Under the pieces are notes generated by a model. It saw nothing but the letters and a program-made list of their open reading frames with translations. It was not told the origin of the DNA and did no database searches. Position numbers and translations under genes: made by a program. From the NCBI GenBank assembly GCA_015689685.1, contig WVSL01000011.1:1-64000 (forward strand): DNA of 64,000 nt, in the 5' to 3' direction. This stretch comes from Rhodobacterales bacterium HKCCE2091. Its GTDB lineage: Bacteria > Pseudomonadota > Alphaproteobacteria > Rhodobacterales > Rhodobacteraceae. Positions 1 through 64,000 of this stretch are shown here, one piece after another (within the stretch, counting starts at the first letter, position 1; every line of letters starts with the position of its first letter).

Positions 1-102
1 GTCCGTCCGGGGAAAGGGGAACCGCGCTCAGGCCCTGATTTGTGCAACAGCGCCCACCAGGAGAGTACTTCATAGGGTTATCTGAAGGACGTCCGTTGCG
101 GA

Positions 103-1260
103 TTACTGGTTAAGGCCGCACGAGCCAACGACGTACGATGACCACGATTCCATCAACTCTACGCGTCGGGAAAACAGGTCCGAACGGCGGTACGCACGCT
201 CAACTTGGCCTGGCAAATGTGCCAAGGCGGCCTCAGCAATCTCTCGAGAGACTTGTGCGCTCTCGCTACACTAATCGCGGAAAGTGAACCGAAATCCATG
301 TGTAGTTAACCCGGAGCGCCCCATGCGATCATACAGAGCGCGAAAGGCGTTGACCGATAGTGGCCGAGCTACCGACGTCGACCGGGAGTGGGCATTGCTA
401 GGGAATACAAGACTTCGGTCTAGACCTTCCATTCTGGCAAGGATCTTCTCTGCTCCTTGCGACAGGGGCACTCGGTGCGGTCGCCGAGTCTTTGTCCGCT
501 GGGCCGGTATGGTCCAGGTGGCGCCTTGAAACTCTGTCCAAGTGGCATCCCGCACTTCGCCAGATCGGCACGCAGTAAGAATGATGAGCCGCAAAGCATG
601 AGATGAGACGCAGTCACGGGAAGCTAGCGCAGCGTAGAAGGCCGGAAGTTCTCGCCAGTCCATCGCGGCGTGGTGATTTGGCAAACGCTTCGTAGGCTTT
701 AGAACCCGCTTCACTCCAACGCACGGATTTTCCTTTGTATAGAAGCCTTCGACCTTTGCCCATTCGAAGATCGCAGTAAGCCGCTGCTTGATCCGCCGAG
801 CGGTCTCGTGCTTGGCAACCCAAATCGGTTGCAGGACGCGCCGTATGTCGGTGACATCAATTTCATCAAGAAGCACATCGCCAAGCGTTGGAAACACATG
901 TACCCGAAGACCGGAAAGCCAAAGCTTCGCATGCTTCCCACTAGAGAACGAAGGCGCTACGATCGAGGGATACTCATGCGCTGCCTCTTTCAAGGTCAGC
1001 GACCTATGTTTCTGGCTGTTCCTGGGATCACCCCCTTGTCGAGCCACCTTGCGCCACTCTCGCGCCGTTTCTCTTGCTTCCGCTAAAGACACCATGGACG
1101 CCGAACCAATACCAAGGTCCCGCCGTCTACCCTGGACAACGGTGCGTAGTATCCACGACTTCGATCCAGAGACCTTCACCGCGAGATAAAGGGCCTCACC
1201 GTCACCATAGAAGCCCGGGTCTTTAACGGTATCTACGAAGCGCTTTGAGAGCTTGGCCAT
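103..1260 (-). pseudogene. P4-type tyrosine integrase interrupted by one amber codon
   Basis: Site-specific tyrosine recombinase with an N-terminal DUF4102-type arm-binding domain (MAKLSKRF..., about residues 1-85), the kind that moves genomic islands. From the ATG at 1260, with GGAGG four bases upstream, the frame runs to a TAG at 271-273. That TAG sits exactly where the family has Trp in HGFRxTFRDW. Reading through it, the same frame continues to a TAA at 103-105 and supplies the rest of the catalytic domain: EAALAH and then ERAYRRSD with the nucleophilic Tyr. The first catalytic Arg (ACRSGEVR) and the HxxR box lie before the stop. One TGG-to-TAG change explains the break. Base composition is visibly less GC-rich than the neighbouring genes, which suggests acquired DNA. 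No attachment site or other island gene can be seen, so the rest of any island is probably outside the window. Confidence 0.88.
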
Positions 1261-1499
1261 GCGTCCTCCACCAACATCTGTCCCAACATCTGACGCTGGA
1301 ACGGGATGGATACGCCGGTAGTCTCCGCGAGACGCTCGGTCAATTCTTCGCAAAAATTCAGGAAGTTATGGACCTTATTGCGCAGGCTTACGATAGAGGT
1401 TTGAGCCGCCTACGGGCTGCCATTTCCCCATCCGCAGCGACCCGGCGCGAGCACCCTGTCTAGGGTGCCCGATGTATACGCTCTCCGATGGCCCAGACG
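1261..1499. other. Intergenic stretch at the integrase/chromosome boundary
   Basis: No gene is supported here. Composition shifts from the moderate GC of the integrase to the high GC of the following genes. A perfect hairpin (GCACCCT, 4-base loop, AGGGTGC) lies at 1451-1468. I looked for a tRNA 3' end or a direct repeat matching bases 1-102 that could mark an attachment site and found none. Confidence 0.4.
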
Positions 1500-1526
1500 A
1501 AAAGGGCCCGCTCGATGCGGACCCTT
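1500..1526 (-). terminator. Intrinsic terminator of the Gly/Asn-repeat protein gene
   Basis: On the minus strand this reads as a ten-pair GC-rich stem (AAGGGTCCGC, loop ATCGA, GCGGGCCCTT, one G-U wobble) followed by TT, making a short T-run with the stem end. It begins 26 bases after the stop codon at 1553 of the upstream minus-strand gene. Confidence 0.65.
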
Positions 1527-1552
1527 CGTTCTTCGCAAATCCTTCTGCGCGG

Positions 1553-2536
1553 TCACTCCGCGGCGGCGACCTCCTCGGTTCCGGGCTCGATCAGGATCTC
1601 GGTCTCGACAACCTCCTCGACGGGGTCGCCGGTGGCTTCGCCGGTCTCGTCCTCAACGACTTCTTCCTCGCCCTCGGGGGTGCCGAGGCGCTGTTCCAAC
1701 CGGTCCATCAGGACTTCACGGGCCTCGTCGGTCAGTTCCCAGTTCGGGTTGGTGACGCCGGCCAGGGCCTCGTCTTCGGCGCCGAGCGCATCCTCGTAGC
1801 TCGCTTCGGCCTCGCCCGCGGCCGTCTCCAGCTGCTCCAGTTCCTCGACATAGGCGTCGTAGGCCGTCTGCTGTTCCGCCAGGCCATCGAGCTCCGCGCG
1901 CCGGTCGGCGACGGCGGTATCGTACTGGTCCTGCGTGATCGACCCGTTGGCGAGCTGCGCGTCCAGCGCCTCGATCTCGCCGTTCAGGCGATCCACCTCG
2001 GCGGCGATCTCTTCCGGCGCGGGGCCCTCGTAGCTGCCCTCGAACTCGGCCACGGCATCCAGCGCGGCCTGGTAGTCCTCGTACGCGCCATCGGCGGCAC
2101 CGGCGGAGTCGTAGACATCGCGCAGGCGGCCGATCATAGAGTTGTCGGAGGCGTTCGCGAAGGCCTGCGCGCTGGCGTGGGAGGCGTTCGCCCCGCCGAG
2201 CGCGCGGGCGATCTGGCCGTTGCTGCTGCCCCCGGCGTTGCGGTTGCTGCCCGGGCCGTTCACCCGGTTGGAATTGTTGCCGCCGGCATTGGCATGGTCC
2301 GGGGGGCCGCCCCGGCTGTCGCTTCCGCCATGTCCGCCGCCGTTGCCACCGCCATTGCCACCGCCGTTTCCACCGCCATTGCCGCCCCCGTTGCCGCCGC
2401 CGTTTCCACCGCCGTTTCCGCCGCGATCCGCAACGGCGGCGTCGGTCTGAGCGATGGTGATGGCGGTCGCCGTGGCGAGCGCGGGAAGCGCGGCGATCGC
2501 GAGTGCCGCGATGCGGGTGGGAAGCCGGTCGAACAT
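1553..2536 (-). CDS. Exported protein with GGGN repeats, coiled region and acidic tail
   Basis: Function unknown. The ATG at 2536 is preceded by GGAGAG; an in-frame TTG 15 bases further upstream is less likely. Residues 1-35 form a signal peptide or membrane anchor. Residues 39-70 consist of about seven GGGN tetrapeptide repeats ending in GGGH. A low-complexity Gly/Asn/Ser stretch follows, then a segment reading NASHASAQAFANAS, a type of sequence seen in surface or cell-envelope proteins. Residues 150-270 are rich in Ala and Glu and look helical or coiled. The last 50 residues are strongly acidic (EEEVVEDE and similar). The DNA of the repeat is a degenerate 12-bp tandem array and could change copy number. 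The gene is alone on its strand, divergent from the next gene, with its own terminator. Confidence 0.7.
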   Translation of the reverse strand: MFDRLPTRIAALAIAALPALATATAITIAQTDAAVADRGGNGGGNGGGNGGGNGGGNGGGNGGGNGGGHGGSDSRGGPPDHANAGGNNSNRVNGPGSNRNAGGSSNGQIARALGGANASHASAQAFANASDNSMIGRLRDVYDSAGAADGAYEDYQAALDAVAEFEGSYEGPAPEEIAAEVDRLNGEIEALDAQLANGSITQDQYDTAVADRRAELDGLAEQQTAYDAYVEELEQLETAAGEAEASYEDALGAEDEALAGVTNPNWELTDEAREVLMDRLEQRLGTPEGEEEVVEDETGEATGDPVEEVVETEILIEPGTEEVAAAE

Positions 2537-2760
2537 GTCTCTCTCCGTCAAGCGGTATACTTTGCAAACGCACTATCACCCCAGCTGTGACCGAAGTGGG
2601 GCAACGTCGCCACGGTGCTGCCATGATCGGGATTCCGCCGATCGGCCGACACCGGCGGATACCGGGGCACGACACAGCTTCGCGCAGCGAACCGATTGAC
2701 GAAAGCCCGCCGCGCTTCCTACGGTCGCCCCCCGAGGCACGGCGCGAGGCGAAGAGCGAC

Positions 2761-4020
2761 ATGCGAAAATTCCTTGTGTTCCTGATGTTTAACCTGGCGA
2801 CCGCAACGGCCGCGCTGGCGCAGGACGGTTTCGGTCCGGCCGATGTCGTGCCGTCCGAACGGGTGCCTGACCTCGCCCGCTGCCTCACTGCCCCGGCTTC
2901 GGAGGCGTCAACGGACTGTTTCTCGGGCGAGGGCATTCCGGAGGGCGCGCGCCGCTTTTCAGAAGCGATGGAGCGGGACACGGCGCTCGGATTTCCCGCC
3001 ATCCTGACCGGGGTGACCGAGGCCGGGCCAGTGGACCTCGCCAGCGCGATCATCCCGCGCATCTCGCCGTCGGAGCCCCAGGCCGTGCTGGTCAACGGTG
3101 CCTCCGGGGTCGAGATCGTGCTTGAAAGAGTCTTCGCGCCCGAGCCGCCGCGAACACCGGGCACCAACTCCATCCTCGCGCGCAGCCCGGGCGCCGCCGA
3201 ACAGAGCCGCGCCCGCATAGCCGCCTACCGCGTCCTGCCCGGCGGTGGGCAGCGGTTCGTCGTCCACGACACCGTCACGGAGCGCTGCCTGAACTGCCCG
3301 CCGCTCGGCGTCTCGGTGACCTATCTCGACTACCTTCGCGGCCGTCTGGTCGGGGTCGAACAGCTCGGCTGGTTCGACCCGGTCCCGGCGTCGGAGGAAA
3401 TCGCCGCACGGCTGGAGGCCGCGGATATCCGGGTGTTGCAGGCGCGGCTGAACCAGCTCGGCTACCCCGCCGGGCCGGTCGACGGGGCGGCGGGGCGGAT
3501 GACGCTCGCCGCGTTCTACGACCTGAAGGCCGATCACTGTCTGGACCGCGACCCGCGCATGCGGCCGGTTATCCCGGTCCTCGCCCGGACCACGGCGGAC
3601 CTGCAAGGCGCCCCTTGCGCCGACGCGATCTCGGAGCGGCCCCCGGCACCGGACGCGGCCGCCGATGCCGCCCCGCCCGCGGCCGAAACGCCCGCCGACG
3701 TCGTGCCGCAACCGGCGGATACGCCCGCCGCCGCAACGGCGACCGTCGCCCTGCCCCTCCTCGCCGGCATCTACGCGAGCGATCCGTCTCTCTGCCCCGC
3801 CGCCGGCGCGCAGGATGCGAGCCTCGTGGGGATCGCACCGGGCATGGTCTCGCGGCTTGGCGAAAGCTGCACCGTGGTCGACGTTTCGGGCGAATGGCCG
3901 GACCTCGCCATCGCCCTCGACTGCGGCACGGGTGCCGGGGTCGCGGACTTCGAGATCACCATGACCGGCCCCGACGGGTTCATCCACGACGGTCTCGGCT
4001 TCGCGCTCTGCACGCCCTGA
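2761..4020 (+). CDS. Secreted protein with a peptidoglycan-binding-like domain
   Basis: Predicted periplasmic protein of 419 residues. MRKFLVFLMFNLATATAALA forms a signal peptide with cleavage before QDGF, which fixes the start at 2761, although the frame is open further upstream. Residues 226-260 (ARLNQLGYPAGPVDGAAGRMTLAAF in part) match a PG_binding_1 repeat, usually found in proteins that touch murein. A Pro/Ala-rich linker (about 290-330) leads to a C-terminal domain (about 337-419) starting GIYASDPSLCP and carrying paired Cys residues, probably a small disulphide-bonded beta domain. No catalytic motif for an amidase or transpeptidase is visible. It may be a non-enzymatic envelope protein. 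The next gene on the minus strand ends two bases after this stop. Confidence 0.75.
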   Translation: MRKFLVFLMFNLATATAALAQDGFGPADVVPSERVPDLARCLTAPASEASTDCFSGEGIPEGARRFSEAMERDTALGFPAILTGVTEAGPVDLASAIIPRISPSEPQAVLVNGASGVEIVLERVFAPEPPRTPGTNSILARSPGAAEQSRARIAAYRVLPGGGQRFVVHDTVTERCLNCPPLGVSVTYLDYLRGRLVGVEQLGWFDPVPASEEIAARLEAADIRVLQARLNQLGYPAGPVDGAAGRMTLAAFYDLKADHCLDRDPRMRPVIPVLARTTADLQGAPCADAISERPPAPDAAADAAPPAAETPADVVPQPADTPAAATATVALPLLAGIYASDPSLCPAAGAQDASLVGIAPGMVSRLGESCTVVDVSGEWPDLAIALDCGTGAGVADFEITMTGPDGFIHDGLGFALCTP

Positions 4021-4022
4021 CC

Positions 4023-4973
4023 CTAGCCCCGGGTCATCCCCGCCTCGTGCGCGCGAAGGACGGCACCGGCGCCAGCATCTTCCACCTTCAGCGCCCGCAG
4101 GATGGCGACGAGGTTGGCATCACGCTTGCGTTCGAGATCCCGAATGCCGAGCGCACCTGACTGCGCGTCGGACTGGGCGGCGATCTGGTCGATCAGCGCG
4201 TCGTCGAGATCGGGCACGTCCATCAGCTTCGTCCACGGCCACTGCAGGGCGGGCCCGAACTGCGCCAGGAAATGCCGCATCCCGGCCTCGCCGCCCGCGA
4301 TCCTGTAGGTCTCGAACAGGCCCATCTGCGCCCACCTGAGGCCGAAGCCCATGCGGATCGCCTCGTCGATTTCCTCCGTCGTCGCGATCCCGTCCTTGAC
4401 CAGCCACAGCGCCTCCCGCCAGACCGCCTCCAGCAGGCGGTCGGCGATGTGCGCGTCGATTTCCCGTTTGACGTGAAGGGGATACATGCCGATCCCACGC
4501 AGTGTCTGCGCCGCGCTGGCGCAGGTTTCCGCGTCGCCGACCAGCTCCACCAGCGGCAGCAGGTAGACCGGGTTGAACGGGTGCGCGACGATGGCCCTGT
4601 CGCCCTTCGCGGTCAGCTCCGACGGCCGGAAGCCCGAGGTCGAGGACCCGACCACCGCGTCCGCCGGTGCCGCCGCGCCGATCTCGGCAAGCACCCGGTG
4701 CTTCAGGTTCAACCGCTCGGGCACGCTTTCCTGCACCCAGTCGGCATCCGCCACCGCCTCCGCCAGCGACCCCGCGTAATCCAGGCGGCCCTCCGGCGGC
4801 AGCGCGACGTCGTAGAGCCGGGGCAGCGCCGCCCGCGCCTGCGCCAGCACCTCGCCGATCTTCCGTGCCGCCTCCGGGTCCGGGTCGAACACCGCCACGT
4901 CCCACCCGTTCAGCAGGAACCGCGCGGCCCATCCGCCGCCGATCACCCCGCCGCCAACCACCGCTGCCTTCAT
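4023..4973 (-). CDS. lcdH: L-carnitine 3-dehydrogenase (3-hydroxyacyl-CoA dehydrogenase fold)
   Basis: Predicted NAD-dependent oxidation of L-carnitine to 3-dehydrocarnitine, the first step of aerobic carnitine breakdown to glycine betaine. The Rossmann motif is VGGGVIGGGW (residues 6-15). The family signature LPRLYDVALPPEG follows at about 50-62. The catalytic HPFNPVYLLP loop has its His at 131, and EIDEAIRMGFG marks the C-terminal helical domain. Length (316 residues) fits the single-domain form that lacks a fused thioesterase. The ATG at 4973 has GAGG seven bases upstream; the TTG at 4979 is less likely. The next enzyme of the pathway, a BKACE protein, is on the same strand just upstream but separated by an opposing DUF1203 gene. 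A degenerate paralogue of this domain is fused to a thioesterase at 22245-23312. Confidence 0.85.
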   Translation of the reverse strand: MKAAVVGGGVIGGGWAARFLLNGWDVAVFDPDPEAARKIGEVLAQARAALPRLYDVALPPEGRLDYAGSLAEAVADADWVQESVPERLNLKHRVLAEIGAAAPADAVVGSSTSGFRPSELTAKGDRAIVAHPFNPVYLLPLVELVGDAETCASAAQTLRGIGMYPLHVKREIDAHIADRLLEAVWREALWLVKDGIATTEEIDEAIRMGFGLRWAQMGLFETYRIAGGEAGMRHFLAQFGPALQWPWTKLMDVPDLDDALIDQIAAQSDAQSGALGIRDLERKRDANLVAILRALKVEDAGAGAVLRAHEAGMTRG

Positions 4974-5047
4974 CGCCAATCCTCACGTTCCGGGTCGAGC
5001 GCCCGACCGCGCCACGCCATCCCCGGCACGGAAAGGAGACCCACCCG

Positions 5048-5518
5048 ATGACCATCGTCTTCCACGCCATCCCGACCGAAACCGCGACCCGGATCCGCCG
5101 ATCCGGCATCGACGCCTACGGCCATCCGGTCGAACGCCATCTCTCCGACGGCAGCGTCTATCCCTGCCGGCATTGCCTCGGAGCCGTTCCGGCGGGCCGG
5201 GACTACCTCGTCCTCGCGCACCGGCCGTTCCGGTCCGAGAACCCCTACGCCGAGACCGGCCCGATCTTCCTCTGCGCCGATCCCTGCGAACGTCTGGTGC
5301 CCTGCGACACGCTGCCCGAAGACCTGCGGTCGGAATCCTACATCGTGCGCGGCTACTCCGCCGACGAACGCATCGTCTACGGCACCGGACGGGTCGTACC
5401 GACGCCCTCGATCCCCGGCTATGCGCGGGAATTGTTCGCACGCGGCGACATCGCCTTCGCCGACGTTCGGTCGGCGGCGAACAACTGCTTCCAGCTTCGG
5501 ATCCTGCCCGGAACCTGA
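5048..5518 (+). CDS. DUF1203 family protein
   Basis: Small soluble protein of 156 residues. It matches the DUF1203 family by its opening (MTIVFHAIPTETATRIR), the PCRHCLG Cys pair followed by GRDYLVLAHRPF, and the closing NNCFQLRILP. Function is unknown. The ATG at 5048 follows GGAGACCCACCCG. It lies between lcdH (divergent start) and the BKACE gene (convergent, stops nine bases apart) on the strand opposite to both, so it interrupts what would otherwise be a two-gene carnitine operon. The short spaces on both sides suggest a settled arrangement, not a recent insertion. A role linked to carnitine use is only a guess from position. Confidence 0.8.
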   Translation: MTIVFHAIPTETATRIRRSGIDAYGHPVERHLSDGSVYPCRHCLGAVPAGRDYLVLAHRPFRSENPYAETGPIFLCADPCERLVPCDTLPEDLRSESYIVRGYSADERIVYGTGRVVPTPSIPGYARELFARGDIAFADVRSAANNCFQLRILPGT

Positions 5519-5526
5519 CGCGCGCA

Positions 5527-6441
5527 TCACGCCACCGGCGCCCGCTTCACGAGCCCCAGGCGCTCGCGGACCTCCGCGGGCGTCATCACGTGCGCGCCCA
5601 TCCGCTCGACGATCCCCACCGCGCGCTCCACGAGCTGTGCGTTGGTGGCAAGCACGCCCTTGTCGAGCCACAGGTTGTCCTCAAGCCCGACGCGCACGTG
5701 CCCGCCCGCCAGCACAGCCGCGGCGGCATAGGCCATCTGGTTCCGCCCGAGCGAGAACGCGGAGAAGGTCCAGCCAGCCGGCACCGCGTTCGCCATCGCG
5801 AGGAAGGTATGCAGATCGTCCGGCGCACCCCAGGGCACCCCCATGCAGAGCTGCACCAGCGCAGGGGCGTCAAGCACCCCTTCTTCTACAAGTTTCTTCG
5901 CGAGCCACAGGTGCCCGGTATCGAAGCACTCGATCTCCGGTTTCACCCCCATCTCCGTCATCGCCCGGCCCATGGCCCGAAGCGTGCCCGGCGTGTTGAC
6001 CATGACGTAGTCGGCCTCCGCGAAGTTCATCGTGCCGCAGTCGAGCGTGCAGATCTCCGGCCGGCACTCCGCGACATGGGCCACCCGCTCCGCAGCGCCC
6101 GCCATGTCCGTACCGGCCTCCGACAGTGGGAAAGGCGCTTCGGGCGAGCCGAACACGATGTCTCCGCCCATCCCCGCGGTCAGGTTCAGGACCACGTCGA
6201 CCTCCGCGTCCCGGATCCGCTCCGTCACCTCGCGGTAGAGCGCGCGCGCCCGCGACGGCGCGCCGGTTTCCGGGTCTCGGACGTGGCAATGCACGATCGC
6301 CGCCCCCGCCTTCGCCGCGTCGATCGCGCTCGCCGCGATCTCGGCGGGCGAGCGGGGAACGTGCGGGCTCCGGTCCTGGGTCGCGCCGGACCCGGTGACC
6401 GCGCAGGTGACGAACACCTCCCTCGACATCGACAGCGGCAT
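5527..6441 (-). CDS. BKACE family enzyme, probable dehydrocarnitine:acetyl-CoA cleavage enzyme
   Basis: DUF849/BKACE proteins are zinc enzymes that react a beta-keto acid with acetyl-CoA, giving acetoacetate and a new acyl-CoA. With lcdH next door the likely substrate is 3-dehydrocarnitine and the product betainyl-CoA. The zinc-binding HCHVRD motif is present at about residues 45-50, followed by LNLTAGMGG, LDCGTMNF, ECFDTGHL and VGLEDNLW, all characteristic of the family. The length is 304 residues. The ATG at 6441 has AAAGGG seven bases upstream; a GTG two codons earlier is possible. The betainyl-CoA thioesterase expected next is not adjacent but may be the C-terminal half of the fusion at 22245-23312. 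Confidence 0.85.
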   Translation of the reverse strand: MPLSMSREVFVTCAVTGSGATQDRSPHVPRSPAEIAASAIDAAKAGAAIVHCHVRDPETGAPSRARALYREVTERIRDAEVDVVLNLTAGMGGDIVFGSPEAPFPLSEAGTDMAGAAERVAHVAECRPEICTLDCGTMNFAEADYVMVNTPGTLRAMGRAMTEMGVKPEIECFDTGHLWLAKKLVEEGVLDAPALVQLCMGVPWGAPDDLHTFLAMANAVPAGWTFSAFSLGRNQMAYAAAAVLAGGHVRVGLEDNLWLDKGVLATNAQLVERAVGIVERMGAHVMTPAEVRERLGLVKRAPVA

Positions 6442-6460
6442 CGCCACGCCCTTTCTCTAT

Positions 6461-6490
6461 CCGCGAAATATCCCCGCCGGAGGCCACCGG
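6461..6490 (-). repeat. Interspersed intergenic repeat, copy A
   Basis: On the minus strand it reads CCTCCGGCGGGGATATTTCG flanked by a GC-rich left side. The same core with an AT-rich box recurs at 29611-29640, 49420-49457 and 55069-55107, always between genes. This copy lies between the stop of tdh and the start of the BKACE gene. Confidence 0.6.
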
Positions 6491-6554
6491 CCGGCAGGCC
6501 GGTGACGGGCCTGCGACGGCTCCCGAAGGGGGCCCGAGCCGGCCCGTTCGCCCG

Positions 6555-7592
6555 TCAGGTCCAATCCAGCACCACCTTGCCTGCACGACCCTCCATGATC
6601 GCCGCGAACCCCTCGGCGAAGTCCGCGACCGGCAGCCGGTGCGTGATCAGCCCCGACAGGTCCAGGCCGGACTGCACCAGCGCGATCATCTTGTACCAGG
6701 TCTCGTACATCTCGCGGCCGTAGATCCCCTTCACGAGCAGCATCTTGAAGATGATCCGGTTCCAGTCGACGGCGAACTCGGCGGGCGCGATCCCGAGAAG
6801 CGCGATCTTGCCGCCGTTGTTCATCACCTCGATCATGTCCCGCATCGCGGGCGCGGCGCCGGACATCTCCAGCCCCACGTCGAAACCCTCGGTCATGCCG
6901 ATCCGCGCCATCACGTCGCGCAGGCTTTCCTCGTCCGCCTTGACGACGTGCTGCACGCCCATCGCGCGGGCGAGATCGACGCGGTAGGGCGAGATGTCGG
7001 TGATGACCACCTTCCGCGCGCCGGCCTTCTGCGCCACCAGCGCGCCCATGATCCCGATCGGCCCCGCGCCGGTCACCAGCACGTCCTCGCCCACCAGATC
7101 GAAACTCAGCGCCGTATGCACCGCGTTGCCGAACGGGTCGAAGACCGCCGCGATCTCGTCGGGCACGTCGTCGGGGATCGGCACCACGTTCGATTCCGGG
7201 ATCACGAGGTAGTCCGCGAAGGCCCCCGGCCGGTTCACGCCCACGCCCCTCGTGTTCCGGCACAGATGCCCGCGCCCCGCACGGCAGTTCCGGCAGGTGC
7301 CGCAGACGATGTGGCCCTCGCCCGAGACCCGCTGACCGAGCCGGTACTTCACCGCCGCCGCGCCGAGCCCCGCGATCTCGCCCATGAACTCGTGGCCGAC
7401 GACCATCGGCACCGGCACGGTCTTCGCGGACCACTCGTCCCACTTCCAGATATGCACGTCCGTCCCGCAGATCGCGGTCTTCCGGACGCGGATCAGGACC
7501 TCGCCCGGTCCCGGCTCGGGCACCGGCACGTCCTCCATCCACAGCCCCGGCTCCGGCCGCGCCTTCACCAGCGCGCGCATGTCGTTTCTCAT
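6555..7592 (-). CDS. tdh: L-threonine 3-dehydrogenase
   Basis: Zinc- and NAD-dependent oxidation of L-threonine to 2-amino-3-oxobutyrate, passed to Kbl for conversion to glycine and acetyl-CoA. The N-terminal medium-chain dehydrogenase domain has catalytic zinc ligands in [10 protein letters not shown] and VVGHEF. The structural zinc site is [15 protein letters not shown]. The NAD-binding fold has [10 protein letters not shown]. Length matches the bacterial enzyme (about 341-345 residues). The ATG at 7592 overlaps the kbl stop as ATGA, and the second ATG at 7580 would give a protein aligning end to end with well-known Tdh proteins, so the exact start is uncertain. kbl and tdh form a coupled two-gene operon. 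Confidence 0.95.
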
Positions 7593-8779
7593 GCCACCAG
7601 CCCCATTTCGCGGCCCACGGCGATGAAGGCGTCGATCGCCGTGTCGAGCTCCTCCGGCGAATGCGCGGCCGACATCTGCGTGCGGATCCGGTCCTGCCCC
7701 TTCGGGACGACCGGAAAGCTGAACGGCGCGACGTAGACGCCGCGCTCGTCCAGCCGCGCGGCCATGTCCTGGGCCAGCTTCGGGTCGCGCAGCATGACCG
7801 GGATGATCGGGTGCTCCCCCGGCAGAAGGTCGAAGCCCGCCGCCCCCATCCTGTCGCGGAACCGGGCGGCATTGGCGAAGAGGCGCGCGCGCAGGTCGGA
7901 CCCGGATTCGAGCATGTCGAGCACCCTGAGCGAGGTCGCCGCGATCACCGGCGCAAGCGTGTTCGAGAACAGGTAGGGTCGCGACCGCTGGCGCAGCCAG
8001 TCGACCACCTCGGCCTTGCCGGAGGTATAACCGCCCGACGCCCCGCCAAGCGCCTTGCCGAGCGTGCCGGTCATGATGTCGACCCGCCCCATCACCCCGC
8101 AATGTTCGTGGGTCCCGCGCCCGCCCGCGCCCATGAACCCGACCGCGTGGCTGTCGTCGACCATCACCATCGCGTCGTATTCTTCTGCAAGATCGCAGAT
8201 CGCCTCCAGCTTCGCGACGTAGCCGTCCATCGAGAAAACGCCGTCGGTCGCGATCAGCCGGAACCGGCACCCGGCCGCGGCCTCCAACTGTGCGCGCAGG
8301 TCGTCCATGTCGGAATTCGCATAACGGAACCGCTGCGCCTTCGACAGGCGCACCCCGTCGATGATGGAGGCATGGTTTAGCGCGTCGGAGATGATCGCGT
8401 CCTCGGGTCCGAGCAGGGTCTCGAAGAGGCCGGCGTTGGCGTCGAAGCAGCTCGAATAGAGGATCGTGTCCTCGAAACCAAGGAACGCCGACAGCCGCGC
8501 CTCAAGGTCCTTGTGTTCCTCCTGCGTGCCGCAGATGAACCGGACCGACGACATGCCGTAGCCGTAGCGATCGAGCGCGGCGCGGGCGGTCTCGATCAGT
8601 TCGGGGTCGTCGGCCAGGCCGAGGTAGTTGTTGGCGCAGAGATTGATGACCTCGCGACCGGAGGCGAGGCCCACGGTCCCCGCCTGCTTCGTCGCGATCA
8701 CCCGCTCGGTCTTGTAGAGACCCGCGGCCTTCAGCCCGTCGAGTTCTTCCGACAGGTGGTCGAGGAAGGGTTGCACCAT
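7589..8779 (-). CDS. kbl: Glycine C-acetyltransferase (2-amino-3-ketobutyrate CoA ligase)
   Basis: PLP enzyme of the alpha-oxoamine synthase family that splits 2-amino-3-oxobutyrate with CoA into glycine and acetyl-CoA. Visible features are the cofactor-binding [10 protein letters not shown] segment, the PLP Lys in [10 protein letters not shown], and [15 protein letters not shown] near the N terminus. The length of 396 residues is standard. The ATG at 8779 has GGAG six bases upstream. It precedes tdh with an ATGA overlap, completing the threonine-to-glycine route. No glycine-riboswitch-like structure was recognised in the 96 bases upstream. Confidence 0.95.
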
Positions 8780-8875
8780 GACCGTCTCCGCTTGCCGCCC
8801 GGTTCCATGTCATAACGGGCCGGACGGCGGCGCAATCCCCAATGCGTCACCGGCGGGGCGGAAAACGAAGGCGGC

Positions 8876-9547
8876 TCAGCCGCGGCGAAGCTGCCACAGG
8901 CGTTCGAGATCGGCGAGCAGACCGGCCGACAGGCGGCGCGCGACGGCGCTGTCGATCCGCGCGAGCGCGGGGTCCGTCGGCTTGCCCGCGAAGTCCGCCG
9001 GTGCCTCCGCCAGACCCCGGACGCGGCCCTGCGACAGGCGGTCGACGAGGCGGCGGATCGCGGCGCGCATCTCGCGCGACTCGCGCAGGCCCGCCAGCAG
9101 GATCCGCCTCTCGAAGGCCGAGGCGATGCAGGCCCGGACCGTATCGATCGACAGCTCGTCCTTGACGATGTAGTCGGCGCAACCCGACCGCATCGCTTCC
9201 ACGATCACGTGCGGCTCGGTCGCCCGGCTCAGCATGATCGCGGCGGCGCGGTTCTGCCCGGCATGGGCGGCGAGCAGTGCGACGGCGTCGAGGCCGGTCT
9301 CGAACCCGAGCCAGTAGTCCACGAACACGATGTCGAAGCTCTGCCGGTCGAGCGCCGGCATCAGCTCGGACACTTCGCCGAGTTCCGTCGCCTCGGCCTC
9401 CAGCCCGGCGCGGCCGAGCATCCGCAGAAGCGCCATCCGGTCGGCCTCGTCGTCGTCGAGCACGAGGACGCGGAGGCGGCCGGTGCCGCTTTGCCGGGGT
9501 TCGGGCATGGGTGCGAGATCACGCCTCGCCATGACGGAGACTGTCAT
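8876..9547 (-). CDS. Orphan response regulator with receiver domain and helical C terminus
   Basis: Receiver domain at about residues 25-145, with acidic pocket D31-D33 (VLDDDEAD), phosphoacceptor D77 (FVDYW), S107 (IMLSRA) and K129 (IVKDEL), so phosphorylation should be possible. The C-terminal 75 residues are helical and Arg/Ala/Leu-rich with no recognisable DNA-binding or enzyme domain. The protein may act through protein contacts or receive phosphate in a relay. The ATG at 9547 has AAGGAG nine bases upstream. It lies 137 bases downstream of the GGDEF gene on the same strand and could belong to that signalling unit. No histidine kinase gene is in the window. Confidence 0.8.
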   Translation of the reverse strand: MTVSVMARRDLAPMPEPRQSGTGRLRVLVLDDDEADRMALLRMLGRAGLEAEATELGEVSELMPALDRQSFDIVFVDYWLGFETGLDAVALLAAHAGQNRAAAIMLSRATEPHVIVEAMRSGCADYIVKDELSIDTVRACIASAFERRILLAGLRESREMRAAIRRLVDRLSQGRVRGLAEAPADFAGKPTDPALARIDSAVARRLSAGLLADLERLWQLRRG

Positions 9548-9684
9548 GTGAGCCTACTCCTTGCGGAAGTGCCGGATGTCGAGGATGGGTCGGCGCCGGG
9601 GCCGCTGTTGCGGCGTCGGCCGGATGGCAGACGCCCGACAGAAAGGATTAGGCCAAAGCCGTTAACGCAGGGTGAATGGCCGGT

Positions 9685-10716
9685 TCAGGGCAGTCCGCGC
9701 GCGGCGTCGAGCCCGGGCGGCCGGAACAGCGTGTGCCGGCCCCGGCCCTGGCGCTTGGAAGCATAGAGCGCCTCGTCCGCGTCGCGCAGCATCTGGTCCG
9801 GGTCGGGATCGGCGTAAAGGCTCGACCTCGTGGTGCCGATGGAGCCGCCGACCTGGCAGATGCTGCCCTCGACCTCCATCGGACGGCTCAGCTTGTCCAT
9901 CACCCGCCGCGCGATCCGCGACAGGATCGACGGTTCGTCGCATCCGCTCAGAAGCAGGACGAACTCGTCGCCGCCGATCCGCGCGGCGAGGTCGGTGTCT
10001 CGGACCTCGGATTTCAGGATCTGGGCGACGCGAACCAGGACCTCGTCGCCCGCAGCGTGGCCGAGCTCGTCGTTGACCTGCTTGAAGTAGTCGAGATCGA
10101 TATGCATCAGAGCGAACTCGGCGTCCGGCCGCAGAAGCAGTTCGTCGAGCCGGGCGGCGAGCCCGCGCCGGTTCGCGAGCCCCGTCAGGGCGTCGGAGGT
10201 GGCCCGCGCCTCGGCGGCATGGCGGGCGGCGAGGAGGCGGTCGGTCAGGCGGCGCGTCTCGGCGGTGGTGGCGAGGATCGCCTCGCGCAGGTAGAGCAGT
10301 TCGACGGTCTGGTCGCAGGGCGAGAAATCCGAAAGGGTCAGGCCCCGCGCCTCCACCGCCTCGGCGAAGGACAGGCCGAGGGAGATGTTCAGCAGGCCGC
10401 CGCTGCCCCCGGCCAGCCCGTGCACCTGCCCGCGCAAGGGCAGGTCGGGCAGACCGGTCAGCCGCAGGCCAAGCGCCGCACCCTCCACCGCCAGCAGGGC
10501 GGGCAGGCTGTCGATTGCGCGGGGCTGGCGGATGTCGATCACGTCGAACACGTCGCGACCGCGCAGGTCGCCGCGCGCGGCGAGCTTTTCCAGCGTCGGA
10601 CCGGCCCGGTTCACCGCCCCGCTCGGCCCGAACCAGAGATGCATCGGCAGGAGCCGGTCGAGCCCCCGGCCCGGCAGGCCGATCACGCGGTGCAAGATGG
10701 TGTCCACACGGCTCAT
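9685..10716 (-). CDS. HNOBA-GGDEF diguanylate cyclase
   Basis: Predicted to make c-di-GMP from GTP under control of the H-NOX-like protein encoded just upstream. Residues 20-145 match the H-NOX-associated (HNOBA) domain: LPMHLWF, a conserved LRGQVH segment, and GLTLSDFSPCDQTVELLYL at its end. A short coiled linker (about 145-172) leads to the GGDEF domain (about 175-335), with intact signature RIGGDEF (248-252) and an upstream RDTD at 239-242 in the position of the inhibitory I-site. The enzyme should therefore be active and product-inhibited. The ATG at 10716 overlaps the H-NOX stop as ATGA, so the two proteins are translationally coupled. There is no transmembrane segment; the complex should be cytosolic. 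Confidence 0.88.
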   Translation of the reverse strand: MSRVDTILHRVIGLPGRGLDRLLPMHLWFGPSGAVNRAGPTLEKLAARGDLRGRDVFDVIDIRQPRAIDSLPALLAVEGAALGLRLTGLPDLPLRGQVHGLAGGSGGLLNISLGLSFAEAVEARGLTLSDFSPCDQTVELLYLREAILATTAETRRLTDRLLAARHAAEARATSDALTGLANRRGLAARLDELLLRPDAEFALMHIDLDYFKQVNDELGHAAGDEVLVRVAQILKSEVRDTDLAARIGGDEFVLLLSGCDEPSILSRIARRVMDKLSRPMEVEGSICQVGGSIGTTRSSLYADPDPDQMLRDADEALYASKRQGRGRHTLFRPPGLDAARGLP

Positions 10717-11294
10717 CGCGCGGCCCCGCCCAGGTCGAAGTGCCGCCCCTCGGAATGGCGGTTGTCGAGCAGTTCCACGTCGATCCGGCGCGCGTCGTCC
10801 TCGTCCGGCTCGATCAGGACGAGGGCGCCGTAATCGTCCGCCATCGCCCGCAACGCGCCGACGACGAGCGGCGCGATGTCGAAGCCGGGCCACTCGATCG
10901 TCAGGCCGAACCGGCTTCGGCCCGACCGTTCCATCGTGAAGCGGGGCACGTCGAAGCCGGGCAGCGCCATGCGCGCGCGGTCCGGCACCTGTTCCACCGA
11001 CATCATGAAGTCCCGGAAGTCGGCCCCGCCGAAGCGCAGCAGCCGGCGCACCCGGTCGCGCGCAGGGTCGGTGACGATCCAGGTGCCGACATCTTCGAGC
11101 AGCGAGGCCGGCGTGGTGCCGAGCCGGGATGCCGCCGCCGCCACGACCGCCCGCGTCAGGCCCGGTTCGTAGTTCAGCATCGCCTCGAAATCCTCGAACG
11201 GGAGGGCGGCGTCGCGGCGGACGGTGTCCCAGACCTGACGGCCGTAGGTTTCGACGAGAAACCCCTGCAACGCCTTGTTCACCAGCCCGTGCAT
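10713..11294 (-). CDS. H-NOX-fold protein lacking the heme ligands
   Basis: H-NOX proteins normally hold a heme that senses NO or O2. This 193-residue protein has the fold signature: the opening MHGLVNKALQGFLVETYG, then GTWIVTDP, LLRFGGADFRDFM and APLVVGALRAMADDYGALV. Aligned with the family motif LHARVGLTFP, its segment is VPDRARMALP, putting Pro104 where the proximal heme His should be. The YxSxR motif that holds the heme propionates is replaced (I133, W135, G137 in LTIEWPGFDI). As written it probably binds no heme and must sense something else or act as a structural partner. It is coupled by an ATGA overlap to the HNOBA-GGDEF gene. The start at 11294 is chosen because it matches the usual H-NOX N terminus. 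Confidence 0.85.
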   Translation of the reverse strand: MHGLVNKALQGFLVETYGRQVWDTVRRDAALPFEDFEAMLNYEPGLTRAVVAAAASRLGTTPASLLEDVGTWIVTDPARDRVRRLLRFGGADFRDFMMSVEQVPDRARMALPGFDVPRFTMERSGRSRFGLTIEWPGFDIAPLVVGALRAMADDYGALVLIEPDEDDARRIDVELLDNRHSEGRHFDLGGAAR

Positions 11295-11371
11295 CCGTTC
11301 CCGGCCCCGCTCAATCCGGGGTCGAGGACTAGGGCAGTCGGGTAAAGAAACGGTTCCGCCGCCGCGAGGAG

Positions 11372-12943
11372 TCAGAAATCCGTCGGCGCCCCGCCCTCTT
11401 CCTTCCGCCGCGCCACGAAGGCCGCGAGCTCCTCGCGGATCGCCTCGTCCATCGGAGGCGGCTCGAACTCCGCGAGGATCCGCTTGGCCACGCCATGCGC
11501 GCGTTCCGCCGTCCACACCGCCCCGTCAAGCTGCCATGCCTCGAAGTTCCGCCAGTCCGACAGGAAGGGCTGGTAGAACGCCTCGGTGTAGCGGGCCTGG
11601 GTGTGGGCGCAGCCGAAGAAATGACCGCCTGGGCCGACCTCGGCGATGGTTTCCACCGCGATGTCCTCGGGGCCCGTGGCCCAGAGCTGCGGTTCGAAAT
11701 ATCGCTGGATCTGCTGGAGCACCTCGCAGTCCATGACGAACTTCTCGGGGCTCGCGATCAGCCCGCCCTCAAGCCAGCCGGCGGCGTGGTAGACGATGTT
11801 CGACCCCGATTGCACCGCCGCCCAGAGCGACTGCGAGGTTTCCCACATCGCCTGCCCGTCGGGCACGTTCGCCGCGCAGACGCCCGAGGACCTGAGCGGC
11901 AGGCCGTAGAACCGCGCCATCTGGCCGGTCATCTGGGTCGCGCGCATGTATTCGGGCGTTCCGAAGGCAGGCGCGCCGGATTTCATGTCGACGTTCGAAG
12001 TGAAGGTGCCGATCCCGGCGGGACAGCCCGGGTTGATGACCTGGATCAGCGCGATGGCCGACAGCGCCTCCGCGATCGACAGAGTGACCGCGCCGGCCAT
12101 CGTCACCGGCGACATGGCCCCCGCGAGCGTGAACGGCGTCACGATGGTCGGCTGCCCGCGCCGGGCTAGCCGCATGGCCCCGTCCAGCATCGGGAAGTCG
12201 TGCTTCAGCGGCGAGACCGAGTTGATGTTGGTGTACATCCGCGGGGTCGCGTCGAAGTCCTCGTGGCTGAGCCCGCCCGCGATCCGCACCATCTCCATCA
12301 CGTCCTCGACCCGTTCGGGGCCGAGCGAGTAGGCGTGGCAGACCTTGTCGGTAAGCGTCAGCTTTTCGTAGAGGCAGTCGAGGTGGCGGATCGAGGCGTG
12401 GATGTCGATCGGCTCCACCGGGTAGCCGCCGGCGAAGTGGATGCAGTTGAAATACTGCGTCAGCTTGATGAACTCACGGTAGGTTTCGAAGTCGCCGGGC
12501 CGCTTGCCCCGCTCCATGTCCCAGGCGTTCGGCGGCGACGAAACGTTGCCGAACAGGATGGTCCGGCCGCCGACCCTGAGCGTCCGTTCGGGGTTCCGCG
12601 GTGTGATGGTGAATTCCGCCGGCGCCTTCGCCACCATCTCGGTGACGAAGGACTCGTCCATGAACACCGTCTCGTCCACGACCTTGCACCCCGCCCGCGC
12701 GAGGATCTCCCGCGCCTCGGGGTTGAGGAAGACGATCCCGATCTCCTTCAGGATCCGCATCGCGCCGTCATGGATCGCCTGGACGCCCTCGGGGGTGAGC
12801 GGTTCGATCGGCGGGTCGGTGTTCTCGGGCAGCCTCCATGGCGTCTGGTCGATGGCATGGTGCCCGGCGCGGTCGGCGTGTCCGCGGCGCCCCCCGGCAC
12901 GGCGGCGGCGGGGTTCGGGCGCGGCGGCGGTATCGAGCGTCAT
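11372..12943 (-). CDS. Trimethylamine methyltransferase (MttB) family protein, non-pyrrolysine type
   Basis: Member of the MttB superfamily, whose best-known members transfer a methyl group from quaternary or tertiary amines to a corrinoid protein. The protein has 523 residues with no in-frame TAG, so it is not the pyrrolysine trimethylamine enzyme. Non-pyrrolysine relatives act on glycine betaine, proline betaine or carnitine. Recognisable segments are LTPEGVQAIHDGAMRILKEIG near residue 50, GNVSSPPNAWDM, and VGPGGHFFGCAHTQARY towards the C terminus. An Arg-rich, Pro/Ala-rich N-terminal extension of about 30 residues precedes the barrel. The ATG at 12943 has GAGGAG upstream. No corrinoid protein gene is adjacent, so the acceptor is unknown. 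The carnitine genes at 4-6.4 kb make a methylated-amine substrate plausible. Confidence 0.82.
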   Translation of the reverse strand: MTLDTAAAPEPRRRRAGGRRGHADRAGHHAIDQTPWRLPENTDPPIEPLTPEGVQAIHDGAMRILKEIGIVFLNPEAREILARAGCKVVDETVFMDESFVTEMVAKAPAEFTITPRNPERTLRVGGRTILFGNVSSPPNAWDMERGKRPGDFETYREFIKLTQYFNCIHFAGGYPVEPIDIHASIRHLDCLYEKLTLTDKVCHAYSLGPERVEDVMEMVRIAGGLSHEDFDATPRMYTNINSVSPLKHDFPMLDGAMRLARRGQPTIVTPFTLAGAMSPVTMAGAVTLSIAEALSAIALIQVINPGCPAGIGTFTSNVDMKSGAPAFGTPEYMRATQMTGQMARFYGLPLRSSGVCAANVPDGQAMWETSQSLWAAVQSGSNIVYHAAGWLEGGLIASPEKFVMDCEVLQQIQRYFEPQLWATGPEDIAVETIAEVGPGGHFFGCAHTQARYTEAFYQPFLSDWRNFEAWQLDGAVWTAERAHGVAKRILAEFEPPPMDEAIREELAAFVARRKEEGGAPTDF

Positions 12944-13044
12944 GGCGTGCGGGACTCCTCTGGTCGATCCCAGAAAACCACGCCCCGCCGGTCGGTGAGT
13001 ATGCGGTTTGCGACATCGAAGGCGGGTCGCGGGTCGGATCCGGA

Positions 13045-13323
13045 TCAGGTCCAGTCGGGAACGGCCCCGCCCGGCAACGCCGCCCGCACGGCGGCGAACC
13101 GCTCCGGCGGGACGCCGAGCGCGCTGCCGCAGGCAATGCACCAGGCATCGTCCATCATCAGGAAGTCGACGACGCTGGCGAGGAACTCGGGCTCGGCCGC
13201 GCGGGTTCTCAGGTCCTCCGGCGAGGCCCCGGTGGACCCGAGGAAGACCGGGCCCAGATCCTCCTCCGCCAGGAGCCAGGCCAGGACCTTCAGCGCGTGT
13301 TCCTCGGCGGCTTCGGGTGTCAC
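13045..13323 (-). CDS. DUF3572 family protein
   Basis: Small protein of 92 residues matching DUF3572: ALKVLAWLLAEEDLGPVFLGSTG, then DFLMMDDAWCIACGSALGVPPERF. Function is unknown. The GTG at 13323 is used as start, preceded by GGAGG. It is divergent from the PleD-like gene, an arrangement I associate with alphaproteobacteria from general knowledge. An octamer TTAACCAT at 13356-13363 in the shared upstream region resembles half of a CtrA site. Confidence 0.8.
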   Translation of the reverse strand: MTPEAAEEHALKVLAWLLAEEDLGPVFLGSTGASPEDLRTRAAEPEFLASVVDFLMMDDAWCIACGSALGVPPERFAAVRAALPGGAVPDWT

Positions 13324-13415
13324 CGTGCTCTTCCTCCCGATCCGGAAAGGGATTCTTAACCATGTGAGCTGAAAGTCACGGCACCCGTCTGATAGATCAA
13401 CCTTCGGTTCACAAG

Positions 13416-14801
13416 ATGTCAGGTCGCATACTCGTCGTCGATTCCGTCGCGGCCAACCGGATCGTGATGAAGGCCCGGCTGAACGCCGCCTTCCACGAGG
13501 TCGAAACCGCGAGGTCGGCCGCGGATCTCGCCCGCGCGCTGGCGGTCTCGGTGCCCGATCTCGTGATCCTCGACGCGGCGCTTCCGGGCGACGACCCCGC
13601 CGCGCTCTGCCGGACGCTTCGGGCCGATCCCGCCACCGCCGAAATGCCGATCCTCGTTCTCTGCCCCGCCGGGGACCGGGACACGCGGATCGACGCGCTG
13701 TGCGCGGGCGCCGACGACGTGCTCGAGCGGCCGTTCGGAGAAATCGCGCTATTCGCCCGCATCCGCGCGCTCCTGCGGGAGCAGGCGGTCAGGCGCGACC
13801 TGTGCAGCCGGCAGGTCGATACCGGCGGCATCCCGGATCCCGCGTCCTGGGTGCCGGAACCGGGGGGGCGGATCGGGCTGATCGCGGCGCAGCCGTCGAT
13901 GGCGCTGCGCTGGCAGGCGGAGCTCGCCGCCCGCGGCGCGCGCCAGGCGCAAGTGCTGGACCCCGCCACCGTGCTCGGCCGGTCCGGCGGCGCGGCGGCG
14001 CACGAGCTCTACGTGATTGACGGGATGCTCGGCCGGGGCAGCGACGGTCTCCAGCTTCTGACCGAGCTTCGCGCGCGGTCGCAGGGGCGCGACGCGGCGG
14101 TGCTGATGCTCCTGCCCGACGGCGACGAGATGCGGGCCGCCGCGGCCTTCGACCTCGGTGCAGCCGGCGTCCTGCACGGCCGCGTCACGCCGGCCGAACT
14201 GGCCGCGCGGACCGACACGCTCCTGCGCCGGAAACGGCGCGTAGACCGCCTGCGCGCGGCCCTGAACGCGGGGCTGGAACTGGCCGTGACGGACGGGCTG
14301 ACCGGGCTTCGCAACCGCCGCTACGCGATGGCGCGCCTGCCGCGGATGATGGCAGCAGACGGGCCCGGCCGGCTCGCCGTGATGATGCTGGACCTCGACC
14401 ACTTCAAGGAGATCAACGACCGCCACGGCCACGGGGCTGGCGACCGGGTGCTGGCCGCGGTCGCGCGGCGGCTCGCCGACCAGCTCCGCGCCGACGCGCT
14501 TGTCGCGCGGATCGGGGGCGAGGAGTTCCTCGTCGCCGTGCCGGTGCCGGATGCCGCGGCGGCGCGGCTGGCGGCCGAACGGCTCCGTGCGTCGGTCTCG
14601 GCGCACCCCATCGCTCTCGGCGGCGGGTCCGGTTCGGTGCTGCCGGTGACGGTCAGTATCGGCGCGGTGCTGCATGACGGGACCGACCCCGACGCCGAGG
14701 CGCTGATCGCGCGGGCGGATGCCGCGCTCTATCGGTCGAAACGGCTTGGCCGGAACCGCGTCACTTTCACCGATCCCGCGATCACCGCCGTCGCCCGCTG
14801 A
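13416..14801 (+). CDS. pleD: PleD-like response regulator, REC-REC-GGDEF
   Basis: Predicted diguanylate cyclase controlled by receiver domains, as in the cell-cycle regulator PleD. The first receiver (residues 1-120) keeps D9 and phosphoacceptor D53 but has C83 where Ser/Thr and R105 (ERPF) where Lys is usual. The second receiver (about 140-275) is degenerate, with little more than YVIDGML recognisable. The GGDEF domain (about 290-455) has ARIGGEEF near residue 367, which supports catalysis. The I-site position reads RADA in place of RxxD, so product inhibition there is probably lost. It faces DUF3572 across a short divergent region. A divK gene is not adjacent. Confidence 0.88.
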   Translation: MSGRILVVDSVAANRIVMKARLNAAFHEVETARSAADLARALAVSVPDLVILDAALPGDDPAALCRTLRADPATAEMPILVLCPAGDRDTRIDALCAGADDVLERPFGEIALFARIRALLREQAVRRDLCSRQVDTGGIPDPASWVPEPGGRIGLIAAQPSMALRWQAELAARGARQAQVLDPATVLGRSGGAAAHELYVIDGMLGRGSDGLQLLTELRARSQGRDAAVLMLLPDGDEMRAAAAFDLGAAGVLHGRVTPAELAARTDTLLRRKRRVDRLRAALNAGLELAVTDGLTGLRNRRYAMARLPRMMAADGPGRLAVMMLDLDHFKEINDRHGHGAGDRVLAAVARRLADQLRADALVARIGGEEFLVAVPVPDAAAARLAAERLRASVSAHPIALGGGSGSVLPVTVSIGAVLHDGTDPDAEALIARADAALYRSKRLGRNRVTFTDPAITAVAR

Positions 14802-14855
14802 ACGGGTACACCCGGCACACGGCCCTCCCCCGGTCGGCAGAGTCGCTGCGCGGCG

Positions 14856-15377
14856 TTACCGGTCGGGCGTACCGCGCGGGTCGGGGAGGTGGCGGCGCAG
14901 CCCGCGTTCGATCCGGTCGGCCAGTTCGTCCCGCGCCTCGGGGCTCATTGCCTCGAGCTGGTCGAGCAGGACCTCGTGCCCGCGCTCCTGTAGCCCCATG
15001 CCGAACTCGCGCTGCTCGGCCAGCGAGGCGGCGGCGGCTTCGCGGTCGAAGGTGTCGGAGCGGAGCGCGGCGGTGAACGCCAGGACCGCGCGGGCCAGGC
15101 CACCGCTGTCGCCGCGCAGGTCGTCCCGGCGCGCGTCGATCCGTTCGCGCAGAGCGTCCCGGTCCTCCCGCGACAGGGCAAAGACCATCGGCCCGAGACC
15201 GAGCGAGCGCAACGCGGGCGGGCCATCGGGCTCAGGTGCGCGGCGATTGCCGACGGCGAATACGAGCCCGACAACGAGGCCGACCACCAGGAGGTTCGCG
15301 GCCAGCGACACCGCGAGCGCGATGCGCAGGCCGCGACCCGGACGCGGGGTCGTGCCATCCGGCGCCGGCGCGGTCAT
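14856..15377 (-). CDS. Periplasmic heavy-metal sensor-like protein
   Basis: Single-pass inner-membrane protein of 173 residues: a short cytosolic N terminus, one membrane helix (about residues 20-42, IALAVSLAANLLVVGLVVGL), then a charged helical periplasmic domain. The arrangement resembles the CnrR/CpxP-like periplasmic metal sensors, although no clear His/Met/Cys metal site is visible. Its ATG at 15377 overlaps the stop of the anti-sigma gene as ATGA, so it is the third gene of the sigma operon and probably a signal input for it. It converges on the pleD gene with 54 bases between stops; a short inverted repeat at 14803-14814 lies there. Confidence 0.7.
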   Translation of the reverse strand: MTAPAPDGTTPRPGRGLRIALAVSLAANLLVVGLVVGLVFAVGNRRAPEPDGPPALRSLGLGPMVFALSREDRDALRERIDARRDDLRGDSGGLARAVLAFTAALRSDTFDREAAAASLAEQREFGMGLQERGHEVLLDQLEAMSPEARDELADRIERGLRRHLPDPRGTPDR

Positions 15378-15745
15378 TGCAGACCCTCGATGCCGCCGGC
15401 GAGGCCGACCGCCTCGATCCCGGTGAAACCGATCACCGGCGCATCCCCGAACAGCGCCGAGACGCCACCGCCGGTCGCGGTGTCGAGCGTTTCCGGCAAC
15501 TGGACCCCGATCGCGACGCCGGCCGCGCAGGCCGCCGCGAGTCCGGAGACCGTGAGCCATCCGCCGAGCGCGCCCGCGATCCGCGCGCCGATACCAGGGG
15601 CCGCGCGGGCGGGGGGCGAGACCGGGGCGGCCTGCACCGTCTCGGCCCCGGCCAGCACGCGCGCGACGAGATCCTCCGACGGACCCGGCGCGCGCCGGGC
15701 GGCGTCGAAATGTGCCTCGAGCCAGTCGTCGTCGTCAGTCATCAT
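15374..15745 (-). CDS. Predicted anti-sigma factor (single-pass membrane protein)
   Basis: Protein of 123 residues: an acidic N terminus (MMTDDDDWLEAHF), a cytosolic helix that could bind sigma (PSEDLVARVLAG), one membrane helix at about 60-80 (WLTVSGLAAACAAGVAIGV) and a small periplasmic tail. Sequence similarity is weak. The call rests on its place directly after an ECF sigma factor, with its start overlapping the sigma coding end by 11 bases, and on the topology usual for such anti-sigmas. No zinc-binding HxxxCxxC motif is seen. The following membrane protein overlaps its stop, so all three are coupled. Confidence 0.7.
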   Translation of the reverse strand: MMTDDDDWLEAHFDAARRAPGPSEDLVARVLAGAETVQAAPVSPPARAAPGIGARIAGALGGWLTVSGLAAACAAGVAIGVQLPETLDTATGGGVSALFGDAPVIGFTGIEAVGLAGGIEGLQ

Positions 15746-16322
15746 AGCCAAGGGCCTCCTTCTGCCCCCGCAGCGCCGCCGCAAGCGCCCGCTTGCCGCG
15801 CGCGGTCAAACTTTCCACGGCCTCGACCGATATGTCCAACGCCGCCGCGATCTCGGGGTTCGCAAGCCCCTCGATGTGGCGCAGGACCACCGCCTGCCGT
15901 TGCCGCTCCGGCAGAGATTGCAGCGCCGCGTCGAGCGCCGCGCGGCGGGCGGCATCGTCCATCGCCTCGCCGGCCGACGGCGTGTCGTCCTCGGGCTCCG
16001 CGATCTCGTCCATGCCGACCGAGCGGGACCGGGCTCGGATGCGGTCGATGGCGAGGTTGGCGGTCACCCGGTAGAGCCATGTCGCGGGCCGCGCCGGTCC
16101 GTCCGGCTGCCAATCCGCCGCCGCCCGCCAGAGGCGCATCATCGCCTCCTGGGCGACATCCTCGCCCTCCGCGGCGCTTCCGAGAACCCGCGTCGCGTGC
16201 CTGAGCGCCCGAGGCAGCAGCCGCCCGGTCAGCACCCGCGCGGCTGCCCGGTCGCCGTTCGCGAACAGCACCATCAGCGCGTCGTCCGACAGCGCGTCGA
16301 GCTCGGCATCCGTCGTAGCCAT
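15735..16322 (-). CDS. ECF-family RNA polymerase sigma factor
   Basis: Sigma-70 family extracytoplasmic-function sigma factor of 195 residues. Region 2 is at about residues 30-95 (GEDVAQEAMMRLWRAA and TWLYRVTANLAIDRIR), and region 4 at about 135-185 (LPERQRQAVVLRHIEGLANPE and a helix-turn-helix ending SVEAVESLTARGKRAL). Downstream overlapping genes encode a probable anti-sigma and a periplasmic sensor-like protein. Upstream on the same strand, 73 bases away, is a secreted EF-hand protein that may be a target or co-regulated gene. A specific promoter motif for this sigma could not be identified. Confidence 0.9.
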   Translation of the reverse strand: MATTDAELDALSDDALMVLFANGDRAAARVLTGRLLPRALRHATRVLGSAAEGEDVAQEAMMRLWRAAADWQPDGPARPATWLYRVTANLAIDRIRARSRSVGMDEIAEPEDDTPSAGEAMDDAARRAALDAALQSLPERQRQAVVLRHIEGLANPEIAAALDISVEAVESLTARGKRALAAALRGQKEALGYDD

Positions 16323-16395
16323 GCCGCTTCGTAGCCTGCCCCCGCGCCGGGGCAAAGGGCGCGACGGGCGCGCCCCCTGCCATTGCGTTCGCGGC

Positions 16396-16974
16396 TCAGC
16401 CGCGGTTGCCGAAGAAGCCACCGAAGGGCCCGCGCGGCCCGTGGCCGTCCATGCCGCCACGGTTGCCGCCGTGCCCGCGCTCGCCGAAACGCTCGCGCAT
16501 CAGCGCCGCCGCGGCGGCGAACTCCTCCTCACTCACGGCGCCGTCACCGTCGGTGTCGAAACGCTCGAACATCCGCTCGGCCATCGCCTGCCGGCGCTCG
16601 GCGTCGCGGGCCGCGTGGGCGGCGTCGAATTCCTCCTGCGTGAGCAGGCCGTCGCCGTCGACGTCGATCGCCGCGATCAGCGCGTCGATCCGGGCCTCAG
16701 CCCGCTCGGTCGCCTGCGCCATCAGTTCATCGCGGCTGAGCGCGCCATCGCCATCGGCATCGGCCCGCGCGATCGGACCCTGGCCGCGCGACTGGAGTTC
16801 CTCCAGCGTCAGGGCGCCGTCGCCGTCCAGGTCGAGATCCTCGAACACCATCGCGCCCATCGGGCCGCGCGGCCCCATCGGCGGCTCGGCGGTATCCTGC
16901 GCGACGGCCGGAAGTCCGGCGGCGAGGCCCATCGGGATCAGAAGGCCGAGGGCGAGAAGTTTCCGGTTGCTCAT
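16396..16974 (-). CDS. Secreted EF-hand calcium-binding protein
   Basis: Protein of 192 residues with a signal peptide (MSNRKLLALGLLIPMG... to AVA-QD) and four EF-hand loops: DLDGDGALTLEE, DADGDGALSRDE, DVDGDGLLTQEE and DTDGDGAVSEEE. All have the Asp/Gly/Glu spacing needed for Ca2+ binding. The C-terminal 35 residues are Gly/Arg/Phe-rich (GHGGNRGGMDGHG), possibly disordered. Location should be periplasmic. It lies upstream of the ECF sigma gene on the same strand. A link between calcium or metal load outside the cytoplasm and the sigma/anti-sigma system is an inference from position only. Confidence 0.88.
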   Translation of the reverse strand: MSNRKLLALGLLIPMGLAAGLPAVAQDTAEPPMGPRGPMGAMVFEDLDLDGDGALTLEELQSRGQGPIARADADGDGALSRDELMAQATERAEARIDALIAAIDVDGDGLLTQEEFDAAHAARDAERRQAMAERMFERFDTDGDGAVSEEEFAAAAALMRERFGERGHGGNRGGMDGHGPRGPFGGFFGNRG

Positions 16975-17128
16975 GTCTCAAAAGCTCCATCAGGTCTTGC
17001 TTGTGCCCATGTCACGGGCCAGCGGCGGGTTTCCGTCGCAGAAATTTCGGACGGCGGGTCGACGCCGCGTTGTCGCATCCCGCCGTTTCCCGCTGGAACG
17101 CGCGCCCGCGACATCCTACCTTCCCGGC

Positions 17129-17518
17129 ATGGAGACCGATCCCGCCCTTTTCGAAGCCGGCCCGCCGACGCGCCCCTCGTGGCCCGCGATCCGCGCCGGC
17201 CTAGGCCAGCGCTGCCCGAACTGCGGCACGGGCCACCTGTTCTCGAGCTACCTGAAGCTCCACCCCGCCTGCCCTCACTGCGGCGAAGACCTTAGCCATG
17301 CCCGCGCCGATGACGGGCCGGCCTACCTGTCGATCCTGGTGACGGCCAAGCTGCTCGGCACGCTGATGCTGTCGGTCTACATGGCGTGGCAGCCGCACCC
17401 CGTCGTGCTGGCGACGATGTTCTGCGTCGGCGCCACCGCGATGGCGCTGTTCCTGCTGCCCCGTTTCAAGGGAATGATCGTGGCGATCCAATGGGCGAAC
17501 CGGATGCACGGCTTCTAG
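17129..17518 (+). CDS. DUF983 family membrane protein
   Basis: Protein of 129 residues. The N-terminal region has two CxxC pairs (RCPNCGTGHLF and ACPHCGEDL) forming a probable zinc ribbon, followed by two membrane helices (about 65-110). This is the DUF983 pattern; function unknown. The ATG at 17129 follows a weak ribosome site. The NUDIX gene starts inside it in another frame, so the two are probably co-translated. Confidence 0.85.
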   Translation: METDPALFEAGPPTRPSWPAIRAGLGQRCPNCGTGHLFSSYLKLHPACPHCGEDLSHARADDGPAYLSILVTAKLLGTLMLSVYMAWQPHPVVLATMFCVGATAMALFLLPRFKGMIVAIQWANRMHGF

Positions 17519-18174
17519 ATCGCTCGGCGCTGCGCGACGCGGCGACGACGATCGTGATCCGCGATGCGGACACCCGGCCGCGAGTCCTGATGGGCCAGCG
17601 CGGGGCGGGTGCGGCATTCATGCCGTCGAAGTTCGTGTTTCCCGGCGGCGCTGTCGATGCCGCGGACGAGACGGTTCCGCTGTCGCGCGCCCTGCCCGAC
17701 CCTGTCCGCAACGCGCTTGCGACGCGTTCCGACCGCGCGCCCGAGGCGCTGTTCGCCGCCGCGGTGCGGGAATTGTGGGAGGAAACCGGGCTTCTGCTCG
17801 GGAACGCGGGCGACTGGGCCGATCCGCCGAAGGGATGGCGCAGCTTCGCGGCGACCGGCAACCTGCCCGACGGGGCCCATGCCACCTACGTCTTTCGCGC
17901 GATCACGCCCGCCGGCCGCCCGCGCCGGTTCGACGCGCGTTTCTTCCTCGTGGACGCGGGCGACCTGTCTTCCGACCCCGACGACTTCAGCCGCGCCGAG
18001 GATGAACTGAGCCACCTGCAATGGGTGCCGCTCGACGAGGCCCGGTCCTTCGACATGCCCTTCGTGACCGAGGTCGTGCTGGCCGAGATCGAGGCGCGGA
18101 TGGACGGTCGCGGCGTTCCCGGCGTGCCGTTCTTCGACAATTCGACGGAGGTGAGCCGGTTCCTGCGGCTCTGA
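17491..18174 (+). CDS. NUDIX hydrolase
   Basis: Predicted hydrolase of nucleoside diphosphates linked to another moiety, possibly CoA- or NAD-type substrates. The catalytic helix reads AAVRELWEETGLLL, the REUxEExGU part of the Nudix box. The leading FPGGAVD is separated from it by an insertion of about 25 residues, as in the NUDT7/NUDT19-like group. Length from the ATG at 17491 is 227 residues. That start overlaps the DUF983 gene by 28 bases in a different frame; there is no later start that keeps the first beta strand (AATTIVIRDAD). The protein ends 16 bases before the stop of the convergent AEC transporter. Confidence 0.85.
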   Translation: MGEPDARLLDRSALRDAATTIVIRDADTRPRVLMGQRGAGAAFMPSKFVFPGGAVDAADETVPLSRALPDPVRNALATRSDRAPEALFAAAVRELWEETGLLLGNAGDWADPPKGWRSFAATGNLPDGAHATYVFRAITPAGRPRRFDARFFLVDAGDLSSDPDDFSRAEDELSHLQWVPLDEARSFDMPFVTEVVLAEIEARMDGRGVPGVPFFDNSTEVSRFLRL

Positions 18175-18190
18175 CGCGCGCCCGGCGACG

Positions 18191-19117
18191 TCAGAGGAAC
18201 AGCCGCTCCCCGAGCCCGATCCAGAACGGCATCGTGGCGAAGGAGGCGAGGGTCTGCACCGTTATCATCGCCGCCATCAACGGCGCGTCTCCGCCAAGCT
18301 GGCGCGACAGCGTGTAGGCCGCGACGCCGGTCGGCAACGCACCGAAGATGAGCGCGACCTGCGCCTGCATCGGCGGCAGACCGAGCAGCATCGCGAAACC
18401 GAGGATCGACAGCGGGAAGACGACGAGCTTGCCGATCCCGGCCCAGACCATCGGCCAGAGATCCGCGGTCATGCCCCGGATCTTCAGGTTCGCACCGACG
18501 CACATCAGCATGATCGGCAGCGCGGCGTTGCCCATGATCCGCAGGGAATCGTGCAGCACCGGCGCCTCGCCCAGTCCCGCGAGGTTCCACAGGAGCGCCG
18601 CGAGGATGGCCAGGATCAGCGGGTTGGTGACGAGGTTCTTCGCCGCGCCCATGACCGCGCCGCCGCCTGCGCGCGGCAACATCACCGCGAAGGCCGAGAC
18701 GACGGTGAGGTTTACGACGGGTACAAGGACGGCGGCCCCGAGCACGGCGATCTGGAGCGCCTCCGGGCCGTAGAGAGCCTCGGCCACGGCGAGCGCGATG
18801 AAGGTGTTGAACCGCCCCGCCCCCTGCATGACCGAGGTGCCGACCGCCCCGCCCCGGCGCAGCAGGATCGCGGCGACCAGGCCGAATGCGAGCCCGGCGA
18901 AGAACCCGGCATAGAGGACGACCGAGTAGCGGCCGAGCCCCGCGCCGGTCAGTTCGGCGGTGGAGATCTGGGTGAAGAACACCGCCGGCATCAGCACGAA
19001 GTAGACCAGCCGGTCGTTGAGGTTCCAGAATTCCAGCGACGGGATGCCGCCGCGCCTGAGCGCGTAGCCGGTCAGGATCAGGACGAAGATCGGCGCGATG
19101 GCAAGCGTGATCTGCAT
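18191..19117 (-). CDS. AEC (auxin efflux carrier) family transporter
   Basis: Integral membrane protein of 308 residues with about ten hydrophobic segments in two halves and the family pattern LNDRLVYFVLMPAVFF near the N terminus and NAALPIMLMCVGANL in the second half. AEC proteins export organic anions or similar small metabolites; the substrate cannot be read from sequence. Its ATG follows the stop of the EamA gene by one base, so the two transporters are co-transcribed and probably coupled. Confidence 0.85.
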   Translation of the reverse strand: MQITLAIAPIFVLILTGYALRRGGIPSLEFWNLNDRLVYFVLMPAVFFTQISTAELTGAGLGRYSVVLYAGFFAGLAFGLVAAILLRRGGAVGTSVMQGAGRFNTFIALAVAEALYGPEALQIAVLGAAVLVPVVNLTVVSAFAVMLPRAGGGAVMGAAKNLVTNPLILAILAALLWNLAGLGEAPVLHDSLRIMGNAALPIMLMCVGANLKIRGMTADLWPMVWAGIGKLVVFPLSILGFAMLLGLPPMQAQVALIFGALPTGVAAYTLSRQLGGDAPLMAAMITVQTLASFATMPFWIGLGERLFL

Positions 19118-19118
19118 G

Positions 19119-20030
19119 TCAGAACGTGCCCGCGAAGATGATGACCAGCGAGAACACGATCAGCCCGATGCCCGCGATCTCCTTCAGGCTCGATTTCTCG
19201 TGGAGCCAGAAGGCGGAGAACAGGAAGGTGAAGACCAGTTCGACCTGGCCAAGCGCCTTGACGTAGGCCGCGTTCTGGAGCGCGAAGGCGGTGAACCAGC
19301 CGAGCGATCCGAGCATCGACGTGATGCCGACGAGGCCGGAAATGCGCCAGCTTCGGCACACCCGCCCGATCTCTCCGCGCTCGCGCAGGGCGAGCCACGC
19401 GCCGAGCGTCAGCGTCTGCACCGCCGTCGCCGCCGCCAGCGACACCGACGCGCGGAGGAAGGCGTCGCCGCTGTCGAGCGACAGCGCCGCGCCCCGGTAG
19501 CACACCGCGGAGACGCCGAAGATGATGCCCGAGGCGAGCCCGTAGCCGGAGGCCGGGTTGAAGATGCGCCGGCTCCACGGCAGCCGAGTTTCAGAAGCCG
19601 GCGGATCGGACAGCAGCACGACGCCGGCGAAACCCACGGCGATGGCGGCGACGAGCCAGCCCGAGACGGTCTCGCCCAGGATCAGGAGCCCGAAGAGCGC
19701 GGTCAGGATGACCTCGGTCTTCTTCAGCGTGATCCCGACAGCGAAATTGCGATGCGCGAACAGGGCTACGACGCACATGGTCGCGACGATCTGGCAGATG
19801 CCGCCGGTGACCACGTAGCCCCAGAACCCCGGCCCCGCCATCGGCATCGCCTGTCCCGACACAGCGCGGTACGCGAAGGCGAGGATCGCGACCAGCGGCG
19901 CGGAGTATAGGAACCGGGCCCAGGTCGTTCCGGCGGTCGAAAGCTCCGTCACCTTCAGGTGCCGCTGCAGCAGGAACCGTAGGTTCTGCATGAAGGCGGC
20001 GAAGATGGTGACGGGTATCCAGGCGGGCAT
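19119..20030 (-). CDS. EamA/DMT superfamily transporter
   Basis: Membrane protein of 303 residues with ten predicted helices arranged as two EamA repeats, drug/metabolite transporter type. Typical features are the GETVSGWLVAAIAVGFAGVVLL end of the first repeat and the EKSSLKEIAGIGLIVFSLVIIF end of the second. Likely exports a small metabolite. It is the first gene of a two-gene transporter unit with the AEC carrier; the desaturase upstream ends 35 bases before it on the same strand. Confidence 0.88.
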   Translation of the reverse strand: MPAWIPVTIFAAFMQNLRFLLQRHLKVTELSTAGTTWARFLYSAPLVAILAFAYRAVSGQAMPMAGPGFWGYVVTGGICQIVATMCVVALFAHRNFAVGITLKKTEVILTALFGLLILGETVSGWLVAAIAVGFAGVVLLSDPPASETRLPWSRRIFNPASGYGLASGIIFGVSAVCYRGAALSLDSGDAFLRASVSLAAATAVQTLTLGAWLALRERGEIGRVCRSWRISGLVGITSMLGSLGWFTAFALQNAAYVKALGQVELVFTFLFSAFWLHEKSSLKEIAGIGLIVFSLVIIFAGTF

Positions 20031-20065
20031 GGCCTGCTATCGGCCCTGCCGCGGGGATCCGCAAG

Positions 20066-20941
20066 TCAGCTTTCGGGCCAGAGCGGGTGCGGAACCGGGT
20101 CCTTCGCCTTGAACAGGTAGCGGCGGAAGATCTCGGCGTAGCTGCGATACCGGTAGCCGCAATTCCGGGCGAGGTACTTTTCGCGATTGGCGAAGTAGAT
20201 GCGCGGCAGGCGGTACCACGGCACGCGTGGGTGCATGTGGTGAACGACGTGCAGGTTGTTGTTGAGGAACAGGAAGGCGAGCGGGCCGCGGTCCTCGATG
20301 ATGACGGTGCGGCCGCGGGCGCGTTCATGCGCCTGGTGTTCGAGGAAGGTGCGGATCTTCAGGATCGACAACCCGGCATAGGCCGCGATCAGGTAGGCCC
20401 AGACCGGCATCGGCGCGACGACGACGATCGCGACCACGGGCACGCAGAGCGCGAGATGCCAGAGCCAGCCGCGCAGCACCCCCGGTTGCCGGATCGCGGC
20501 GATGTCGGCGGCCATGAAGGTCACCTGCCCGATCACCGGCCCGAGCAGAAGCCGCCCCAAGAGCGTGTTGTTCGCCTTCAGGATCAGTCGCGCCGCGAGC
20601 GGCAGCCGCGCCCATTCGGACGGATCGAGGTAGTTCGACTCCGGGTCGTCGTAGGGATCGGTGAGGGTCGCGTCCTGGTGGTGCGCGAGGTGGGTGTCGC
20701 GGAAGCGCAGATAGGGAATGGCGAGGTTCAGGCTCGGCGCGACCAGCAGCTGCGACCACTTCCGCGACGGCAGGGGGTGGCCGTGGATCACCTCGTGCTG
20801 GAGCGAGGATTGCAGCGCGATGGCCAGCGCGGTGACGGCGATGCCGAGCGGCAGCCAGATCACGGACAGCAGGGTTATCCCCAGTGCATATGCAGCATAG
20901 CAGGCTGCAAGCAGCCAGACCGTCGGCCATTCGACGCGCAT
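20066..20941 (-). CDS. Fatty acid desaturase family protein
   Basis: Membrane di-iron enzyme predicted to introduce a double bond or hydroxyl group into an acyl chain. The three His boxes are present: HEVIHGH (about residue 50), HLAHH (about 85) and NNLHVVHH (about 230), between four or more hydrophobic segments. The length of 291 residues fits the family. The ATG at 20941 is chosen over the TTG one codon upstream. It is divergent from an XRE-type regulator. A long palindrome in the shared AT-rich spacer suggests that regulator controls it, which would fit membrane-lipid adjustment. Confidence 0.9.
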   Translation of the reverse strand: MRVEWPTVWLLAACYAAYALGITLLSVIWLPLGIAVTALAIALQSSLQHEVIHGHPLPSRKWSQLLVAPSLNLAIPYLRFRDTHLAHHQDATLTDPYDDPESNYLDPSEWARLPLAARLILKANNTLLGRLLLGPVIGQVTFMAADIAAIRQPGVLRGWLWHLALCVPVVAIVVVAPMPVWAYLIAAYAGLSILKIRTFLEHQAHERARGRTVIIEDRGPLAFLFLNNNLHVVHHMHPRVPWYRLPRIYFANREKYLARNCGYRYRSYAEIFRRYLFKAKDPVPHPLWPES

Positions 20942-21025
20942 CAAGACCCCATCAATGTCGAAAGTGAGTGAATGAACTCGACCAACTATCTATCAGTCAT
21001 TGATTTTTTCAGGCAGTCGGGGTTG

Positions 21026-21053
21026 TCTAAACACAAAGTCACTTTTGTTTAGA
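21026..21053. promoter_or_regulatory. Palindromic operator between desaturase and XRE regulator
   Basis: Near-perfect inverted repeat: left arm TCTAAACA then C then AAAGT, centre C, right arm ACTTT then TGTTTAGA. The arms match in all 13 positions, with one extra base in the left half. It ends ten bases before the regulator ATG at 21064. A possible -35 (TTGTCT, 21024-21029) and -10 (TTTAGA, 21048-21053) overlap it, so binding would block the regulator promoter. Its position also suits control of the divergent desaturase. Confidence 0.7.
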
Positions 21054-21063
21054 AAAATCACAG

Positions 21064-21927
21064 ATGGTGCACCTACCCGACAAGAGGCAACGGGCGGAAC
21101 TGTTCCGGCAGCGGATGGCAGGCGCGATGGCGCTGTCCGACACCTCTCGTGCTGCACTTGCGAGGGCGATCGGGATCGACCGGTCGACCATCAGCCAGAT
21201 CCTCGGTGCGCAGGATGCCCGCCTGCCCGGGGCGCACGTGGTGGCGGGCGCGGCCCAGGCGCTCGGCGTCTCCGCCGACTGGCTCCTGGGGCTGACCGAC
21301 CGGCCGGAACAGGCCGGGCAACTCCTGTCGACGACGCTCTCGATCTCCGAGACCGGGCGGGCGACGGATGTCGACGACCAGATCTTCGCCTGGCACGAGG
21401 AAGCGAAGGGCTACAAGATCCGCCACGTCCCCGCGACCCTGCCCGACATGCTGAAGACGACGGCGATGATAGAGTGGGAATACCGCCCCACCTTCAACCA
21501 GTCGCCCGATTCGGCGATCGCGGTGGCGGAGGCGCGGCTGGAATGGATGCGGTCCACGACCTCGGACTACGAAATCGCGATCCCGTTCCACGAGCTCCTG
21601 GCGCTTGCGGAGGGCTCCGGCTATTACCACGGGCTGGACCCTGCCGTTCGGCGCGCTCAGTTCGACTGGCTGATCGAGGTCTACGACCAGCTCTATCCGA
21701 CCCTGCGCATCTTCGTGTTCGATGCCCGGCGCGTCTTCTCCGCCCCCCTGACGGTGTTCGGTCCGAAGATCGCGGCGATCTACCTGGGCCGGTTCAACGT
21801 CGCGTTTCGCGACCGCGACCGGGTGCAGGCGCTGACCCGTCATTTCGACTGGCTGATCCGAGAAAGCCTGTCCTCGGCACGCCAGGTGCCCGAATTGATG
21901 GCCGAGCTGAGGGGCCGCGTTCCATAA
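21064..21927 (+). CDS. XRE-family transcriptional regulator
   Basis: DNA-binding regulator of 287 residues. The N-terminal helix-turn-helix (about residues 10-80) is LARAIGIDRSTISQILGAQDARLPGAHVVAGAAQALGVSADWLLG in outline. The long C-terminal part (about 110-285) has no motif I recognise but contains aromatic-rich stretches (DYEIAIPFHELL, YYHGLDPAVRRAQFDWLIEVYDQLYP) suggesting a ligand-binding or dimerisation domain. The start has no clear ribosome site because the operator palindrome ends ten bases before it. Likely autoregulated and likely to control the divergent desaturase. Confidence 0.82.
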   Translation: MVHLPDKRQRAELFRQRMAGAMALSDTSRAALARAIGIDRSTISQILGAQDARLPGAHVVAGAAQALGVSADWLLGLTDRPEQAGQLLSTTLSISETGRATDVDDQIFAWHEEAKGYKIRHVPATLPDMLKTTAMIEWEYRPTFNQSPDSAIAVAEARLEWMRSTTSDYEIAIPFHELLALAEGSGYYHGLDPAVRRAQFDWLIEVYDQLYPTLRIFVFDARRVFSAPLTVFGPKIAAIYLGRFNVAFRDRDRVQALTRHFDWLIRESLSSARQVPELMAELRGRVP

Positions 21928-22244
21928 CGTCAACGAAAGCCGAATTAACTGAATCTTAAGACAATCGGCACCGAAAAACCCGATTGCCACCTGTTGCCGG
22001 TCCAAGATTCACCCGATTCCGGGACAATGATCGACCTACGGCCCCGATGGGCCCTGGGGAAGGTCGATGGTCTCCGGGTAACGAGTTGCAATCTCCCACA
22101 CGAATGCGCAAGGCGCCGGCCGGGCCTCCCCGACATGGGTCCGATCCTGTGCCATCCCCCGCGGCTCTTGCCGGTGTGGCGCCGGCAAGCGGGGTGCGCC
22201 TGGCCCGGGCCGGTGGTCAGCCCGGGCCAATCATCCCCCGCATC
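21928..22244. other. Convergent intergenic region rich in inverted repeats
   Basis: No gene is supported. Three strong stem-loops are visible. The first is CAATCGG at 21962-21968 with CCGATTG at 21980-21986. The second is a nested structure with ATCGACCT at 22030-22037 pairing AGGTCGAT at 22061-22068 around an inner GGCCC/GGGCC stem. The third is TGGCCCGGGC at 22201-22210 with GCCCGGGCCA at 22220-22229. They sit between two converging stop codons and may serve as terminators for both strands, although none has a long T-run. Confidence 0.5.
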
Positions 22245-23312
22245 TCAGCCCTTCGGCGCACCGACGTGCCGCCCGGCCCCGTCCGGCCAGGGCAATCCCG
22301 CTTGGGCCCCGGCCGCGCGTGACAGCCACGCCCCGACATCCGCGCGCGGCAATGCAGTGCGGCGGGTCGCCAGGTCGACATGGAGCAGCAGTTGCTCGCC
22401 GGTCGCGGCCAGCGTCCCGCGCGCGGACAGTTCGTGCCAGAGATGCAGGCGCTTGCCCTCTGCCGCGATCACCCGGGTCGTGACCTCGATCCGGTCTCCG
22501 ATATGCACTTCGCCGATATGGCGGATGTGGGTTTCGACGGTGAAGACCGAATGCCCCTCCGCCACGCAGGCCGCGTCCATCCCGGCCCAGGCCAGCAGTC
22601 GGTCGGCCCCGTCGGAGAAGGCGGTGAGGTAGCGCGCCTCGTTCATGTGGCCGTTGTAGTCGACCCAGTCGGGCGGCACCTGGCGGGCGACGGTGACGGG
22701 CGGGACCGACAGGTCGGACGGCGCCGTCGGCGAAAGGCGCGCCTCGTGGGCGGCTATGGCCACGCCGGGACCGGCCCGGCGGGCCTTCAGCGCGCGAAGC
22801 GCCGCGACCGCGGCCGCGACGTCGCCCCCACATGCCGCCATGACCGATCGCGAGGTATCGGGGGCCGATCCGACGTCCATCCCGATACGGTCCAGCACCG
22901 CCTCCGCCGCCGATCGGTCCGTCGACGCATCCCGGATCAAGGCGCCCGGCAGCAGCCATGCCGGAGAGCAGAGCTCCAGCGCGAGGAACGCGCCTCCCCG
23001 GTCCGGTTGCCCGACGATGAGCGTGACGCACCCTTCGTGCGGGTCGCTGAAGTGGTCCGGCGCGTGGGCCATGACGACCGCGTCGGCACTTGCCACGGCG
23101 GCGTCCGGGCTCTCGGCGCGGATCAGCTTGCCTTCCGGGGGAAGCCCCACGTCGTAGAGCGCCGGAAGCGCCGCACGCGCCCGGTCCAGTTCCTCGCCGA
23201 TCCGCGCCTCCACCGTCGCATCGGCGACGACGGCATCGCAGCCCATCAGGAGCACGCGGGCGCCGAGTTCCGGCGCCGCGTTCTCGACCCCGAAGATGGC
23301 GATCCGCGTCAT
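22245..23312 (-). CDS. Eroded carnitine-dehydrogenase-like domain fused to a hotdog thioesterase
   Basis: A 355-residue protein. The C-terminal part (about 205-345) is a 4HBT hotdog thioesterase with WVDYNGHMNEARYL, and in this family context probably hydrolyses betainyl-CoA. The N-terminal 200 residues are related to L-carnitine dehydrogenase: they keep RAALPALYDVGLPPEGKL (47-64) and the closing ALRALK...AHEA, both shared with the intact enzyme at 4023-4973. But the Rossmann glycines are gone (IAIFGVENAAPELG), the catalytic HPFNP loop reads ELCSP, and most of the helical catalytic domain is missing. The first half therefore should not oxidise carnitine. Bifunctional dehydrogenase-thioesterase proteins of about 490 residues are known; this looks like a shrunken descendant. 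The ATG at 23312 follows the stop of the aldo/keto reductase gene by one base. Confidence 0.8.
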   Translation of the reverse strand: MTRIAIFGVENAAPELGARVLLMGCDAVVADATVEARIGEELDRARAALPALYDVGLPPEGKLIRAESPDAAVASADAVVMAHAPDHFSDPHEGCVTLIVGQPDRGGAFLALELCSPAWLLPGALIRDASTDRSAAEAVLDRIGMDVGSAPDTSRSVMAACGGDVAAAVAALRALKARRAGPGVAIAAHEARLSPTAPSDLSVPPVTVARQVPPDWVDYNGHMNEARYLTAFSDGADRLLAWAGMDAACVAEGHSVFTVETHIRHIGEVHIGDRIEVTTRVIAAEGKRLHLWHELSARGTLAATGEQLLLHVDLATRRTALPRADVGAWLSRAAGAQAGLPWPDGAGRHVGAPKG

Positions 23313-23313
23313 C

Positions 23314-24360
23314 TCAGTACGGCATCGGGTGGGCGCGGTGCGCCGTGTCGATCTCGGCCAGCACCTCGTCGGACAGCGCCAGGTCACGGCCGTCGAGGAT
23401 GCGCGCAAGCTGCTCGGTGCTCGACGCGCCGATGATGCTGGAGACCGGGAACGGGCGCGACAGGGTGAAGGCGATGGCCATCTGCACCGGGTCGAGGCCG
23501 TGCCGCTCGGCGATCTCGAGGTAGGCGGCGACCGCGTCGAAGACCCGGCCCGTAACACGCCCGCCGAGGTTCGGCACCGCGGACATGCGCGAGCGGTCCG
23601 GCACGGCGCCGCCCTGGTACTTGCCCGTCAGAAGCCCCGCGGCCAGCGGCGAGAAGGCGAGCAGCGTCACGTCCTCGTTCATCGCCAGTTCCGCGAGGTC
23701 GGTGTCGTAGAGCCGGCAGAGCAGCGAATACTCGTTCTGGATCGAGGCGATGCGGGGCAGGCCCCTGTCCTCCGACAGCCGCAGCCACTGCGCGGTGCCC
23801 CAGGCGCTTTCGTTCGAGAGGCCGAGCGCGCCGAGCTTGCCCTGCGCGATCAGGTCCGCCGCGGTTTCCAGGATCGCCTCCATGTGGGCGAGCGTCGCCG
23901 CGCGGTCCTGCCCGCTCGGGTCGTAGGTCCAGTTCTGGCGGAAGTGGTAACTGCCCCGGTTCGGCCAATGCAGCTGGTAGAGGTCGATGTGGTCGACCTG
24001 AAGGCGGCGAAGCGAGCCCTCGAACGCCTCGCGGAAGGTCTCGGGCGTGATGTCCTGCCCGACGCGGACGAAGCTCTCGTTCTTGCCGCTGACCTTCGTC
24101 GCGATCCGGTAGGCATCCCGGTTGGAGGGCGACTGCGCGATCCAGCGGCCGATGATCTCCTCGGTTCCGCCCACGGTCTCGGGCGACACCGGGGATGTCG
24201 GGTACATCTCGGCGGTATCGAGGAAGTTCACCCCGGCCTCGGCGGCCACCGAAAGCTGCCGGTGGGCATCGGCCTCGTTGGTCTGGGTGCCGAAGGTCAT
24301 GGTGCCGAGGCAGATGTCGGTGACGCGAAGTTCGCTGCGTCCGAGCGGGATGCGCTGCAT
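23314..24360 (-). CDS. Aldo/keto reductase
   Basis: NADPH-dependent oxidoreductase of 348 residues in the AKR superfamily, resembling the Tas/YghZ type. The catalytic set is visible: D and Y in LDTAEMYPTS (about 47-56), K in ATKVSG, and H in DLYQLHWPNRG. Cofactor-binding residues lie in SSIIGASSTEQL near the C terminus. The substrate cannot be read from sequence. The ATG at 24360 has AAGGA six bases upstream. It is followed one base after its stop by the thioesterase fusion gene, so the two are co-translated. Confidence 0.9.
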   Translation of the reverse strand: MQRIPLGRSELRVTDICLGTMTFGTQTNEADAHRQLSVAAEAGVNFLDTAEMYPTSPVSPETVGGTEEIIGRWIAQSPSNRDAYRIATKVSGKNESFVRVGQDITPETFREAFEGSLRRLQVDHIDLYQLHWPNRGSYHFRQNWTYDPSGQDRAATLAHMEAILETAADLIAQGKLGALGLSNESAWGTAQWLRLSEDRGLPRIASIQNEYSLLCRLYDTDLAELAMNEDVTLLAFSPLAAGLLTGKYQGGAVPDRSRMSAVPNLGGRVTGRVFDAVAAYLEIAERHGLDPVQMAIAFTLSRPFPVSSIIGASSTEQLARILDGRDLALSDEVLAEIDTAHRAHPMPY

Positions 24361-24474
24361 GTGTGATCCTTGGGGAATGTCCGTCGACGGCCAGACTAGA
24401 GCGCTGCCCCCGGGGTGCAAGACCCGCGACCGGACAGCGGCGCCCCCGCCGGGACCGATGCCGGCGTCCGCGGC

Positions 24475-25500
24475 TCAGCCCTTCCGCAGTTCGGGCGCGA
24501 CCTTGGTGCCGAACAGCTCGATCGCCTTCATCATCTCCGCGTGCTCGATCACGCCGATCGCCATCTGCACCGACACCCGGTCGAAGCCCAGATCCTCCTT
24601 GAACGACAGGATCTTGTCGGCGACCTGCGCGGGGCTGCCGACAAACATCGCCCCTTCGGGCCCGGTCTCGGCCTCGAACCGTTCCCGCGTCTGAGGCGCG
24701 AACCCGCGTTCGCGGCCGATCTGGTTCATCACCTGGGAATGGGCGGGGTAGAAGATGTCCTTCGCCCTTTCCGTCGTCTCGGCGACGTAGCCGTGGACGT
24801 TGAGCGACACCCGCGCTGCGTCCTCGTTGCCGGCCTGTTTCGCGGCGCGGCGGTAGAGGTCGGTCAGGGGTGCGAAGCGGCGTGGCTCGCCGCCGATGAT
24901 GGCGACCGCCATCGGCAGGCCGAGACCGCCCGCGCGCACCGCGCTCTGCGGCGTGCCGCCGACCGCGATCCAGATCGGAAGTTTCTCCTGCACCGGGCGC
25001 GGGTAGAGGCCGAGGTGATCGACCCGTTGCGTGAACTTCGTCCCCGGCCAGTCGAGCCGCGCGCCGTCATTGGCCGCAATAAGCATCGCGAGCTTTTCCT
25101 CGAACAGCGCGTCGTAGTCCTTCAGGTCGTAGCCGAAGAGCGGGAAGCTCTCGATGAAGCTGCCGCGGCCGACCATGATCTCTGCCCGGCCGTTCGACAG
25201 CCCGTCGAGCGTCGCGAAATCCTGCCAGACCCGGATCGGATCCTCGGAACTCAGGACCGTCACGGCCGATGTCAGGCGGATGTTCCGCGTCGCCTGCGCT
25301 GCGGCCGCCAGCACGACCGGGGGCGCGGACACCGCGTAGTTCGGGCGGTGATGTTCGCCGAGGCCGAAGACATCGACCCCGACCTCGTCCGCCAGCGCGA
25401 TTTCCTCCACGAGGTTTCTCAGCCGCGTGGGGTGATCGACCTTCGCCCCGGTTTCGGGGTTGGTGCCGACGTCTCCGAATGTGAACAGCCCGACTTCCAT
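24475..25500 (-). CDS. LLM-class flavin-dependent oxidoreductase (luciferase-like)
   Basis: Luciferase-like monooxygenase fold, 341 residues, expected to use FMNH2 or F420-type flavin. Signature segments are VFGLGEHHRPNYAVSAPPVVLAA in its first half, GRAEIMVGRGSF, and YPRPVQEKLPIWIAVGG. The natural substrate is unknown. The ATG at 25500 has AAGGAG upstream. It follows metG on the same strand with 82 bases between; the spacer holds a small hairpin (GCACAG, CGC, CTGTGC at 25561-25575). Confidence 0.88.
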   Translation of the reverse strand: MEVGLFTFGDVGTNPETGAKVDHPTRLRNLVEEIALADEVGVDVFGLGEHHRPNYAVSAPPVVLAAAAQATRNIRLTSAVTVLSSEDPIRVWQDFATLDGLSNGRAEIMVGRGSFIESFPLFGYDLKDYDALFEEKLAMLIAANDGARLDWPGTKFTQRVDHLGLYPRPVQEKLPIWIAVGGTPQSAVRAGGLGLPMAVAIIGGEPRRFAPLTDLYRRAAKQAGNEDAARVSLNVHGYVAETTERAKDIFYPAHSQVMNQIGRERGFAPQTRERFEAETGPEGAMFVGSPAQVADKILSFKEDLGFDRVSVQMAIGVIEHAEMMKAIELFGTKVAPELRKG

Positions 25501-25582
25501 TACGATCTCCTTTGCCCGCACAGATGGCGCGCCGGATCGGTCCGCGACAGGCCGCGCGGCGCACAGCGCCTGTGCGATGGCG

Positions 25583-27292
25583 TCAGGTCCGGATGCCGGC
25601 GAAGCGCTGCTGCCACTCCTCGCGCTCCTCGTCCGCGATCTTGCGGAACAGGACATCCGGCACCGTGAAGGCATGGCCCGCCGGCAGGGCCGTCAGCGCG
25701 GCCTCGGCGCTCTCGGGCCAGGCGGGTTCGGTGCCCATCGCCGCGTGCATCGCGGCGGCGGCGTCGGGGATGAAGGGCGCGGACAGGGTGGCGTAGAACG
25801 GGATCAGGTTCAGCGCGGTGCGGGTGATCGCGGCGGCGCGTGCCTCGTCGGTCTTGAAGGCCGACCACGGCGCCGCGGATTGCAGGTACTCGTTGCCGAG
25901 CACCCAGAGCGCGCGCAGTTCGGCGGCGGCCTTGCGCACCTCGATCGCCTCCATCGCGGCCTCGTAGGCGGTCAGGCGGGTCTGCAGCGCCCGCGTCAGC
26001 GCAGCTTCGGCCTCGCCGGGCTCGCCGCCCTCCGGCACCACCTCTCCGAACTTCGACCGGCAGAACTTGGTGATCCGGCTGACGAAGTTTCCGAGCACGT
26101 CGGCGAGGTCCTTGTTGACGTCCTGCTGGAACGCTTCCCATGTGAACTCGCTGTCCGAGGTCTCGGGCGCGCGGCTGAGCAGCCACCAGCGCCAGTAGTC
26201 CGGTGGCAGGATCTCCAGCGCCTGGTCCATGAACACACCCCGGCCCTGCGAGGTCGAGAACTGGCCGCCGTCGTAGTTCAGGTAGTTGAACGACTTGATG
26301 TAGTCAACGAGCTTCCACGGCTCGCCAGACCCGAGGATCGTGGCGGGAAAACTGAGGGTGTGGAAGGGCACGTTGTCCTTGCCCATGAATTGCACATAGC
26401 GAACATCGTCGGCACCCTTGTCCGTGCGCCACCAGCGCTCCCAGTCGTCGCCCTTGCCGGAATCCATCCATTCCACGGCGCAGGCGATGTATTCGATCGG
26501 CGCGTCGAACCAGACGTAGAAGACCTTGCCCTCCATGCCCGGCCAGGGCTCCTCGCCCTTCATCACGGGCACGCCCCAGTCGAGATCGCGGGTGATGCCG
26601 CGGTCCTGCAAGCCGTCGCCGTCGTTCAGCCACTTCTTCGCGATGGACGTCGTCAGGATCGGCCAGTCGGTCTTGCTGTCGATCCACTCCGACAACTGCC
26701 CGCGCATCGCCGACTGCTTGAGGTAGAGATGTTTCGTCTCCCGCACCTCCAGGTCGGTCGAGCCAGAAATCGCGCTGCGCGGGTTGATGAGGTCGGTGGG
26801 GTCGAGCTGCTTGGTGCAGTTCTCACACTGGTCGCCGCGGGCGCGGTCGTAGCCACAGTTTGGGCACGTGCCCTCGATGTAGCGGTCGGGCAGAAAACGG
26901 CCGTCGGCGTTGGAGTAGACCTGTTTCTCTGTCACTTCCTCGATCAGGCCCGCATCGGCCAGCCGCCCCGCGAAGTGCTGCGTCAGCTTGCGGTTCTGGG
27001 GGGAGGAGGAGCGCCCGAAATGGTCGAAGGACAGGCGGAAGCCCTTCCCGAGCCGGTCCTGCACCTCCCACATCTCGGCACAGTATTCCGCGACCAGCTT
27101 GCCGGCTTTGGCGGCGGCGAGCTCGGCGGGGGTGCCGTGTTCGTCGGTGGCGCAGAGGAACAGGACCTCGTGGCCGCGCGCGCGCATGTACCGGGCGTGG
27201 AGGTCAGCGGGAAGCTGGCTGCCGACGAGGTTGCCGAGATGCTTGATCCCGTTGATGTAGGGGATCGCCGAGGTGATGAGGATGCGCGCCAT
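25583..27292 (-). CDS. metG: Methionyl-tRNA synthetase
   Basis: Class I aminoacyl-tRNA synthetase charging tRNA-Met, 569 residues. The HIGH-like motif is HLGN in [15 protein letters not shown] zinc knuckle is formed by [19 protein letters not shown]. The position of the KMSKS loop reads QFSTSQGRG, so the usual Lys residues are absent. The anticodon-binding helical domain follows, with WWLLSRAPE at its start, and there is no C-terminal tRNA-binding EMAP domain. The ATG at 27292 has AAGGGC at a good distance and gives the normal N terminus [15 protein letters not shown]; the frame is open further upstream but that stretch is not conserved-looking. Confidence 0.95.
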
Positions 27293-27387
27293 CTGTTCGC
27301 CCTTGGGTAGGTTCGGTCCCGAATAGCGCCGGACGGGGCCGGTGGCCAGAGGGACCGGCGGGTGCGATGCCGCCGGTCCCCCGGTGT

Positions 27388-28134
27388 TCACTGGGCGGTG
27401 TAGCCGCCGTCGACGAGGTGGTAGGAGCCGGTGATGAAGCTCGCCTCCTCGCTCAGGAGGAACAGCACGAGCGCGGCGACCTCCTCGGGGTTGCCCATCC
27501 GCTTCAGGGCATGCATCCCGGCCAGCGCATCCTGTGTCGCCTGGTCGAGGTTCTCGTCGAGAAGCGGGGTGTGGATGAAGCCCGGTCCGACCGAGTTGAC
27601 CCGGACGCCGTCCTCTGCGTGTTCCAGCGCGGCCGACTTGGTCAGGCCGACGACCCCGTGCTTGGCCGCGACATAGGCCGCGGAGTTCGCGATACCGACC
27701 GAGCCGAGGATGGAGGCGATGTTGACCACCGCGCCGCCGCCCGAGGCGATGATCTCGGGGATCGCGTAGCGCATGCCGTAGAAGACGCCGTTGAGGTTGA
27801 TGTCGATCACCTTGCGCCAGCCGTCGACCGGGTAGTCGCCCGTCTTGGCGCTCGGGCCGCCGATCCCTGCGTTGTTGACGATGCCGTAGAGGCTGCCGGT
27901 CTCGGACCTCGCGAAGGCGACCATGCGCTCCACGTCCGCGGCGTCGGCGACATCGGCCGCGACGGCCAGTGCGCCGTTGCCGAAGTCGGATGCCGCCTTG
28001 GCGGCGTCGTCCTGTTTCAGGTCCGCCGCGACGACCCTCGCCCCGGCCTCCGCCAGCGCCTTGCCGATGGCGTAGCCGATGCCTGATGCGGCCCCGGTGA
28101 CGATGATCGTCTTTCCGTCGAATGAACTGGCCAT
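27388..28134 (-). CDS. Short-chain dehydrogenase/reductase
   Basis: NAD(P)-dependent SDR of 248 residues. Cofactor motif TGAASGIG at about 12-19, NNAG at about 87-90, catalytic Ser in [10 protein letters not shown], and YVAAK carrying the Tyr and Lys. The Asp in VVAADLKQ suggests NAD preference. The substrate is unknown; similarity to generic 3-oxoacyl reductases and alcohol-type SDRs gives no precise answer. The ATG at 28134 has AAGGAG at ideal spacing. It sits between the MFS gene and metG on the same strand. Confidence 0.88.
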
Positions 28135-28221
28135 GTCGGTCTCCTTTTCCTTCCGTTGTTCCATCGATCTAGGGTCGATCCGGCGGCGGAGGAGGAGCAG
28201 GGGTGCAGATCGGCTGTGCGT

Positions 28222-29436
28222 TCAGCGCCCGCGGCGAAACAGCCGACCGACCTGGAAGCTCGTGCGCGGGATCCAGACGTAGGGGCTTTTGATGCCGGAG
28301 CTGCCGCGCCGGCGCATCCGGTAGAGCCCGAAGACGATGAGCGCGACGTGGCCGACCGCGATGAAGACGAAGAGCGCGGGCGGGCCGAAGGCCTCGATGA
28401 GCTGCGAGGTCAGCAGCGGCGAGACGATGGCCCCGAGGGCGTAGAAGAACAGGAGCGCGGCGGACAGCTCGACCCGCTGGTCGTCCTCCGCCCAGTCATG
28501 CGCGTGGGCGGCCGAGATCGAGTAGACCGGGAAGGTCACGCCGCCGAAAAGCAGGGCCGAGACGAAGACGGCGCCGGTGCCGAACGGGGCCAGAAGCACC
28601 GTCAGCACAGCCGCCAGCGTGGCGCCGACCGAGATCCAGATCAGCACCCACCTGCGGTCGTGGCGGTCGGCGAGCCAGCCGACGGGCCACTGCGTCAGCG
28701 CGCCGCCGAGAACCCAGGCGGCGAGGAAGAAGCCGATCTGCCCCGGCCTGAGCCCGACCTCGGCGCCGTAGAGCGGGCCGACCATCCGGAACGCCGCGGT
28801 CGAGAGGCCGGACACCACGACCCCGCCGACGGCGAGCGGGGATATCGTCCAGGCCAGCATCGGCCGCAGGCGCGGGGTGCCGAGCGCGGGGGGCGGCGCG
28901 AGGCGCGACAGGGTGAGCGGCAGCACGGCGAGGCAACAGAGCAGCGCGAGCAGGTTGTAGGAGACGTAGGCGGCCGGGACGAGGAAGCCGATCATCAGCT
29001 GCGCGACCAGCGAGGCGAAGGTGTCGACCATCCGGTAGGTGCCCATCGCGCGGCCCCGCGCCTCGTTCGTGACCTTGGCCTGGAGCCAGGCCTCGATCAC
29101 CGTGTAGGCCCCGGCGATGCAGAGCCCCGACGCGACCCGCATCAGTGCCCAGGCCTCGGGCGCATCGGTCAGGGTATGGGCGATGAGGCCGATCGCGCCG
29201 AGCGCCGTGAAGGCCGCGAAGGCGCGGGAATGTCCGACCCCGCCCATCAGCCGCGGCGCCCACCAGCAGCCGAGGAAGAAGCCGAAGAAGTGCGCCGAGC
29301 CGAGCAGGCCGATCTCGGCGTTGGTGAAGCCGAGCTCGTTGCCCGACAGCACGTCGAGCGGACCGACCCCGCCCGAGGACAGTTGCAGCAGGATGACCGA
29401 GAGGAACAGGGCGGCGAAGGACAGGACGAGGCGCAT
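28222..29436 (-). CDS. MFS transporter, YcaD-like
   Basis: Major facilitator of 404 residues with twelve hydrophobic segments. The cytosolic loop after helix 2 has a weak family motif, and the GWLADRHDRRWVL loop between helices 8 and 9 is the conserved MFS signature. A basic C-terminal tail (RTSFQVGRLFRRGR) ends the protein. The family includes YcaD-type carriers of unclear substrate. The SDR gene follows on the same strand after 87 bases. An interspersed repeat copy lies upstream. Confidence 0.88.
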   Translation of the reverse strand: MRLVLSFAALFLSVILLQLSSGGVGPLDVLSGNELGFTNAEIGLLGSAHFFGFFLGCWWAPRLMGGVGHSRAFAAFTALGAIGLIAHTLTDAPEAWALMRVASGLCIAGAYTVIEAWLQAKVTNEARGRAMGTYRMVDTFASLVAQLMIGFLVPAAYVSYNLLALLCCLAVLPLTLSRLAPPPALGTPRLRPMLAWTISPLAVGGVVVSGLSTAAFRMVGPLYGAEVGLRPGQIGFFLAAWVLGGALTQWPVGWLADRHDRRWVLIWISVGATLAAVLTVLLAPFGTGAVFVSALLFGGVTFPVYSISAAHAHDWAEDDQRVELSAALLFFYALGAIVSPLLTSQLIEAFGPPALFVFIAVGHVALIVFGLYRMRRRGSSGIKSPYVWIPRTSFQVGRLFRRGR

Positions 29437-29610
29437 GTGCCCGGACTAGTCGCCGCCGCCGCCGGTGGCATGCCCGTTTCCGACGCGGGCGGGGTCGGTT
29501 CCCGCCGGGCCGGGTGCGCGCCTCCTCGCTCCCCCGCCCGGGGGGCTCGTCGGCGCGGGCGATCCGGGACCGGATCGCCGGAGGGGGCGCTGCCCCCTCG
29601 CCTTCGGCTC

Positions 29611-29640
29611 ACCCCCGGGAATATTTCGGGGATGAAGAAG
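29611..29640 (+). repeat. Interspersed intergenic repeat, copy B
   Basis: Reads CCCCCGGGAATATTTCGGGG followed by ATGAAGAAG, preceded by a GC-rich inverted stretch (GGGGGCGCTGCCCCC at about 29583-29597). The AATATTT box and GATGAAG tail match copies C and D in reverse orientation. Located just after the stop of the FAD-linked dehydrogenase. Confidence 0.55.
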
Positions 29641-29646
29641 CGGGGG

Positions 29647-31044
29647 TCAGGACCTGAGCACCGCGCCGGGGTTCAGGATGTTGGCGGGATCGAGTGCCGA
29701 CTTGATCGCGCGCATGGCGGCGAGCTTGGCCGGATCGCCGTAGCGTTCGAGATCGGCGACCTTGAGCCGCCCGATCCCGTGTTCCGCCGAGACCGAGCCG
29801 CCGAGGCTGTCGACGAGGTCGTGAACCGCGCGCTTGATCGGGCCGCGGGCGTCCTCGTGGTCGGCAGGGCGCCGGCCGGGCCGGGGGAAGACGTTGTAAT
29901 GCAGGTTACCATCGCCCATGTGGCCGAAGCAGTTGATCCGGAAATCGCCGACCGCCGCGATCTCGGCCGGGGCGCGGGCGATGAACTCCGGCAGGGCCGC
30001 GACCGGAACCGAGATGTCGTGGGAGGAGACCGACCCGATCTTGCGGTTGGCTTCGGGGATGCGTTCGCGCAGCGCCCAGAAGTCCGCGCGCTGGCCGACC
30101 GATTGCGAGATCACGCCGTCGGTCACGAGGCCGGCCTTCCACGCCTCGGCGAACAGGCCCTCGAGCGCGTCTGCGGCGTCGCGTCCGCCGGAGACGCCGA
30201 GATCCACGAGGCAGATCCAGTCCGGCCGGTCGGAGAACGGGTCGCGGTAGGCGGTTCCGGTCTCGTCCATGAAGTCGAGCCCGGCCCGGCCGATGAGTTC
30301 GAAGGCCGACAGCCCCTCGCCGACGCGGGCCTGCGCGAGCCGCAGGAGTTTCAGCGCGTCCTCCGGGTCGGCGACCGCCATGAAGGCCGCGGCCTCGCTT
30401 TCGGGCTTCGGGAACAGACGCAGCACGGCCCCGGTGATGATGCCGAGCGTGCCTTCGGACCCGATCAGCAGGTGGCGCAGGTCGTAGCCGGTATTGTCCT
30501 TCCTGAGCCCCTTCAGCCCGTGCAGGATCGTGCCGTCCGCCATCACCGCCTCCACCCCCAGGCAGAGATCGCGGGCATTGCCGTAGCGGATCACGTTGAC
30601 GCCGCCGGCGTTCGTCGCGAGCAGCCCGCCGATACGGGCCGAGCCTTGGCTGGCGAGCGTGAGCGGGAAGATCAGGCCGTGTCCGGCGGCAGCGGCGTGG
30701 ATGTCCTCGAGGATCGCTCCGGCGGCGACCGTCATCGTGTGGCCGTCGGGGTCGACCTTCATCACGCCGGTCATCCGCTCGACCGACAGCAGGACCGGGG
30801 CGGGATCGAGGGCGGCGATTTGTCCGCCGACGAGGCCGGTGCCACCGGCATAGGGCACGATCGGCACGCCGGCCCCGGCGCAGGCGGTGACGATCAGCGC
30901 GGTTTCCTCCGCTGTCGCGGGCGCGAGCACCGCGCGGGCCGAGCCGTGCCAGCGGCCGCGCGGTTCCTCCAGGTAGCGCGGCGCCACCTCCCGGAAGGCG
31001 GCATCAGGCAGGCGCCCGCGCAGGTTGTCGGGGATATCCGCCAT
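29647..31044 (-). CDS. FAD-linked oxidoreductase, D-2-hydroxyacid dehydrogenase type
   Basis: Flavoprotein of 465 residues of the GlcD/D-lactate dehydrogenase (cytochrome) and D-2-hydroxyglutarate dehydrogenase family. The FAD-binding domain (about 40-215) has VPYAGGTGLVGGQ and TNAGGVNVIRYGN. The C-terminal catalytic domain has the metal/substrate HMGDGNLHYN motif (about 380-390) and SAEHGIGRLK. It oxidises a D-2-hydroxy acid; D-lactate, glycolate or 2-hydroxyglutarate are the usual substrates and cannot be told apart here. It follows the acetyltransferase gene after four bases, at the end of the cytochrome oxidase/thrC run. Confidence 0.9.
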   Translation of the reverse strand: MADIPDNLRGRLPDAAFREVAPRYLEEPRGRWHGSARAVLAPATAEETALIVTACAGAGVPIVPYAGGTGLVGGQIAALDPAPVLLSVERMTGVMKVDPDGHTMTVAAGAILEDIHAAAAGHGLIFPLTLASQGSARIGGLLATNAGGVNVIRYGNARDLCLGVEAVMADGTILHGLKGLRKDNTGYDLRHLLIGSEGTLGIITGAVLRLFPKPESEAAAFMAVADPEDALKLLRLAQARVGEGLSAFELIGRAGLDFMDETGTAYRDPFSDRPDWICLVDLGVSGGRDAADALEGLFAEAWKAGLVTDGVISQSVGQRADFWALRERIPEANRKIGSVSSHDISVPVAALPEFIARAPAEIAAVGDFRINCFGHMGDGNLHYNVFPRPGRRPADHEDARGPIKRAVHDLVDSLGGSVSAEHGIGRLKVADLERYGDPAKLAAMRAIKSALDPANILNPGAVLRS

Positions 31045-31048
31045 CGCC

Positions 31049-31633
31049 CTACCCCGCGTCGGTCCGGCCACGGCGGTCGCCGCGGAGGTTCGCGTAGAGC
31101 ACGTGGTTGCGCCAGCGCCCGTTGATCTGGAGATAGCTCTGCGCCACGCCCTCGTACTTGAAGCCGGCCTTTTCCAGCACCCCGCGGGACGCCGCGTTTT
31201 CCGGCAGGCAGGCGGCCTCGATCCGGCTGAGGTCGAGCGTGGTGAAGGCGTGGTGGACGATGGCGAGGATGGCCTCGCGCATGTAGCCCTGCCGGGCATG
31301 GGGCGCGCCGATCCAGTAGCCGAGGGTGCCGGATTGCGCCGGGCCCCGGCGGATGTTGTCGAGCGTGATCGCCCCGACGAGCACGCCGCCGTCGCGCCGG
31401 ATCATGAACAGCGGCATCGCCGAGCCCTGATTCACCGCGCGCTGCGCCCAGTAGACGCGGTTGGTGAAGCTCTTGCGGGTCAGGTGGTCGCTGGCCCAGG
31501 TCGGCTCCCACGGTTTCAGGAAGTCCGCGGAGGTCTGCCGGAGCGCGGTCCAGCTTCGGAAGTCGCCATGCGCCGGGAGCCGCAGCGTCATGCGCTCGGT
31601 CTCGATCCGGGCTCTGCGGGCGCGGGCGAGCAT
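31049..31633 (-). CDS. GNAT acetyltransferase, RimJ/RimL type
   Basis: Protein of 194 residues related to ribosomal-protein N-terminal acetyltransferases. It starts with ETERMTLRLPAHGDF and has LGYWIGAPHARQGYMREA (acetyl-CoA loop, about 115-132) and LPENAASRGVLEKAGF near the end. The ATG at 31633 shares its A with the stop of the M16 peptidase gene (TGATG). This gene after the M16 peptidase and thrC is a common Rhodobacteraceae order. Confidence 0.9.
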   Translation of the reverse strand: MLARARRARIETERMTLRLPAHGDFRSWTALRQTSADFLKPWEPTWASDHLTRKSFTNRVYWAQRAVNQGSAMPLFMIRRDGGVLVGAITLDNIRRGPAQSGTLGYWIGAPHARQGYMREAILAIVHHAFTTLDLSRIEAACLPENAASRGVLEKAGFKYEGVAQSYLQINGRWRNHVLYANLRGDRRGRTDAG

Positions 31634-32898
31634 CAGGCGGCCAGACGCTCCGCCAGGCTGTCGAGCGACGGGGCGTGGCCGACCGGGCCGTAAAGCGCCA
31701 TAGCGGCGCGCCCCGCCCCCGCGAGGCTCTCGGCGAAGGCATGAAGCCGGTTCAGCGTAACCGCGTCGATCTTCGCCACCGTTTCCTCCAGCGGCGGGAC
31801 GCGGTTCCATATCCCGACCAGCCGCGCCAGCCGTTCCGCCCGCGCCGACGGGCTTTCGAGGCCCATCAGCATGCCCGCCTTCATCTGCGCGCGCGCCCGG
31901 TCGAGTTCGGCCTGTGTGAGCCCGCCGACGGACCGGCGGATCTCGTCCACCGTCAGTTCGGCCAGTTCGGCCAGGTCCTCGGCCCCGGTGCCCGCGTAGA
32001 TCGTCAGCATCCCGGTGTCATCGTAACTGCCGACCTGCGCGAAGATCGAGTAGCACAGCCCGCGCCGTTCGCGGATTTCCTGGAACAGCCGGGAGGACAT
32101 GCCGCCGCCGAGCGCGGTGGCGAAGATCTGGGCGGCGTAGACATCGTCGTGGCGGTAGCCGGGCGCCTCGAGCGCCAGGGTGAAATGCGCCTGTTCGAGC
32201 TTCTTGACCTCGCGCCGTTCGCCGCCGGCGAAGCGGCCGGGTTCGGCGTCGATCACCGGCTGAGGCGCCAGGTGGCCGAGTGCATTCTCGGCGAGGCGCA
32301 CGATCTCATCGTGGTCGACCGCGCCGGCGGCCGAGAGGATCAATTGTCCGGGCCCGTAATGGGTGCGGATGAAACCGTCGAAATCGCCCCGTCCGAAACT
32401 GCGCACGCGGTCGGCAGGGCCGAGGATGGTGCGGCCGAGGGGCTGGCCGGGATAGGCGACCTCCTGCAGCCAGTCGAAGATGATGTCGTCGGGCGTGTCG
32501 GCGGCCTGTCCGATCTCCTGCAGGATCACGCCGCGTTCGACCTCGATCTCGCGCGGGTCGAACACGGGGTTCAGCACGATGTCGGTGATGAGGTCGAGCG
32601 CCAGCGGCACGTCGTCCTTCAGCACGCGGGCGTAGTAGGCAGTCGCCTCGCGCGAGGTGTAGGCGTTGATGTAGCCGCCCACGTCCTCGATCTCTTCTGC
32701 GATCTGCTGCGCGTTGCGGCGGGCGGTGCCCTTGAAGGCCATGTGTTCGAGGAAGTGGGCGATGCCGTTCTCCTCGGCCCGCTCGTGCCGGCCGCCGGCG
32801 TTGACCCAGAGCCCGAGCGCCGCCGATTGCAGGCCCGGCATGTGCTCCGTCACGATCCGGAGCCCGTTCGACAGGGTGTGGATCTGCACGCTGCTCAT
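31633..32898 (-). CDS. M16 family zinc metallopeptidase
   Basis: Insulinase-like peptidase of 421 residues, similar to the mitochondrial processing peptidase beta family. The inverted zinc motif is HFLEH (HxxEH) in GIAHFLEHMAFKGT, with the third ligand Glu in VILQEIGQAADTPDD about 75 residues later. The C-terminal non-catalytic half has GGGMSSRLFQEIRERRGLCYS. It probably degrades peptides in the cytoplasm or periphery; no signal peptide is seen. The start overlaps the thrC stop (ATGA). Confidence 0.93.
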   Translation of the reverse strand: MSSVQIHTLSNGLRIVTEHMPGLQSAALGLWVNAGGRHERAEENGIAHFLEHMAFKGTARRNAQQIAEEIEDVGGYINAYTSREATAYYARVLKDDVPLALDLITDIVLNPVFDPREIEVERGVILQEIGQAADTPDDIIFDWLQEVAYPGQPLGRTILGPADRVRSFGRGDFDGFIRTHYGPGQLILSAAGAVDHDEIVRLAENALGHLAPQPVIDAEPGRFAGGERREVKKLEQAHFTLALEAPGYRHDDVYAAQIFATALGGGMSSRLFQEIRERRGLCYSIFAQVGSYDDTGMLTIYAGTGAEDLAELAELTVDEIRRSVGGLTQAELDRARAQMKAGMLMGLESPSARAERLARLVGIWNRVPPLEETVAKIDAVTLNRLHAFAESLAGAGRAAMALYGPVGHAPSLDSLAERLAA

Positions 32899-34280
32899 GC
32901 CATCACCTGGCCCGCGATGACCTCTTCCAGCGCCTTCAGGTCGTTCTCGACCCGCGTGATCCGTTCCGGACGGTCGAAGAGGTCGGCCATGCGTTCGGGC
33001 AGCGCGGGGCGGATGCCGGTCGCGGCCTCGACCGCGTCGGGGAACTTCGCCGGATGCGCGGTGGCGAGCGTGACCATCGGCGTCGCGCCGAGGTGGTCCT
33101 GCGCCACGTGGACGCCGACCGCCGAATGCGGACAGAGCAACTCTCCGAACTCGGCGTTGGCCCGCGCGATCATGGCCGAGGTCTCCTCCTCCGACGCGCG
33201 GCCCGAGGCGTAGATCTCTCGCAGGCGGCCGAGCGCACCCTGGCTGACGCCGAACCCGCCCGCCTTCAATTCGGACATGAGCTGCGCCACGGCGTTGCCG
33301 TCGCGGTCGTAGGCATCGAACAGGGCGCGTTCGAAGTTGGACGACACCTCGATATCCATCGACGGGCTGATCGACGGCTTCACGCCGGCGGGTGTGTAGG
33401 CCCCCGAGCGGAAGGTGCGGTCGAGGATGTCGTTCTGGTTGGTGGCGACCACGAGCCGCTCGATCGGCAGGCCCATGCGGCGGGCGATGTAGCCCGCGAA
33501 GACGTCGCCGAAATTGCCCGTGGGCACGGTGAAGCTGACCGCGCGATGCGGCGCGCCGAGCGATACCGCGGCGGTGAAGTAGTAGACGACCTGCGCCAGC
33601 ACCCGCGCCCAGTTGATCGAGTTCACGCCCGCGAGCCGCACGCCGTCGCGGAACTCGAAATCGTTGAACATGTCTTTCAGCCGCGCCTGGCAATCGTCGA
33701 AGGTGCCGGTGACGGCGAGGGCATGGGCGTTGTCCTCGGACACCGTAGTCATCTGCCGCCGCTGCACCTCGGACACCCGGCCGTGGGGGTAGAGGATGAA
33801 GACCTGCGCGGCATCGAGACCCCGGAACGCCTCCATCGCCGCAGACCCGGTATCGCCGCTGGTCGCGCCCACGATGGTCACGCGCTCGCCCCGCCGGGTC
33901 AGTACGGCCTCGAACATCTGGCCGATGAGCTGCATGGCGAAGTCCTTGAACGCCAGCGTCGGCCCGTGGAACAGTTCCAGCAGGAAGTGGTTCGGCTGCA
34001 ACTGCACCAGCGGCGCGCGGGCGGCATGGCCGAAGCCCGCGTAGGCGCGCTGGATCAGGTCGCCGAATTCCGCGTCGGTGAAGGTGTCGCCCGTGAAGGG
34101 CCGCATCACGCGGAATGCGACCTCCTCGTAGGGCAGGCCGGCCAGGGCGGCGATGTCACCCGCCGGCATAACGGGGATCTCGGCGGGGACGTAGAGCCCG
34201 CCATCACGGGCGAGGCCCGTCAGCATGGCGTCTTCGAATGTCAGCTCGGGCGCGGCGCCGCGGGTCGAGACATAGCGCAT
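32895..34280 (-). CDS. thrC: Threonine synthase
   Basis: PLP enzyme converting O-phospho-L-homoserine to threonine, 461 residues, the longer (type 2) form. N-terminal MRYVSTRG is typical, and the PLP Lys lies in GPTLAFKDFAMQ. VGATSGDTGSAAMEAFRG holds the phosphate-binding loop, and SINWARVLAQVVYYF is also conserved. The ATG at 34280 starts eight bases after the Surf1 stop; a GTG nine codons upstream inside surf1 is possible but unlikely. Threonine made here is also the substrate of the tdh/kbl pathway elsewhere in the window. Confidence 0.95.
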   Translation of the reverse strand: MRYVSTRGAAPELTFEDAMLTGLARDGGLYVPAEIPVMPAGDIAALAGLPYEEVAFRVMRPFTGDTFTDAEFGDLIQRAYAGFGHAARAPLVQLQPNHFLLELFHGPTLAFKDFAMQLIGQMFEAVLTRRGERVTIVGATSGDTGSAAMEAFRGLDAAQVFILYPHGRVSEVQRRQMTTVSEDNAHALAVTGTFDDCQARLKDMFNDFEFRDGVRLAGVNSINWARVLAQVVYYFTAAVSLGAPHRAVSFTVPTGNFGDVFAGYIARRMGLPIERLVVATNQNDILDRTFRSGAYTPAGVKPSISPSMDIEVSSNFERALFDAYDRDGNAVAQLMSELKAGGFGVSQGALGRLREIYASGRASEEETSAMIARANAEFGELLCPHSAVGVHVAQDHLGATPMVTLATAHPAKFPDAVEAATGIRPALPERMADLFDRPERITRVENDLKALEEVIAGQVMA

Positions 34281-34287
34281 CGGAAAG

Positions 34288-34959
34288 TCAGGCCTCGTTT
34301 GGTCCACGGGTGATACGCCAGACCAGGTAGAGTGTCATCCCCATCCATAAGACTGCCAGCGAAAACCACGTGATGGCGTATTGAAGGTGGTCGTTCGGGA
34401 TGCCCTCGGTCCCGATCGGCAGGGGCCGCGGCCCGTAGCCGGGCTCGATCTCGCGGGCGACGATGAGGACCGGTTCGGTGCCGAGCGCATCGGCCATCGA
34501 GGTCACGTCGCGGGCGAACCAGATCAGGCGCATCAGGTCGGGGTCCGGGGTCGATCCGCTGAGTTCGTCCGGCCAGTGCAGGTTCCCGGTGACGCGGGCC
34601 GGACCGCCGCCCGGCACGTGATCCTCGACCGGGATGAAGCCGCGGTCGATCATCACCCGCCGCCCGCCGGTCTCGAACGGGGAGATGATCCGGTAGCCCG
34701 CCCCCTCGCCCCGAAGCGAGACCAGGACGCGGATGTTTTCGTCGCCGATCTCGCCCTCGGCGGTGACGGGCAGGTAGCGGTCGGCCTCCGGGTCGGGCGT
34801 GTCGGGCAGCGCCACGGGTTCGGCCGCGATCCGCGCCTCGATATCGGCCAGGACCCCCTGCTTCCACTCCAGACGCTGCACCTGCCAGACGCCGAGCGCG
34901 ACCAGCACCGCGACACCGCCGAAGCCGAACAGGATCGGCCCGATCAAGCGTTTCAACAT
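34288..34959 (-). CDS. surf1: Surf1 cytochrome oxidase assembly protein
   Basis: Inner-membrane protein of 223 residues with two membrane helices, one near the N terminus (about 5-25) and one at the C terminus (about 195-215), enclosing a periplasmic domain. Signature segments are LGVWQVQRLEWKQ and the end DHLQYAITWFSLA. Surf1 helps insert heme a into cytochrome c oxidase subunit I. It follows ctaE after a hairpin terminator and continues into thrC. Confidence 0.93.
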   Translation of the reverse strand: MLKRLIGPILFGFGGVAVLVALGVWQVQRLEWKQGVLADIEARIAAEPVALPDTPDPEADRYLPVTAEGEIGDENIRVLVSLRGEGAGYRIISPFETGGRRVMIDRGFIPVEDHVPGGGPARVTGNLHWPDELSGSTPDPDLMRLIWFARDVTSMADALGTEPVLIVAREIEPGYGPRPLPIGTEGIPNDHLQYAITWFSLAVLWMGMTLYLVWRITRGPNEA

Positions 34960-34979
34960 CGCAAGGCTCCCAAGTGCGA

Positions 34980-35003
34980 AAGGGCCCGCTGACGCAGGCC
35001 CTT
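34980..35003 (-). terminator. Terminator-like hairpin after cytochrome oxidase subunit III
   Basis: Perfect seven-pair stem AAGGGCC/GGCCCTT with a ten-base loop, followed on the minus strand by TTTC. It lies 68 bases after the ctaE stop and 21 bases before the surf1 start, so it probably reduces readthrough from the oxidase genes into surf1-thrC. Confidence 0.6.
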
Positions 35004-35070
35004 CTTCATCCTTCGATCCGGTCCGGCGGGCGTCGCGATCCCGCGGGGGACCGCCCACGTCCGCCCGTCG

Positions 35071-35877
35071 TCAGGCCTGCGCCCAGACGTAGACAGCGGC
35101 GAACAGGAACAGCCAGACCACGTCGACGAAGTGCCAGTACCAGGCCGCCGCCTCGAACCCGACATGCTTGTCCTTGGTGAACTGCCCCGCCCGCACGCGC
35201 AGGTAGCAAACGAACAGGAAGATCGTCCCGATGATGACGTGGGCGCCGTGGAAGCCGGTGGCCATGAAGAAGGTGCCGAAGAAGCGGTCGCCGCCGAAGG
35301 TCCAGCCGTCATGGGTGAACAGGAGGAAGTATTCGTAGGCCTGCAGACCGGTGAACAGGACGCCGAGGAGGATGCCGATCAGAAGCCCGTTCTCCACGTC
35401 CTTGCGGTTGTCCTCGTGGACCAGCGCGTGGTGCGCCCAGGTCACGGCACAGCCGGACAGGAGCAGGATCACCGTGTTCAGAAGCGGCAGGTGCCAGACG
35501 TCGAGCTGGTGGAACTCGGGGATCTGGTAGGTCGACCCGGGATACTCGCTCATCGGGTAGATCTGGTGCTTGAAGAAGGCCCAGAACCAGGCGACGAAGA
35601 ACATCACCTCGGACATGATGAACATGATGAAGCCGTACTTCAGGCCGATCCGCACCACCGGGGTGTGGTCGCCCGAGCGGCTTTCGCTGATCACGTCAGA
35701 CCACCAGCCGACCATCGTGAAGATGACGGCGGTGAAGCCGATCAGGAACAGCCACGGCCCGTTGCCGTGCATCCAGAGAACGGCGCCGGTGAGCATGGCG
35801 AAGGCGCCGACGGCCCCGACCAGCGGATAGATCGAGGGCGGCAGGATGTGGTAGTCGTGATGCTTCGCATGGGCCAT
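35071..35877 (-). CDS. ctaE: Cytochrome c oxidase subunit III
   Basis: Seven-helix core subunit of aa3-type cytochrome c oxidase, 268 residues. It opens [18 protein letters not shown] and contains [20 protein letters not shown] in helix 3, [13 protein letters not shown] in helix 6 and [17 protein letters not shown] in helix 7, all diagnostic. The Glu in SEVMFF and lipid-binding residues are present. The ATG at 35877 has AAGGA upstream. The gene follows ctaG in the oxidase cluster. Confidence 0.96.
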
Positions 35878-35899
35878 TGGCACGGTCCTTCTCGATGGC

Positions 35900-36496
35900 T
35901 CAGTCGTCTGTTCGGGCGTCGGTCGGGGCGGTCGCGGCGTCGAGCGACGCCAGGTCGAACCCGTCGGGCAGGTCGATCTCGTAGAACGTGTAGCTGAGGG
36001 TAATCTCCCTCGTCTCGCCGGCCTCGGGGTCGTCGACCAGTTCGGGGTCGACGAAGAAGCTGACGGGCATCTGAACCCGCTCGCCGGGCATCAGCACCTG
36101 CTCGGTGAAGCAGAAGCACTCGATCTTCGAGAAGTAGTAGCCGGCATCGTAGGGCGTGACGTTGTAGGACGCCTGCCCCGCCACCGGGCGGTCGGTCGGG
36201 TTGTAGGCCTCGTAGAAGGCCAGGCCGGTTTCGCCGAGCCGGATCTCCATCGACCGTTCGACCGGACGGAACTCCCACGGCATCCCCGCGGCGATGTTGG
36301 CGTCGAAGCGCACGGTCACGGTGCGGTCGAGGATCACGTCGCTGCCGGACTCGGCCACGTTGGTCGTGCCGCCGAAGCCGGTGACGCGGCAGAACAGCGA
36401 ATAGAGCGGAACGGCGGCCGCGGTCAGGCCGATCATCACGGCGATGACGGCCAGCAGGCGAACGGCGGTGCGGCGGTTGGCGTCGGGCGCGGTCAT
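35900..36496 (-). CDS. ctaG: Cytochrome c oxidase assembly protein CtaG (Cox11)
   Basis: Copper chaperone delivering Cu to the CuB site of subunit I, 198 residues. It has one N-terminal membrane helix and a periplasmic beta domain. The copper ligands are visible as the CFCF motif in IECFCFTEQ and the Cys in [10 protein letters not shown]. The final 25 residues are Asp/Thr-rich. It overlaps the upstream small gene by ATGA. Confidence 0.95.
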
Positions 36497-36684
36497 TGTC
36501 CCTCCTCCCCGACCGTGACGGACGGGCGGACGGAGTGGTCGAAGGCTTCCATCTCCGATCCCTGCCGGATCTTCGCGACGGTCAGCCCGAACACGATCAC
36601 GCAGAACGCGACCAGGCTGAGCGCGACACCGACGTTCCGGCCGAAGCGGCGGCGGTGCAGTTCGTGGGTTTCGGTCAGCGGCAT
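36493..36684 (-). CDS. Small membrane protein of the cytochrome oxidase cluster (CoxF-like)
   Basis: A 63-residue protein with a basic N terminus (HELHRRRFGRNVGVAL) and one membrane helix (about 18-38, LSLVAFCVIVFGLTVAKI). Short proteins of this type stand between ctaB and ctaG in many alphaproteobacteria. A role in oxidase assembly is inferred from position. Its start lies one base after the ctaB stop and its stop overlaps ctaG. Confidence 0.8.
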   Translation of the reverse strand: MPLTETHELHRRRFGRNVGVALSLVAFCVIVFGLTVAKIRQGSEMEAFDHSVRPSVTVGEEGQ

Positions 36685-36685
36685 G

Positions 36686-37636
36686 TCATGCCCCCCCGCC
36701 GAGCCTGAGCGCGGCCTCGGCCAGCAGCGCGGCGAAATGCAGGAACAGGTAGACGAGCGACAGCCTGAACACACGCCGCTCGACCGCATAGTCGTCACGG
36801 CCCGCCGCGTCCTCGTCGCGCCGCCAGATCGCCCAGGCGCCGGACAGGAACAGGAGGTTCAGGACGATCGCGGCGGCGAGGTAGACCGGCCCGCCGATCG
36901 GCGTGAGGCCGAGCCCGATCGACACCGGCACCAGCAGCAGCGTGTAGATCAGGACCTGCCGGCGGGTTTCGCGCCGTCCGTGCGTCACGGTCAGCATCGG
37001 CACCTTCGCCTCGTGGTAGTCGGACTTCATGAACAGCGCGAGCGCCCAGAAGTGCGGCGGCGTCCACATGAAGATCAGCGCGAACATCAGCACCGCTTCC
37101 AGCGAGACCGACCCGGTCGCGGCGGCCCACCCGATCATCGGGGGAAACGCGCCCGCGGCCCCGCCGATGACGATGTTCTGCGGCGTCCGCCGCTTCAGCC
37201 ACATCGTGTAGACGACCGCGTAGAAGAAGATCGTGAAGGCCAGCAGCCCCGCCGCGACCCAGTTCGCCGCCAGCCCGAGCATGACCACCGACAGCGCCGA
37301 CAGGCCGAGCCCGACGCCGAGCGCCTCCTCCGGGGCGACCCGCCCGGCGGGAACGGGACGGCCGCGGGTGCGGCGCATCACCGCGTCGATGTCGGCGTCG
37401 TACCACATGTTCAGCGCACCGGAGGCGCCGCCGCCGAGGGCGATGAACAGGATCGAGGTGAAGCCGATGAACGGATCGACCGGCACCGGCGCGACCAGCA
37501 GGCCGACCAGCGCCGTGAAGACCACGAGCGACATGACGCGCGGCTTCAGAAGCAGCACGTAGTCGCCGAAGCGCGCCTCCGGCTCGGGGGCCAGCGGCGC
37601 GGCAGCGGTCTGGGTATGGCCGGTCAGGTCGCTCAA
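36686..37636 (-). CDS. ctaB: Protoheme IX farnesyltransferase (heme O synthase)
   Basis: UbiA-family membrane prenyltransferase of 316 residues that attaches farnesyl to heme B. Nine hydrophobic segments are present. The first Asp-rich site is [21 protein letters not shown] in outline, with a conserved Arg/Lys loop KRRTPQN, and [14 protein letters not shown] matches the second polar loop. Translation begins at a TTG at 37636: the sequence GGAG overlapping the ctaC stop gives a seven-base spacing and no ATG is nearby. Confidence 0.95.
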
Positions 37637-37640
37637 GGGA

Positions 37641-38528
37641 TCACTCCGCCGAGGCGACCTGCGTGAACTCGGGCGCGGTCACGCCGAGCGACGCGAATTC
37701 CTGCGCCTCGCCGGCAAGCCAGGCCTCGTATTCCTCGGGCGTCACCGCGAAGACGGTGATCGGCATGAAGGCGTGGTTCACGCCGCACAGTTCCGAGCAC
37801 TGGCCGAAGTAGATGCCTTCCTGGCCCGGATCGACCTCGAACCAGAGCTGCGCGAGCCGGCCTGGAACGCCGTCCTGCTTCACGCCAAAGGCCGGGATGG
37901 TCCAGGAATGAATCACGTCGACCGCGGTCACCTGCACGACGATGGTCTGCCCTGTCGGGATCACCATCGCGGTGTTGGTGGCCAGCAGGTACTCGTCCGG
38001 GCCGTAGCCGTAATCGGCCAGTTCTTCCTCGGCCAGCATGAAGCTTTCGAAGGACAGGCCCTCGTCGGGGTACTCGTAGCCCCAGTACCACTGGTAGCCG
38101 GTCGCCTTGATGAGAACGTCGGCCTCGGGGATGGTCTGCTGGCGGAACAGGACCGGCAGCGAGAACGCGCCGACCACGAACAGGATCAGCAGCGGAACGA
38201 GCGTCCACGTCACCTCGATCTTCGTGTTGTGGGTGAAGGTCGCGGGCGTCGGGTTGGCGCGCGCGTTGTGCTTCATCATCGAGTAGATCAGCAGCGCCAC
38301 GACGAACAGTACGATGGCGGAGATGATCACGAGGAGGAACCAGTCGAGCGCGTGGATGTCCCGCGCGACGCCGGTCACCGCCTCCTGGAAATTGATGCCG
38401 CCGGAATGCGGGCGGCCGATGATCTCGAGGTTCTCGCCGACGCTCTGGGCCTGCGCCTGAGCCTGTGCTGCAAGCCCGCTTGCACCGACACCGGCCAGAA
38501 GGCCGCAAAGCTTGGTCCGAAACTGCAT
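37641..38528 (-). CDS. ctaC: Cytochrome c oxidase subunit II
   Basis: Core subunit carrying the CuA centre that accepts electrons from cytochrome c, 295 residues. A signal peptide of about 27 residues ends in AQAQ. Two membrane helices follow (about 60-85 and 105-130), then the periplasmic cupredoxin domain with the aromatic patch [10 protein letters not shown] and the CuA ligands [12 protein letters not shown]. It is the first gene of the cluster. Subunit I is not in the window and must be encoded elsewhere. Confidence 0.96.
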
Positions 38529-38618
38529 GGATCTGTCCTACCTTCCCGGGGGCGCCGCGCGCGACCGCGCGCCCGTTGCGTTCTGTCCTCGCTCAACCAT
38601 ATAGACGACGAGCGCGCA

Positions 38619-38639
38619 AGACATTGCTGTAAAATGTCT
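38619..38639. promoter_or_regulatory. Palindrome in the ctaC-tldD divergent region
   Basis: Perfect inverted repeat AGACATT-N7-AATGTCT, 91 bases upstream of the ctaC start and 48 upstream of tldD. It is AT-rich compared with its surroundings. It may be an operator, but no regulator of this class is encoded nearby and the binding protein is unknown. Confidence 0.4.
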
Positions 38640-38687
38640 CACCCGCCGGAGAGGCCCCCCGGGCCCACATGGCGCGAGGAGGATCCC

Positions 38688-40112
38688 ATGACCGACCAGA
38701 CCCCGTTCCGCCCCTTCGACACCCTTCTCGACGAGGCCGCGGCGCTGTCCGTCCTGCGCCACGCGACCGATGGCGCGGAGGATGGCGAGCTGTTCCTGGA
38801 ACGCCGCCGGTCCGAGGTTCTGGTGTTCGATGACGGCCGGGTGAAGACGGCGAGTTACAATGCCGCAGAGGGCTTCGGGCTGAGGGCGGTCAAGGGCACC
38901 GTCGCGGGGTATGCCCATTCCACCGAGATCTCCGAAACCGCGCTGAAACGCGCCGCCGAAACCGCCCGGCTCGCCGTCGGCGACGGCGGCGGCACGATGG
39001 CCGATGCCCCGCGCGGCACCAATGCCCGGCTCTATACCGATGCCGACCCGGTGTCGGGCGTCGAGTTCGGCGTGAAGATCGAGACGCTGGCCGAGATCGA
39101 CGCCTTTCTCCGCGCCGAGGATGCGCGCGTCGTCCAGGTCACGGCCTCCATCGCCGCCAGCCTGCAGGAGGTCGAGATCCTCCGCCCCGAAGGCGCCCGC
39201 ACCGCCGATATCCGTCCGATGACCCGGATCAACGTCTCGGTCATCGTCGAGGAGAACGGCCGCCGCGAAAGCGGATCGGCGGGTGGCGGCGGGCGCGTGG
39301 TCCTGACCGGGCTGATCGACCGCGGCCACTGGGAAAGCGTCGCGCGGGAAGCGCTGAGGATCGCGGTCGTCAACCTTTCCGCCGAACCGGCGCCCGCGGG
39401 TGTCATGGACGTGGCGCTCGGCCCCGGATGGCCGGGCATCCTCCTGCACGAGGCCGTGGGCCACGGGCTGGAAGGCGATTTCAACCGCAAGAAGAGCTCC
39501 GCCTTCGCCGGCCTGATGGGCCAGCGGGTCGCCGCACCGGGCGTGACAGTGCTGGACGACGGCACCATCCCGGACCGCCGCGGATCCCTGACCGTGGACG
39601 ACGAGGGCACGCCATCCGGAAAGAACGTCCTGATCGAGGACGGTATCCTCGTCGGATACATGCAGGACCGCCAGAACGCCCGCCTGATGGGGGTCGAGCC
39701 GACCGGCAACGGCCGCCGCGAGAGCTTCGCCCACGCGCCGATGCCGCGGATGACGAACACCTACATGCTCGGCGGCGACGCCGATCCGGCGGACATCGTG
39801 GCCGAGGTGAAGAACGGCATCTATGCCCCCGGCTTCGGCGGCGGGCAGGTCGACATCACCTCCGGCAAGTTCGTGTTCAGCTGCACCGAGGCCTACCGGG
39901 TGAAGGACGGCAGGATCGGCGCACCGGTCAAGGGCGCGACGCTGATCGGCGACGGGGCCACGGCGCTCCAGCAGATCCGCGCCATCGGCAACGACATGGC
40001 GCTCGATCCCGGCATGGGGAACTGCGGCAAGGCCGGGCAGTGGGTGCCGGTCGGCGTGGGCCAGCCGACGCTCCTGATCGGGGGGCTGACCGTGGGCGGC
40101 TCGGCCGCGTGA
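38688..40112 (+). CDS. tldD: Metalloprotease TldD
   Basis: TldD of the TldD/TldE (PmbA) protease pair, which trims peptides, including microcin precursors, and acts on antitoxins in some bacteria. It has 474 residues. The zinc motif is HEAVGHGLEGD (HExxxH), followed by NRKKSSAFAG and a C-terminal RIGAPVKGATLIGDG, all typical. The ATG at 38688 has GAGGAG seven bases upstream. PmbA is not in the window. tldD divergent from ctaC is a familiar arrangement in this family. Confidence 0.95.
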   Translation: MTDQTPFRPFDTLLDEAAALSVLRHATDGAEDGELFLERRRSEVLVFDDGRVKTASYNAAEGFGLRAVKGTVAGYAHSTEISETALKRAAETARLAVGDGGGTMADAPRGTNARLYTDADPVSGVEFGVKIETLAEIDAFLRAEDARVVQVTASIAASLQEVEILRPEGARTADIRPMTRINVSVIVEENGRRESGSAGGGGRVVLTGLIDRGHWESVAREALRIAVVNLSAEPAPAGVMDVALGPGWPGILLHEAVGHGLEGDFNRKKSSAFAGLMGQRVAAPGVTVLDDGTIPDRRGSLTVDDEGTPSGKNVLIEDGILVGYMQDRQNARLMGVEPTGNGRRESFAHAPMPRMTNTYMLGGDADPADIVAEVKNGIYAPGFGGGQVDITSGKFVFSCTEAYRVKDGRIGAPVKGATLIGDGATALQQIRAIGNDMALDPGMGNCGKAGQWVPVGVGQPTLLIGGLTVGGSAA

Positions 40113-40128
40113 GACGCGGCGCGGTCGG

Positions 40129-40614
40129 ATGACCGACTGGCCGATCCGCGAACCGGCACCCGGAGAGACGGCGGCGCTCGCCCGCCTCTGGCACGACGCC
40201 TGGCACGACGGCCACGCGGCGGTCGTGCCACCCGCCCTGACCGCGATCCGGACGCTTGAGGATTTTTCCGAACGCCTGCCGCAGTTGCTCCCCGGCCTGC
40301 GAACCGCGGGACCGGAGGGCGACCCGTTCGGCCTTTGCGTGGTCCGGCAGGACGAGATATACCAGCTTTTCGTCGCGCGCGCCGCGCGGGGCAGCGGCCT
40401 GGGGGCGCGGCTCCTCGCCGATGGGGAAGCGCACATCGCGGCTTCGGGCCACGTCACCGCGCACCTCGACGTCGCCCCCGGCAATGCCCGCGCCGAGGCA
40501 TTCTACGCCCGCCACGGCTGGTCGCCCGACGGCCTCGTCGTCGAGCAGATCGCCACGACGCAAGGTCCTTTCGCCCTCGAAGTCCTACGCCTGACCAAAC
40601 GCGTTCGGGACTGA
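40129..40614 (+). CDS. GNAT family N-acetyltransferase
   Basis: Protein of 161 residues with the GNAT acetyl-CoA loop VARAARGSGLGARLL (about 85-99) and the closing NARAEAFYARHGW. The substrate is unknown. It follows tldD by 16 bases and is probably co-transcribed with it. About 200 bases without a gene separate it from dprA. Confidence 0.88.
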   Translation: MTDWPIREPAPGETAALARLWHDAWHDGHAAVVPPALTAIRTLEDFSERLPQLLPGLRTAGPEGDPFGLCVVRQDEIYQLFVARAARGSGLGARLLADGEAHIAASGHVTAHLDVAPGNARAEAFYARHGWSPDGLVVEQIATTQGPFALEVLRLTKRVRD

Positions 40615-40816
40615 CCGGTCACGGGTCGGCTGGCGGGTGACGCGCGACGGGAAGAACGGGCGAACTCTAGGAGACGAAGGCCGTGACACGCGCCAGCTTG
40701 CCCCGACAAACCCGCCAACCTCCGCCTACCGCGAACGGCACGAGGCTCAAGCCCGTGACAGGGCACCCCCGGTTCCGGTAAGCCGCCGTTAACCATTCCT
40801 CCCCTAGCGTCGCCGG

Positions 40817-41968
40817 ATGGACGCAGACCTCGCCACGGGTTTCTCTGAGGCCCCTCTCGGATACGCTCCGCCGCCCTCAACGGCGGGACAGGACCGGCTC
40901 GACCGGCTGCGGCTGATCCGGTCCCGCCGCGTCGGCCCCGCGACCTTCCGCCGCCTGATGGCCGAACACGGAACCGCGGGCGCGGCGCTCGCCGCCCTGC
41001 CGGATGTCGCCCGCGCCGCGGGGACCGAGGACTACGCCCCCTGCCCCGAGGGTGTCGCGCGGGCGGAGATGAAGACCGCGAAGGCCGCCGGCGCGCAGAT
41101 GCTCTGCCTCGGCGACCCGGACTATCCCGCGCTGCTGGCCGAAACCGAAAGCGCGCCGCCGGTGCTGTGGGCGATCGGCGACGTCGCGCTCCTGTCCCGG
41201 CCCACGGTCTCGCTCGTCGGCACCCGGAACGCGTCGTCGCTCGGCGCGCGGATGGCCTCGCGGCTCGCCGCCGACCTCGGCAAGGAAGGCTTCGTTGTCG
41301 TCTCGGGACTCGCCCGCGGCATCGACGGGCTGGCGCACAAGGCCGCGCTCGCGACCGGGACGATCTCGGTCGAGGCCGGGGGGCTCGACCTGCCCTACCC
41401 GACGGAGAACGCGGGCCTCGCCGCGGACATCGCCCGATCCGGCCTGAGGATATCCGAACAACCCTTCGGCCTCGCGCCGCAGGCCCGCCACTTCCCGCTC
41501 CGCAACCGCATCGTCGCGGGCCTGTCTCGGGGCCTCGTGGTGATCGAAGCCGCGGCACGGTCGGGGTCGCTCATCACCGCCCGCGCCGCGCTCGATCTCG
41601 GCCGCGAGGTCATGGCGGTGCCGGGCCACCCGATGGATGCCCGCGCCTCGGGCTGCAACATGCTGATCCGCGACGGCGCGGTGCTGGTCCGCAACGCAGA
41701 CGACGTGATCGAGGCGCTCGGGCCGCCCGCGGAGATCGCGCAGGCCGACCTGCCCCTCGACCCGCCCGACGCCGTGCCCCCCGCCGCGGTCGCAGGCGAC
41801 CTGACGGACCTGATCCTAGACCGCCTCGGCCCCTCACCCACGCCCGAAGACCAGCTGATCCGAGACCTCGCCGCCCCGGCCTCCCGCGTGGCCGAGGCGC
41901 TCGCCGCGCTGGAACTGTCCGGCGCGGTCGAGCGGCGCCCCGGCGGGATGCTCGCCCGCGCCGTCTGA
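40817..41968 (+). CDS. dprA: DNA processing protein DprA
   Basis: Recombination mediator that binds incoming single-stranded DNA and loads RecA during transformation or gene-transfer-agent uptake, 383 residues. It has an N-terminal helical (SAM-like) region, then the Rossmann core (about 105-310) with VGTRNASSLG, SGLARGIDGLAHKAAL and VEAGGLDLPYPTEN, and a C-terminal winged-helix (DML1-like) domain from about 325. The ATG at 40817 has no strong ribosome site. TTAACCAT at 40789-40796, 21 bases upstream of the start, resembles a CtrA half-site. Confidence 0.93.
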   Translation: MDADLATGFSEAPLGYAPPPSTAGQDRLDRLRLIRSRRVGPATFRRLMAEHGTAGAALAALPDVARAAGTEDYAPCPEGVARAEMKTAKAAGAQMLCLGDPDYPALLAETESAPPVLWAIGDVALLSRPTVSLVGTRNASSLGARMASRLAADLGKEGFVVVSGLARGIDGLAHKAALATGTISVEAGGLDLPYPTENAGLAADIARSGLRISEQPFGLAPQARHFPLRNRIVAGLSRGLVVIEAAARSGSLITARAALDLGREVMAVPGHPMDARASGCNMLIRDGAVLVRNADDVIEALGPPAEIAQADLPLDPPDAVPPAAVAGDLTDLILDRLGPSPTPEDQLIRDLAAPASRVAEALAALELSGAVERRPGGMLARAV

Positions 41969-42245
41969 TCCCGATCCGGGGCCGCACGATCCGCCGTCGC
42001 GATGGCCACGGGACGCTCCGCGCCGCGATGCGACCGACCGCGCCGCCCCCGCGTCGAGGCTCCGTAACTGGCTTGGACCGGGTCCCGCGCCGGACCGGCG
42101 CGATCGCCAGGAGAGGGCTTCCGGGCCGGAGGCCCGGGGGCGCGAGCCGGGCGATTCAACGCCGACCAACGCCATTGACAATCCGGCGACGGCCCCCACA
42201 TGGTCCGCCGCCACGAGGCTCCCTGAACTCGCGCGAAGGATTTCC
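41969..42245 (+). promoter_or_regulatory. dprA-topA intergenic region with hairpin and possible promoter
   Basis: No gene is supported. A perfect hairpin CCGGGCC-GGA-GGCCCGG at 42121-42137 may end dprA transcription. A TTGACA at 42175-42180 with a poor -10 (ACATGG at 42198-42203, spacing 17) is the best candidate for a topA promoter. Confidence 0.35.
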
Positions 42246-44924
42246 ATGCCCGTCGTCGTCGTCGAATCTCCGGCCAAGGCCAAGACAATCAACAAGTATC
42301 TGGGCAAGGACTTCACCGTGCTGGCGTCTTACGGCCATGTCCGCGACCTGCCGCCCAAGGACGGCTCGGTCCTGCCGGACGAGGGATTCGAGATGCTGTG
42401 GGAGGTCGCCGCCGACAGCAAGAAGCACGTCAAGGCCATCGCGGACGCGCTCAAGGACGACCCCAAGCTGATCCTCGCCACCGACCCCGACCGCGAGGGC
42501 GAGGCGATCTCCTGGCACCTTCAGGAAGCCCTGACGAAACGGAAGGCGATCAAGAAGGATACCGAGGTCGCTCGGGTCGTGTTCAACGCGATCACGGAGA
42601 ACGCGGTCACGACCGCGATGAAGAACCCGCGCCAGGTCGACATGGAACTTGTAGAGGCCTACCTGGCCCGCCGCGCGCTCGACTACCTCGTCGGCTTCAC
42701 CCTGTCGCCGGTCCTGTGGCGCAAGCTGCCCGGTGCGAAATCGGCCGGCCGGGTGCAGTCGGTCTGCCTCAGGCTCATCGTCGAGCGCGAGATGGAGATA
42801 GAGGCGTTCCGGGCGCAGGAATACTGGTCGGTCCGGGCGCTTCTCCAGACCCCGCGCGGTCAGAGCTTCGAGGCGCGGCTGACGAGCCTTGCCGGCAAGA
42901 AGGTAGACCGGATGGACCTCGCGACCGCCTCGGCCGCGTCGATGGCCGTCCATGCCTCCGCCTCCCGCCCGCTCAGCGTGGCGTCGGTTGAGGCCAAGCC
43001 CGGCACCCGCAACCCGGCAGCGCCGTTCATGACCTCCACCCTCCAGCAGGAGGCATCCCGCAAGTTCGGCATGGGCGCGCAGGCGACGATGCGCGCGGCG
43101 CAGCGGCTCTACGAGGCCGGGCACATCACCTACATGCGGACCGACGGCATCGACATGGCGCCCGAGGCGGTCCACGCCGCCCGCGACGTGATCGCGGATC
43201 GCTACGGCAAGGACTACGTCCCCGGCAGCCCGCGGATGTACAAGAACAAGGCCAAGAACGCGCAGGAAGCCCACGAGTGCATCCGGCCGACGGACATGGC
43301 CGCCTCCCCCGACCGGCTGAAGCTGTCGGAGGACGACCAGAAGAAGCTCTACGACCTGATCTGGACCCGCACGATCGCGAGCCAGATGGAGGCCGCGCGG
43401 CTCGAACGGACGACGGTCGAGATCACCTCCGACGATGGCCAGGTCGGCCTGCGGGCCACCGGCCAGGTGATCCTGTTCGACGGCTTCCTCAAGGTCTACG
43501 AGGAAGGTCGGGACGACGTCGAGACGAACGACGACGACAAGCGCCTGCCGCAGATGGCCCAGGGCGACGCGGTCGCGCGGGTCAAGGACGGGCTCGCCGC
43601 CGAGTTCGGCAAGATCGCGTCCGAGGGCGACAGCGTGGTCGAGGCCGAGGTCCAGGGCGACATGCGACGCGCCGCGGGCGGGCTCCTGTCCGCCGACGGC
43701 GCCGTGCTCGGCCAGCGCCACTTCACCAACCCGCCGCCGCGATACACCGAGGCGACGCTGGTGAAGCGGATGGAGGAGCTCGGCATCGGCCGGCCCTCGA
43801 CCTACGCCTCCATCGTCACCACGATCCAGGATCGCGGCTACGTCCGGAAGGACAAGAACCGGCTCTTCCCCGAAGACAAGGGCCGGCTCGTGACCGCCTT
43901 CCTCGTCAACTACTTCCGCAAGTACGTCGGATACGAGTTCACCGCCGAGCTCGAGAACGAGCTCGACGAGGTCTCCGCCGGCGACCTCGACTACAAGGAC
44001 GTGCTGACACGCTTCTGGCGCGATTTCTCGGCCGCCGTGGACGAGACGTCGGAACTTCGCATCACCGACGTGCTGGAGAAGATCAACGAGGTGCTGGAGC
44101 CGCACCTGTTCCCGCCGAAGGAGGACGGGTCCGACCCCCGGCTTTGCCCGAATTGCGGTGCCGGTCGGCTGTCGCTCCGCACCGCGCGGTCCGGCGGCGC
44201 CTTCATCGGCTGCTCCAATTACCCCGAGTGCCGCTATACCCGCCCGCTCGCCCCGCCGGGCGACGATGACGGCGACGCGCAGCTCCTGGCCGAAGGCAAG
44301 CTCCTCGGCCACGACCCGGAGAGCGGCGAGCCCGTCACGCTCCGCACCGGGCGCTTCGGTCCCTACGTCCAGAAGGGCGAGCCGACCGAGGAAACGCCGA
44401 AGCCGCCCCGCGCCTCGGTTCCGAAAAGCTGGTCGGTGGAGACGCTGGACCTCGAGAAGGCGCTGACGCTGCTCGATCTTCCGCGGCTCGTCGGCATGCA
44501 CCCCGACGGCGGCGAGATCCGGTCGAACTTCGGCCGTTTCGGCCCGTTCATCATGCACCAGCTTCCCGACGAGGCGAAGCCGGTCTACGTCAACCTCAAG
44601 GACGAGGCCGAGATCTTCGAGATCGGCATGAACCGCGCGGTCGAGCTTCTCGCGGAAAAGCGCGCCAACCCGCGCGGGCGAGGCGGCGGCGCTGCGGCAA
44701 AACCGCTGAAGGAACTGGGCGAGCATCCCGAGCGCGGCGGCCCGGTGAACGTGATGCCCGGGCGTTACGGACCCTACGTGAAGTGGGAAAAGGTCAACGC
44801 CACGATCCCGAAGGACACCGACCCCGAGGCGGTGACGATGGACGTCGCCGTGCAGCTGATCGCCGAGCGTGAGGCGAAGGGCGGGAAGGGCAGCAAGGGC
44901 GGGCGCAAGCGCAAGTCCGGCTGA
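42246..44924 (+). CDS. topA: DNA topoisomerase I
   Basis: Type IA topoisomerase relaxing negative supercoils, 892 residues. The Toprim domain at the N terminus has VVVESPAKAKTINKYLG and the acidic DPDREGEAISWHL motif. The active-site Tyr is in ITYMRTDGIDM (about residue 300). GIGRPSTYASIV is conserved in the core. A C-terminal zinc ribbon (LCPNCGAGRL...GCSNYPECRYTRPL) is followed by two repeats of the RFGPYV type and a Lys/Gly-rich tail. The ATG has AAGGA six bases upstream. Confidence 0.97.
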   Translation: MPVVVVESPAKAKTINKYLGKDFTVLASYGHVRDLPPKDGSVLPDEGFEMLWEVAADSKKHVKAIADALKDDPKLILATDPDREGEAISWHLQEALTKRKAIKKDTEVARVVFNAITENAVTTAMKNPRQVDMELVEAYLARRALDYLVGFTLSPVLWRKLPGAKSAGRVQSVCLRLIVEREMEIEAFRAQEYWSVRALLQTPRGQSFEARLTSLAGKKVDRMDLATASAASMAVHASASRPLSVASVEAKPGTRNPAAPFMTSTLQQEASRKFGMGAQATMRAAQRLYEAGHITYMRTDGIDMAPEAVHAARDVIADRYGKDYVPGSPRMYKNKAKNAQEAHECIRPTDMAASPDRLKLSEDDQKKLYDLIWTRTIASQMEAARLERTTVEITSDDGQVGLRATGQVILFDGFLKVYEEGRDDVETNDDDKRLPQMAQGDAVARVKDGLAAEFGKIASEGDSVVEAEVQGDMRRAAGGLLSADGAVLGQRHFTNPPPRYTEATLVKRMEELGIGRPSTYASIVTTIQDRGYVRKDKNRLFPEDKGRLVTAFLVNYFRKYVGYEFTAELENELDEVSAGDLDYKDVLTRFWRDFSAAVDETSELRITDVLEKINEVLEPHLFPPKEDGSDPRLCPNCGAGRLSLRTARSGGAFIGCSNYPECRYTRPLAPPGDDDGDAQLLAEGKLLGHDPESGEPVTLRTGRFGPYVQKGEPTEETPKPPRASVPKSWSVETLDLEKALTLLDLPRLVGMHPDGGEIRSNFGRFGPFIMHQLPDEAKPVYVNLKDEAEIFEIGMNRAVELLAEKRANPRGRGGGAAAKPLKELGEHPERGGPVNVMPGRYGPYVKWEKVNATIPKDTDPEAVTMDVAVQLIAEREAKGGKGSKGGRKRKSG

Positions 44925-45000
44925 GCCGCGCGGCACGGCGCGGCCTGCCCTGCCTGCGGGCGGTGCCCGGCCGCCCCGAAGGCGGCGCACGCCGAGGTCC

Positions 45001-45017
45001 CCTCCCCCGCGGGGAGG
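45001..45017. terminator. Bidirectional hairpin between topA and tetR
   Basis: Perfect CCTCCCC/GGGGAGG stem with a three-base loop, placed between the topA stop (44924) and the stop of the convergent TetR gene (45031). No T-run, so termination is only likely, not certain. Confidence 0.45.
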
Positions 45018-45030
45018 TGACGAGGCGCGG

Positions 45031-45615
45031 TCAGGTCCGGGTTCCGAGCGACATGAATTCCGCCAGCGCGGCCTCGTAGGGTCCGGCACCGGCCCCGGCC
45101 GCGACGGCGAGCGCGGCGCGGTCGAACGCCGCCGACAGGAGCACCGCCCGCGCCGTCACCGCCTCGGCGTCGAGATCCGGCCGTGCCTCCGCCAGCCCCG
45201 CCGCCAACGCCGCCCGCCCGCCGCCCGCGTCGATCCTGTCCATCTCCGCCGGTCCGAGCACGGCAGGCCCGTCGATGAGCATGAGCCGCACCCGGCCCGG
45301 GCGCGCCATCGCCGCGAAGAAGGCCCGCGACCCATCCGCGAGCGCGATGTCCGGCGCGCGACCTTCCGATCCCGCCTCGATCTCCGCCCGAAGCTGGTCC
45401 GCCTCCGTCTCCACCACGGCGCGGAACAGGTCCGCCTTGTCCGAGAAATGGTGGTAGAGCGCGCCCCGCGTCACGCCCGCCGCCCGCACGATCTCGGGCG
45501 TGCCGGTGTCCGCGTAGCCCTTCTGCACGAACAGGTCCCGCGCCGCCGAAACCAGCCGTTCCCGCATCCGCGCGCTGCGACCCGCTTGCCCCGTTGGTTC
45601 CGATTCTTCTTGCAT
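45031..45615 (-). CDS. TetR family transcriptional regulator
   Basis: Repressor of 194 residues. The N-terminal helix-turn-helix (about 15-65) has [18 protein letters not shown] and [20 protein letters not shown]. The C-terminal ligand domain is Ala-rich and carries no recognisable specificity motif. The ATG at 45615 lies inside the first of two similar palindromes, so binding there would block its own gene; the second sits nearer the divergent VOC gene. Probably autoregulated and a regulator of that gene. Confidence 0.9.
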
Positions 45616-45635
45616 ACATGCAGCCTGTATGTTTC
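45610..45635. promoter_or_regulatory. TetR operator 1 (overlaps tetR start)
   Basis: Inverted repeat TTGCATACA-N7-TGTATGTTTC. The outer half-sites are identical to those of operator 2 but separated by seven bases in place of three. It contains the tetR start codon (45613-45615). Confidence 0.65.
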
Positions 45636-45643
45636 TGTCTCAG

Positions 45644-45665
45644 TTGCATACAAAGTGTATGTTTC
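45644..45665. promoter_or_regulatory. TetR operator 2 (upstream of VOC gene)
   Basis: Inverted repeat TTGCATACA-N3-TGTATGTTTC with a perfect CATACA-AAG-TGTATG core, ending 21 bases before the GTG start of the VOC gene. Confidence 0.7.
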
Positions 45666-45686
45666 GAGTCCGAGGGAGACAAGCCC

Positions 45687-46112
45687 GTGAAAATCACCCA
45701 GTACTACCCCGTTCTGCAGGTCGAGGACGTGGCGGCGACCGCGGCGTTCTACTGCGCCCATTTCGACTTCGCCCCGGCCTTCGAAAGCGCGTGGTACGTC
45801 CACCTTCAATCCCGGCAGGACGAGGCCGTGAACCTCGCGATCCTGCGCCACGACCACGAAACGATACCGGGGCCGGGGCGCGGGCCGACCACCGGCACCA
45901 TCCTGAATTTCGAAGTCGAGGACGTGGATGCCGTTCACGAAACCCTCACCTCTGCCGGCCTGCCGATCCTGAAGGGCCTGCAGGACGAGGCATTCGGTCA
46001 GCGCCACTTCATCACCGCCGACCCGAACGGGGTGCTGATCGACGTGATCCGGCCGATCCCGCCCGACGCGGACCATGCCGCGGGCTACCCGGCCGACACG
46101 CTTCCGGTGTGA
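45687..46112 (+). CDS. VOC (glyoxalase/bleomycin resistance/dioxygenase) family protein
   Basis: Small metal-binding-fold protein of 141 residues with two beta-alpha-beta-beta-beta modules: [20 protein letters not shown] and [16 protein letters not shown]. The metal/substrate side ends with [18 protein letters not shown]. Activity is unknown; the family includes glyoxalases, epimerases and resistance proteins. Translation starts at GTG 45687 with GGGAG eight bases upstream. Control by the divergent TetR protein suggests it responds to a small toxic compound. Confidence 0.87.
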
Positions 46113-46153
46113 ACGCCGGGAACCCGGCGGCCGCGGGCGGCGTTATGGGCCGG

Positions 46154-47074
46154 ATGAGCACCTCGAACACACCCCATGATCCCGCCCGCGACGACCCGGT
46201 TTCGGACATCGCGGAAGACGAGGCCAAGGCCGAGAAGGCGGAAGCCGAGGAAGAATCGATCGAGGAGGCGACGCAGCTCTCCTCGCGCCTCGTCTACGAG
46301 GTGATCCGCCGCGCCGGCGAGGAGGAGCTTGGCCGTACCAACCGCTCGCTGTTCTTCGCCGGGCTTTCCGCGGGGATCCTGATCGCCTTCTCGCTGGTCG
46401 CAGAGGCGATCCTGCGGACCTACCTGCCCGAGGCCCCCTGGGCGCACCTGGTGGAGAACCTGGGCTACTCGCTCGGCTTCACGCTGGTGATCCTCGGCCG
46501 GATGCAGCTTTTCACCGAGAACACCATCACCACCGTCCTGCCGCTGATGCGCGACCCCTGCCCGCCGCTCGTCGCGTCCGTCGCGCGGCTCTGGGGCATC
46601 GTGCTGGCCGCCAACGTGCTCGGCGCCTTCATCGCCGCGGCCTTCATCGTTCTCGCACACCCGCTTCCGCCCGAGGTCATGCCCGCGATCCTCGACCTGT
46701 CCCTTCACGGGACCGGGTTCGGCTTCTGGGAAAGCCTCGTGCGCGGGGTTCCAGCCGGCCTCCTGGTCGCGGCCATCGTCTGGATGATGCCGCAGGTCGA
46801 AGAATCGCCGCTCGGCGTGATCCTCGTGTTCACCTGGCTGATCGCGGCAGGCGACTTCACCCATGTCGTCGTCGGCTCGGTCGAGATCGGGGTCACCATC
46901 CTGTCCGGGGATGCCGGCGCCGTCGCGGCCTTCGGGGAATTCTGGTTGCCGACGCTGGTTGGCAACATCATCGGCGGAACCGTGATCTTCACCCTCATCG
47001 CATGGGGACAGGTCCGCGATGACGTGCGCGGCGAAAACGCACCGCCCGACGGCCACCAGCGACGCAGGCCTTGA
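46154..47074 (+). CDS. Formate/nitrite transporter (FNT) family channel
   Basis: Membrane protein of 306 residues with a highly acidic, Lys/Glu-rich N-terminal tail (about 1-40) and six hydrophobic segments. Family features are RSLFFAGLSAGILIAFS, LGRMQLFTENTITTVLPLM and WLPTLVGNIIGGTVIF. The long charged tail and LFTENT motif place it with YfdC-like members, not the classical FocA. Transported anion is unknown. An ATG three codons upstream (46145) is equally possible because neither has a clear ribosome site. Confidence 0.85.
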   Translation: MSTSNTPHDPARDDPVSDIAEDEAKAEKAEAEEESIEEATQLSSRLVYEVIRRAGEEELGRTNRSLFFAGLSAGILIAFSLVAEAILRTYLPEAPWAHLVENLGYSLGFTLVILGRMQLFTENTITTVLPLMRDPCPPLVASVARLWGIVLAANVLGAFIAAAFIVLAHPLPPEVMPAILDLSLHGTGFGFWESLVRGVPAGLLVAAIVWMMPQVEESPLGVILVFTWLIAAGDFTHVVVGSVEIGVTILSGDAGAVAAFGEFWLPTLVGNIIGGTVIFTLIAWGQVRDDVRGENAPPDGHQRRRP

Positions 47075-47135
47075 TCCGCGCCGCCGGGTGCACGACCTGT
47101 AACCCGGACCGACCGATGCCGGAGACGCTGCGCCG

Positions 47136-47861
47136 ATGATCCTGAACGACTTCCTCAAGGCCGTGAAACAGATGGGCGATTCCACCTTCCTCGGTGTCCT
47201 CGGCCTCGGGCTCGGCCTGACGATCGTGCTGCTCGTCGCCTTCTACGCCGGGTTCGTCGGCCTGGTCGGCTGGCTCGTGCCCGACAGTTTCAGCCTGCCT
47301 TGGATCGGAGAGATCACCTGGGTCGACAACGCGGTGTCATGGGCCGGCGTGCCGCTGATGCTGGTCCTGTCGATGTTCCTGATGATCCCGGTCGCCTCCG
47401 CCTTCACCGGCCTGTTCCTCGACCGCGTCGCCGCGGCGGTGGAGGCGCGGCACTATTCCCACCTGCCCCCGGCGCGGGAGGTCGGTGTGGTCGAAGGCAT
47501 CGGCGACGGGCTCAAGTTCCTCGGCGCGCTGATCGCCGCGAACCTCGCCGCCTTCGTGCTCTATCTCCTGTTCCCGCCCGCGGCGCCGTTCATCTTCTGG
47601 GGACTCAACGGCTACCTGCTCGGGCGCGAATACGCGCAGCTCGTGGCGCTCCGGCGCGAGGGGCCGGCGGGTGCGCGCGCGTTCCGCAAGGCGCACGGGT
47701 TCGAGATCTTCGCCGCTGGGGTCATGATGGCGGTGCCGCTGACGATCCCGGTGGTGAACCTGATCGTCCCGATCCTCGGCGCGGCCACCTTCACCCACAT
47801 CTACCACCGCCTTCGCGGCGAAAGCGGTCTCAGCGCGGATCGCCCATCCCGAACCGCGTGA
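47136..47861 (+). CDS. EI24/CysZ-like membrane protein
   Basis: Protein of 241 residues with about five membrane segments in the EI24 domain pattern: LNDFLKAVKQMGD at the start, AFTGLFLDRVAAAVEARHY, and FIFWGLNGYLLGREYAQLVALRR. Relatives such as CysZ help sulfate uptake, but most family members are uncharacterised. The stop at 47861 overlaps by 32 bases the convergent DUF1467 coding end. Confidence 0.82.
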   Translation: MILNDFLKAVKQMGDSTFLGVLGLGLGLTIVLLVAFYAGFVGLVGWLVPDSFSLPWIGEITWVDNAVSWAGVPLMLVLSMFLMIPVASAFTGLFLDRVAAAVEARHYSHLPPAREVGVVEGIGDGLKFLGALIAANLAAFVLYLLFPPAAPFIFWGLNGYLLGREYAQLVALRREGPAGARAFRKAHGFEIFAAGVMMAVPLTIPVVNLIVPILGAATFTHIYHRLRGESGLSADRPSRTA

Positions 47862-48111
47862 AAAGGTCGAAGTCCGAAACCGACACCACGCCCGACAGGA
47901 TGATCCCGGCCACCACCGCCCAGACCGCGCTGGCGATCGCGGTGGTCACGAGGAACCGGCGTTTCATCGAGGCATCCGACGGGGCCGAGGCATGGGTGCC
48001 CGGCACCCGGTCCCCAGCCTCGCCCTGCGTCGTCATCCGGAACGGAAGCACGACGAACAGGGTCAGGAACCAGATGATCGCGTAGAGAACGATGCCGGTG
48101 ACGACGTTCAT
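47830..48111 (-). CDS. DUF1467 family membrane protein
   Basis: Protein of 93 residues with two membrane helices: the N-terminal VTGIVLYAIIWFLTLFVVLP, with the following LPFRMTTQGEAGDRVPGT loop typical of DUF1467, and a second helix at about 60-80. Function unknown. It shares its start with the stop of the methylmalonyl-CoA epimerase gene (TGATG), a pairing usual in alphaproteobacteria. Its 3' end overlaps the EI24 gene on the other strand. Confidence 0.85.
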   Translation of the reverse strand: MNVVTGIVLYAIIWFLTLFVVLPFRMTTQGEAGDRVPGTHASAPSDASMKRRFLVTTAIASAVWAVVAGIILSGVVSVSDFDLFTRFGMGDPR

Positions 48112-48515
48112 CAGACCTCCTCCAGCTCCACCAGCGTGCCGGTGAAATCCTTGGGGTGCAGGAACAGGACCGGCTTGCCGTGGGCCCCGATCTTCGGCTC
48201 GCCGTCGCCGAGCACGCGGGCGCCCGCGGCCTTCAGCTTGTCCCGCGCGGCGAGGATGTCCTCGACCTCGTAGCAGACGTGGTGGATCCCGCCCGAGGGG
48301 TTCTTTTCCAGGAACCCGGCGATGGGGGAGCCTTCGCCCAGGGGATGCAGGAGCTCGATCTTGGTGTTCGGCAGCTCGATGAAGACGACGGTTACGCCGT
48401 GGTCCGGTTCGTCCTGCGGCGGGTTCACCTTCGCGCCGAGCGTGTCGCGGTACTGCGCCGACGCGGCCTCCAGGTCCGGCACCGCGATGGCGACGTGATT
48501 GAGCCGTCCGATCAT
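48111..48515 (-). CDS. mce: Methylmalonyl-CoA epimerase
   Basis: VOC-fold metal enzyme interconverting (S)- and (R)-methylmalonyl-CoA on the propionyl-CoA to succinyl-CoA route, 134 residues. It begins MIGRLNHVAIAVPDLEAA, contains LPNTKIELLHPLGEGSPIAGFLEKN and GIHHVCYEVED, and ends LHPKDFTGTLVELEEV, a close match to the family. Metal ligands are the His in LNHVA, the His of HHVCY and the final Glu. Methylmalonyl-CoA mutase is not in the window. Confidence 0.95.
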   Translation of the reverse strand: MIGRLNHVAIAVPDLEAASAQYRDTLGAKVNPPQDEPDHGVTVVFIELPNTKIELLHPLGEGSPIAGFLEKNPSGGIHHVCYEVEDILAARDKLKAAGARVLGDGEPKIGAHGKPVLFLHPKDFTGTLVELEEV

Positions 48516-48653
48516 CCCCGATCTCCCCTGCGGAATACTGCACCGTGATAGGGCCGCGGGCCCCGGAATGGAAGCCGCGCGGCGGCCCGGATTCACACCT
48601 TGTCAACCTTGTCGGTCTCTAATCGAAACCAGAATCAGACGGGGATGTCTGCC

Positions 48654-49361
48654 ATGGACGACGACGCCAAAGACGACCTTTCCTTCCGCCCGCGCCCAAC
48701 GCCGCAACGGCCCCTGCTCGGTCTCACCGTGCTGGTGGTCGAGGACAGCCGCTTCGCGTCCGAGGCGCTGCGGCTCCTCTGCCTGCGATCGGGCGCGCGC
48801 ATTCGCCGCGCCGACAGCCTGGCCTCCGCCGAACGCCACCTGACTGTCTACCGGCCCTCGGTCGCCATCGTCGATCTCGGCCTGCCGGACGGGTCCGGGC
48901 TCGACCTGATCCGCCGGCTCGATGCGGCGCGCCCGCGCGTGCCCGTTCTTCTCGGCACCTCCGGCGCGGAACGCGACGCCGCCGCGAAGGAAAGCGCCGG
49001 GGCGGGGGCGGACGGGTTCCTGCCGAAGCCGATGGAATCCCTCGCCGCGTTCCAGGCCGCGATCCTCGGCCACCTGCCCGAGGAATTGCGCCCGAACCGC
49101 CCCCGCCCCGTCGACAGCACGGAGGTCCACCCCGACGAGCTCGCTTACCGCGAGGATCTGAGCCATGCGGCTGCCCTGCTCGACACCGACACGCCGCCCG
49201 TCGGCTACCTGCGCCCGTTCCTCATCGGCATCGCCCGCGTCGCCCATGACGAGGCGCTGGAACGGCAGGCCGCGCAACTCGCCGCCGGCCTCTCCGCCAA
49301 CGACCGCGCCGCGCTGCGGGACATGATCACCGACCGGATCTCCCGCGTGGCATCCGTCTGA
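48654..49361 (+). CDS. Response regulator with receiver domain only
   Basis: Receiver domain at about residues 23-140 with E30-D31, phosphoacceptor D74 (IVDLGLPDGSG), T102 and K125 (LPKPME), all intact. The C-terminal 90 residues are helical with no known output domain (ending MITDRISRVAS). It resembles the orphan regulator at 8876-9547 in design. The ATG at 48654 is nine bases after GGGG; the ATG at 48645 lies directly on the ribosome site. No kinase is nearby. Confidence 0.85.
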   Translation: MDDDAKDDLSFRPRPTPQRPLLGLTVLVVEDSRFASEALRLLCLRSGARIRRADSLASAERHLTVYRPSVAIVDLGLPDGSGLDLIRRLDAARPRVPVLLGTSGAERDAAAKESAGAGADGFLPKPMESLAAFQAAILGHLPEELRPNRPRPVDSTEVHPDELAYREDLSHAAALLDTDTPPVGYLRPFLIGIARVAHDEALERQAAQLAAGLSANDRAALRDMITDRISRVASV

Positions 49362-49419
49362 CGCCTCCACGGCGGGGTCCAATCGGTTCCCCCGCCCGAA
49401 CCGCTCGCCCGCCCCAGGG

Positions 49420-49457
49420 TATCTTTGCCTCGAAAATACCTCCGCCGGAGGCTCCGC
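49420..49457 (-). repeat. Interspersed intergenic repeat, copy C
   Basis: On the minus strand it reads GGAGCCTCCGGCGGAGGTAT then TTTCGAGGCAAAGAT. Located between converging stops (49361 and 49551). The shared core is CCTCCGGCGG followed by an AT-rich box. Confidence 0.65.
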
Positions 49458-49550
49458 CAGCGCAGAAGGCCAGCTCGCCCGACCGTGATGCGCAACGGAT
49501 GCAGCGAGCTTCCCCAACCAAGGCGCGTTTGGCGCCGCGGTGGAAACCCC

Positions 49551-50270
49551 TCAGCCTCTCAGCACCGGATCCGAGCCCGCCCGCACCAGCGGCGTCAAGT
49601 CGCCGAGCCGCTCCCGCTGCCGCCCCTCCGCATCGAAGTTCCCCGGCGCCAGCCACGCGTCGAAAGCCTCCCGCAGGGCGGGCCATTCCCCGTCGATGAC
49701 CGAGAACCAGGCGGTGTCGCGGTTGCGGCCCTTGACGATCATGTGCTGCCGGAACACGCCCTCGAAGCTGAACCCGAACCGCTCCGCCGCCCGGCGCGAG
49801 GGCAGGTTCAGCGCGTTGCACTTCCACTCGTAGCGCCGGTAGCCCGCCTCGAACGCCCATCGCATCATCAGGTACATCGCCTCGGTCGCGGCGCGGGTGC
49901 GCTGCAGGGACGGCGCGAAAGTGATGAACCCGACCTCGATCGACCCGGCCTCCGGCGCGATCCTGAGATAGGTCGCGAACCCGCCGAGCCGGCCCGTCTC
50001 GCGGTTCTCGATCGCGTAGAAGACCGGGTCGGCGCTGTGCTCCACCGACCGCGCCCACCGGTGGAACGCCGCCGCCGAGGCGAAGGGGCCGACCGGCATG
50101 TAATCCCACAGGCTGTCGTCGCCCGCCAACGCCTCGTGCAGATCGGCGGCGTGACGGTCGGCCGACAGCCGGGACAGCCGCGCGTATCGGCCTTCGAGTT
50201 CCAGCCGCTCGGGCCGAGCCGGAGGCGTGTAGCCGGTGACCGGCGCCCCGAGTGTCCGTTCCTCCGCCAT
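49551..50270 (-). CDS. GNAT family N-acetyltransferase (RimJ-like)
   Basis: Protein of 239 residues. It has LWDYMPVGPFASAAAF in the N-terminal part, SIEVGFITFAPSLQRTRAATEAM at the acetyl-CoA site (about 115-137), and WKCNALNLPSRRAAERFGFSFEGVFRQH, as in the RimJ/L-like group that modifies amines or peptides. The substrate is unknown. The ATG at 50270 has GGAGG eight bases upstream. It is divergent from the hemerythrin gene, 86 bases apart. Confidence 0.88.
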   Translation of the reverse strand: MAEERTLGAPVTGYTPPARPERLELEGRYARLSRLSADRHAADLHEALAGDDSLWDYMPVGPFASAAAFHRWARSVEHSADPVFYAIENRETGRLGGFATYLRIAPEAGSIEVGFITFAPSLQRTRAATEAMYLMMRWAFEAGYRRYEWKCNALNLPSRRAAERFGFSFEGVFRQHMIVKGRNRDTAWFSVIDGEWPALREAFDAWLAPGNFDAEGRQRERLGDLTPLVRAGSDPVLRG

Positions 50271-50356
50271 GTCGTCCGCCTCCTGTCCCTGCCGCCGGGG
50301 AACCCGCCCGGCCATCCGAGGTTATCCTTTCCACAGACAGCGAAAGGAGCAATCCC

Positions 50357-50833
50357 GTGCCATCCATCTACGACGCCATCAAGTCCGACCACGACCGCCA
50401 CCGGGCCCTGATGGACACCATCGCCGGCACCTCCGGCGATACCTCCGAACGGCGGGATGCCTGGGAAGAGTTCTATCGCGACGTGAAGTCCCATGCCGCC
50501 GCCGAGGAGGAGACGTTCTACTCCAAGCTCATCTCCAAGACCTGGGGCCAGGACGCCGCCCGCCACTCGGTCCACGAGCACCAGCAGCTCGACGACCTGA
50601 TGGAGGAGCTGAACGACGGCGACATGGCCTCGCCGGGCTGGCTGCAGAAGTTCAAGACCCTGCAGCACGACTACCTCCACCACGTCGACGAGGAAGAGGA
50701 CGAGGTGTTCTCCCGCGCGAAGGAAGTGATCCCCGAGGCCGAGATCGAGGGCTACGGCAGCAATTTCCTGAAGCGCAAGGAGAAGGAGCAGGGCCTGATC
50801 GAGAAGAAGCGCGAGGACAGCCTCGAGGATTGA
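50357..50833 (+). CDS. Hemerythrin HHE-domain protein
   Basis: Protein of 158 residues predicted to bind a di-iron centre in a four-helix bundle. Candidate ligands are His in KSDHDRHRALMD, HAAAEEETFY, SVHEHQQ and HDYLHHVDEEEDEVF. Such proteins take part in oxygen, NO or iron handling. It starts at GTG 50357 with AAGGAG at correct spacing. The tail is Lys/Glu-rich. It precedes the MT-A70 gene by 52 bases. Confidence 0.9.
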   Translation: MPSIYDAIKSDHDRHRALMDTIAGTSGDTSERRDAWEEFYRDVKSHAAAEEETFYSKLISKTWGQDAARHSVHEHQQLDDLMEELNDGDMASPGWLQKFKTLQHDYLHHVDEEEDEVFSRAKEVIPEAEIEGYGSNFLKRKEKEQGLIEKKREDSLED

Positions 50834-50885
50834 CCGCCGCGCCCCGCGCCGCTAGTCCTGTTCGCGCATTGTTCCAGTTGTGGCG

Positions 50886-51545
50886 ATGCGCGACACGGGA
50901 CAGATTGACTGGATGGGCGGGCAGGCAAGCGACGATCTCACACGGTTTCTGGACGGCGCGCGGTTCGGAACCGTGATGGCCGACCCGCCCTGGCGGTTCC
51001 AGAACCGCACCGGCAAGGTCGCGCCGGAGCACAAGCGCCTGTCCCGCTACCCCACGATGACCACCGACGACATCTGCGCCCTGCCCGTGGCCGATCACCT
51101 CGAAACCCGCGCGCATTGTTACATGTGGGTGCCGAACGCGCTGCTGCCGGACGGGCTCCGCGTGCTGTCGGCCTGGGGGTTCGAGTACAAGTCGAACATC
51201 GTCTGGCACAAGATCCGCAAGGATGGCGGGTCGGACGGGCGCGGCGTCGGCTTCTACTTCCGCAACGTGACCGAGTTGCTGCTGTTCGGCACCCGCGGCA
51301 AGGACGCCCGCACGCTGCCGCCGGGCCGCAGCCAGGTCAACATGATCCAGTCCCGCAAGCGCGAGCATTCCCGCAAGCCCGACGCGCAGTACGACCTGAT
51401 CGAAAGCTGTTCCTGGGGCCCCTACCTGGAGCTTTTCGGTCGCGGCATCCGCGAAGGCTGGACCGTCTGGGGCAACCAGGCCGACGCCGACTACAAGCCC
51501 GGCTGGAAGACCTACACCTACAATTCCACGCTCGCCGCGGAGTGA
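50886..51545 (+). CDS. MT-A70 family adenine-N6 methyltransferase
   Basis: SAM-dependent methyltransferase of 219 residues with catalytic DPPW (VMADPPWRFQ, about 32-41). The rest follows the MT-A70 pattern: CYMWVPNALLPDGL, WGFEYKSNIVWHK, and ELFGRGIREGWTVWGNQ near the end. Bacterial members methylate adenine in DNA and can be partners of restriction enzymes or stand alone. Here a BglII/BstYI-like endonuclease lies 750 bases away on the opposite strand, which supports a restriction-modification role. The start is uncertain: ATG 50886 or GTG 50880, neither with a good ribosome site. Confidence 0.88.
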   Translation: MRDTGQIDWMGGQASDDLTRFLDGARFGTVMADPPWRFQNRTGKVAPEHKRLSRYPTMTTDDICALPVADHLETRAHCYMWVPNALLPDGLRVLSAWGFEYKSNIVWHKIRKDGGSDGRGVGFYFRNVTELLLFGTRGKDARTLPPGRSQVNMIQSRKREHSRKPDAQYDLIESCSWGPYLELFGRGIREGWTVWGNQADADYKPGWKTYTYNSTLAAE

Positions 51546-51549
51546 TCCG

Positions 51550-52293
51550 ATGCTGCCCGCGATCCTGCTGCCGGGCATCGTCACCGCGGCCGGCCTAGCC
51601 TTCGCCGAACTGCGCCCGCACCTCGCGGGTCGGGACGTGATCGCGAAGGATCTCGCGCTTTACGGACCCGGCCCCCTGCCCGCACCCTACAGCTTCGATT
51701 TCGAGGTCGCGGACCTTATGTCCGCTGCGGACGCCGCCGGGGCCGAACGGTTTCACCTCGTCGGCTTCTCCGCCGGGGCCTCAATCGCCGCCTTCGCCGC
51801 GACGCAGGTGCCGGACCGCATCGCCACGCTGACCCTGATCGAGCCACCCTGGCTCGGCACCGCCGAGGCCGGTCCGAGGGAACGGACGGCGATGGCGGAG
51901 ATCGGCGCCGCGCTCTCGGGTCCGCCGGCGCAGGCGATGGCGGGTTTCAACCGCCTGATGCTGCGCCCGGGGATCGAACTGTCACCGCCCCCGCCCGGTC
52001 CCGCGCCCGACTGGATGGCCTCCCGTCCCGACGGCATCCGCCGCCTCGGCGAAGCCTTCGCCACCGGTGACATCGCGTCGGCCGCGCTCGCCGCCCTGGC
52101 GATGCCGGTGCTCTACGTCGTCTGCGGCGACTCGAACCCCGACCTCTTCGCCGCCATGGCCGACCGGGCCGTCGCCTCCAACCCGTCGATCCGGCGCGTC
52201 GACTACCCCGGTCTCAGCCACCACAATCCGCCTCAAAAGGCCGACCCCGCGGGCTTCGCCGCGCTCCTCGAGGACCACTGGGCCGAAGCCTGA
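51550..52293 (+). CDS. Alpha/beta hydrolase
   Basis: Protein of 247 residues with the alpha/beta hydrolase fold. The nucleophile elbow is HLVGFSAGASIA (about 70-81), with an acid candidate in VVCGDSNPDLF and His in YPGLSHHNPPQK. The substrate is unknown. It starts four bases after the methyltransferase stop with GGAG upstream, so the two are co-transcribed. It ends three bases before the stop of the convergent endonuclease gene, so it lies inside the restriction-modification pair. Confidence 0.88.
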   Translation: MLPAILLPGIVTAAGLAFAELRPHLAGRDVIAKDLALYGPGPLPAPYSFDFEVADLMSAADAAGAERFHLVGFSAGASIAAFAATQVPDRIATLTLIEPPWLGTAEAGPRERTAMAEIGAALSGPPAQAMAGFNRLMLRPGIELSPPPPGPAPDWMASRPDGIRRLGEAFATGDIASAALAALAMPVLYVVCGDSNPDLFAAMADRAVASNPSIRRVDYPGLSHHNPPQKADPAGFAALLEDHWAEA

Positions 52294-52296
52294 GCC

Positions 52297-53076
52297 TCAG
52301 TCCGAGAACAGGTCAGCCTCCGGGTCCGAGACCGGGGCATCGGCGATCGCCGTGGCCGGCAGGCCGATCAGCACCAGCGGACAGGGGTTCCCGACCCCGC
52401 GCGCCACGCGGTCGGCGAGCTTGTCCCAATGCGTGGTCGACGGCCCGAACTTGTCGGCGACGAACTGGCGCGAGAACGCCTCGGCGAAACTGTCGCCCCG
52501 GCCCATCGCGCGGGCCACGATCTCCCGCTGGCGGGCGGAGCGGTCCTTCACCCCGAAGACGCGCGCGAAGCCTTCCTCGTCCTCGATCCCGCGATCCGCG
52601 ATCATCGCGGTGACGAGCCGGTGCAGCCCCGCCTGCATCCCCTGCCCCCGCGTCACGATCAGCCCGGCGGAGATCACCGACTGCGCGTGCAGCCGCTGGA
52701 AGTTCTCCAGGTCCCGGTCGAAGAACGGGTCCTTGTTGTTCCACTCAATCTCCAGGGCGAGAAGCCCGTTCGCGGCCCTTCGGACGTGGTCGATCTCGTG
52801 GCTGGTGCCGAGTCCGCGCGGGGCCCCGTCCACCGTGGTCTCGATGCGGAAGTTGTGCTTGCGCCAGCCCATCCCGGCGAGCGCGCGGCGCAGGCGGATG
52901 GTCGACGGCGCCTCGCCGCCGCCGCCCGCGATCAGCTCCGCGGGCGCCAGCCGGAACGCCATGAGCGCCTCGACCAGTTCCCCCGCCTCGGCCGCGAAGT
53001 CCACCGACAGGATCGCCTCGGCGTGGTTGCGGGCCATCACGTCGAAGCCCGCCGCGCGGAGGCGGTCGAGGCTCAT
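52297..53076 (-). CDS. Probable BglII/BstYI-family type II restriction endonuclease
   Basis: Protein of 259 residues resembling the BglII/BstYI endonuclease family, which cut RGATCY/AGATCT-type sites. The diagnostic stretch is [19 protein letters not shown] (about 108-126), followed by [10 protein letters not shown]. Candidate metal-binding residues are D96 in SHEIDH and the E-x-E at 109-111. The recognition sequence cannot be read from sequence with confidence. The ATG overlaps the aspS stop (ATGA), an unusual coupling of a nuclease to a housekeeping gene. The matching methyltransferase is probably the MT-A70 protein on the other strand beyond the hydrolase. Confidence 0.78.
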
Positions 53077-54851
53077 TCCGGCGGCAGCACCCGGAGCCTA
53101 AGCTCCATCAGCTGGTCCGAAGTCGGCTCCGACGGCGCGCCCATCATCAGGTCCTCGGCCCGCTGGTTCATCGGGAACAGCACCACCTCGCGCAGGTTCT
53201 CCTCCTCGGCCAGCAGCATCACCGTCCGGTCGATGCCGAGCGCGCAGCCCCCATGCGGCGGCGCGCCGTACTGGAATGCGGTATAGAGCCCGCCGAACCG
53301 CGCCTTCACCTCGTCCTCGCCGTAGCCCGCCAGTTCGAAGGCTTTCAGCATGACCTCCGGCTTGTGGTTCCGGATCGCGCCCGACACCAGTTCGTAGCCG
53401 TTGCAGGCAAGGTCGTACTGGTAGCCCTTCACGGAAAGCGGATCGCCCTCCAGCGCCTCCATCCCGCCCTGCGGCATAGAGAACGGGTTGTGCTCGAAGT
53501 CGATCTCGCCGGTCTCCGCGTCCTTCTCGTAGAGCGGGAAGTCGACGATCCAGGCGAAGGCGAAGCGGCTCTCGTCGATCAGGCCGAGTTCCCGCCCGAT
53601 CTCCGCCCGTGCCCGCCCGGCGACCGCCTCGAACTCAGACGGCTTCCCGGCGAGGAAGAAGGCAGCGTCGCCCGCCTTGAGGCCGAGCTGTTCCCGGATC
53701 GCCTCGGTCCGCTCCGGCCCGATGTTCTTCGCGAGCGGACCCGCGCCTTCGACCAGCCCCTGGTCGACCTCGCGCCAGAAAATATACCCCATCCCCGGCA
53801 GCCCCTGCGCCTGCGCCCAGGCGTTCATCCGGTCGCAGAACTTGCGGCTGCCGCCCGTCGGCGCCGGGATCGCCCGCACCTGCGTGCCGTCCTGCTCCAG
53901 GAGCTTCGCGAAGATCGCGAAGCCGGACCCCGCGAAGTGCTCCGATACGATCTGCATCTCGATCGGGTTGCGCAGGTCCGGCTTGTCCGTCCCGTATTTC
54001 AACGCGGCCTCGGCATAGGGGATGCGCGGCCAGTCCTGGTCGACGCTGCGGCCGCCGCCGAATTCCTCGAACAGGCCCTTCAGCACCGGCTCCATCGTCG
54101 CGAACACATCTTCCTGCTCGACGAAGCTCATCTCCACGTCGAGCTGGTAGAAGTCGGTCGGCGAGCGGTCGGCGCGCGGATCCTCGTCGCGGAAACAGGG
54201 TGCGATCTGGAAGTAGCGGTCGAAGCCCGACACCATCAGCAACTGCTTGAATTGCTGCGGCGCCTGCGGCAGCGCGTAGAACTTGCCCGGATGCAGGCGC
54301 GACGGCACGAGGAAGTCGCGCGCACCCTCGGGGCTGGAGGCGGTGATGATCGGCGTCTGGTACTCGCGGAACCCGCTGTCCCACATCCGCCGCCGGATCG
54401 AGGCAACCACGTCCGAGCGCAGCGTCATCTTCTCCTGCATCGTCTCGCGGCGGAGGTCGAGGTAACGGTATTTCAGTCGCGTCTCCTCGGGGTATTCCTG
54501 GTCGCCGAACACCTGCAACGGCAGCTCGCCCGCGGGCCCGAGCACCTCCAGGTCGCGCACGAAGACCTCGATCTCGCCGGTGGGGATCTTCGGGTTCACG
54601 AGGCTCTCGTCCCGCGCCTTCACCACGCCGTCGACGCGGATGCACCACTCGGACCGCACCTTCTCCATCTCGGAGAACACCGGGCTGTCGGGGTCGCACA
54701 GGACCTGGGTCACGCCGTAATGGTCGCGCAGGTCGACGAACAGCACTCCGCCGTGGTCGCGCACCCGGTGCACCCATCCGGCAAGGCGCACGGTCTCGCC
54801 GACATTCGCCTTGGTCAGGTCCGCGCAGGTATGGCTGCGATAGCGGTGCAT
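53073..54851 (-). CDS. aspS: Aspartyl-tRNA synthetase
   Basis: Class II synthetase of bacterial type, 592 residues, charging tRNA-Asp (possibly also tRNA-Asn). The N-terminal OB-fold domain has [23 protein letters not shown]. Motif 2 has [24 protein letters not shown], and motif 3 is GIDRTVMLL in [15 protein letters not shown] insertion domain lies between motifs 2 and 3. The ATG at 54851 has GAGG upstream. The endonuclease gene begins inside its stop codon. Confidence 0.97.
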
Positions 54852-55068
54852 GGGGTCATCCTCTCCGTCCGGGGCCGCGCCGATACACCGCGCGGGCGGT
54901 GGGAAGTCAAGCCCGCCCGACCGACAGGCCGGCCCCTCCGGCCTCGCGGCCCGGCCCTGCATCCCCGGCACGGGCCTCGCATCCGCCGTTCGGGCATCCC
55001 GGTGCCCTTCACCGGACCCGACGACGCTGCCGCCCTCGCACGACGCGGGCCACCCGAACACCCCAGCC

Positions 55069-55107
55069 TTCTTCATCCTTCAAATATTCCCCGCCGGAGG
55101 CTCCGAC
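55069..55107 (-). repeat. Interspersed intergenic repeat, copy D
   Basis: On the minus strand it reads GAGCCTCCGGCGGGGAATAT then TTGAAGGATGAAGAA. Located in the 295-base gap between aspS and the FG-GAP protein gene; no gene is supported in that gap. Confidence 0.65.
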
Positions 55108-55146
55108 ACCGGCAACGCGCCCCGCTGCAAGACCGTCGGGCGCGCC

Positions 55147-55979
55147 CTAGCGGCAGGCGAGCGCCGCCGTGACGGCCGCCGCCGAGAACGGGGCCACCGC
55201 CTCCGCCGAGATCCCGGCCGGTGTCAGCCGGGCAACCACCACTCGGGACCACTCTGCGTCGGCCAGCACCATCTCCGGCCCGGTGCCGCAATCGCGGACG
55301 CCACCGGTGATGAAGGTTTCGCCGATCCGGTGATTGGTCAGGCCCGCCGCCGCCGCGATCTCGCGCAGGGCGCCGCGCTCGTAGGTCCAGATGCGCAGGG
55401 TCCGGGCCAGGTGCGGGCGGTCGACATAGGCGATGTCCATCAGCCCGTCGCCATTGAAATCCGCGATCCCGACCGGGGCGAGCCAGCGGCGTGACTGGCC
55501 GATATGCGGCGTCGCCGCGACCAGCCGCAGGCTCTCGCCGTCTTGCGCCGGACCATAGACGGCGAGCCGTGCGCCGAGATCCCGATCGCTCTCCACGACG
55601 ACGATTTCCGGAATCCCGTCCCCGTCGAGATCGGCGAGCCGGGGCGCGATATCCTCGAACACGCGGGTGTCCGGCAGGGTCACCGACAGCGTGCCGCAGG
55701 GCGTCCCGGCAGCTTCGGAATAGGCGTGAAGCTCTGCCGCCTCGATCTCGTCGCCCAGAACGCCGTGCGCATACCGCGTGGTCGGCCCCTGGAACCACGC
55801 CAGCGAGATCCCGTGGCCCGGCCAGCGATTGGATACCGAACCCGCGATCGCCTCGGTCTCGTGGGGCGCGCGCTCGCAGGCGAGCGCCATGCCCGCCGGC
55901 CACAGGCAGACCGTCAGGCACGCGCCGCGGGCGAGACGCCGCCACGGGCGGGCGGCCCGACGCGGCGCCCCCGGAAGCA

Positions 55980-55980
<1 letters not shown>
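55147..55980 (-). CDS. Exported FG-GAP/VCBS repeat protein
   Basis: Protein of 277 residues with an Arg-rich N terminus and a signal peptide (LARGACLTVCLWPAGMALA, cut before CERAP). Two calcium-type loops typical of FG-GAP/VCBS beta-propeller repeats are present: LADLDGDGIPEIVVVES and IADFNGDGLMDIAYVDR. Probably periplasmic; function unknown. The ATG at 55980 shares a base with the ferredoxin stop (TGATG), so both are translated together. This coupling with an iron-sulfur protein is unexplained. Confidence 0.82.
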
Positions 55981-56336
<356 letters not shown>

Positions 56337-56425
56337 CTAACGGCGGCTCCCCCCGCTTTCCAGCCCCAAAGCGGTGCACGGCGCTCTGTCCCTATGGCCG
56401 GCAGCGCACCGCCCGATACGAAGGC

Positions 56426-56453
56426 GGCCCCCGGGGCGGGTGCCGCGGGGGCC
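56426..56453 (-). terminator. Hairpin after degP
   Basis: Eight-pair stem GGCCCCCG/CGGGGGCC with a twelve-base loop, 40 bases after the degP stop. No T-run follows, so this is only a probable terminator. Confidence 0.45.
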
Positions 56454-56492
56454 GTCATCATGTGTCCGCGGGCCGACGGGCCGGACCCTGCC

Positions 56493-58022
56493 TCACTCGT
56501 CGGCGGGGGCGTCCTCGTCGATCGACAGCGCGACGAAGCGCGGCGTGCCGTCGCGGCGGATCAGCAGGAGCAGGCTCTTCTGCCCCGCCGCCTGGGCGTC
56601 GGAGACGCGGGTGCGCAGCCCCTCGATGGTCGAGACCGGCTGCTGGCCGACCTCGGTGATGATGTCGCCCGCGATCAGGCCCTTTGCCGCGGCGTCGCTG
56701 TCGGGATCGACCGCCTCGATCACCAGCCCGCCGGTCACGCCCTGCGCGTTCAGTTGCTGGCGCAGTTCGTCGGTGAGCGGCACCAGCTCCATGCCGAGCA
56801 TCTCGGTCGCGCTCGGCGCGACGTCCGGCGTGCCCGGCACGTCCGGTCCGGCAACGCCCTCGGCGGTCTCGCGGCGGCCGAGCGTCACCAGCAGCGTCTG
56901 GGTCTCGCCGTCGCGGATCACGGTCATGCGCACGGTGTCGCCGACGCCGGAATTGCCGACCACGCGGACAAGCTCCCGCGTGTCCTGCACGTCGCGCCCG
57001 TCGAAGGACAGGATCACGTCGCCGACCTCGATCCCGGCGTCGAGTGCCGGGCCCTCGGGCACGTCCGTCACCAGCGCGCCGCGGGCTTCCTCGAGCGACA
57101 TGCTTTCGGCGATCTCGGGGGTCACGTCCTGGATCCGGACGCCGAGCCAGCCGCGCCGGGTTTCCCCGAATTCGCGCAACTGGTCCACCACCGCGGTCAC
57201 CACGTTGGAGGACATGGAGAAGCCGATGCCAATGGAGCCGCCGTTGGGGCTGAGGATCGCGGTGTTCACGCCCACGACCTCGCCCGACAGGTTGAACAGC
57301 GGGCCGCCGGAGTTGCCGCGGTTGATCGCGGCGTCGGTCTGGATGAAGTCGTCGTAGGTGCCCGACAGCGCCCGTTCCCGCGCCGAGACCACGCCGACGG
57401 AGACGGAGAAGCCCTGGCCGAGCGGGTTGCCCATCGCCATCACCCAGTCACCGACGCGCACGGCGTCGGAATTGCCGAACGGCACGAAGGGCAGCGCGGC
57501 GTCGGACTCGACCTTCAGCACCGCGATGTCGGTGTTCGGGTCGGTGCCGACCAGTTCCGCGTCGAGCGTGCGGCCGGACCGGAACTCGACGGTGATCTCG
57601 TCCGCGCCCTCGATGACGTGGTTGTTGGTGACGATGAACCCGTCCTCGGAAATCACGAAGCCCGAGCCGAGCGCGGAACTGCGCCGCGCCTGCCGGTCGG
57701 GATCCTGGCGGTCGAGGAAGTCGTTGAAGAAGTCTTCGAGCGGCGATCCCTCGGGCACCACCGGCGGCTGGCCCGCGCGGCCCGCGACGATCGAACTGGT
57801 GGTGATGTTGACGACGGAATCGCCGACCTGGTCCACGAGATCGGCGAAGGTCGTGGGCGGCAGGGTCTGCCCCCGCACTGGCCCGGAGGCCAGGACCATC
57901 GACACGAGCGCGAGGATCGCGGCGAGCGCCAGAAGCGATGCGCGCAGGGCGGGGCCCCGCGTTTCGGTGCGGGCGATGGCGACCGCCCGGGCCTCGCGTC
58001 TGGCTGGCATATCGGTGTTCAA
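56493..58022 (-). CDS. degP: Do-family periplasmic serine protease (DegP/HtrA)
   Basis: Protein-quality-control protease and chaperone, 509 residues. An N-terminal membrane or signal segment (LLALAAILALVSMVLASG) is followed by the protease domain with triad His in TNNHVIEG, Asp in PNTDIAVLK and Ser in GNSGGPLF, then two PDZ domains (RRGWLGVRIQDV... and a second with GGLVIEAVDPDSDAAAKGL). The ribosome site GAGGAGG stands seven bases before a TTG at 58022 and 19 before the ATG at 58010, so the TTG is the more likely start. It is last in the hflK-hflC-DUF2065-degP unit, though 186 bases separate it from DUF2065. Confidence 0.94.
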   Translation of the reverse strand: MNTDMPARREARAVAIARTETRGPALRASLLALAAILALVSMVLASGPVRGQTLPPTTFADLVDQVGDSVVNITTSSIVAGRAGQPPVVPEGSPLEDFFNDFLDRQDPDRQARRSSALGSGFVISEDGFIVTNNHVIEGADEITVEFRSGRTLDAELVGTDPNTDIAVLKVESDAALPFVPFGNSDAVRVGDWVMAMGNPLGQGFSVSVGVVSARERALSGTYDDFIQTDAAINRGNSGGPLFNLSGEVVGVNTAILSPNGGSIGIGFSMSSNVVTAVVDQLREFGETRRGWLGVRIQDVTPEIAESMSLEEARGALVTDVPEGPALDAGIEVGDVILSFDGRDVQDTRELVRVVGNSGVGDTVRMTVIRDGETQTLLVTLGRRETAEGVAGPDVPGTPDVAPSATEMLGMELVPLTDELRQQLNAQGVTGGLVIEAVDPDSDAAAKGLIAGDIITEVGQQPVSTIEGLRTRVSDAQAAGQKSLLLLIRRDGTPRFVALSIDEDAPADE

Positions 58023-58208
58023 GATCGAACCTCCTCCAAGAAGTCGCTGTTGCCGTATCGGCCGGCACGCGCCGGGTTCCGCTGCCGCAGCGCCACCCGG
58101 CAAGTATATCCGTCCAGATCGCCGCGGGATCAACCGGCGCGGGCGGAACGCCCGTCAAAAGGCCGTGACGCGCCGGTGAAGCTTACGCGCGTGTTGGTTA
58201 ATCAATCC

Positions 58209-58406
58209 CTAGCCGATGCTGAGTGCCCACGAGACAAGCACCGCGCCGATGGCGATGGCGGCCAGCCCGGCGAGCCGCCGCGCCTTCAGCGGCATCTGTT
58301 CGAGCAGGCGCGCGATCTCGTCCAGCCGGGATGGCGCGAGGGCGAAGATCAGTCCCTCGATCACCAGCACCATCCCGAGCCCGAGCAGGATCGCCGAAAG
58401 CGTCAT
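58209..58406 (-). CDS. DUF2065 family small membrane protein
   Basis: Protein of 65 residues with two membrane helices (about 3-22 and 43-62) joined by SRLDEIARLLEQMPLKARR. DUF2065 is regularly found after hflC. Function unknown, perhaps a partner of the HflKC complex. The start overlaps the hflC stop (ATGA). Confidence 0.88.
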   Translation of the reverse strand: MTLSAILLGLGMVLVIEGLIFALAPSRLDEIARLLEQMPLKARRLAGLAAIAIGAVLVSWALSIG

Positions 58407-59326
58407 TCCGCCGGTGGCGTCTCCGGGGCCGGTGCCGGTGCCGCGGCGCCGCCCGTGCCCGTGGACCCGCCGAGATACTCGAAGAACTCGCTGTCGGGCG
58501 AGATCACCATTGTCGAGTTCTGCTGCCGGAGCGCCCGGTCATAGGCGGTCATCGAGCGGTAGAACTCGAAGAACTCCGGGTCCTGCCCGAAGGCCTCGGC
58601 GAAGATGCGGTTCCGCTCCGCATCGGCCTCGCCTCGGATGATCTCGGCTTCCCGCTGCGCATCCGACACGAGCTCCACCACGGTCCGATCGGCCTGGGCA
58701 CGGACGCGCTGCGCGGCTTCCTCGCCCCGGGCGCGTTCGTCGGTCGCCTCGCGTTCCCGCTCCGCCCGCATCCGGTCGAAGGTGGCGTTGAGGTTCTGGC
58801 CCGGCAGGTTGGTCTGCTTCAGCCTGACGTCCAGCACCTCCACGCCGATGTCATCGGCCAGCGCCCGGCTGTTGGCGGTGATCCGCGCCATCAGCACGGC
58901 CCGGTCCTCGGACAGGATGGTGTTGGAGGTGACGCCGTCGGCACCCAGGACCGCGCGGATCTGCGGGTTCAGGATGTCTTCGAGCAGGCGCTCGGCGTTG
59001 CGCAGGCCACCGGCGCCGACGGCCTGGCGGAACTGGACCACGTCGGTGATCCGGTATCGCGCGAAGGCGTCGACCACGAGCCGGCGGTCGTCCGACGGCG
59101 TGACCTCGATCGGGGCGGTGTCGAGCGACAGGATCCGGTCGTCGTAGTAGACCACCTGCTGGATCAGCGGCACCTTGAAGTGCAGGCCCGGCTCCTCGAT
59201 CACCTGGCGGATCTGGCCGAACTGGAGCACCAACGCGCGCTCGCGCTCGTCCACGATGAAGATGGAGCTGAGCAGCCCGACGATCAGCACCGCGATGACG
59301 GGCAGGATATAGGTGAGACGGCGCAT
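58403..59326 (-). CDS. hflC: HflC, protease modulator
   Basis: SPFH/band 7 membrane protein, 307 residues, forming with HflK the periplasmic cage around FtsH and limiting its protease activity. One N-terminal membrane helix, then the prohibitin-like domain (VDERERALVLQFGQI, VDAFARYRITDVVQF) and a coiled-coil region rich in Arg/Glu (about 190-250). A Pro/Ala/Gly-rich C-terminal tail follows. The ATG shares a base with the hflK stop. Confidence 0.94.
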   Translation of the reverse strand: MRRLTYILPVIAVLIVGLLSSIFIVDERERALVLQFGQIRQVIEEPGLHFKVPLIQQVVYYDDRILSLDTAPIEVTPSDDRRLVVDAFARYRITDVVQFRQAVGAGGLRNAERLLEDILNPQIRAVLGADGVTSNTILSEDRAVLMARITANSRALADDIGVEVLDVRLKQTNLPGQNLNATFDRMRAEREREATDERARGEEAAQRVRAQADRTVVELVSDAQREAEIIRGEADAERNRIFAEAFGQDPEFFEFYRSMTAYDRALRQQNSTMVISPDSEFFEYLGGSTGTGGAAAPAPAPETPPAE

Positions 59327-60501
59327 CAGTTGCTGCTCCCTGCGGTCGTGTTGCGGGGGGTGCGAAGCTCGTTCAGCGGAAGGTAGGGCACCACGCCCTG
59401 GCCACCGCCACCGCCGCCCGCGCTGTCGAGGATCACGAGGTCGACGTCGCCGAGCACGCGTTCCAGCGTCTCGAGGTAGAGACGGCGGCGCGTGACCTCG
59501 GGGGCCTGCTCGTACTCGCCGAGGACCGACAGGAAGCGGCTGGCTTCACCCTCGGCCTCGTTCACTACGCGGGCACGGTAGGCTTCGGCTTCTTCGAGGA
59601 TCTGCGCGGCCTCGCCTCGGGCGCCGGCAAGCACCCGGTTGGCGTAGGCGTCGGCTTGCCGTTCCAGCCGGTCGCGTTCCTGTTCGGCGGCCTGGACATC
59701 GCGGAAGGCGTCGATCACCTCGGACGGCGGGTCGGCGCGGTCGAGGTTCAGACGCACGATGTTGATGCCGGATTCGTAGCTGTCCATCGTGTCCTGGATG
59801 AGCTGCCGCACGGTATCGGCGATCAGCTGGCGGTCGCGGTTCAGGATCGGTGCGAGCTGGCTCTGCGCGATCACCTCCCGCATGGCGGCCTCGGACACCG
59901 CCCGCACGGTGGCCTCGGGGTCGCGGAGGTTGAACAGGTACTGCGCGGGGTCGGAGATGTTCCAGACCACCTCGAAGTCGATGTCGACGATGTTCTCGTC
60001 GGTGGTCAGCATCAGACCCTCGTCCGAGGCGCCGGACCGCGCGGTGCCGATCGACTCGGTCCGGTTCTCGGTCACCGAGATGACCTCGGCGCTGACGAAG
60101 GGCCACCAGGCCATGTGCGGGCCGTCGTCGGTGGTGCGGTAGTAGCTGCCGAGGAACAGCTCTACGCCCTGCTCTTCCGGCCGGACGGTGTAGAACGAGG
60201 CGAAGACCCAGGCAGCGACAAGGCCGAGCAGGACGAGCGCGATGGTGCCGCCGGTCAGCTTCGGGCCCGCGGGCGATCCGCCGCCGTCGCCGCCGTTCGG
60301 CGGGCGCCGGTTACCGCGGCCGCCCATCAGGACGCGGAGCTGTTCCTGCCCCTTGCGCACGATCTCGTCAATCTCGGGAATACCCTGGTTGCCGTCGTTG
60401 CCGGGGGGCCTGCGGCCACCCCCGGAATTGCCGCGGTTTCCGCCCGAACCCGATCCGCCCGAGCCGCCGCCGCCCCAGGGGCCGCCGTTGTTGCCAGCCA
60501 T
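59326..60501 (-). CDS. hflK: HflK, protease modulator
   Basis: SPFH/band 7 partner of HflC, 391 residues. The N-terminal 80 residues are Gly/Arg/Asn-rich (MAGNNGGPWGGGGSGG) and cytosolic. One membrane helix (about 85-105) follows, then the band 7 domain (YTVRPEEQGVELFLGSYYRT, DENIVDIDFEVVWNI) and a coiled coil with AAEQERDRLERQADAYANRVLAGARGEAA in outline. It heads the hflKC-DUF2065-degP unit. A perfect CCCATATGGG palindrome lies at 60539-60548 in its upstream region. Confidence 0.94.
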   Translation of the reverse strand: MAGNNGGPWGGGGSGGSGSGGNRGNSGGGRRPPGNDGNQGIPEIDEIVRKGQEQLRVLMGGRGNRRPPNGGDGGGSPAGPKLTGGTIALVLLGLVAAWVFASFYTVRPEEQGVELFLGSYYRTTDDGPHMAWWPFVSAEVISVTENRTESIGTARSGASDEGLMLTTDENIVDIDFEVVWNISDPAQYLFNLRDPEATVRAVSEAAMREVIAQSQLAPILNRDRQLIADTVRQLIQDTMDSYESGINIVRLNLDRADPPSEVIDAFRDVQAAEQERDRLERQADAYANRVLAGARGEAAQILEEAEAYRARVVNEAEGEASRFLSVLGEYEQAPEVTRRRLYLETLERVLGDVDLVILDSAGGGGGGQGVVPYLPLNELRTPRNTTAGSSN

Positions 60502-60590
60502 CGCCTGACCTTCCTCTCTCGCCTTCCGCCCGTTCCCTGCCCATATGGGGGTTCCGGGCACGATTGCCACGCCGAAATTCCGCGAACCGA

Positions 60591-62027
60591 TCAGGCGGTG
60601 CGGACGGGCGTTCTCATGGTGACCAATTCTTCCGCCATCGTGGGGTGGACCGCAACCGTGCGGTCGAAATCTTCCTTGGTCGCACCCATTTTTACGGCGA
60701 TTCCCGCCAGCTGGATCAGTTCCCCGGCCTCCGGTGCGACGATATGACAGCCGAGCACCTTGCGGCTCTCCTTCGACACGACGAGCTTCATCAGCACCCG
60801 GTCGGAGCGGCCGGCGAAAGCCTCGCGCATGGGCCGGAACGACGCGGTGTAGACCTCGATCGGCTCCTGCTCGCGCGCGTCCTCCTCGGTCAGGCCCACG
60901 GTGCCGAGTTCCGGCTGCGTGAACACCGCCGACGGGATCAGATCGTGATCGACCGGCGTCGGCCTGCCGCCGAACACGGTCTCGGCGAAGGCCATGCCCT
61001 CGCGGATCGCGACCGGCGTCAGCTGCACTCGCCCGGTGACGTCGCCGATGGCGTAGACCGAGGGCACCCCGGTCTGGCTGTATTCATCGACCTCGATCTC
61101 GCCGCGGCGGCCGAGCGCGACGCCCAGGTCCTCCAGCCCGAGCCCCGCGGTGTTCGGCGCGCGGCCGGTGGCGAAGAGGACCGCATCGAAGGTCTGTTCG
61201 CGCCCGTTCGTGGCCTTGACCCAGACCGGCCCGTCATGGGGGCCGTCCGCGGTGTCCGCGGCCTCGGTCGGGCCCATGTCCGGCCCGCCCGAGATCGCGT
61301 GGCCGCCCCGTTCGCCCGGCGGGCACATCTCGACGATGTTGGTGCCGCAATGCAGGTCGATCCCCTGCCCGCGCATCATGTCCGCGACCAGCCCGCGCGC
61401 CTCGCCGTCGAAGCCGCGCAGGATCTGCGCGCCGCGGTAGTACTGCGTGACCTGCACCCCGAGCCCGTTGAGGATGCAGGCGAATTCGCAGGCGATGTAG
61501 CCGCCGCCGACGATCAGGATCGACTTCGGCAGCGTCTCCAGGAGGAAGATGTCGTCCGACACCATCCCCAGGTGCGCGTTCGGCACGTCGGGCCGCACCG
61601 GGCGGCCGCCGGTCGCGACGAGGATGTGCTTCGCCGTCTTCGTGGTGCCGTCGGCGAGTTCAACGGTATGCGCGTCGGCAAGCTTCGCGCGCTGGTCGAA
61701 GATCTCAACGCCCGAGCCGTCGAGCAGCCCGCGGTAGACCCCTTCGAGCCGGTCGAGTTCGGTCCGGAGCTTGCCCGAGAACGCCGACCAGTCGAACGCG
61801 GTCTCGCCCAGTTCCCAGCCGTAGGCGCGGGCGTCGACGAAGCCCTCGCGGAAGCCGGAGGCATAGACCATCAGCTTCTTCGGAACGCAGCCCCGGATGA
61901 CGCAGGTACCGCCCATGCGGCTTTCCTCGGCCAGCGCGACCTTCGCGCCCATTCCCGCGGACACCCGCGCCGCGCGAACGCCGCCCGATCCGCCGCCGAT
62001 CACGAATAGGTTGTAGTCGAAGCTCAT
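60591..62027 (-). CDS. gor: Glutathione-disulfide reductase
   Basis: FAD-dependent pyridine nucleotide-disulfide oxidoreductase keeping glutathione reduced, 478 residues. FAD motif IGGGSGGVRAAR at the N terminus, redox Cys pair in GGTCVIRGCVPKK, second Rossmann motif VGGGYIACEFA, and the C-terminal dimer-interface His-Glu in AVHPTMAEELVTMR. A loop of about 25 extra residues (PTEAADTADGPHDGPVW) lies in the NAD domain. The ATG at 62027 has GTGAGG upstream. It follows rpiA after four bases. Confidence 0.94.
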   Translation of the reverse strand: MSFDYNLFVIGGGSGGVRAARVSAGMGAKVALAEESRMGGTCVIRGCVPKKLMVYASGFREGFVDARAYGWELGETAFDWSAFSGKLRTELDRLEGVYRGLLDGSGVEIFDQRAKLADAHTVELADGTTKTAKHILVATGGRPVRPDVPNAHLGMVSDDIFLLETLPKSILIVGGGYIACEFACILNGLGVQVTQYYRGAQILRGFDGEARGLVADMMRGQGIDLHCGTNIVEMCPPGERGGHAISGGPDMGPTEAADTADGPHDGPVWVKATNGREQTFDAVLFATGRAPNTAGLGLEDLGVALGRRGEIEVDEYSQTGVPSVYAIGDVTGRVQLTPVAIREGMAFAETVFGGRPTPVDHDLIPSAVFTQPELGTVGLTEEDAREQEPIEVYTASFRPMREAFAGRSDRVLMKLVVSKESRKVLGCHIVAPEAGELIQLAGIAVKMGATKEDFDRTVAVHPTMAEELVTMRTPVRTA

Positions 62028-62031
62028 CGCC

Positions 62032-62823
62032 TCACCTGTCGGATATGTCCGTGAAGAGGTTGTCGGGCTCGGCGATGCCGACCCGCTCGTGGCTGATCCG
62101 TCCGGTCGCCAGGTTCTCGACCGATACGGTCCCGTCCTCGTGGCCGAGGATCAGGAGGTCGCACATGTCGAGGAACAGGCCGTTGTCGACCACGCCGGGA
62201 ATCTGGTTCAGCGCCAGCGCCAGTTGCAGGGGCGCGCCGATGCGGCTGAGATGAAGGTCGAGGATCAGGTTGCCCTGGTCGGTGCGGAACGGCACGTCGT
62301 CGGCCATCCGCAGCACCACTTCGCGGCCGTCCACGTCGAGACCGGACAGCATTTCCTCCAGCAGGCCCTTCGAGGTCTGCCAGCCGAAGGCCAGCACCTC
62401 CACCGGGAGCGGGAAGGCCCCGAGCCGGCCGACGGATTTCGAGCGGTCCGCGATCACCACCATCTGGTCGGACGCGGTCGCCACGATCTTCTCCATCAGG
62501 AGTGCGCCGCCGCCGCCCTTGATGAGGTTCAGCTGCGGATCGACCTCGTCGGCCCCGTCGATGGTCAGGTCGAGCCAGCGCAGGTCGTCAAGGTCCGAGA
62601 CGGTGATACCGACCTCGGATGCCAGCTTCGCGGTCTGGGTGGAGGTCGCGACGGCGGAAATCTTAAGCCCCTCGTCGCGGACGAGACCGCCGAGTAGCCG
62701 GACCATGTGCGCGGCCGTCGACCCGGTGCCGAGACCGACCTTCATGCCGTCCTCGACGAGTTCCACCGCCTTGCGTGCGGCGGCGAACTTGGCGCGATCC
62801 TCGGGCGAAAGCGGCTCTGTCAT
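62032..62823 (-). CDS. rpiA: Ribose-5-phosphate isomerase A
   Basis: Isomerase of the non-oxidative pentose phosphate pathway, 263 residues. Motifs are GLGTGSTAAHMVRLL, LTIDGADEVDPQLNLIKGGGGALLMEKIVA and IPGVVDNGLFLDMCD, as in the RpiA family, but the protein is about 40 residues longer than E. coli RpiA at the C terminus (ENLATGRISHERVGIAEPDNLF). Co-transcribed with gor, a logical pairing because the pathway supplies NADPH for glutathione reduction. Confidence 0.95.
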   Translation of the reverse strand: MTEPLSPEDRAKFAAARKAVELVEDGMKVGLGTGSTAAHMVRLLGGLVRDEGLKISAVATSTQTAKLASEVGITVSDLDDLRWLDLTIDGADEVDPQLNLIKGGGGALLMEKIVATASDQMVVIADRSKSVGRLGAFPLPVEVLAFGWQTSKGLLEEMLSGLDVDGREVVLRMADDVPFRTDQGNLILDLHLSRIGAPLQLALALNQIPGVVDNGLFLDMCDLLILGHEDGTVSVENLATGRISHERVGIAEPDNLFTDISDR

Positions 62824-62908
62824 GCACCCCTCGATATGTCGTCGGTCCCCAATGGCGGGCATCCTTAGCCGACCGGGCGCGCTTGGGACAGAGGAAAAGC
62901 CGTGTTTG

Positions 62909-63544
62909 TCAGCCTGCCCGCCAGCCGAGCGCGGCGAGGGCCGCGTCGATCCCGGATCGCGGCAGGATCACCAGCATTCCGGGCCCGTCGAAGTCGAGAC
63001 GGACCGGCCCGGTGGCCTCGTTCGACGTTCCGATCTTCACACCCGGCGCGAAATCAAGGCCGTTTATGGGCCATCTCAGCCCCTCGGACCGGCCGGATAC
63101 GGGCCGGATCGGAAACAATGACACCCGTGTTCCGGCGGCAAGATCGAGGCTGACAGCCCCGGGCGCATGGAAAACCACGTACTCGCGGCCGAGGACCAGC
63201 ACCCGCGGGGCACCGTCCGCGGCGAGCGCATGGTAGACCGCGAGCTCGTGGTCGATGCGCCGCCCGGTGAAGCCGACGGCGATCGCGCCGGGCGCCGCGA
63301 CGCTGCGCAGAGCCTTCTCGAAATCGGTGCTGTCCTGCTCCGCGATCCTGTGGACAAGCTGTGAAGGGATTTGCGCAAGGTCTTCCGGGGTAACGGAATC
63401 GAGGTCGCCGATGACGGCGTCCGGCCTGTGGCCAAGTGCCAGTGCCGCGCCCGCCCCGCCATCCACCGCCACCAGCGTCGGGGCGCGGGCCAGGGCGGTG
63501 TCCAGATCGGCGGGTTCCAGCTCACCGCCGCCCAAAAGTGTCAC
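62909..63544 (-). CDS. thiN: Thiamine pyrophosphokinase, start disturbed
   Basis: Transfers pyrophosphate from ATP to thiamine. Conserved parts are VTLLGGGEL, VAVDGGAGAALALGHRPDAVIGDLDSV, QDSTDFEKAL and the substrate-side GFTGRRIDHELA, with the C-terminal all-beta domain following. The only strong ribosome site (AAGGTGG) serves the ATG at 63585, which is one base out of frame and opens only a 14-codon leader ending at the GTG at 63544. That in-frame GTG is used here as start. An alternative GTG at 63613 has no ribosome site. Adding one base after the ATG would give MGSNPAAIVHAATFVTLLGG, a natural N terminus. A stem ATTCCCG/CGGGAAT at 63625-63648 lies upstream. Confidence 0.75.
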   Translation of the reverse strand: MTLLGGGELEPADLDTALARAPTLVAVDGGAGAALALGHRPDAVIGDLDSVTPEDLAQIPSQLVHRIAEQDSTDFEKALRSVAAPGAIAVGFTGRRIDHELAVYHALAADGAPRVLVLGREYVVFHAPGAVSLDLAAGTRVSLFPIRPVSGRSEGLRWPINGLDFAPGVKIGTSNEATGPVRLDFDGPGMLVILPRSGIDAALAALGWRAG

Positions 63545-63717
63545 GAATGTGGCAGCGTGGACAATCGCGGCCGGATTCGACCCATTGTCGCCACCTTCCC
63601 GGTCAAACTTCACCTTGTGGCCCAATTCCCGTCGCCTTTGTCGGGAATCAATGTGTGACACGAAACGATGCGATGTTAAATTCCGGCGTCGCCGGGTCCA
63701 GGTAAACAGGTGCCCTG

Positions 63718-64000
63718 ATGCAGAACGCAAACAAGATCCTGACCGTTTCCTACGGCACGTTCTCCTGCACATTGGAAGGGTTCGACGATCCTTTCAACGC
63801 GATGAAGGGGATCGCGGAATACTTCCGCGACCTTGCGGCCGAGGACCGGTATTTTGGCGCCGAACCGCCCACGCCCGACACCGAGATGCTGGAGCGGATC
63901 ACCGAACAGGCGATCCAGTCCCGCGTCGAGGCGCGCCTTTCCGCCACCGGCCTGGTGATCCGCCCGCAGATCGAGCGCGCCGCCGCCGAGGCCGCCGAGG
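63718..64000 (+). CDS. Start of a conserved protein of unknown function (runs off the window)
   Basis: Open frame from the ATG at 63718 to the window end, 94 codons with no stop. It begins [20 protein letters not shown] and continues [31 protein letters not shown], followed by Ala/Glu-rich helix. GC use at third positions matches neighbouring genes, so it is coding. I do not recognise a domain; a cytosolic protein with a long helical region is likely. It is divergent from the thiamine pyrophosphokinase gene. Confidence 0.75.

Follow-up and report, generated by a model that had tools for sequence, protein, structure and literature searches.

The window (the whole stretch of DNA that was analysed, 64 kb) carries an hnoX-like gene whose stop codon overlaps the start of a predicted diguanylate cyclase gene. 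The genes and motifs of the locus are listed below by position in the window.

8879–9547, minus strand: receiver-domain protein downstream of the cyclase (profile match)
9685–10716, minus strand: partner diguanylate cyclase (predicted), 343 aa, its start overlapping the hnoX stop by 4 nt (ATGA)
9961–9975, minus strand: GGDEF active-site motif, cyclase residues 248–252 (sequence)
9991–10002, minus strand: RxxD motif, cyclase residues 239–242, which we take to be the inhibitory site (sequence)
10201–10716, minus strand: N-terminal part of the cyclase (HNOBA/PAS-like domain plus coiled-coil), with homology to sGC beta-1 205–370 (profile match; helix at 136–172)
10713–11294, minus strand: hnoX-like gene, 193 aa from ATG, with an H-NOX fold lacking the proximal His and YxSxR
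10884–10886, minus strand: codon 137, Gly at the Arg position of YxSxR (alignment and codon check)
10890–10892, minus strand: codon 135, Trp at the Ser position of YxSxR (alignment and codon check)
10896–10898, minus strand: codon 133, Ile at the Tyr position of YxSxR (alignment and codon check)
10983–10985, minus strand: codon 104, CCG (Pro), at the proximal His position (alignment and codon check)
11025–11048, minus strand: family signature RRLLRFGG, residues 83–90, in the helix preceding the proximal helix (conservation and model)
11372–12943, minus strand: MTTB-family methyltransferase (MTTB, 735.6 bits), 77 nt upstream of hnoX and a possible operon member
13048–13323, minus strand: DUF3572 gene near the H-NOX operon
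13416–14798, plus strand: divergent receiver-GGDEF protein with PleD-like domain order (profile matches)

Some of these neighbours recur beside related operons. Of the 156 family loci that extend 1.5 kb or more upstream, 88 have an MTTB gene there in the same orientation, within 300 nt in 47 and mostly at 62 to 162 nt. The H-NOX operon may be tied functionally to methylamine or betaine metabolism. A DUF3572 relative stands upstream of the operon in 45 of 65 long loci, and relatives of the receiver-domain protein at 8879–9547 were found in none of the 65. Rfam and tRNA scans of the 64-kb window gave zero matches, as did phage records.

The product of the hnoX-like gene is an H-NOX homologue by both profile and fold. 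Pfam HNOB matches residues 2 to 157 with 71.3 bits (cut-off, 25.5). The AlphaFold2 model has a mean pLDDT of 91.3, with a helix at residues 77 to 89, and its best solved matches are sGC beta (Z, 21.9; rmsd, 2.2) and Nostoc H-NOX (Z, 21.0). The fold claimed for this protein by an earlier note, made from the DNA letters, is thus kept. The note had also claimed that all heme ligands are gone. Alignment with a characterised H-NOX, Nostoc Alr2278 (E value of 1.7e-13 by phmmer), together with a check of the codons, agrees: Nostoc His105 lies opposite P104, and the Y, S, and R of YQSTR lie opposite I133, W135, and G137. As H2, H180, and H185 are the only His residues in the protein (Cys residues, zero), no nearby His substitutes for the proximal one, so that the contrary case named in the note, another His in that position, is absent. 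Judged from its residues, the protein falls outside the canonical heme-binding criteria, with both the proximal His and YxSxR gone, and it probably carries no heme. A likeness of the model to active over inactive sGC was left unused, as the structural-match rows were not comparable.

The downstream gene is predicted to encode an HNOBA-GGDEF cyclase that would synthesise c-di-GMP. It looks intact, as the note had it: besides the GGDEF motif, which is intact in 190 of 191 partner cyclase rows (the remaining row is cut short), it has an RxxD motif in which R239 and D242 are conserved at ≥90%. The HNOBA label holds at the level of the family. On its own, the window cyclase stays below the Pfam cut-off (19 bits versus 23.4), but HNOBA matches 42 of 54 cyclase family members at an E value of ≤0.01, and a 49-sequence profile of the N-terminal 172 residues matches sGC beta-1 205–370 with an E value of 5.9e-8. 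The same profile also matches the Nostoc H-NOXA structures 2p04 and 2p08 and human sGC beta and alpha. The cyclase model (mean pLDDT, 94.1) has a PAS-like part, a helix at 136 to 172, and a GGDEF domain; since its structural matches are mostly GGDEF domains, the PAS assignment rests on the sequence match. In light of the match to sGC beta-1, the operon corresponds to an sGC beta cut after the H-NOX domain, GGDEF standing where the guanylate cyclase domain would be.

To place the window pair among its relatives, we collected HNOB loci from Rhodobacteraceae. HNOB of either type occurs in 221 of 295 genomes, and most of these loci, not all, were retrieved. The H-NOX alignment contains 222 rows, 194 from the family described here (185 from Rhodobacteraceae genomes and 9 from Rhodobacterales records or metagenome bins) and 28 of another type. 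Ten identical duplicates and two fragments of the interrupted gene of genome G271 were removed, and two rows with chance triad letters were shifted from the canonical set into the family. His and the full triad are both present in 26 of the 28 nonfamily rows. In the family, the full triad is found in 0 of 194 rows; 153 rows retain none of its residues, 40 retain one, and 1 retains two. The proximal site holds Pro in 139 rows and His in 16, the others being Q (10), R (9), N (4), S (4), A (3), G (3), T (2), E (2), D (1), and K (1). The cyclase follows directly in 193 of the 194 rows, the exception lying at a contig edge, and the 4-nt overlap recurs in 138 of 191 when the cyclase start is placed at the start codon closest to the H-NOX stop. 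The operon is therefore preserved, as the note had stated, and because ligand loss and operon both recur across the family, the observation in the window is more than chance. Candidate natural H-NOX-cyclase fusions (G253, G272, and G250) were discarded as stop-to-stop frames only, with 0 rows reaching 300 aa.

Outside the ligand sites, the H-NOX protein is strongly conserved. The signature residues R83, R84, L85, R87, and G90 are present in 192, 193, 193, 194, and 192 of the 194 rows, respectively. G70 and G146 are invariant and G3 and G18 nearly so; the conserved hinge Gly residues given for Group 5 in the 2022 review discussed below may or may not be among these four. P117, also invariant, aligns with a conserved Pro of heme-binding H-NOX proteins. 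At column 133, the lost Tyr position, Cys is the commonest residue (108 of 192 rows), under the level of general conservation.

We counted changes at each column on a tree of the H-NOX and cyclase sequences from which the four ligand columns had been left out (FastTree; 191 of the 194 family rows, with three missing). Sites 104, 133, 135, and 137 changed 44, 60, 92, and 117 times, respectively, against a median of 52.5 per column. There were zero changes at W22, G70, P117, and G146, one each at R87 and F96, and two to four at R83, R84, L85, G90, D153, Y155, G156, F186, and L188. The H-NOX protein is therefore strongly constrained, though no longer at the heme ligands. With the operon kept as well, this supports the note's proposal of a changed function instead of random decay. 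At site 104, the 135 Pro codons examined are CCG (62), CCC (44), CCT (16), and CCA (13); the use of all four suggests selection for Pro in many lineages.

Contrary to the note's argument, the four ligands were not lost together. The triad is missing family-wide while the His site varies, and we therefore rejected a single loss of all four. Parsimony requires at least 10 changes between His and non-His at site 104 (gains or losses), and there are 7 independent His/non-His pairs on well-supported branches, or 10 on all branches. A model with gains and losses (lnL, −41.7) fits better than gains only (−47.2) or losses only (−51.3). The root state flips with the outgroup, the probability of His being 0.78 with two His outgroups and 0.16 without them. 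The note's interpretation thus stands as to fold, ligand loss, linked intact cyclase, and changed role and fails as to joint loss. A Fisher test made residue 135 (W in 9 of 16 His rows and 16 of 178 others) and residue 8 look strongly covariant with His104; we set both aside, since independent pairs gave no such signal (median P, 0.6 to 1). Beyond the family, the profile matched 5 other genomes among 289 of the class. The nearest outside relatives read (L002/L237, L238, and L239) keep His and YxSxR, which makes a heme-binding ancestor further back likely, with the triad lost toward the family. In L002 (genome G294), the H-NOX gene (1480–2043, plus strand) is paired with the same kind of HNOBA-GGDEF cyclase, which scores 272 bits against the family profile. 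This naturally occurring H-NOX can serve as a heme-binding control against which to compare the His-less family.

In a mean-field coupling analysis of 191 paired rows (a shallow alignment), the best H-NOX-cyclase coupling had a z of 8.1 and the 10th a z of 5.5, compared with 4.8 to 7.0 and 4.2 to 4.8 in eight partner shuffles, which do not keep the phylogeny. Cyclase residues 1 to 172, which supply 150 of the 278 columns used, are involved in 18 of the top 20 couplings. By mutual information, a z of >3.5 was reached by 81 of 24,150 pairs in this region versus 22 of 20,608 in GGDEF; pairs are not independent, the N-terminal region is more variable, and the two methods differ in their top-ranked pairs. 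These data give moderate support to docking of the H-NOX protein on the PAS/coiled-coil part of the cyclase, as a region and not as a contact map.

Two relatives of the window pair have been described genetically. In Paracoccus denitrificans, whose H-NOX (strain HAMBI_2443) is 37% identical to the window protein and has Pro at the proximal site, hnoX and dgcAB mutants are reported to have opposite biofilm phenotypes (Kumar and Spiro 2017, PMC5588039). The same paper describes the P. denitrificans and Rhodobacter sphaeroides H-NOX proteins as lacking the proximal His and reports that NO still stimulates P. denitrificans biofilm in hnoX mutants; even so, its authors propose a model in which NO promotes inhibition by H-NOX. 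In Dinoroseobacter shibae, the H-NOX protein (Dshi_2815; locus L067, 4904–5485, minus strand; 42% identical to the window protein) is listed as sensing NO through heme and inhibiting Dgc1 (PMC8846402, PMC7232146). The genome (G035) was recognised as D. shibae by its plasmid, contig 2 being 100% identical to NC_009955.1 over 3 kb. Its H-NOX protein keeps His104 and Arg137; in the other 15 His rows, Arg137 is absent. D. shibae, the sole member found with a reported NO response, is therefore among the least typical. Among the open-licence papers searched, none was found with a heme measurement in a His-less member.

We propose that the H-NOX protein is a heme-independent regulatory, probably inhibitory, subunit of a split sGC-like diguanylate cyclase with an input other than NO, and we put the probability of this reading at roughly 0.6. 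The two genes would encode the halves of a split bacterial sGC relative with c-di-GMP as the output, the cyclase half joining an sGC-like H-NOXA/PAS and coiled-coil part to GGDEF. In canonical H-NOX proteins, NO breaks the Fe-His bond. The family H-NOX, which would no longer use heme, may be an obligatory subunit docked on the PAS/coiled-coil part and may hold the cyclase in one state, most likely of low activity, much as a canonical H-NOX does after that break. The natural Pro at site 104 would then mimic the His-released state; an H105C variant of sGC beta is described as heme-free and resembling the activated state (PMC8196705). Inhibition of the cyclase by H-NOX, with NO in D. shibae and by inference from the mutants in P. 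denitrificans, makes a heme-free restraining subunit with a separate releasing signal the simplest model. The input would come from a second protein or from a ligand bound where heme used to sit. Speaking against our proposal are the heme/NO listing of the D. shibae protein despite a triad reduced to its Arg, the NO proposal of Kumar and Spiro, the conservation of His2, and a solved structure of So H-NOX (2kil).

By its title, the last of these is an H103G mutant with Fe(II)CO, which means that an H-NOX can retain heme without its proximal His, at least in certain conditions. This structure and the orthology of the operon to the D. shibae pair lend weight to the view that the window protein binds heme through some other ligand and is a sensor of NO or a different gas. 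His2, conserved in 177 of 194 family rows, points the same way. We nevertheless regard this view as unlikely. The D. shibae protein has His104 and, alone among the His rows, Arg137; the window protein has lost the whole triad along with the proximal His. Near the proximal site, the 178 non-His rows show no newly fixed column of His, Cys, Met, Tyr, or Lys, and His occurs within residues 99 to 110 in only 7 of them. The presence of the NO-linked gene nnrS is also independent of His: it is found in 9 of 16 His genomes and 32 of 64 non-His genomes, the latter chosen by the authors and including one, G271, with an interrupted hnoX. NnrS had 0 matches in the window's own genome, and control genomes also gave 0 in the same search. 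Less likely than our main reading, though possible, is that the emptied pocket has come to accommodate another small molecule, probably hydrophobic and anionic, which would set the activity of the cyclase. The modelled fold is kept with high confidence, the former-pocket columns 5, 9, 73, and 74 are apolar in the alignment, and the Arg cluster at 83, 84, and 87 is almost invariant. Residue 2, a Tyr in Nostoc and human H-NOX, is reported to touch heme-mimetic carboxylates there (PMC6225106), so with His2 conserved, some anionic ligand could still bind. The fold is shared with Bet3-type lipid-binding proteins (structural-match rows 44 and 46 to 50, one of them titled palmitate-bound), but their Z of 8 to 9 lies where a shared arrangement may mean nothing, and the Arg cluster might just as well point toward the cyclase. 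The MTTB neighbour hints at methylamine-type metabolism.

The heme-less "pseudo-H-NOX" of sGC alpha, reported to be unnecessary for dimerisation or regulation (PMC8196705), offers a precedent for a signal-free scaffold whose only task is to stabilise the cyclase or to localise it. That role seems quite improbable for the window protein: the P. denitrificans hnoX phenotype is opposite to that of losing both cyclases, a contrast that points to control of activity rather than to support (PMC5588039), and conservation is far above expectation for a passive domain. Decay of the gene is hardly credible. All four ligands are missing, and at least two HNOB matches from other genomes (G271 and G176) contain an internal stop, but the window frame is open, columns stay invariant over 194 rows, the 4-nt overlap is kept, and all four Pro codons are in use at site 104. 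With the cyclase following in nearly every row and columns such as W22, R87, F96, and P117 invariant or nearly so, decay is excluded for the family.

A broader reading of our subunit model, which we offer as a doubtful but possible generalisation, is that Rhodobacteraceae have a split cyclase whose input has been replaced: a heme-free H-NOX fixed in an NO-bound-like form would relay a nongas signal, and NO sensing, as listed for D. shibae, would be lineage specific, having come and gone via single-base His/Pro changes. If this is true, published NO models for His-less family members need revision. NO sensor is the routine annotation for H-NOX genes, yet most family members are without the defining residues, even though the operon recurs throughout the sampled genomes. 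The His/Pro variation inside one orthologous operon offers a ready comparison for asking how a ligand-less H-NOX controls a cyclase and what it senses, with residue 104 as a testable single-residue switch.

The window H-NOX is a member of an already described set, the large Group 5 of a 2022 review (PMC8738867), which includes the P. denitrificans protein (Pden_3719, with DgcA Pden_3720; PMC8738867, PMC5588039). Group 5 is described there as having the proximal His in fewer than 10% of members and mostly Pro instead, no conserved Cys, an adjacent GGDEF gene, and MTTB among the listed neighbours, and the review asks how such H-NOX proteins sense anything. Our His share of 8.2% (16 of 194 rows) agrees with that figure. 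The window protein is like Group 5 in its Pro at the proximal site, its lack of Cys, its adjacent GGDEF gene, and its MTTB neighbour, and no feature sets it apart. The passages on Group 5 in that review are silent about the triad, about an sGC-like domain in the partner, and about D. shibae as an exception; to the printed account we add family-wide counts, the contrast with D. shibae, the sGC-like partner anatomy, covariation that points to a partner surface, and the history of the His site. The D. shibae pair (Dshi_2815 and its neighbour) is an orthologous operon that has likewise lost the Y and S of the triad and differs in its His104, its Arg137, and its reported heme/NO sensing.

Among more distant systems, sGC beta shares homologous H-NOX, H-NOXA/PAS, and coiled-coil parts with the window operon, which differs in being split over two genes, in its GGDEF output, and in the absence of heme ligands. 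The sGC alpha pseudo-H-NOX resembles the window protein as a heme-less H-NOX in a cyclase complex, a state that is only presumed for the window; sGC alpha is described as excluding heme by an N-terminal extension, whereas the window protein begins directly at H-NOX. In Vibrio cholerae, a heme-free H-NOX is reported to sense redox state and zinc (PMC7108781), a parallel case of heme-independent H-NOX signalling, although that protein uses Cys at its zinc site and the window protein has no Cys.
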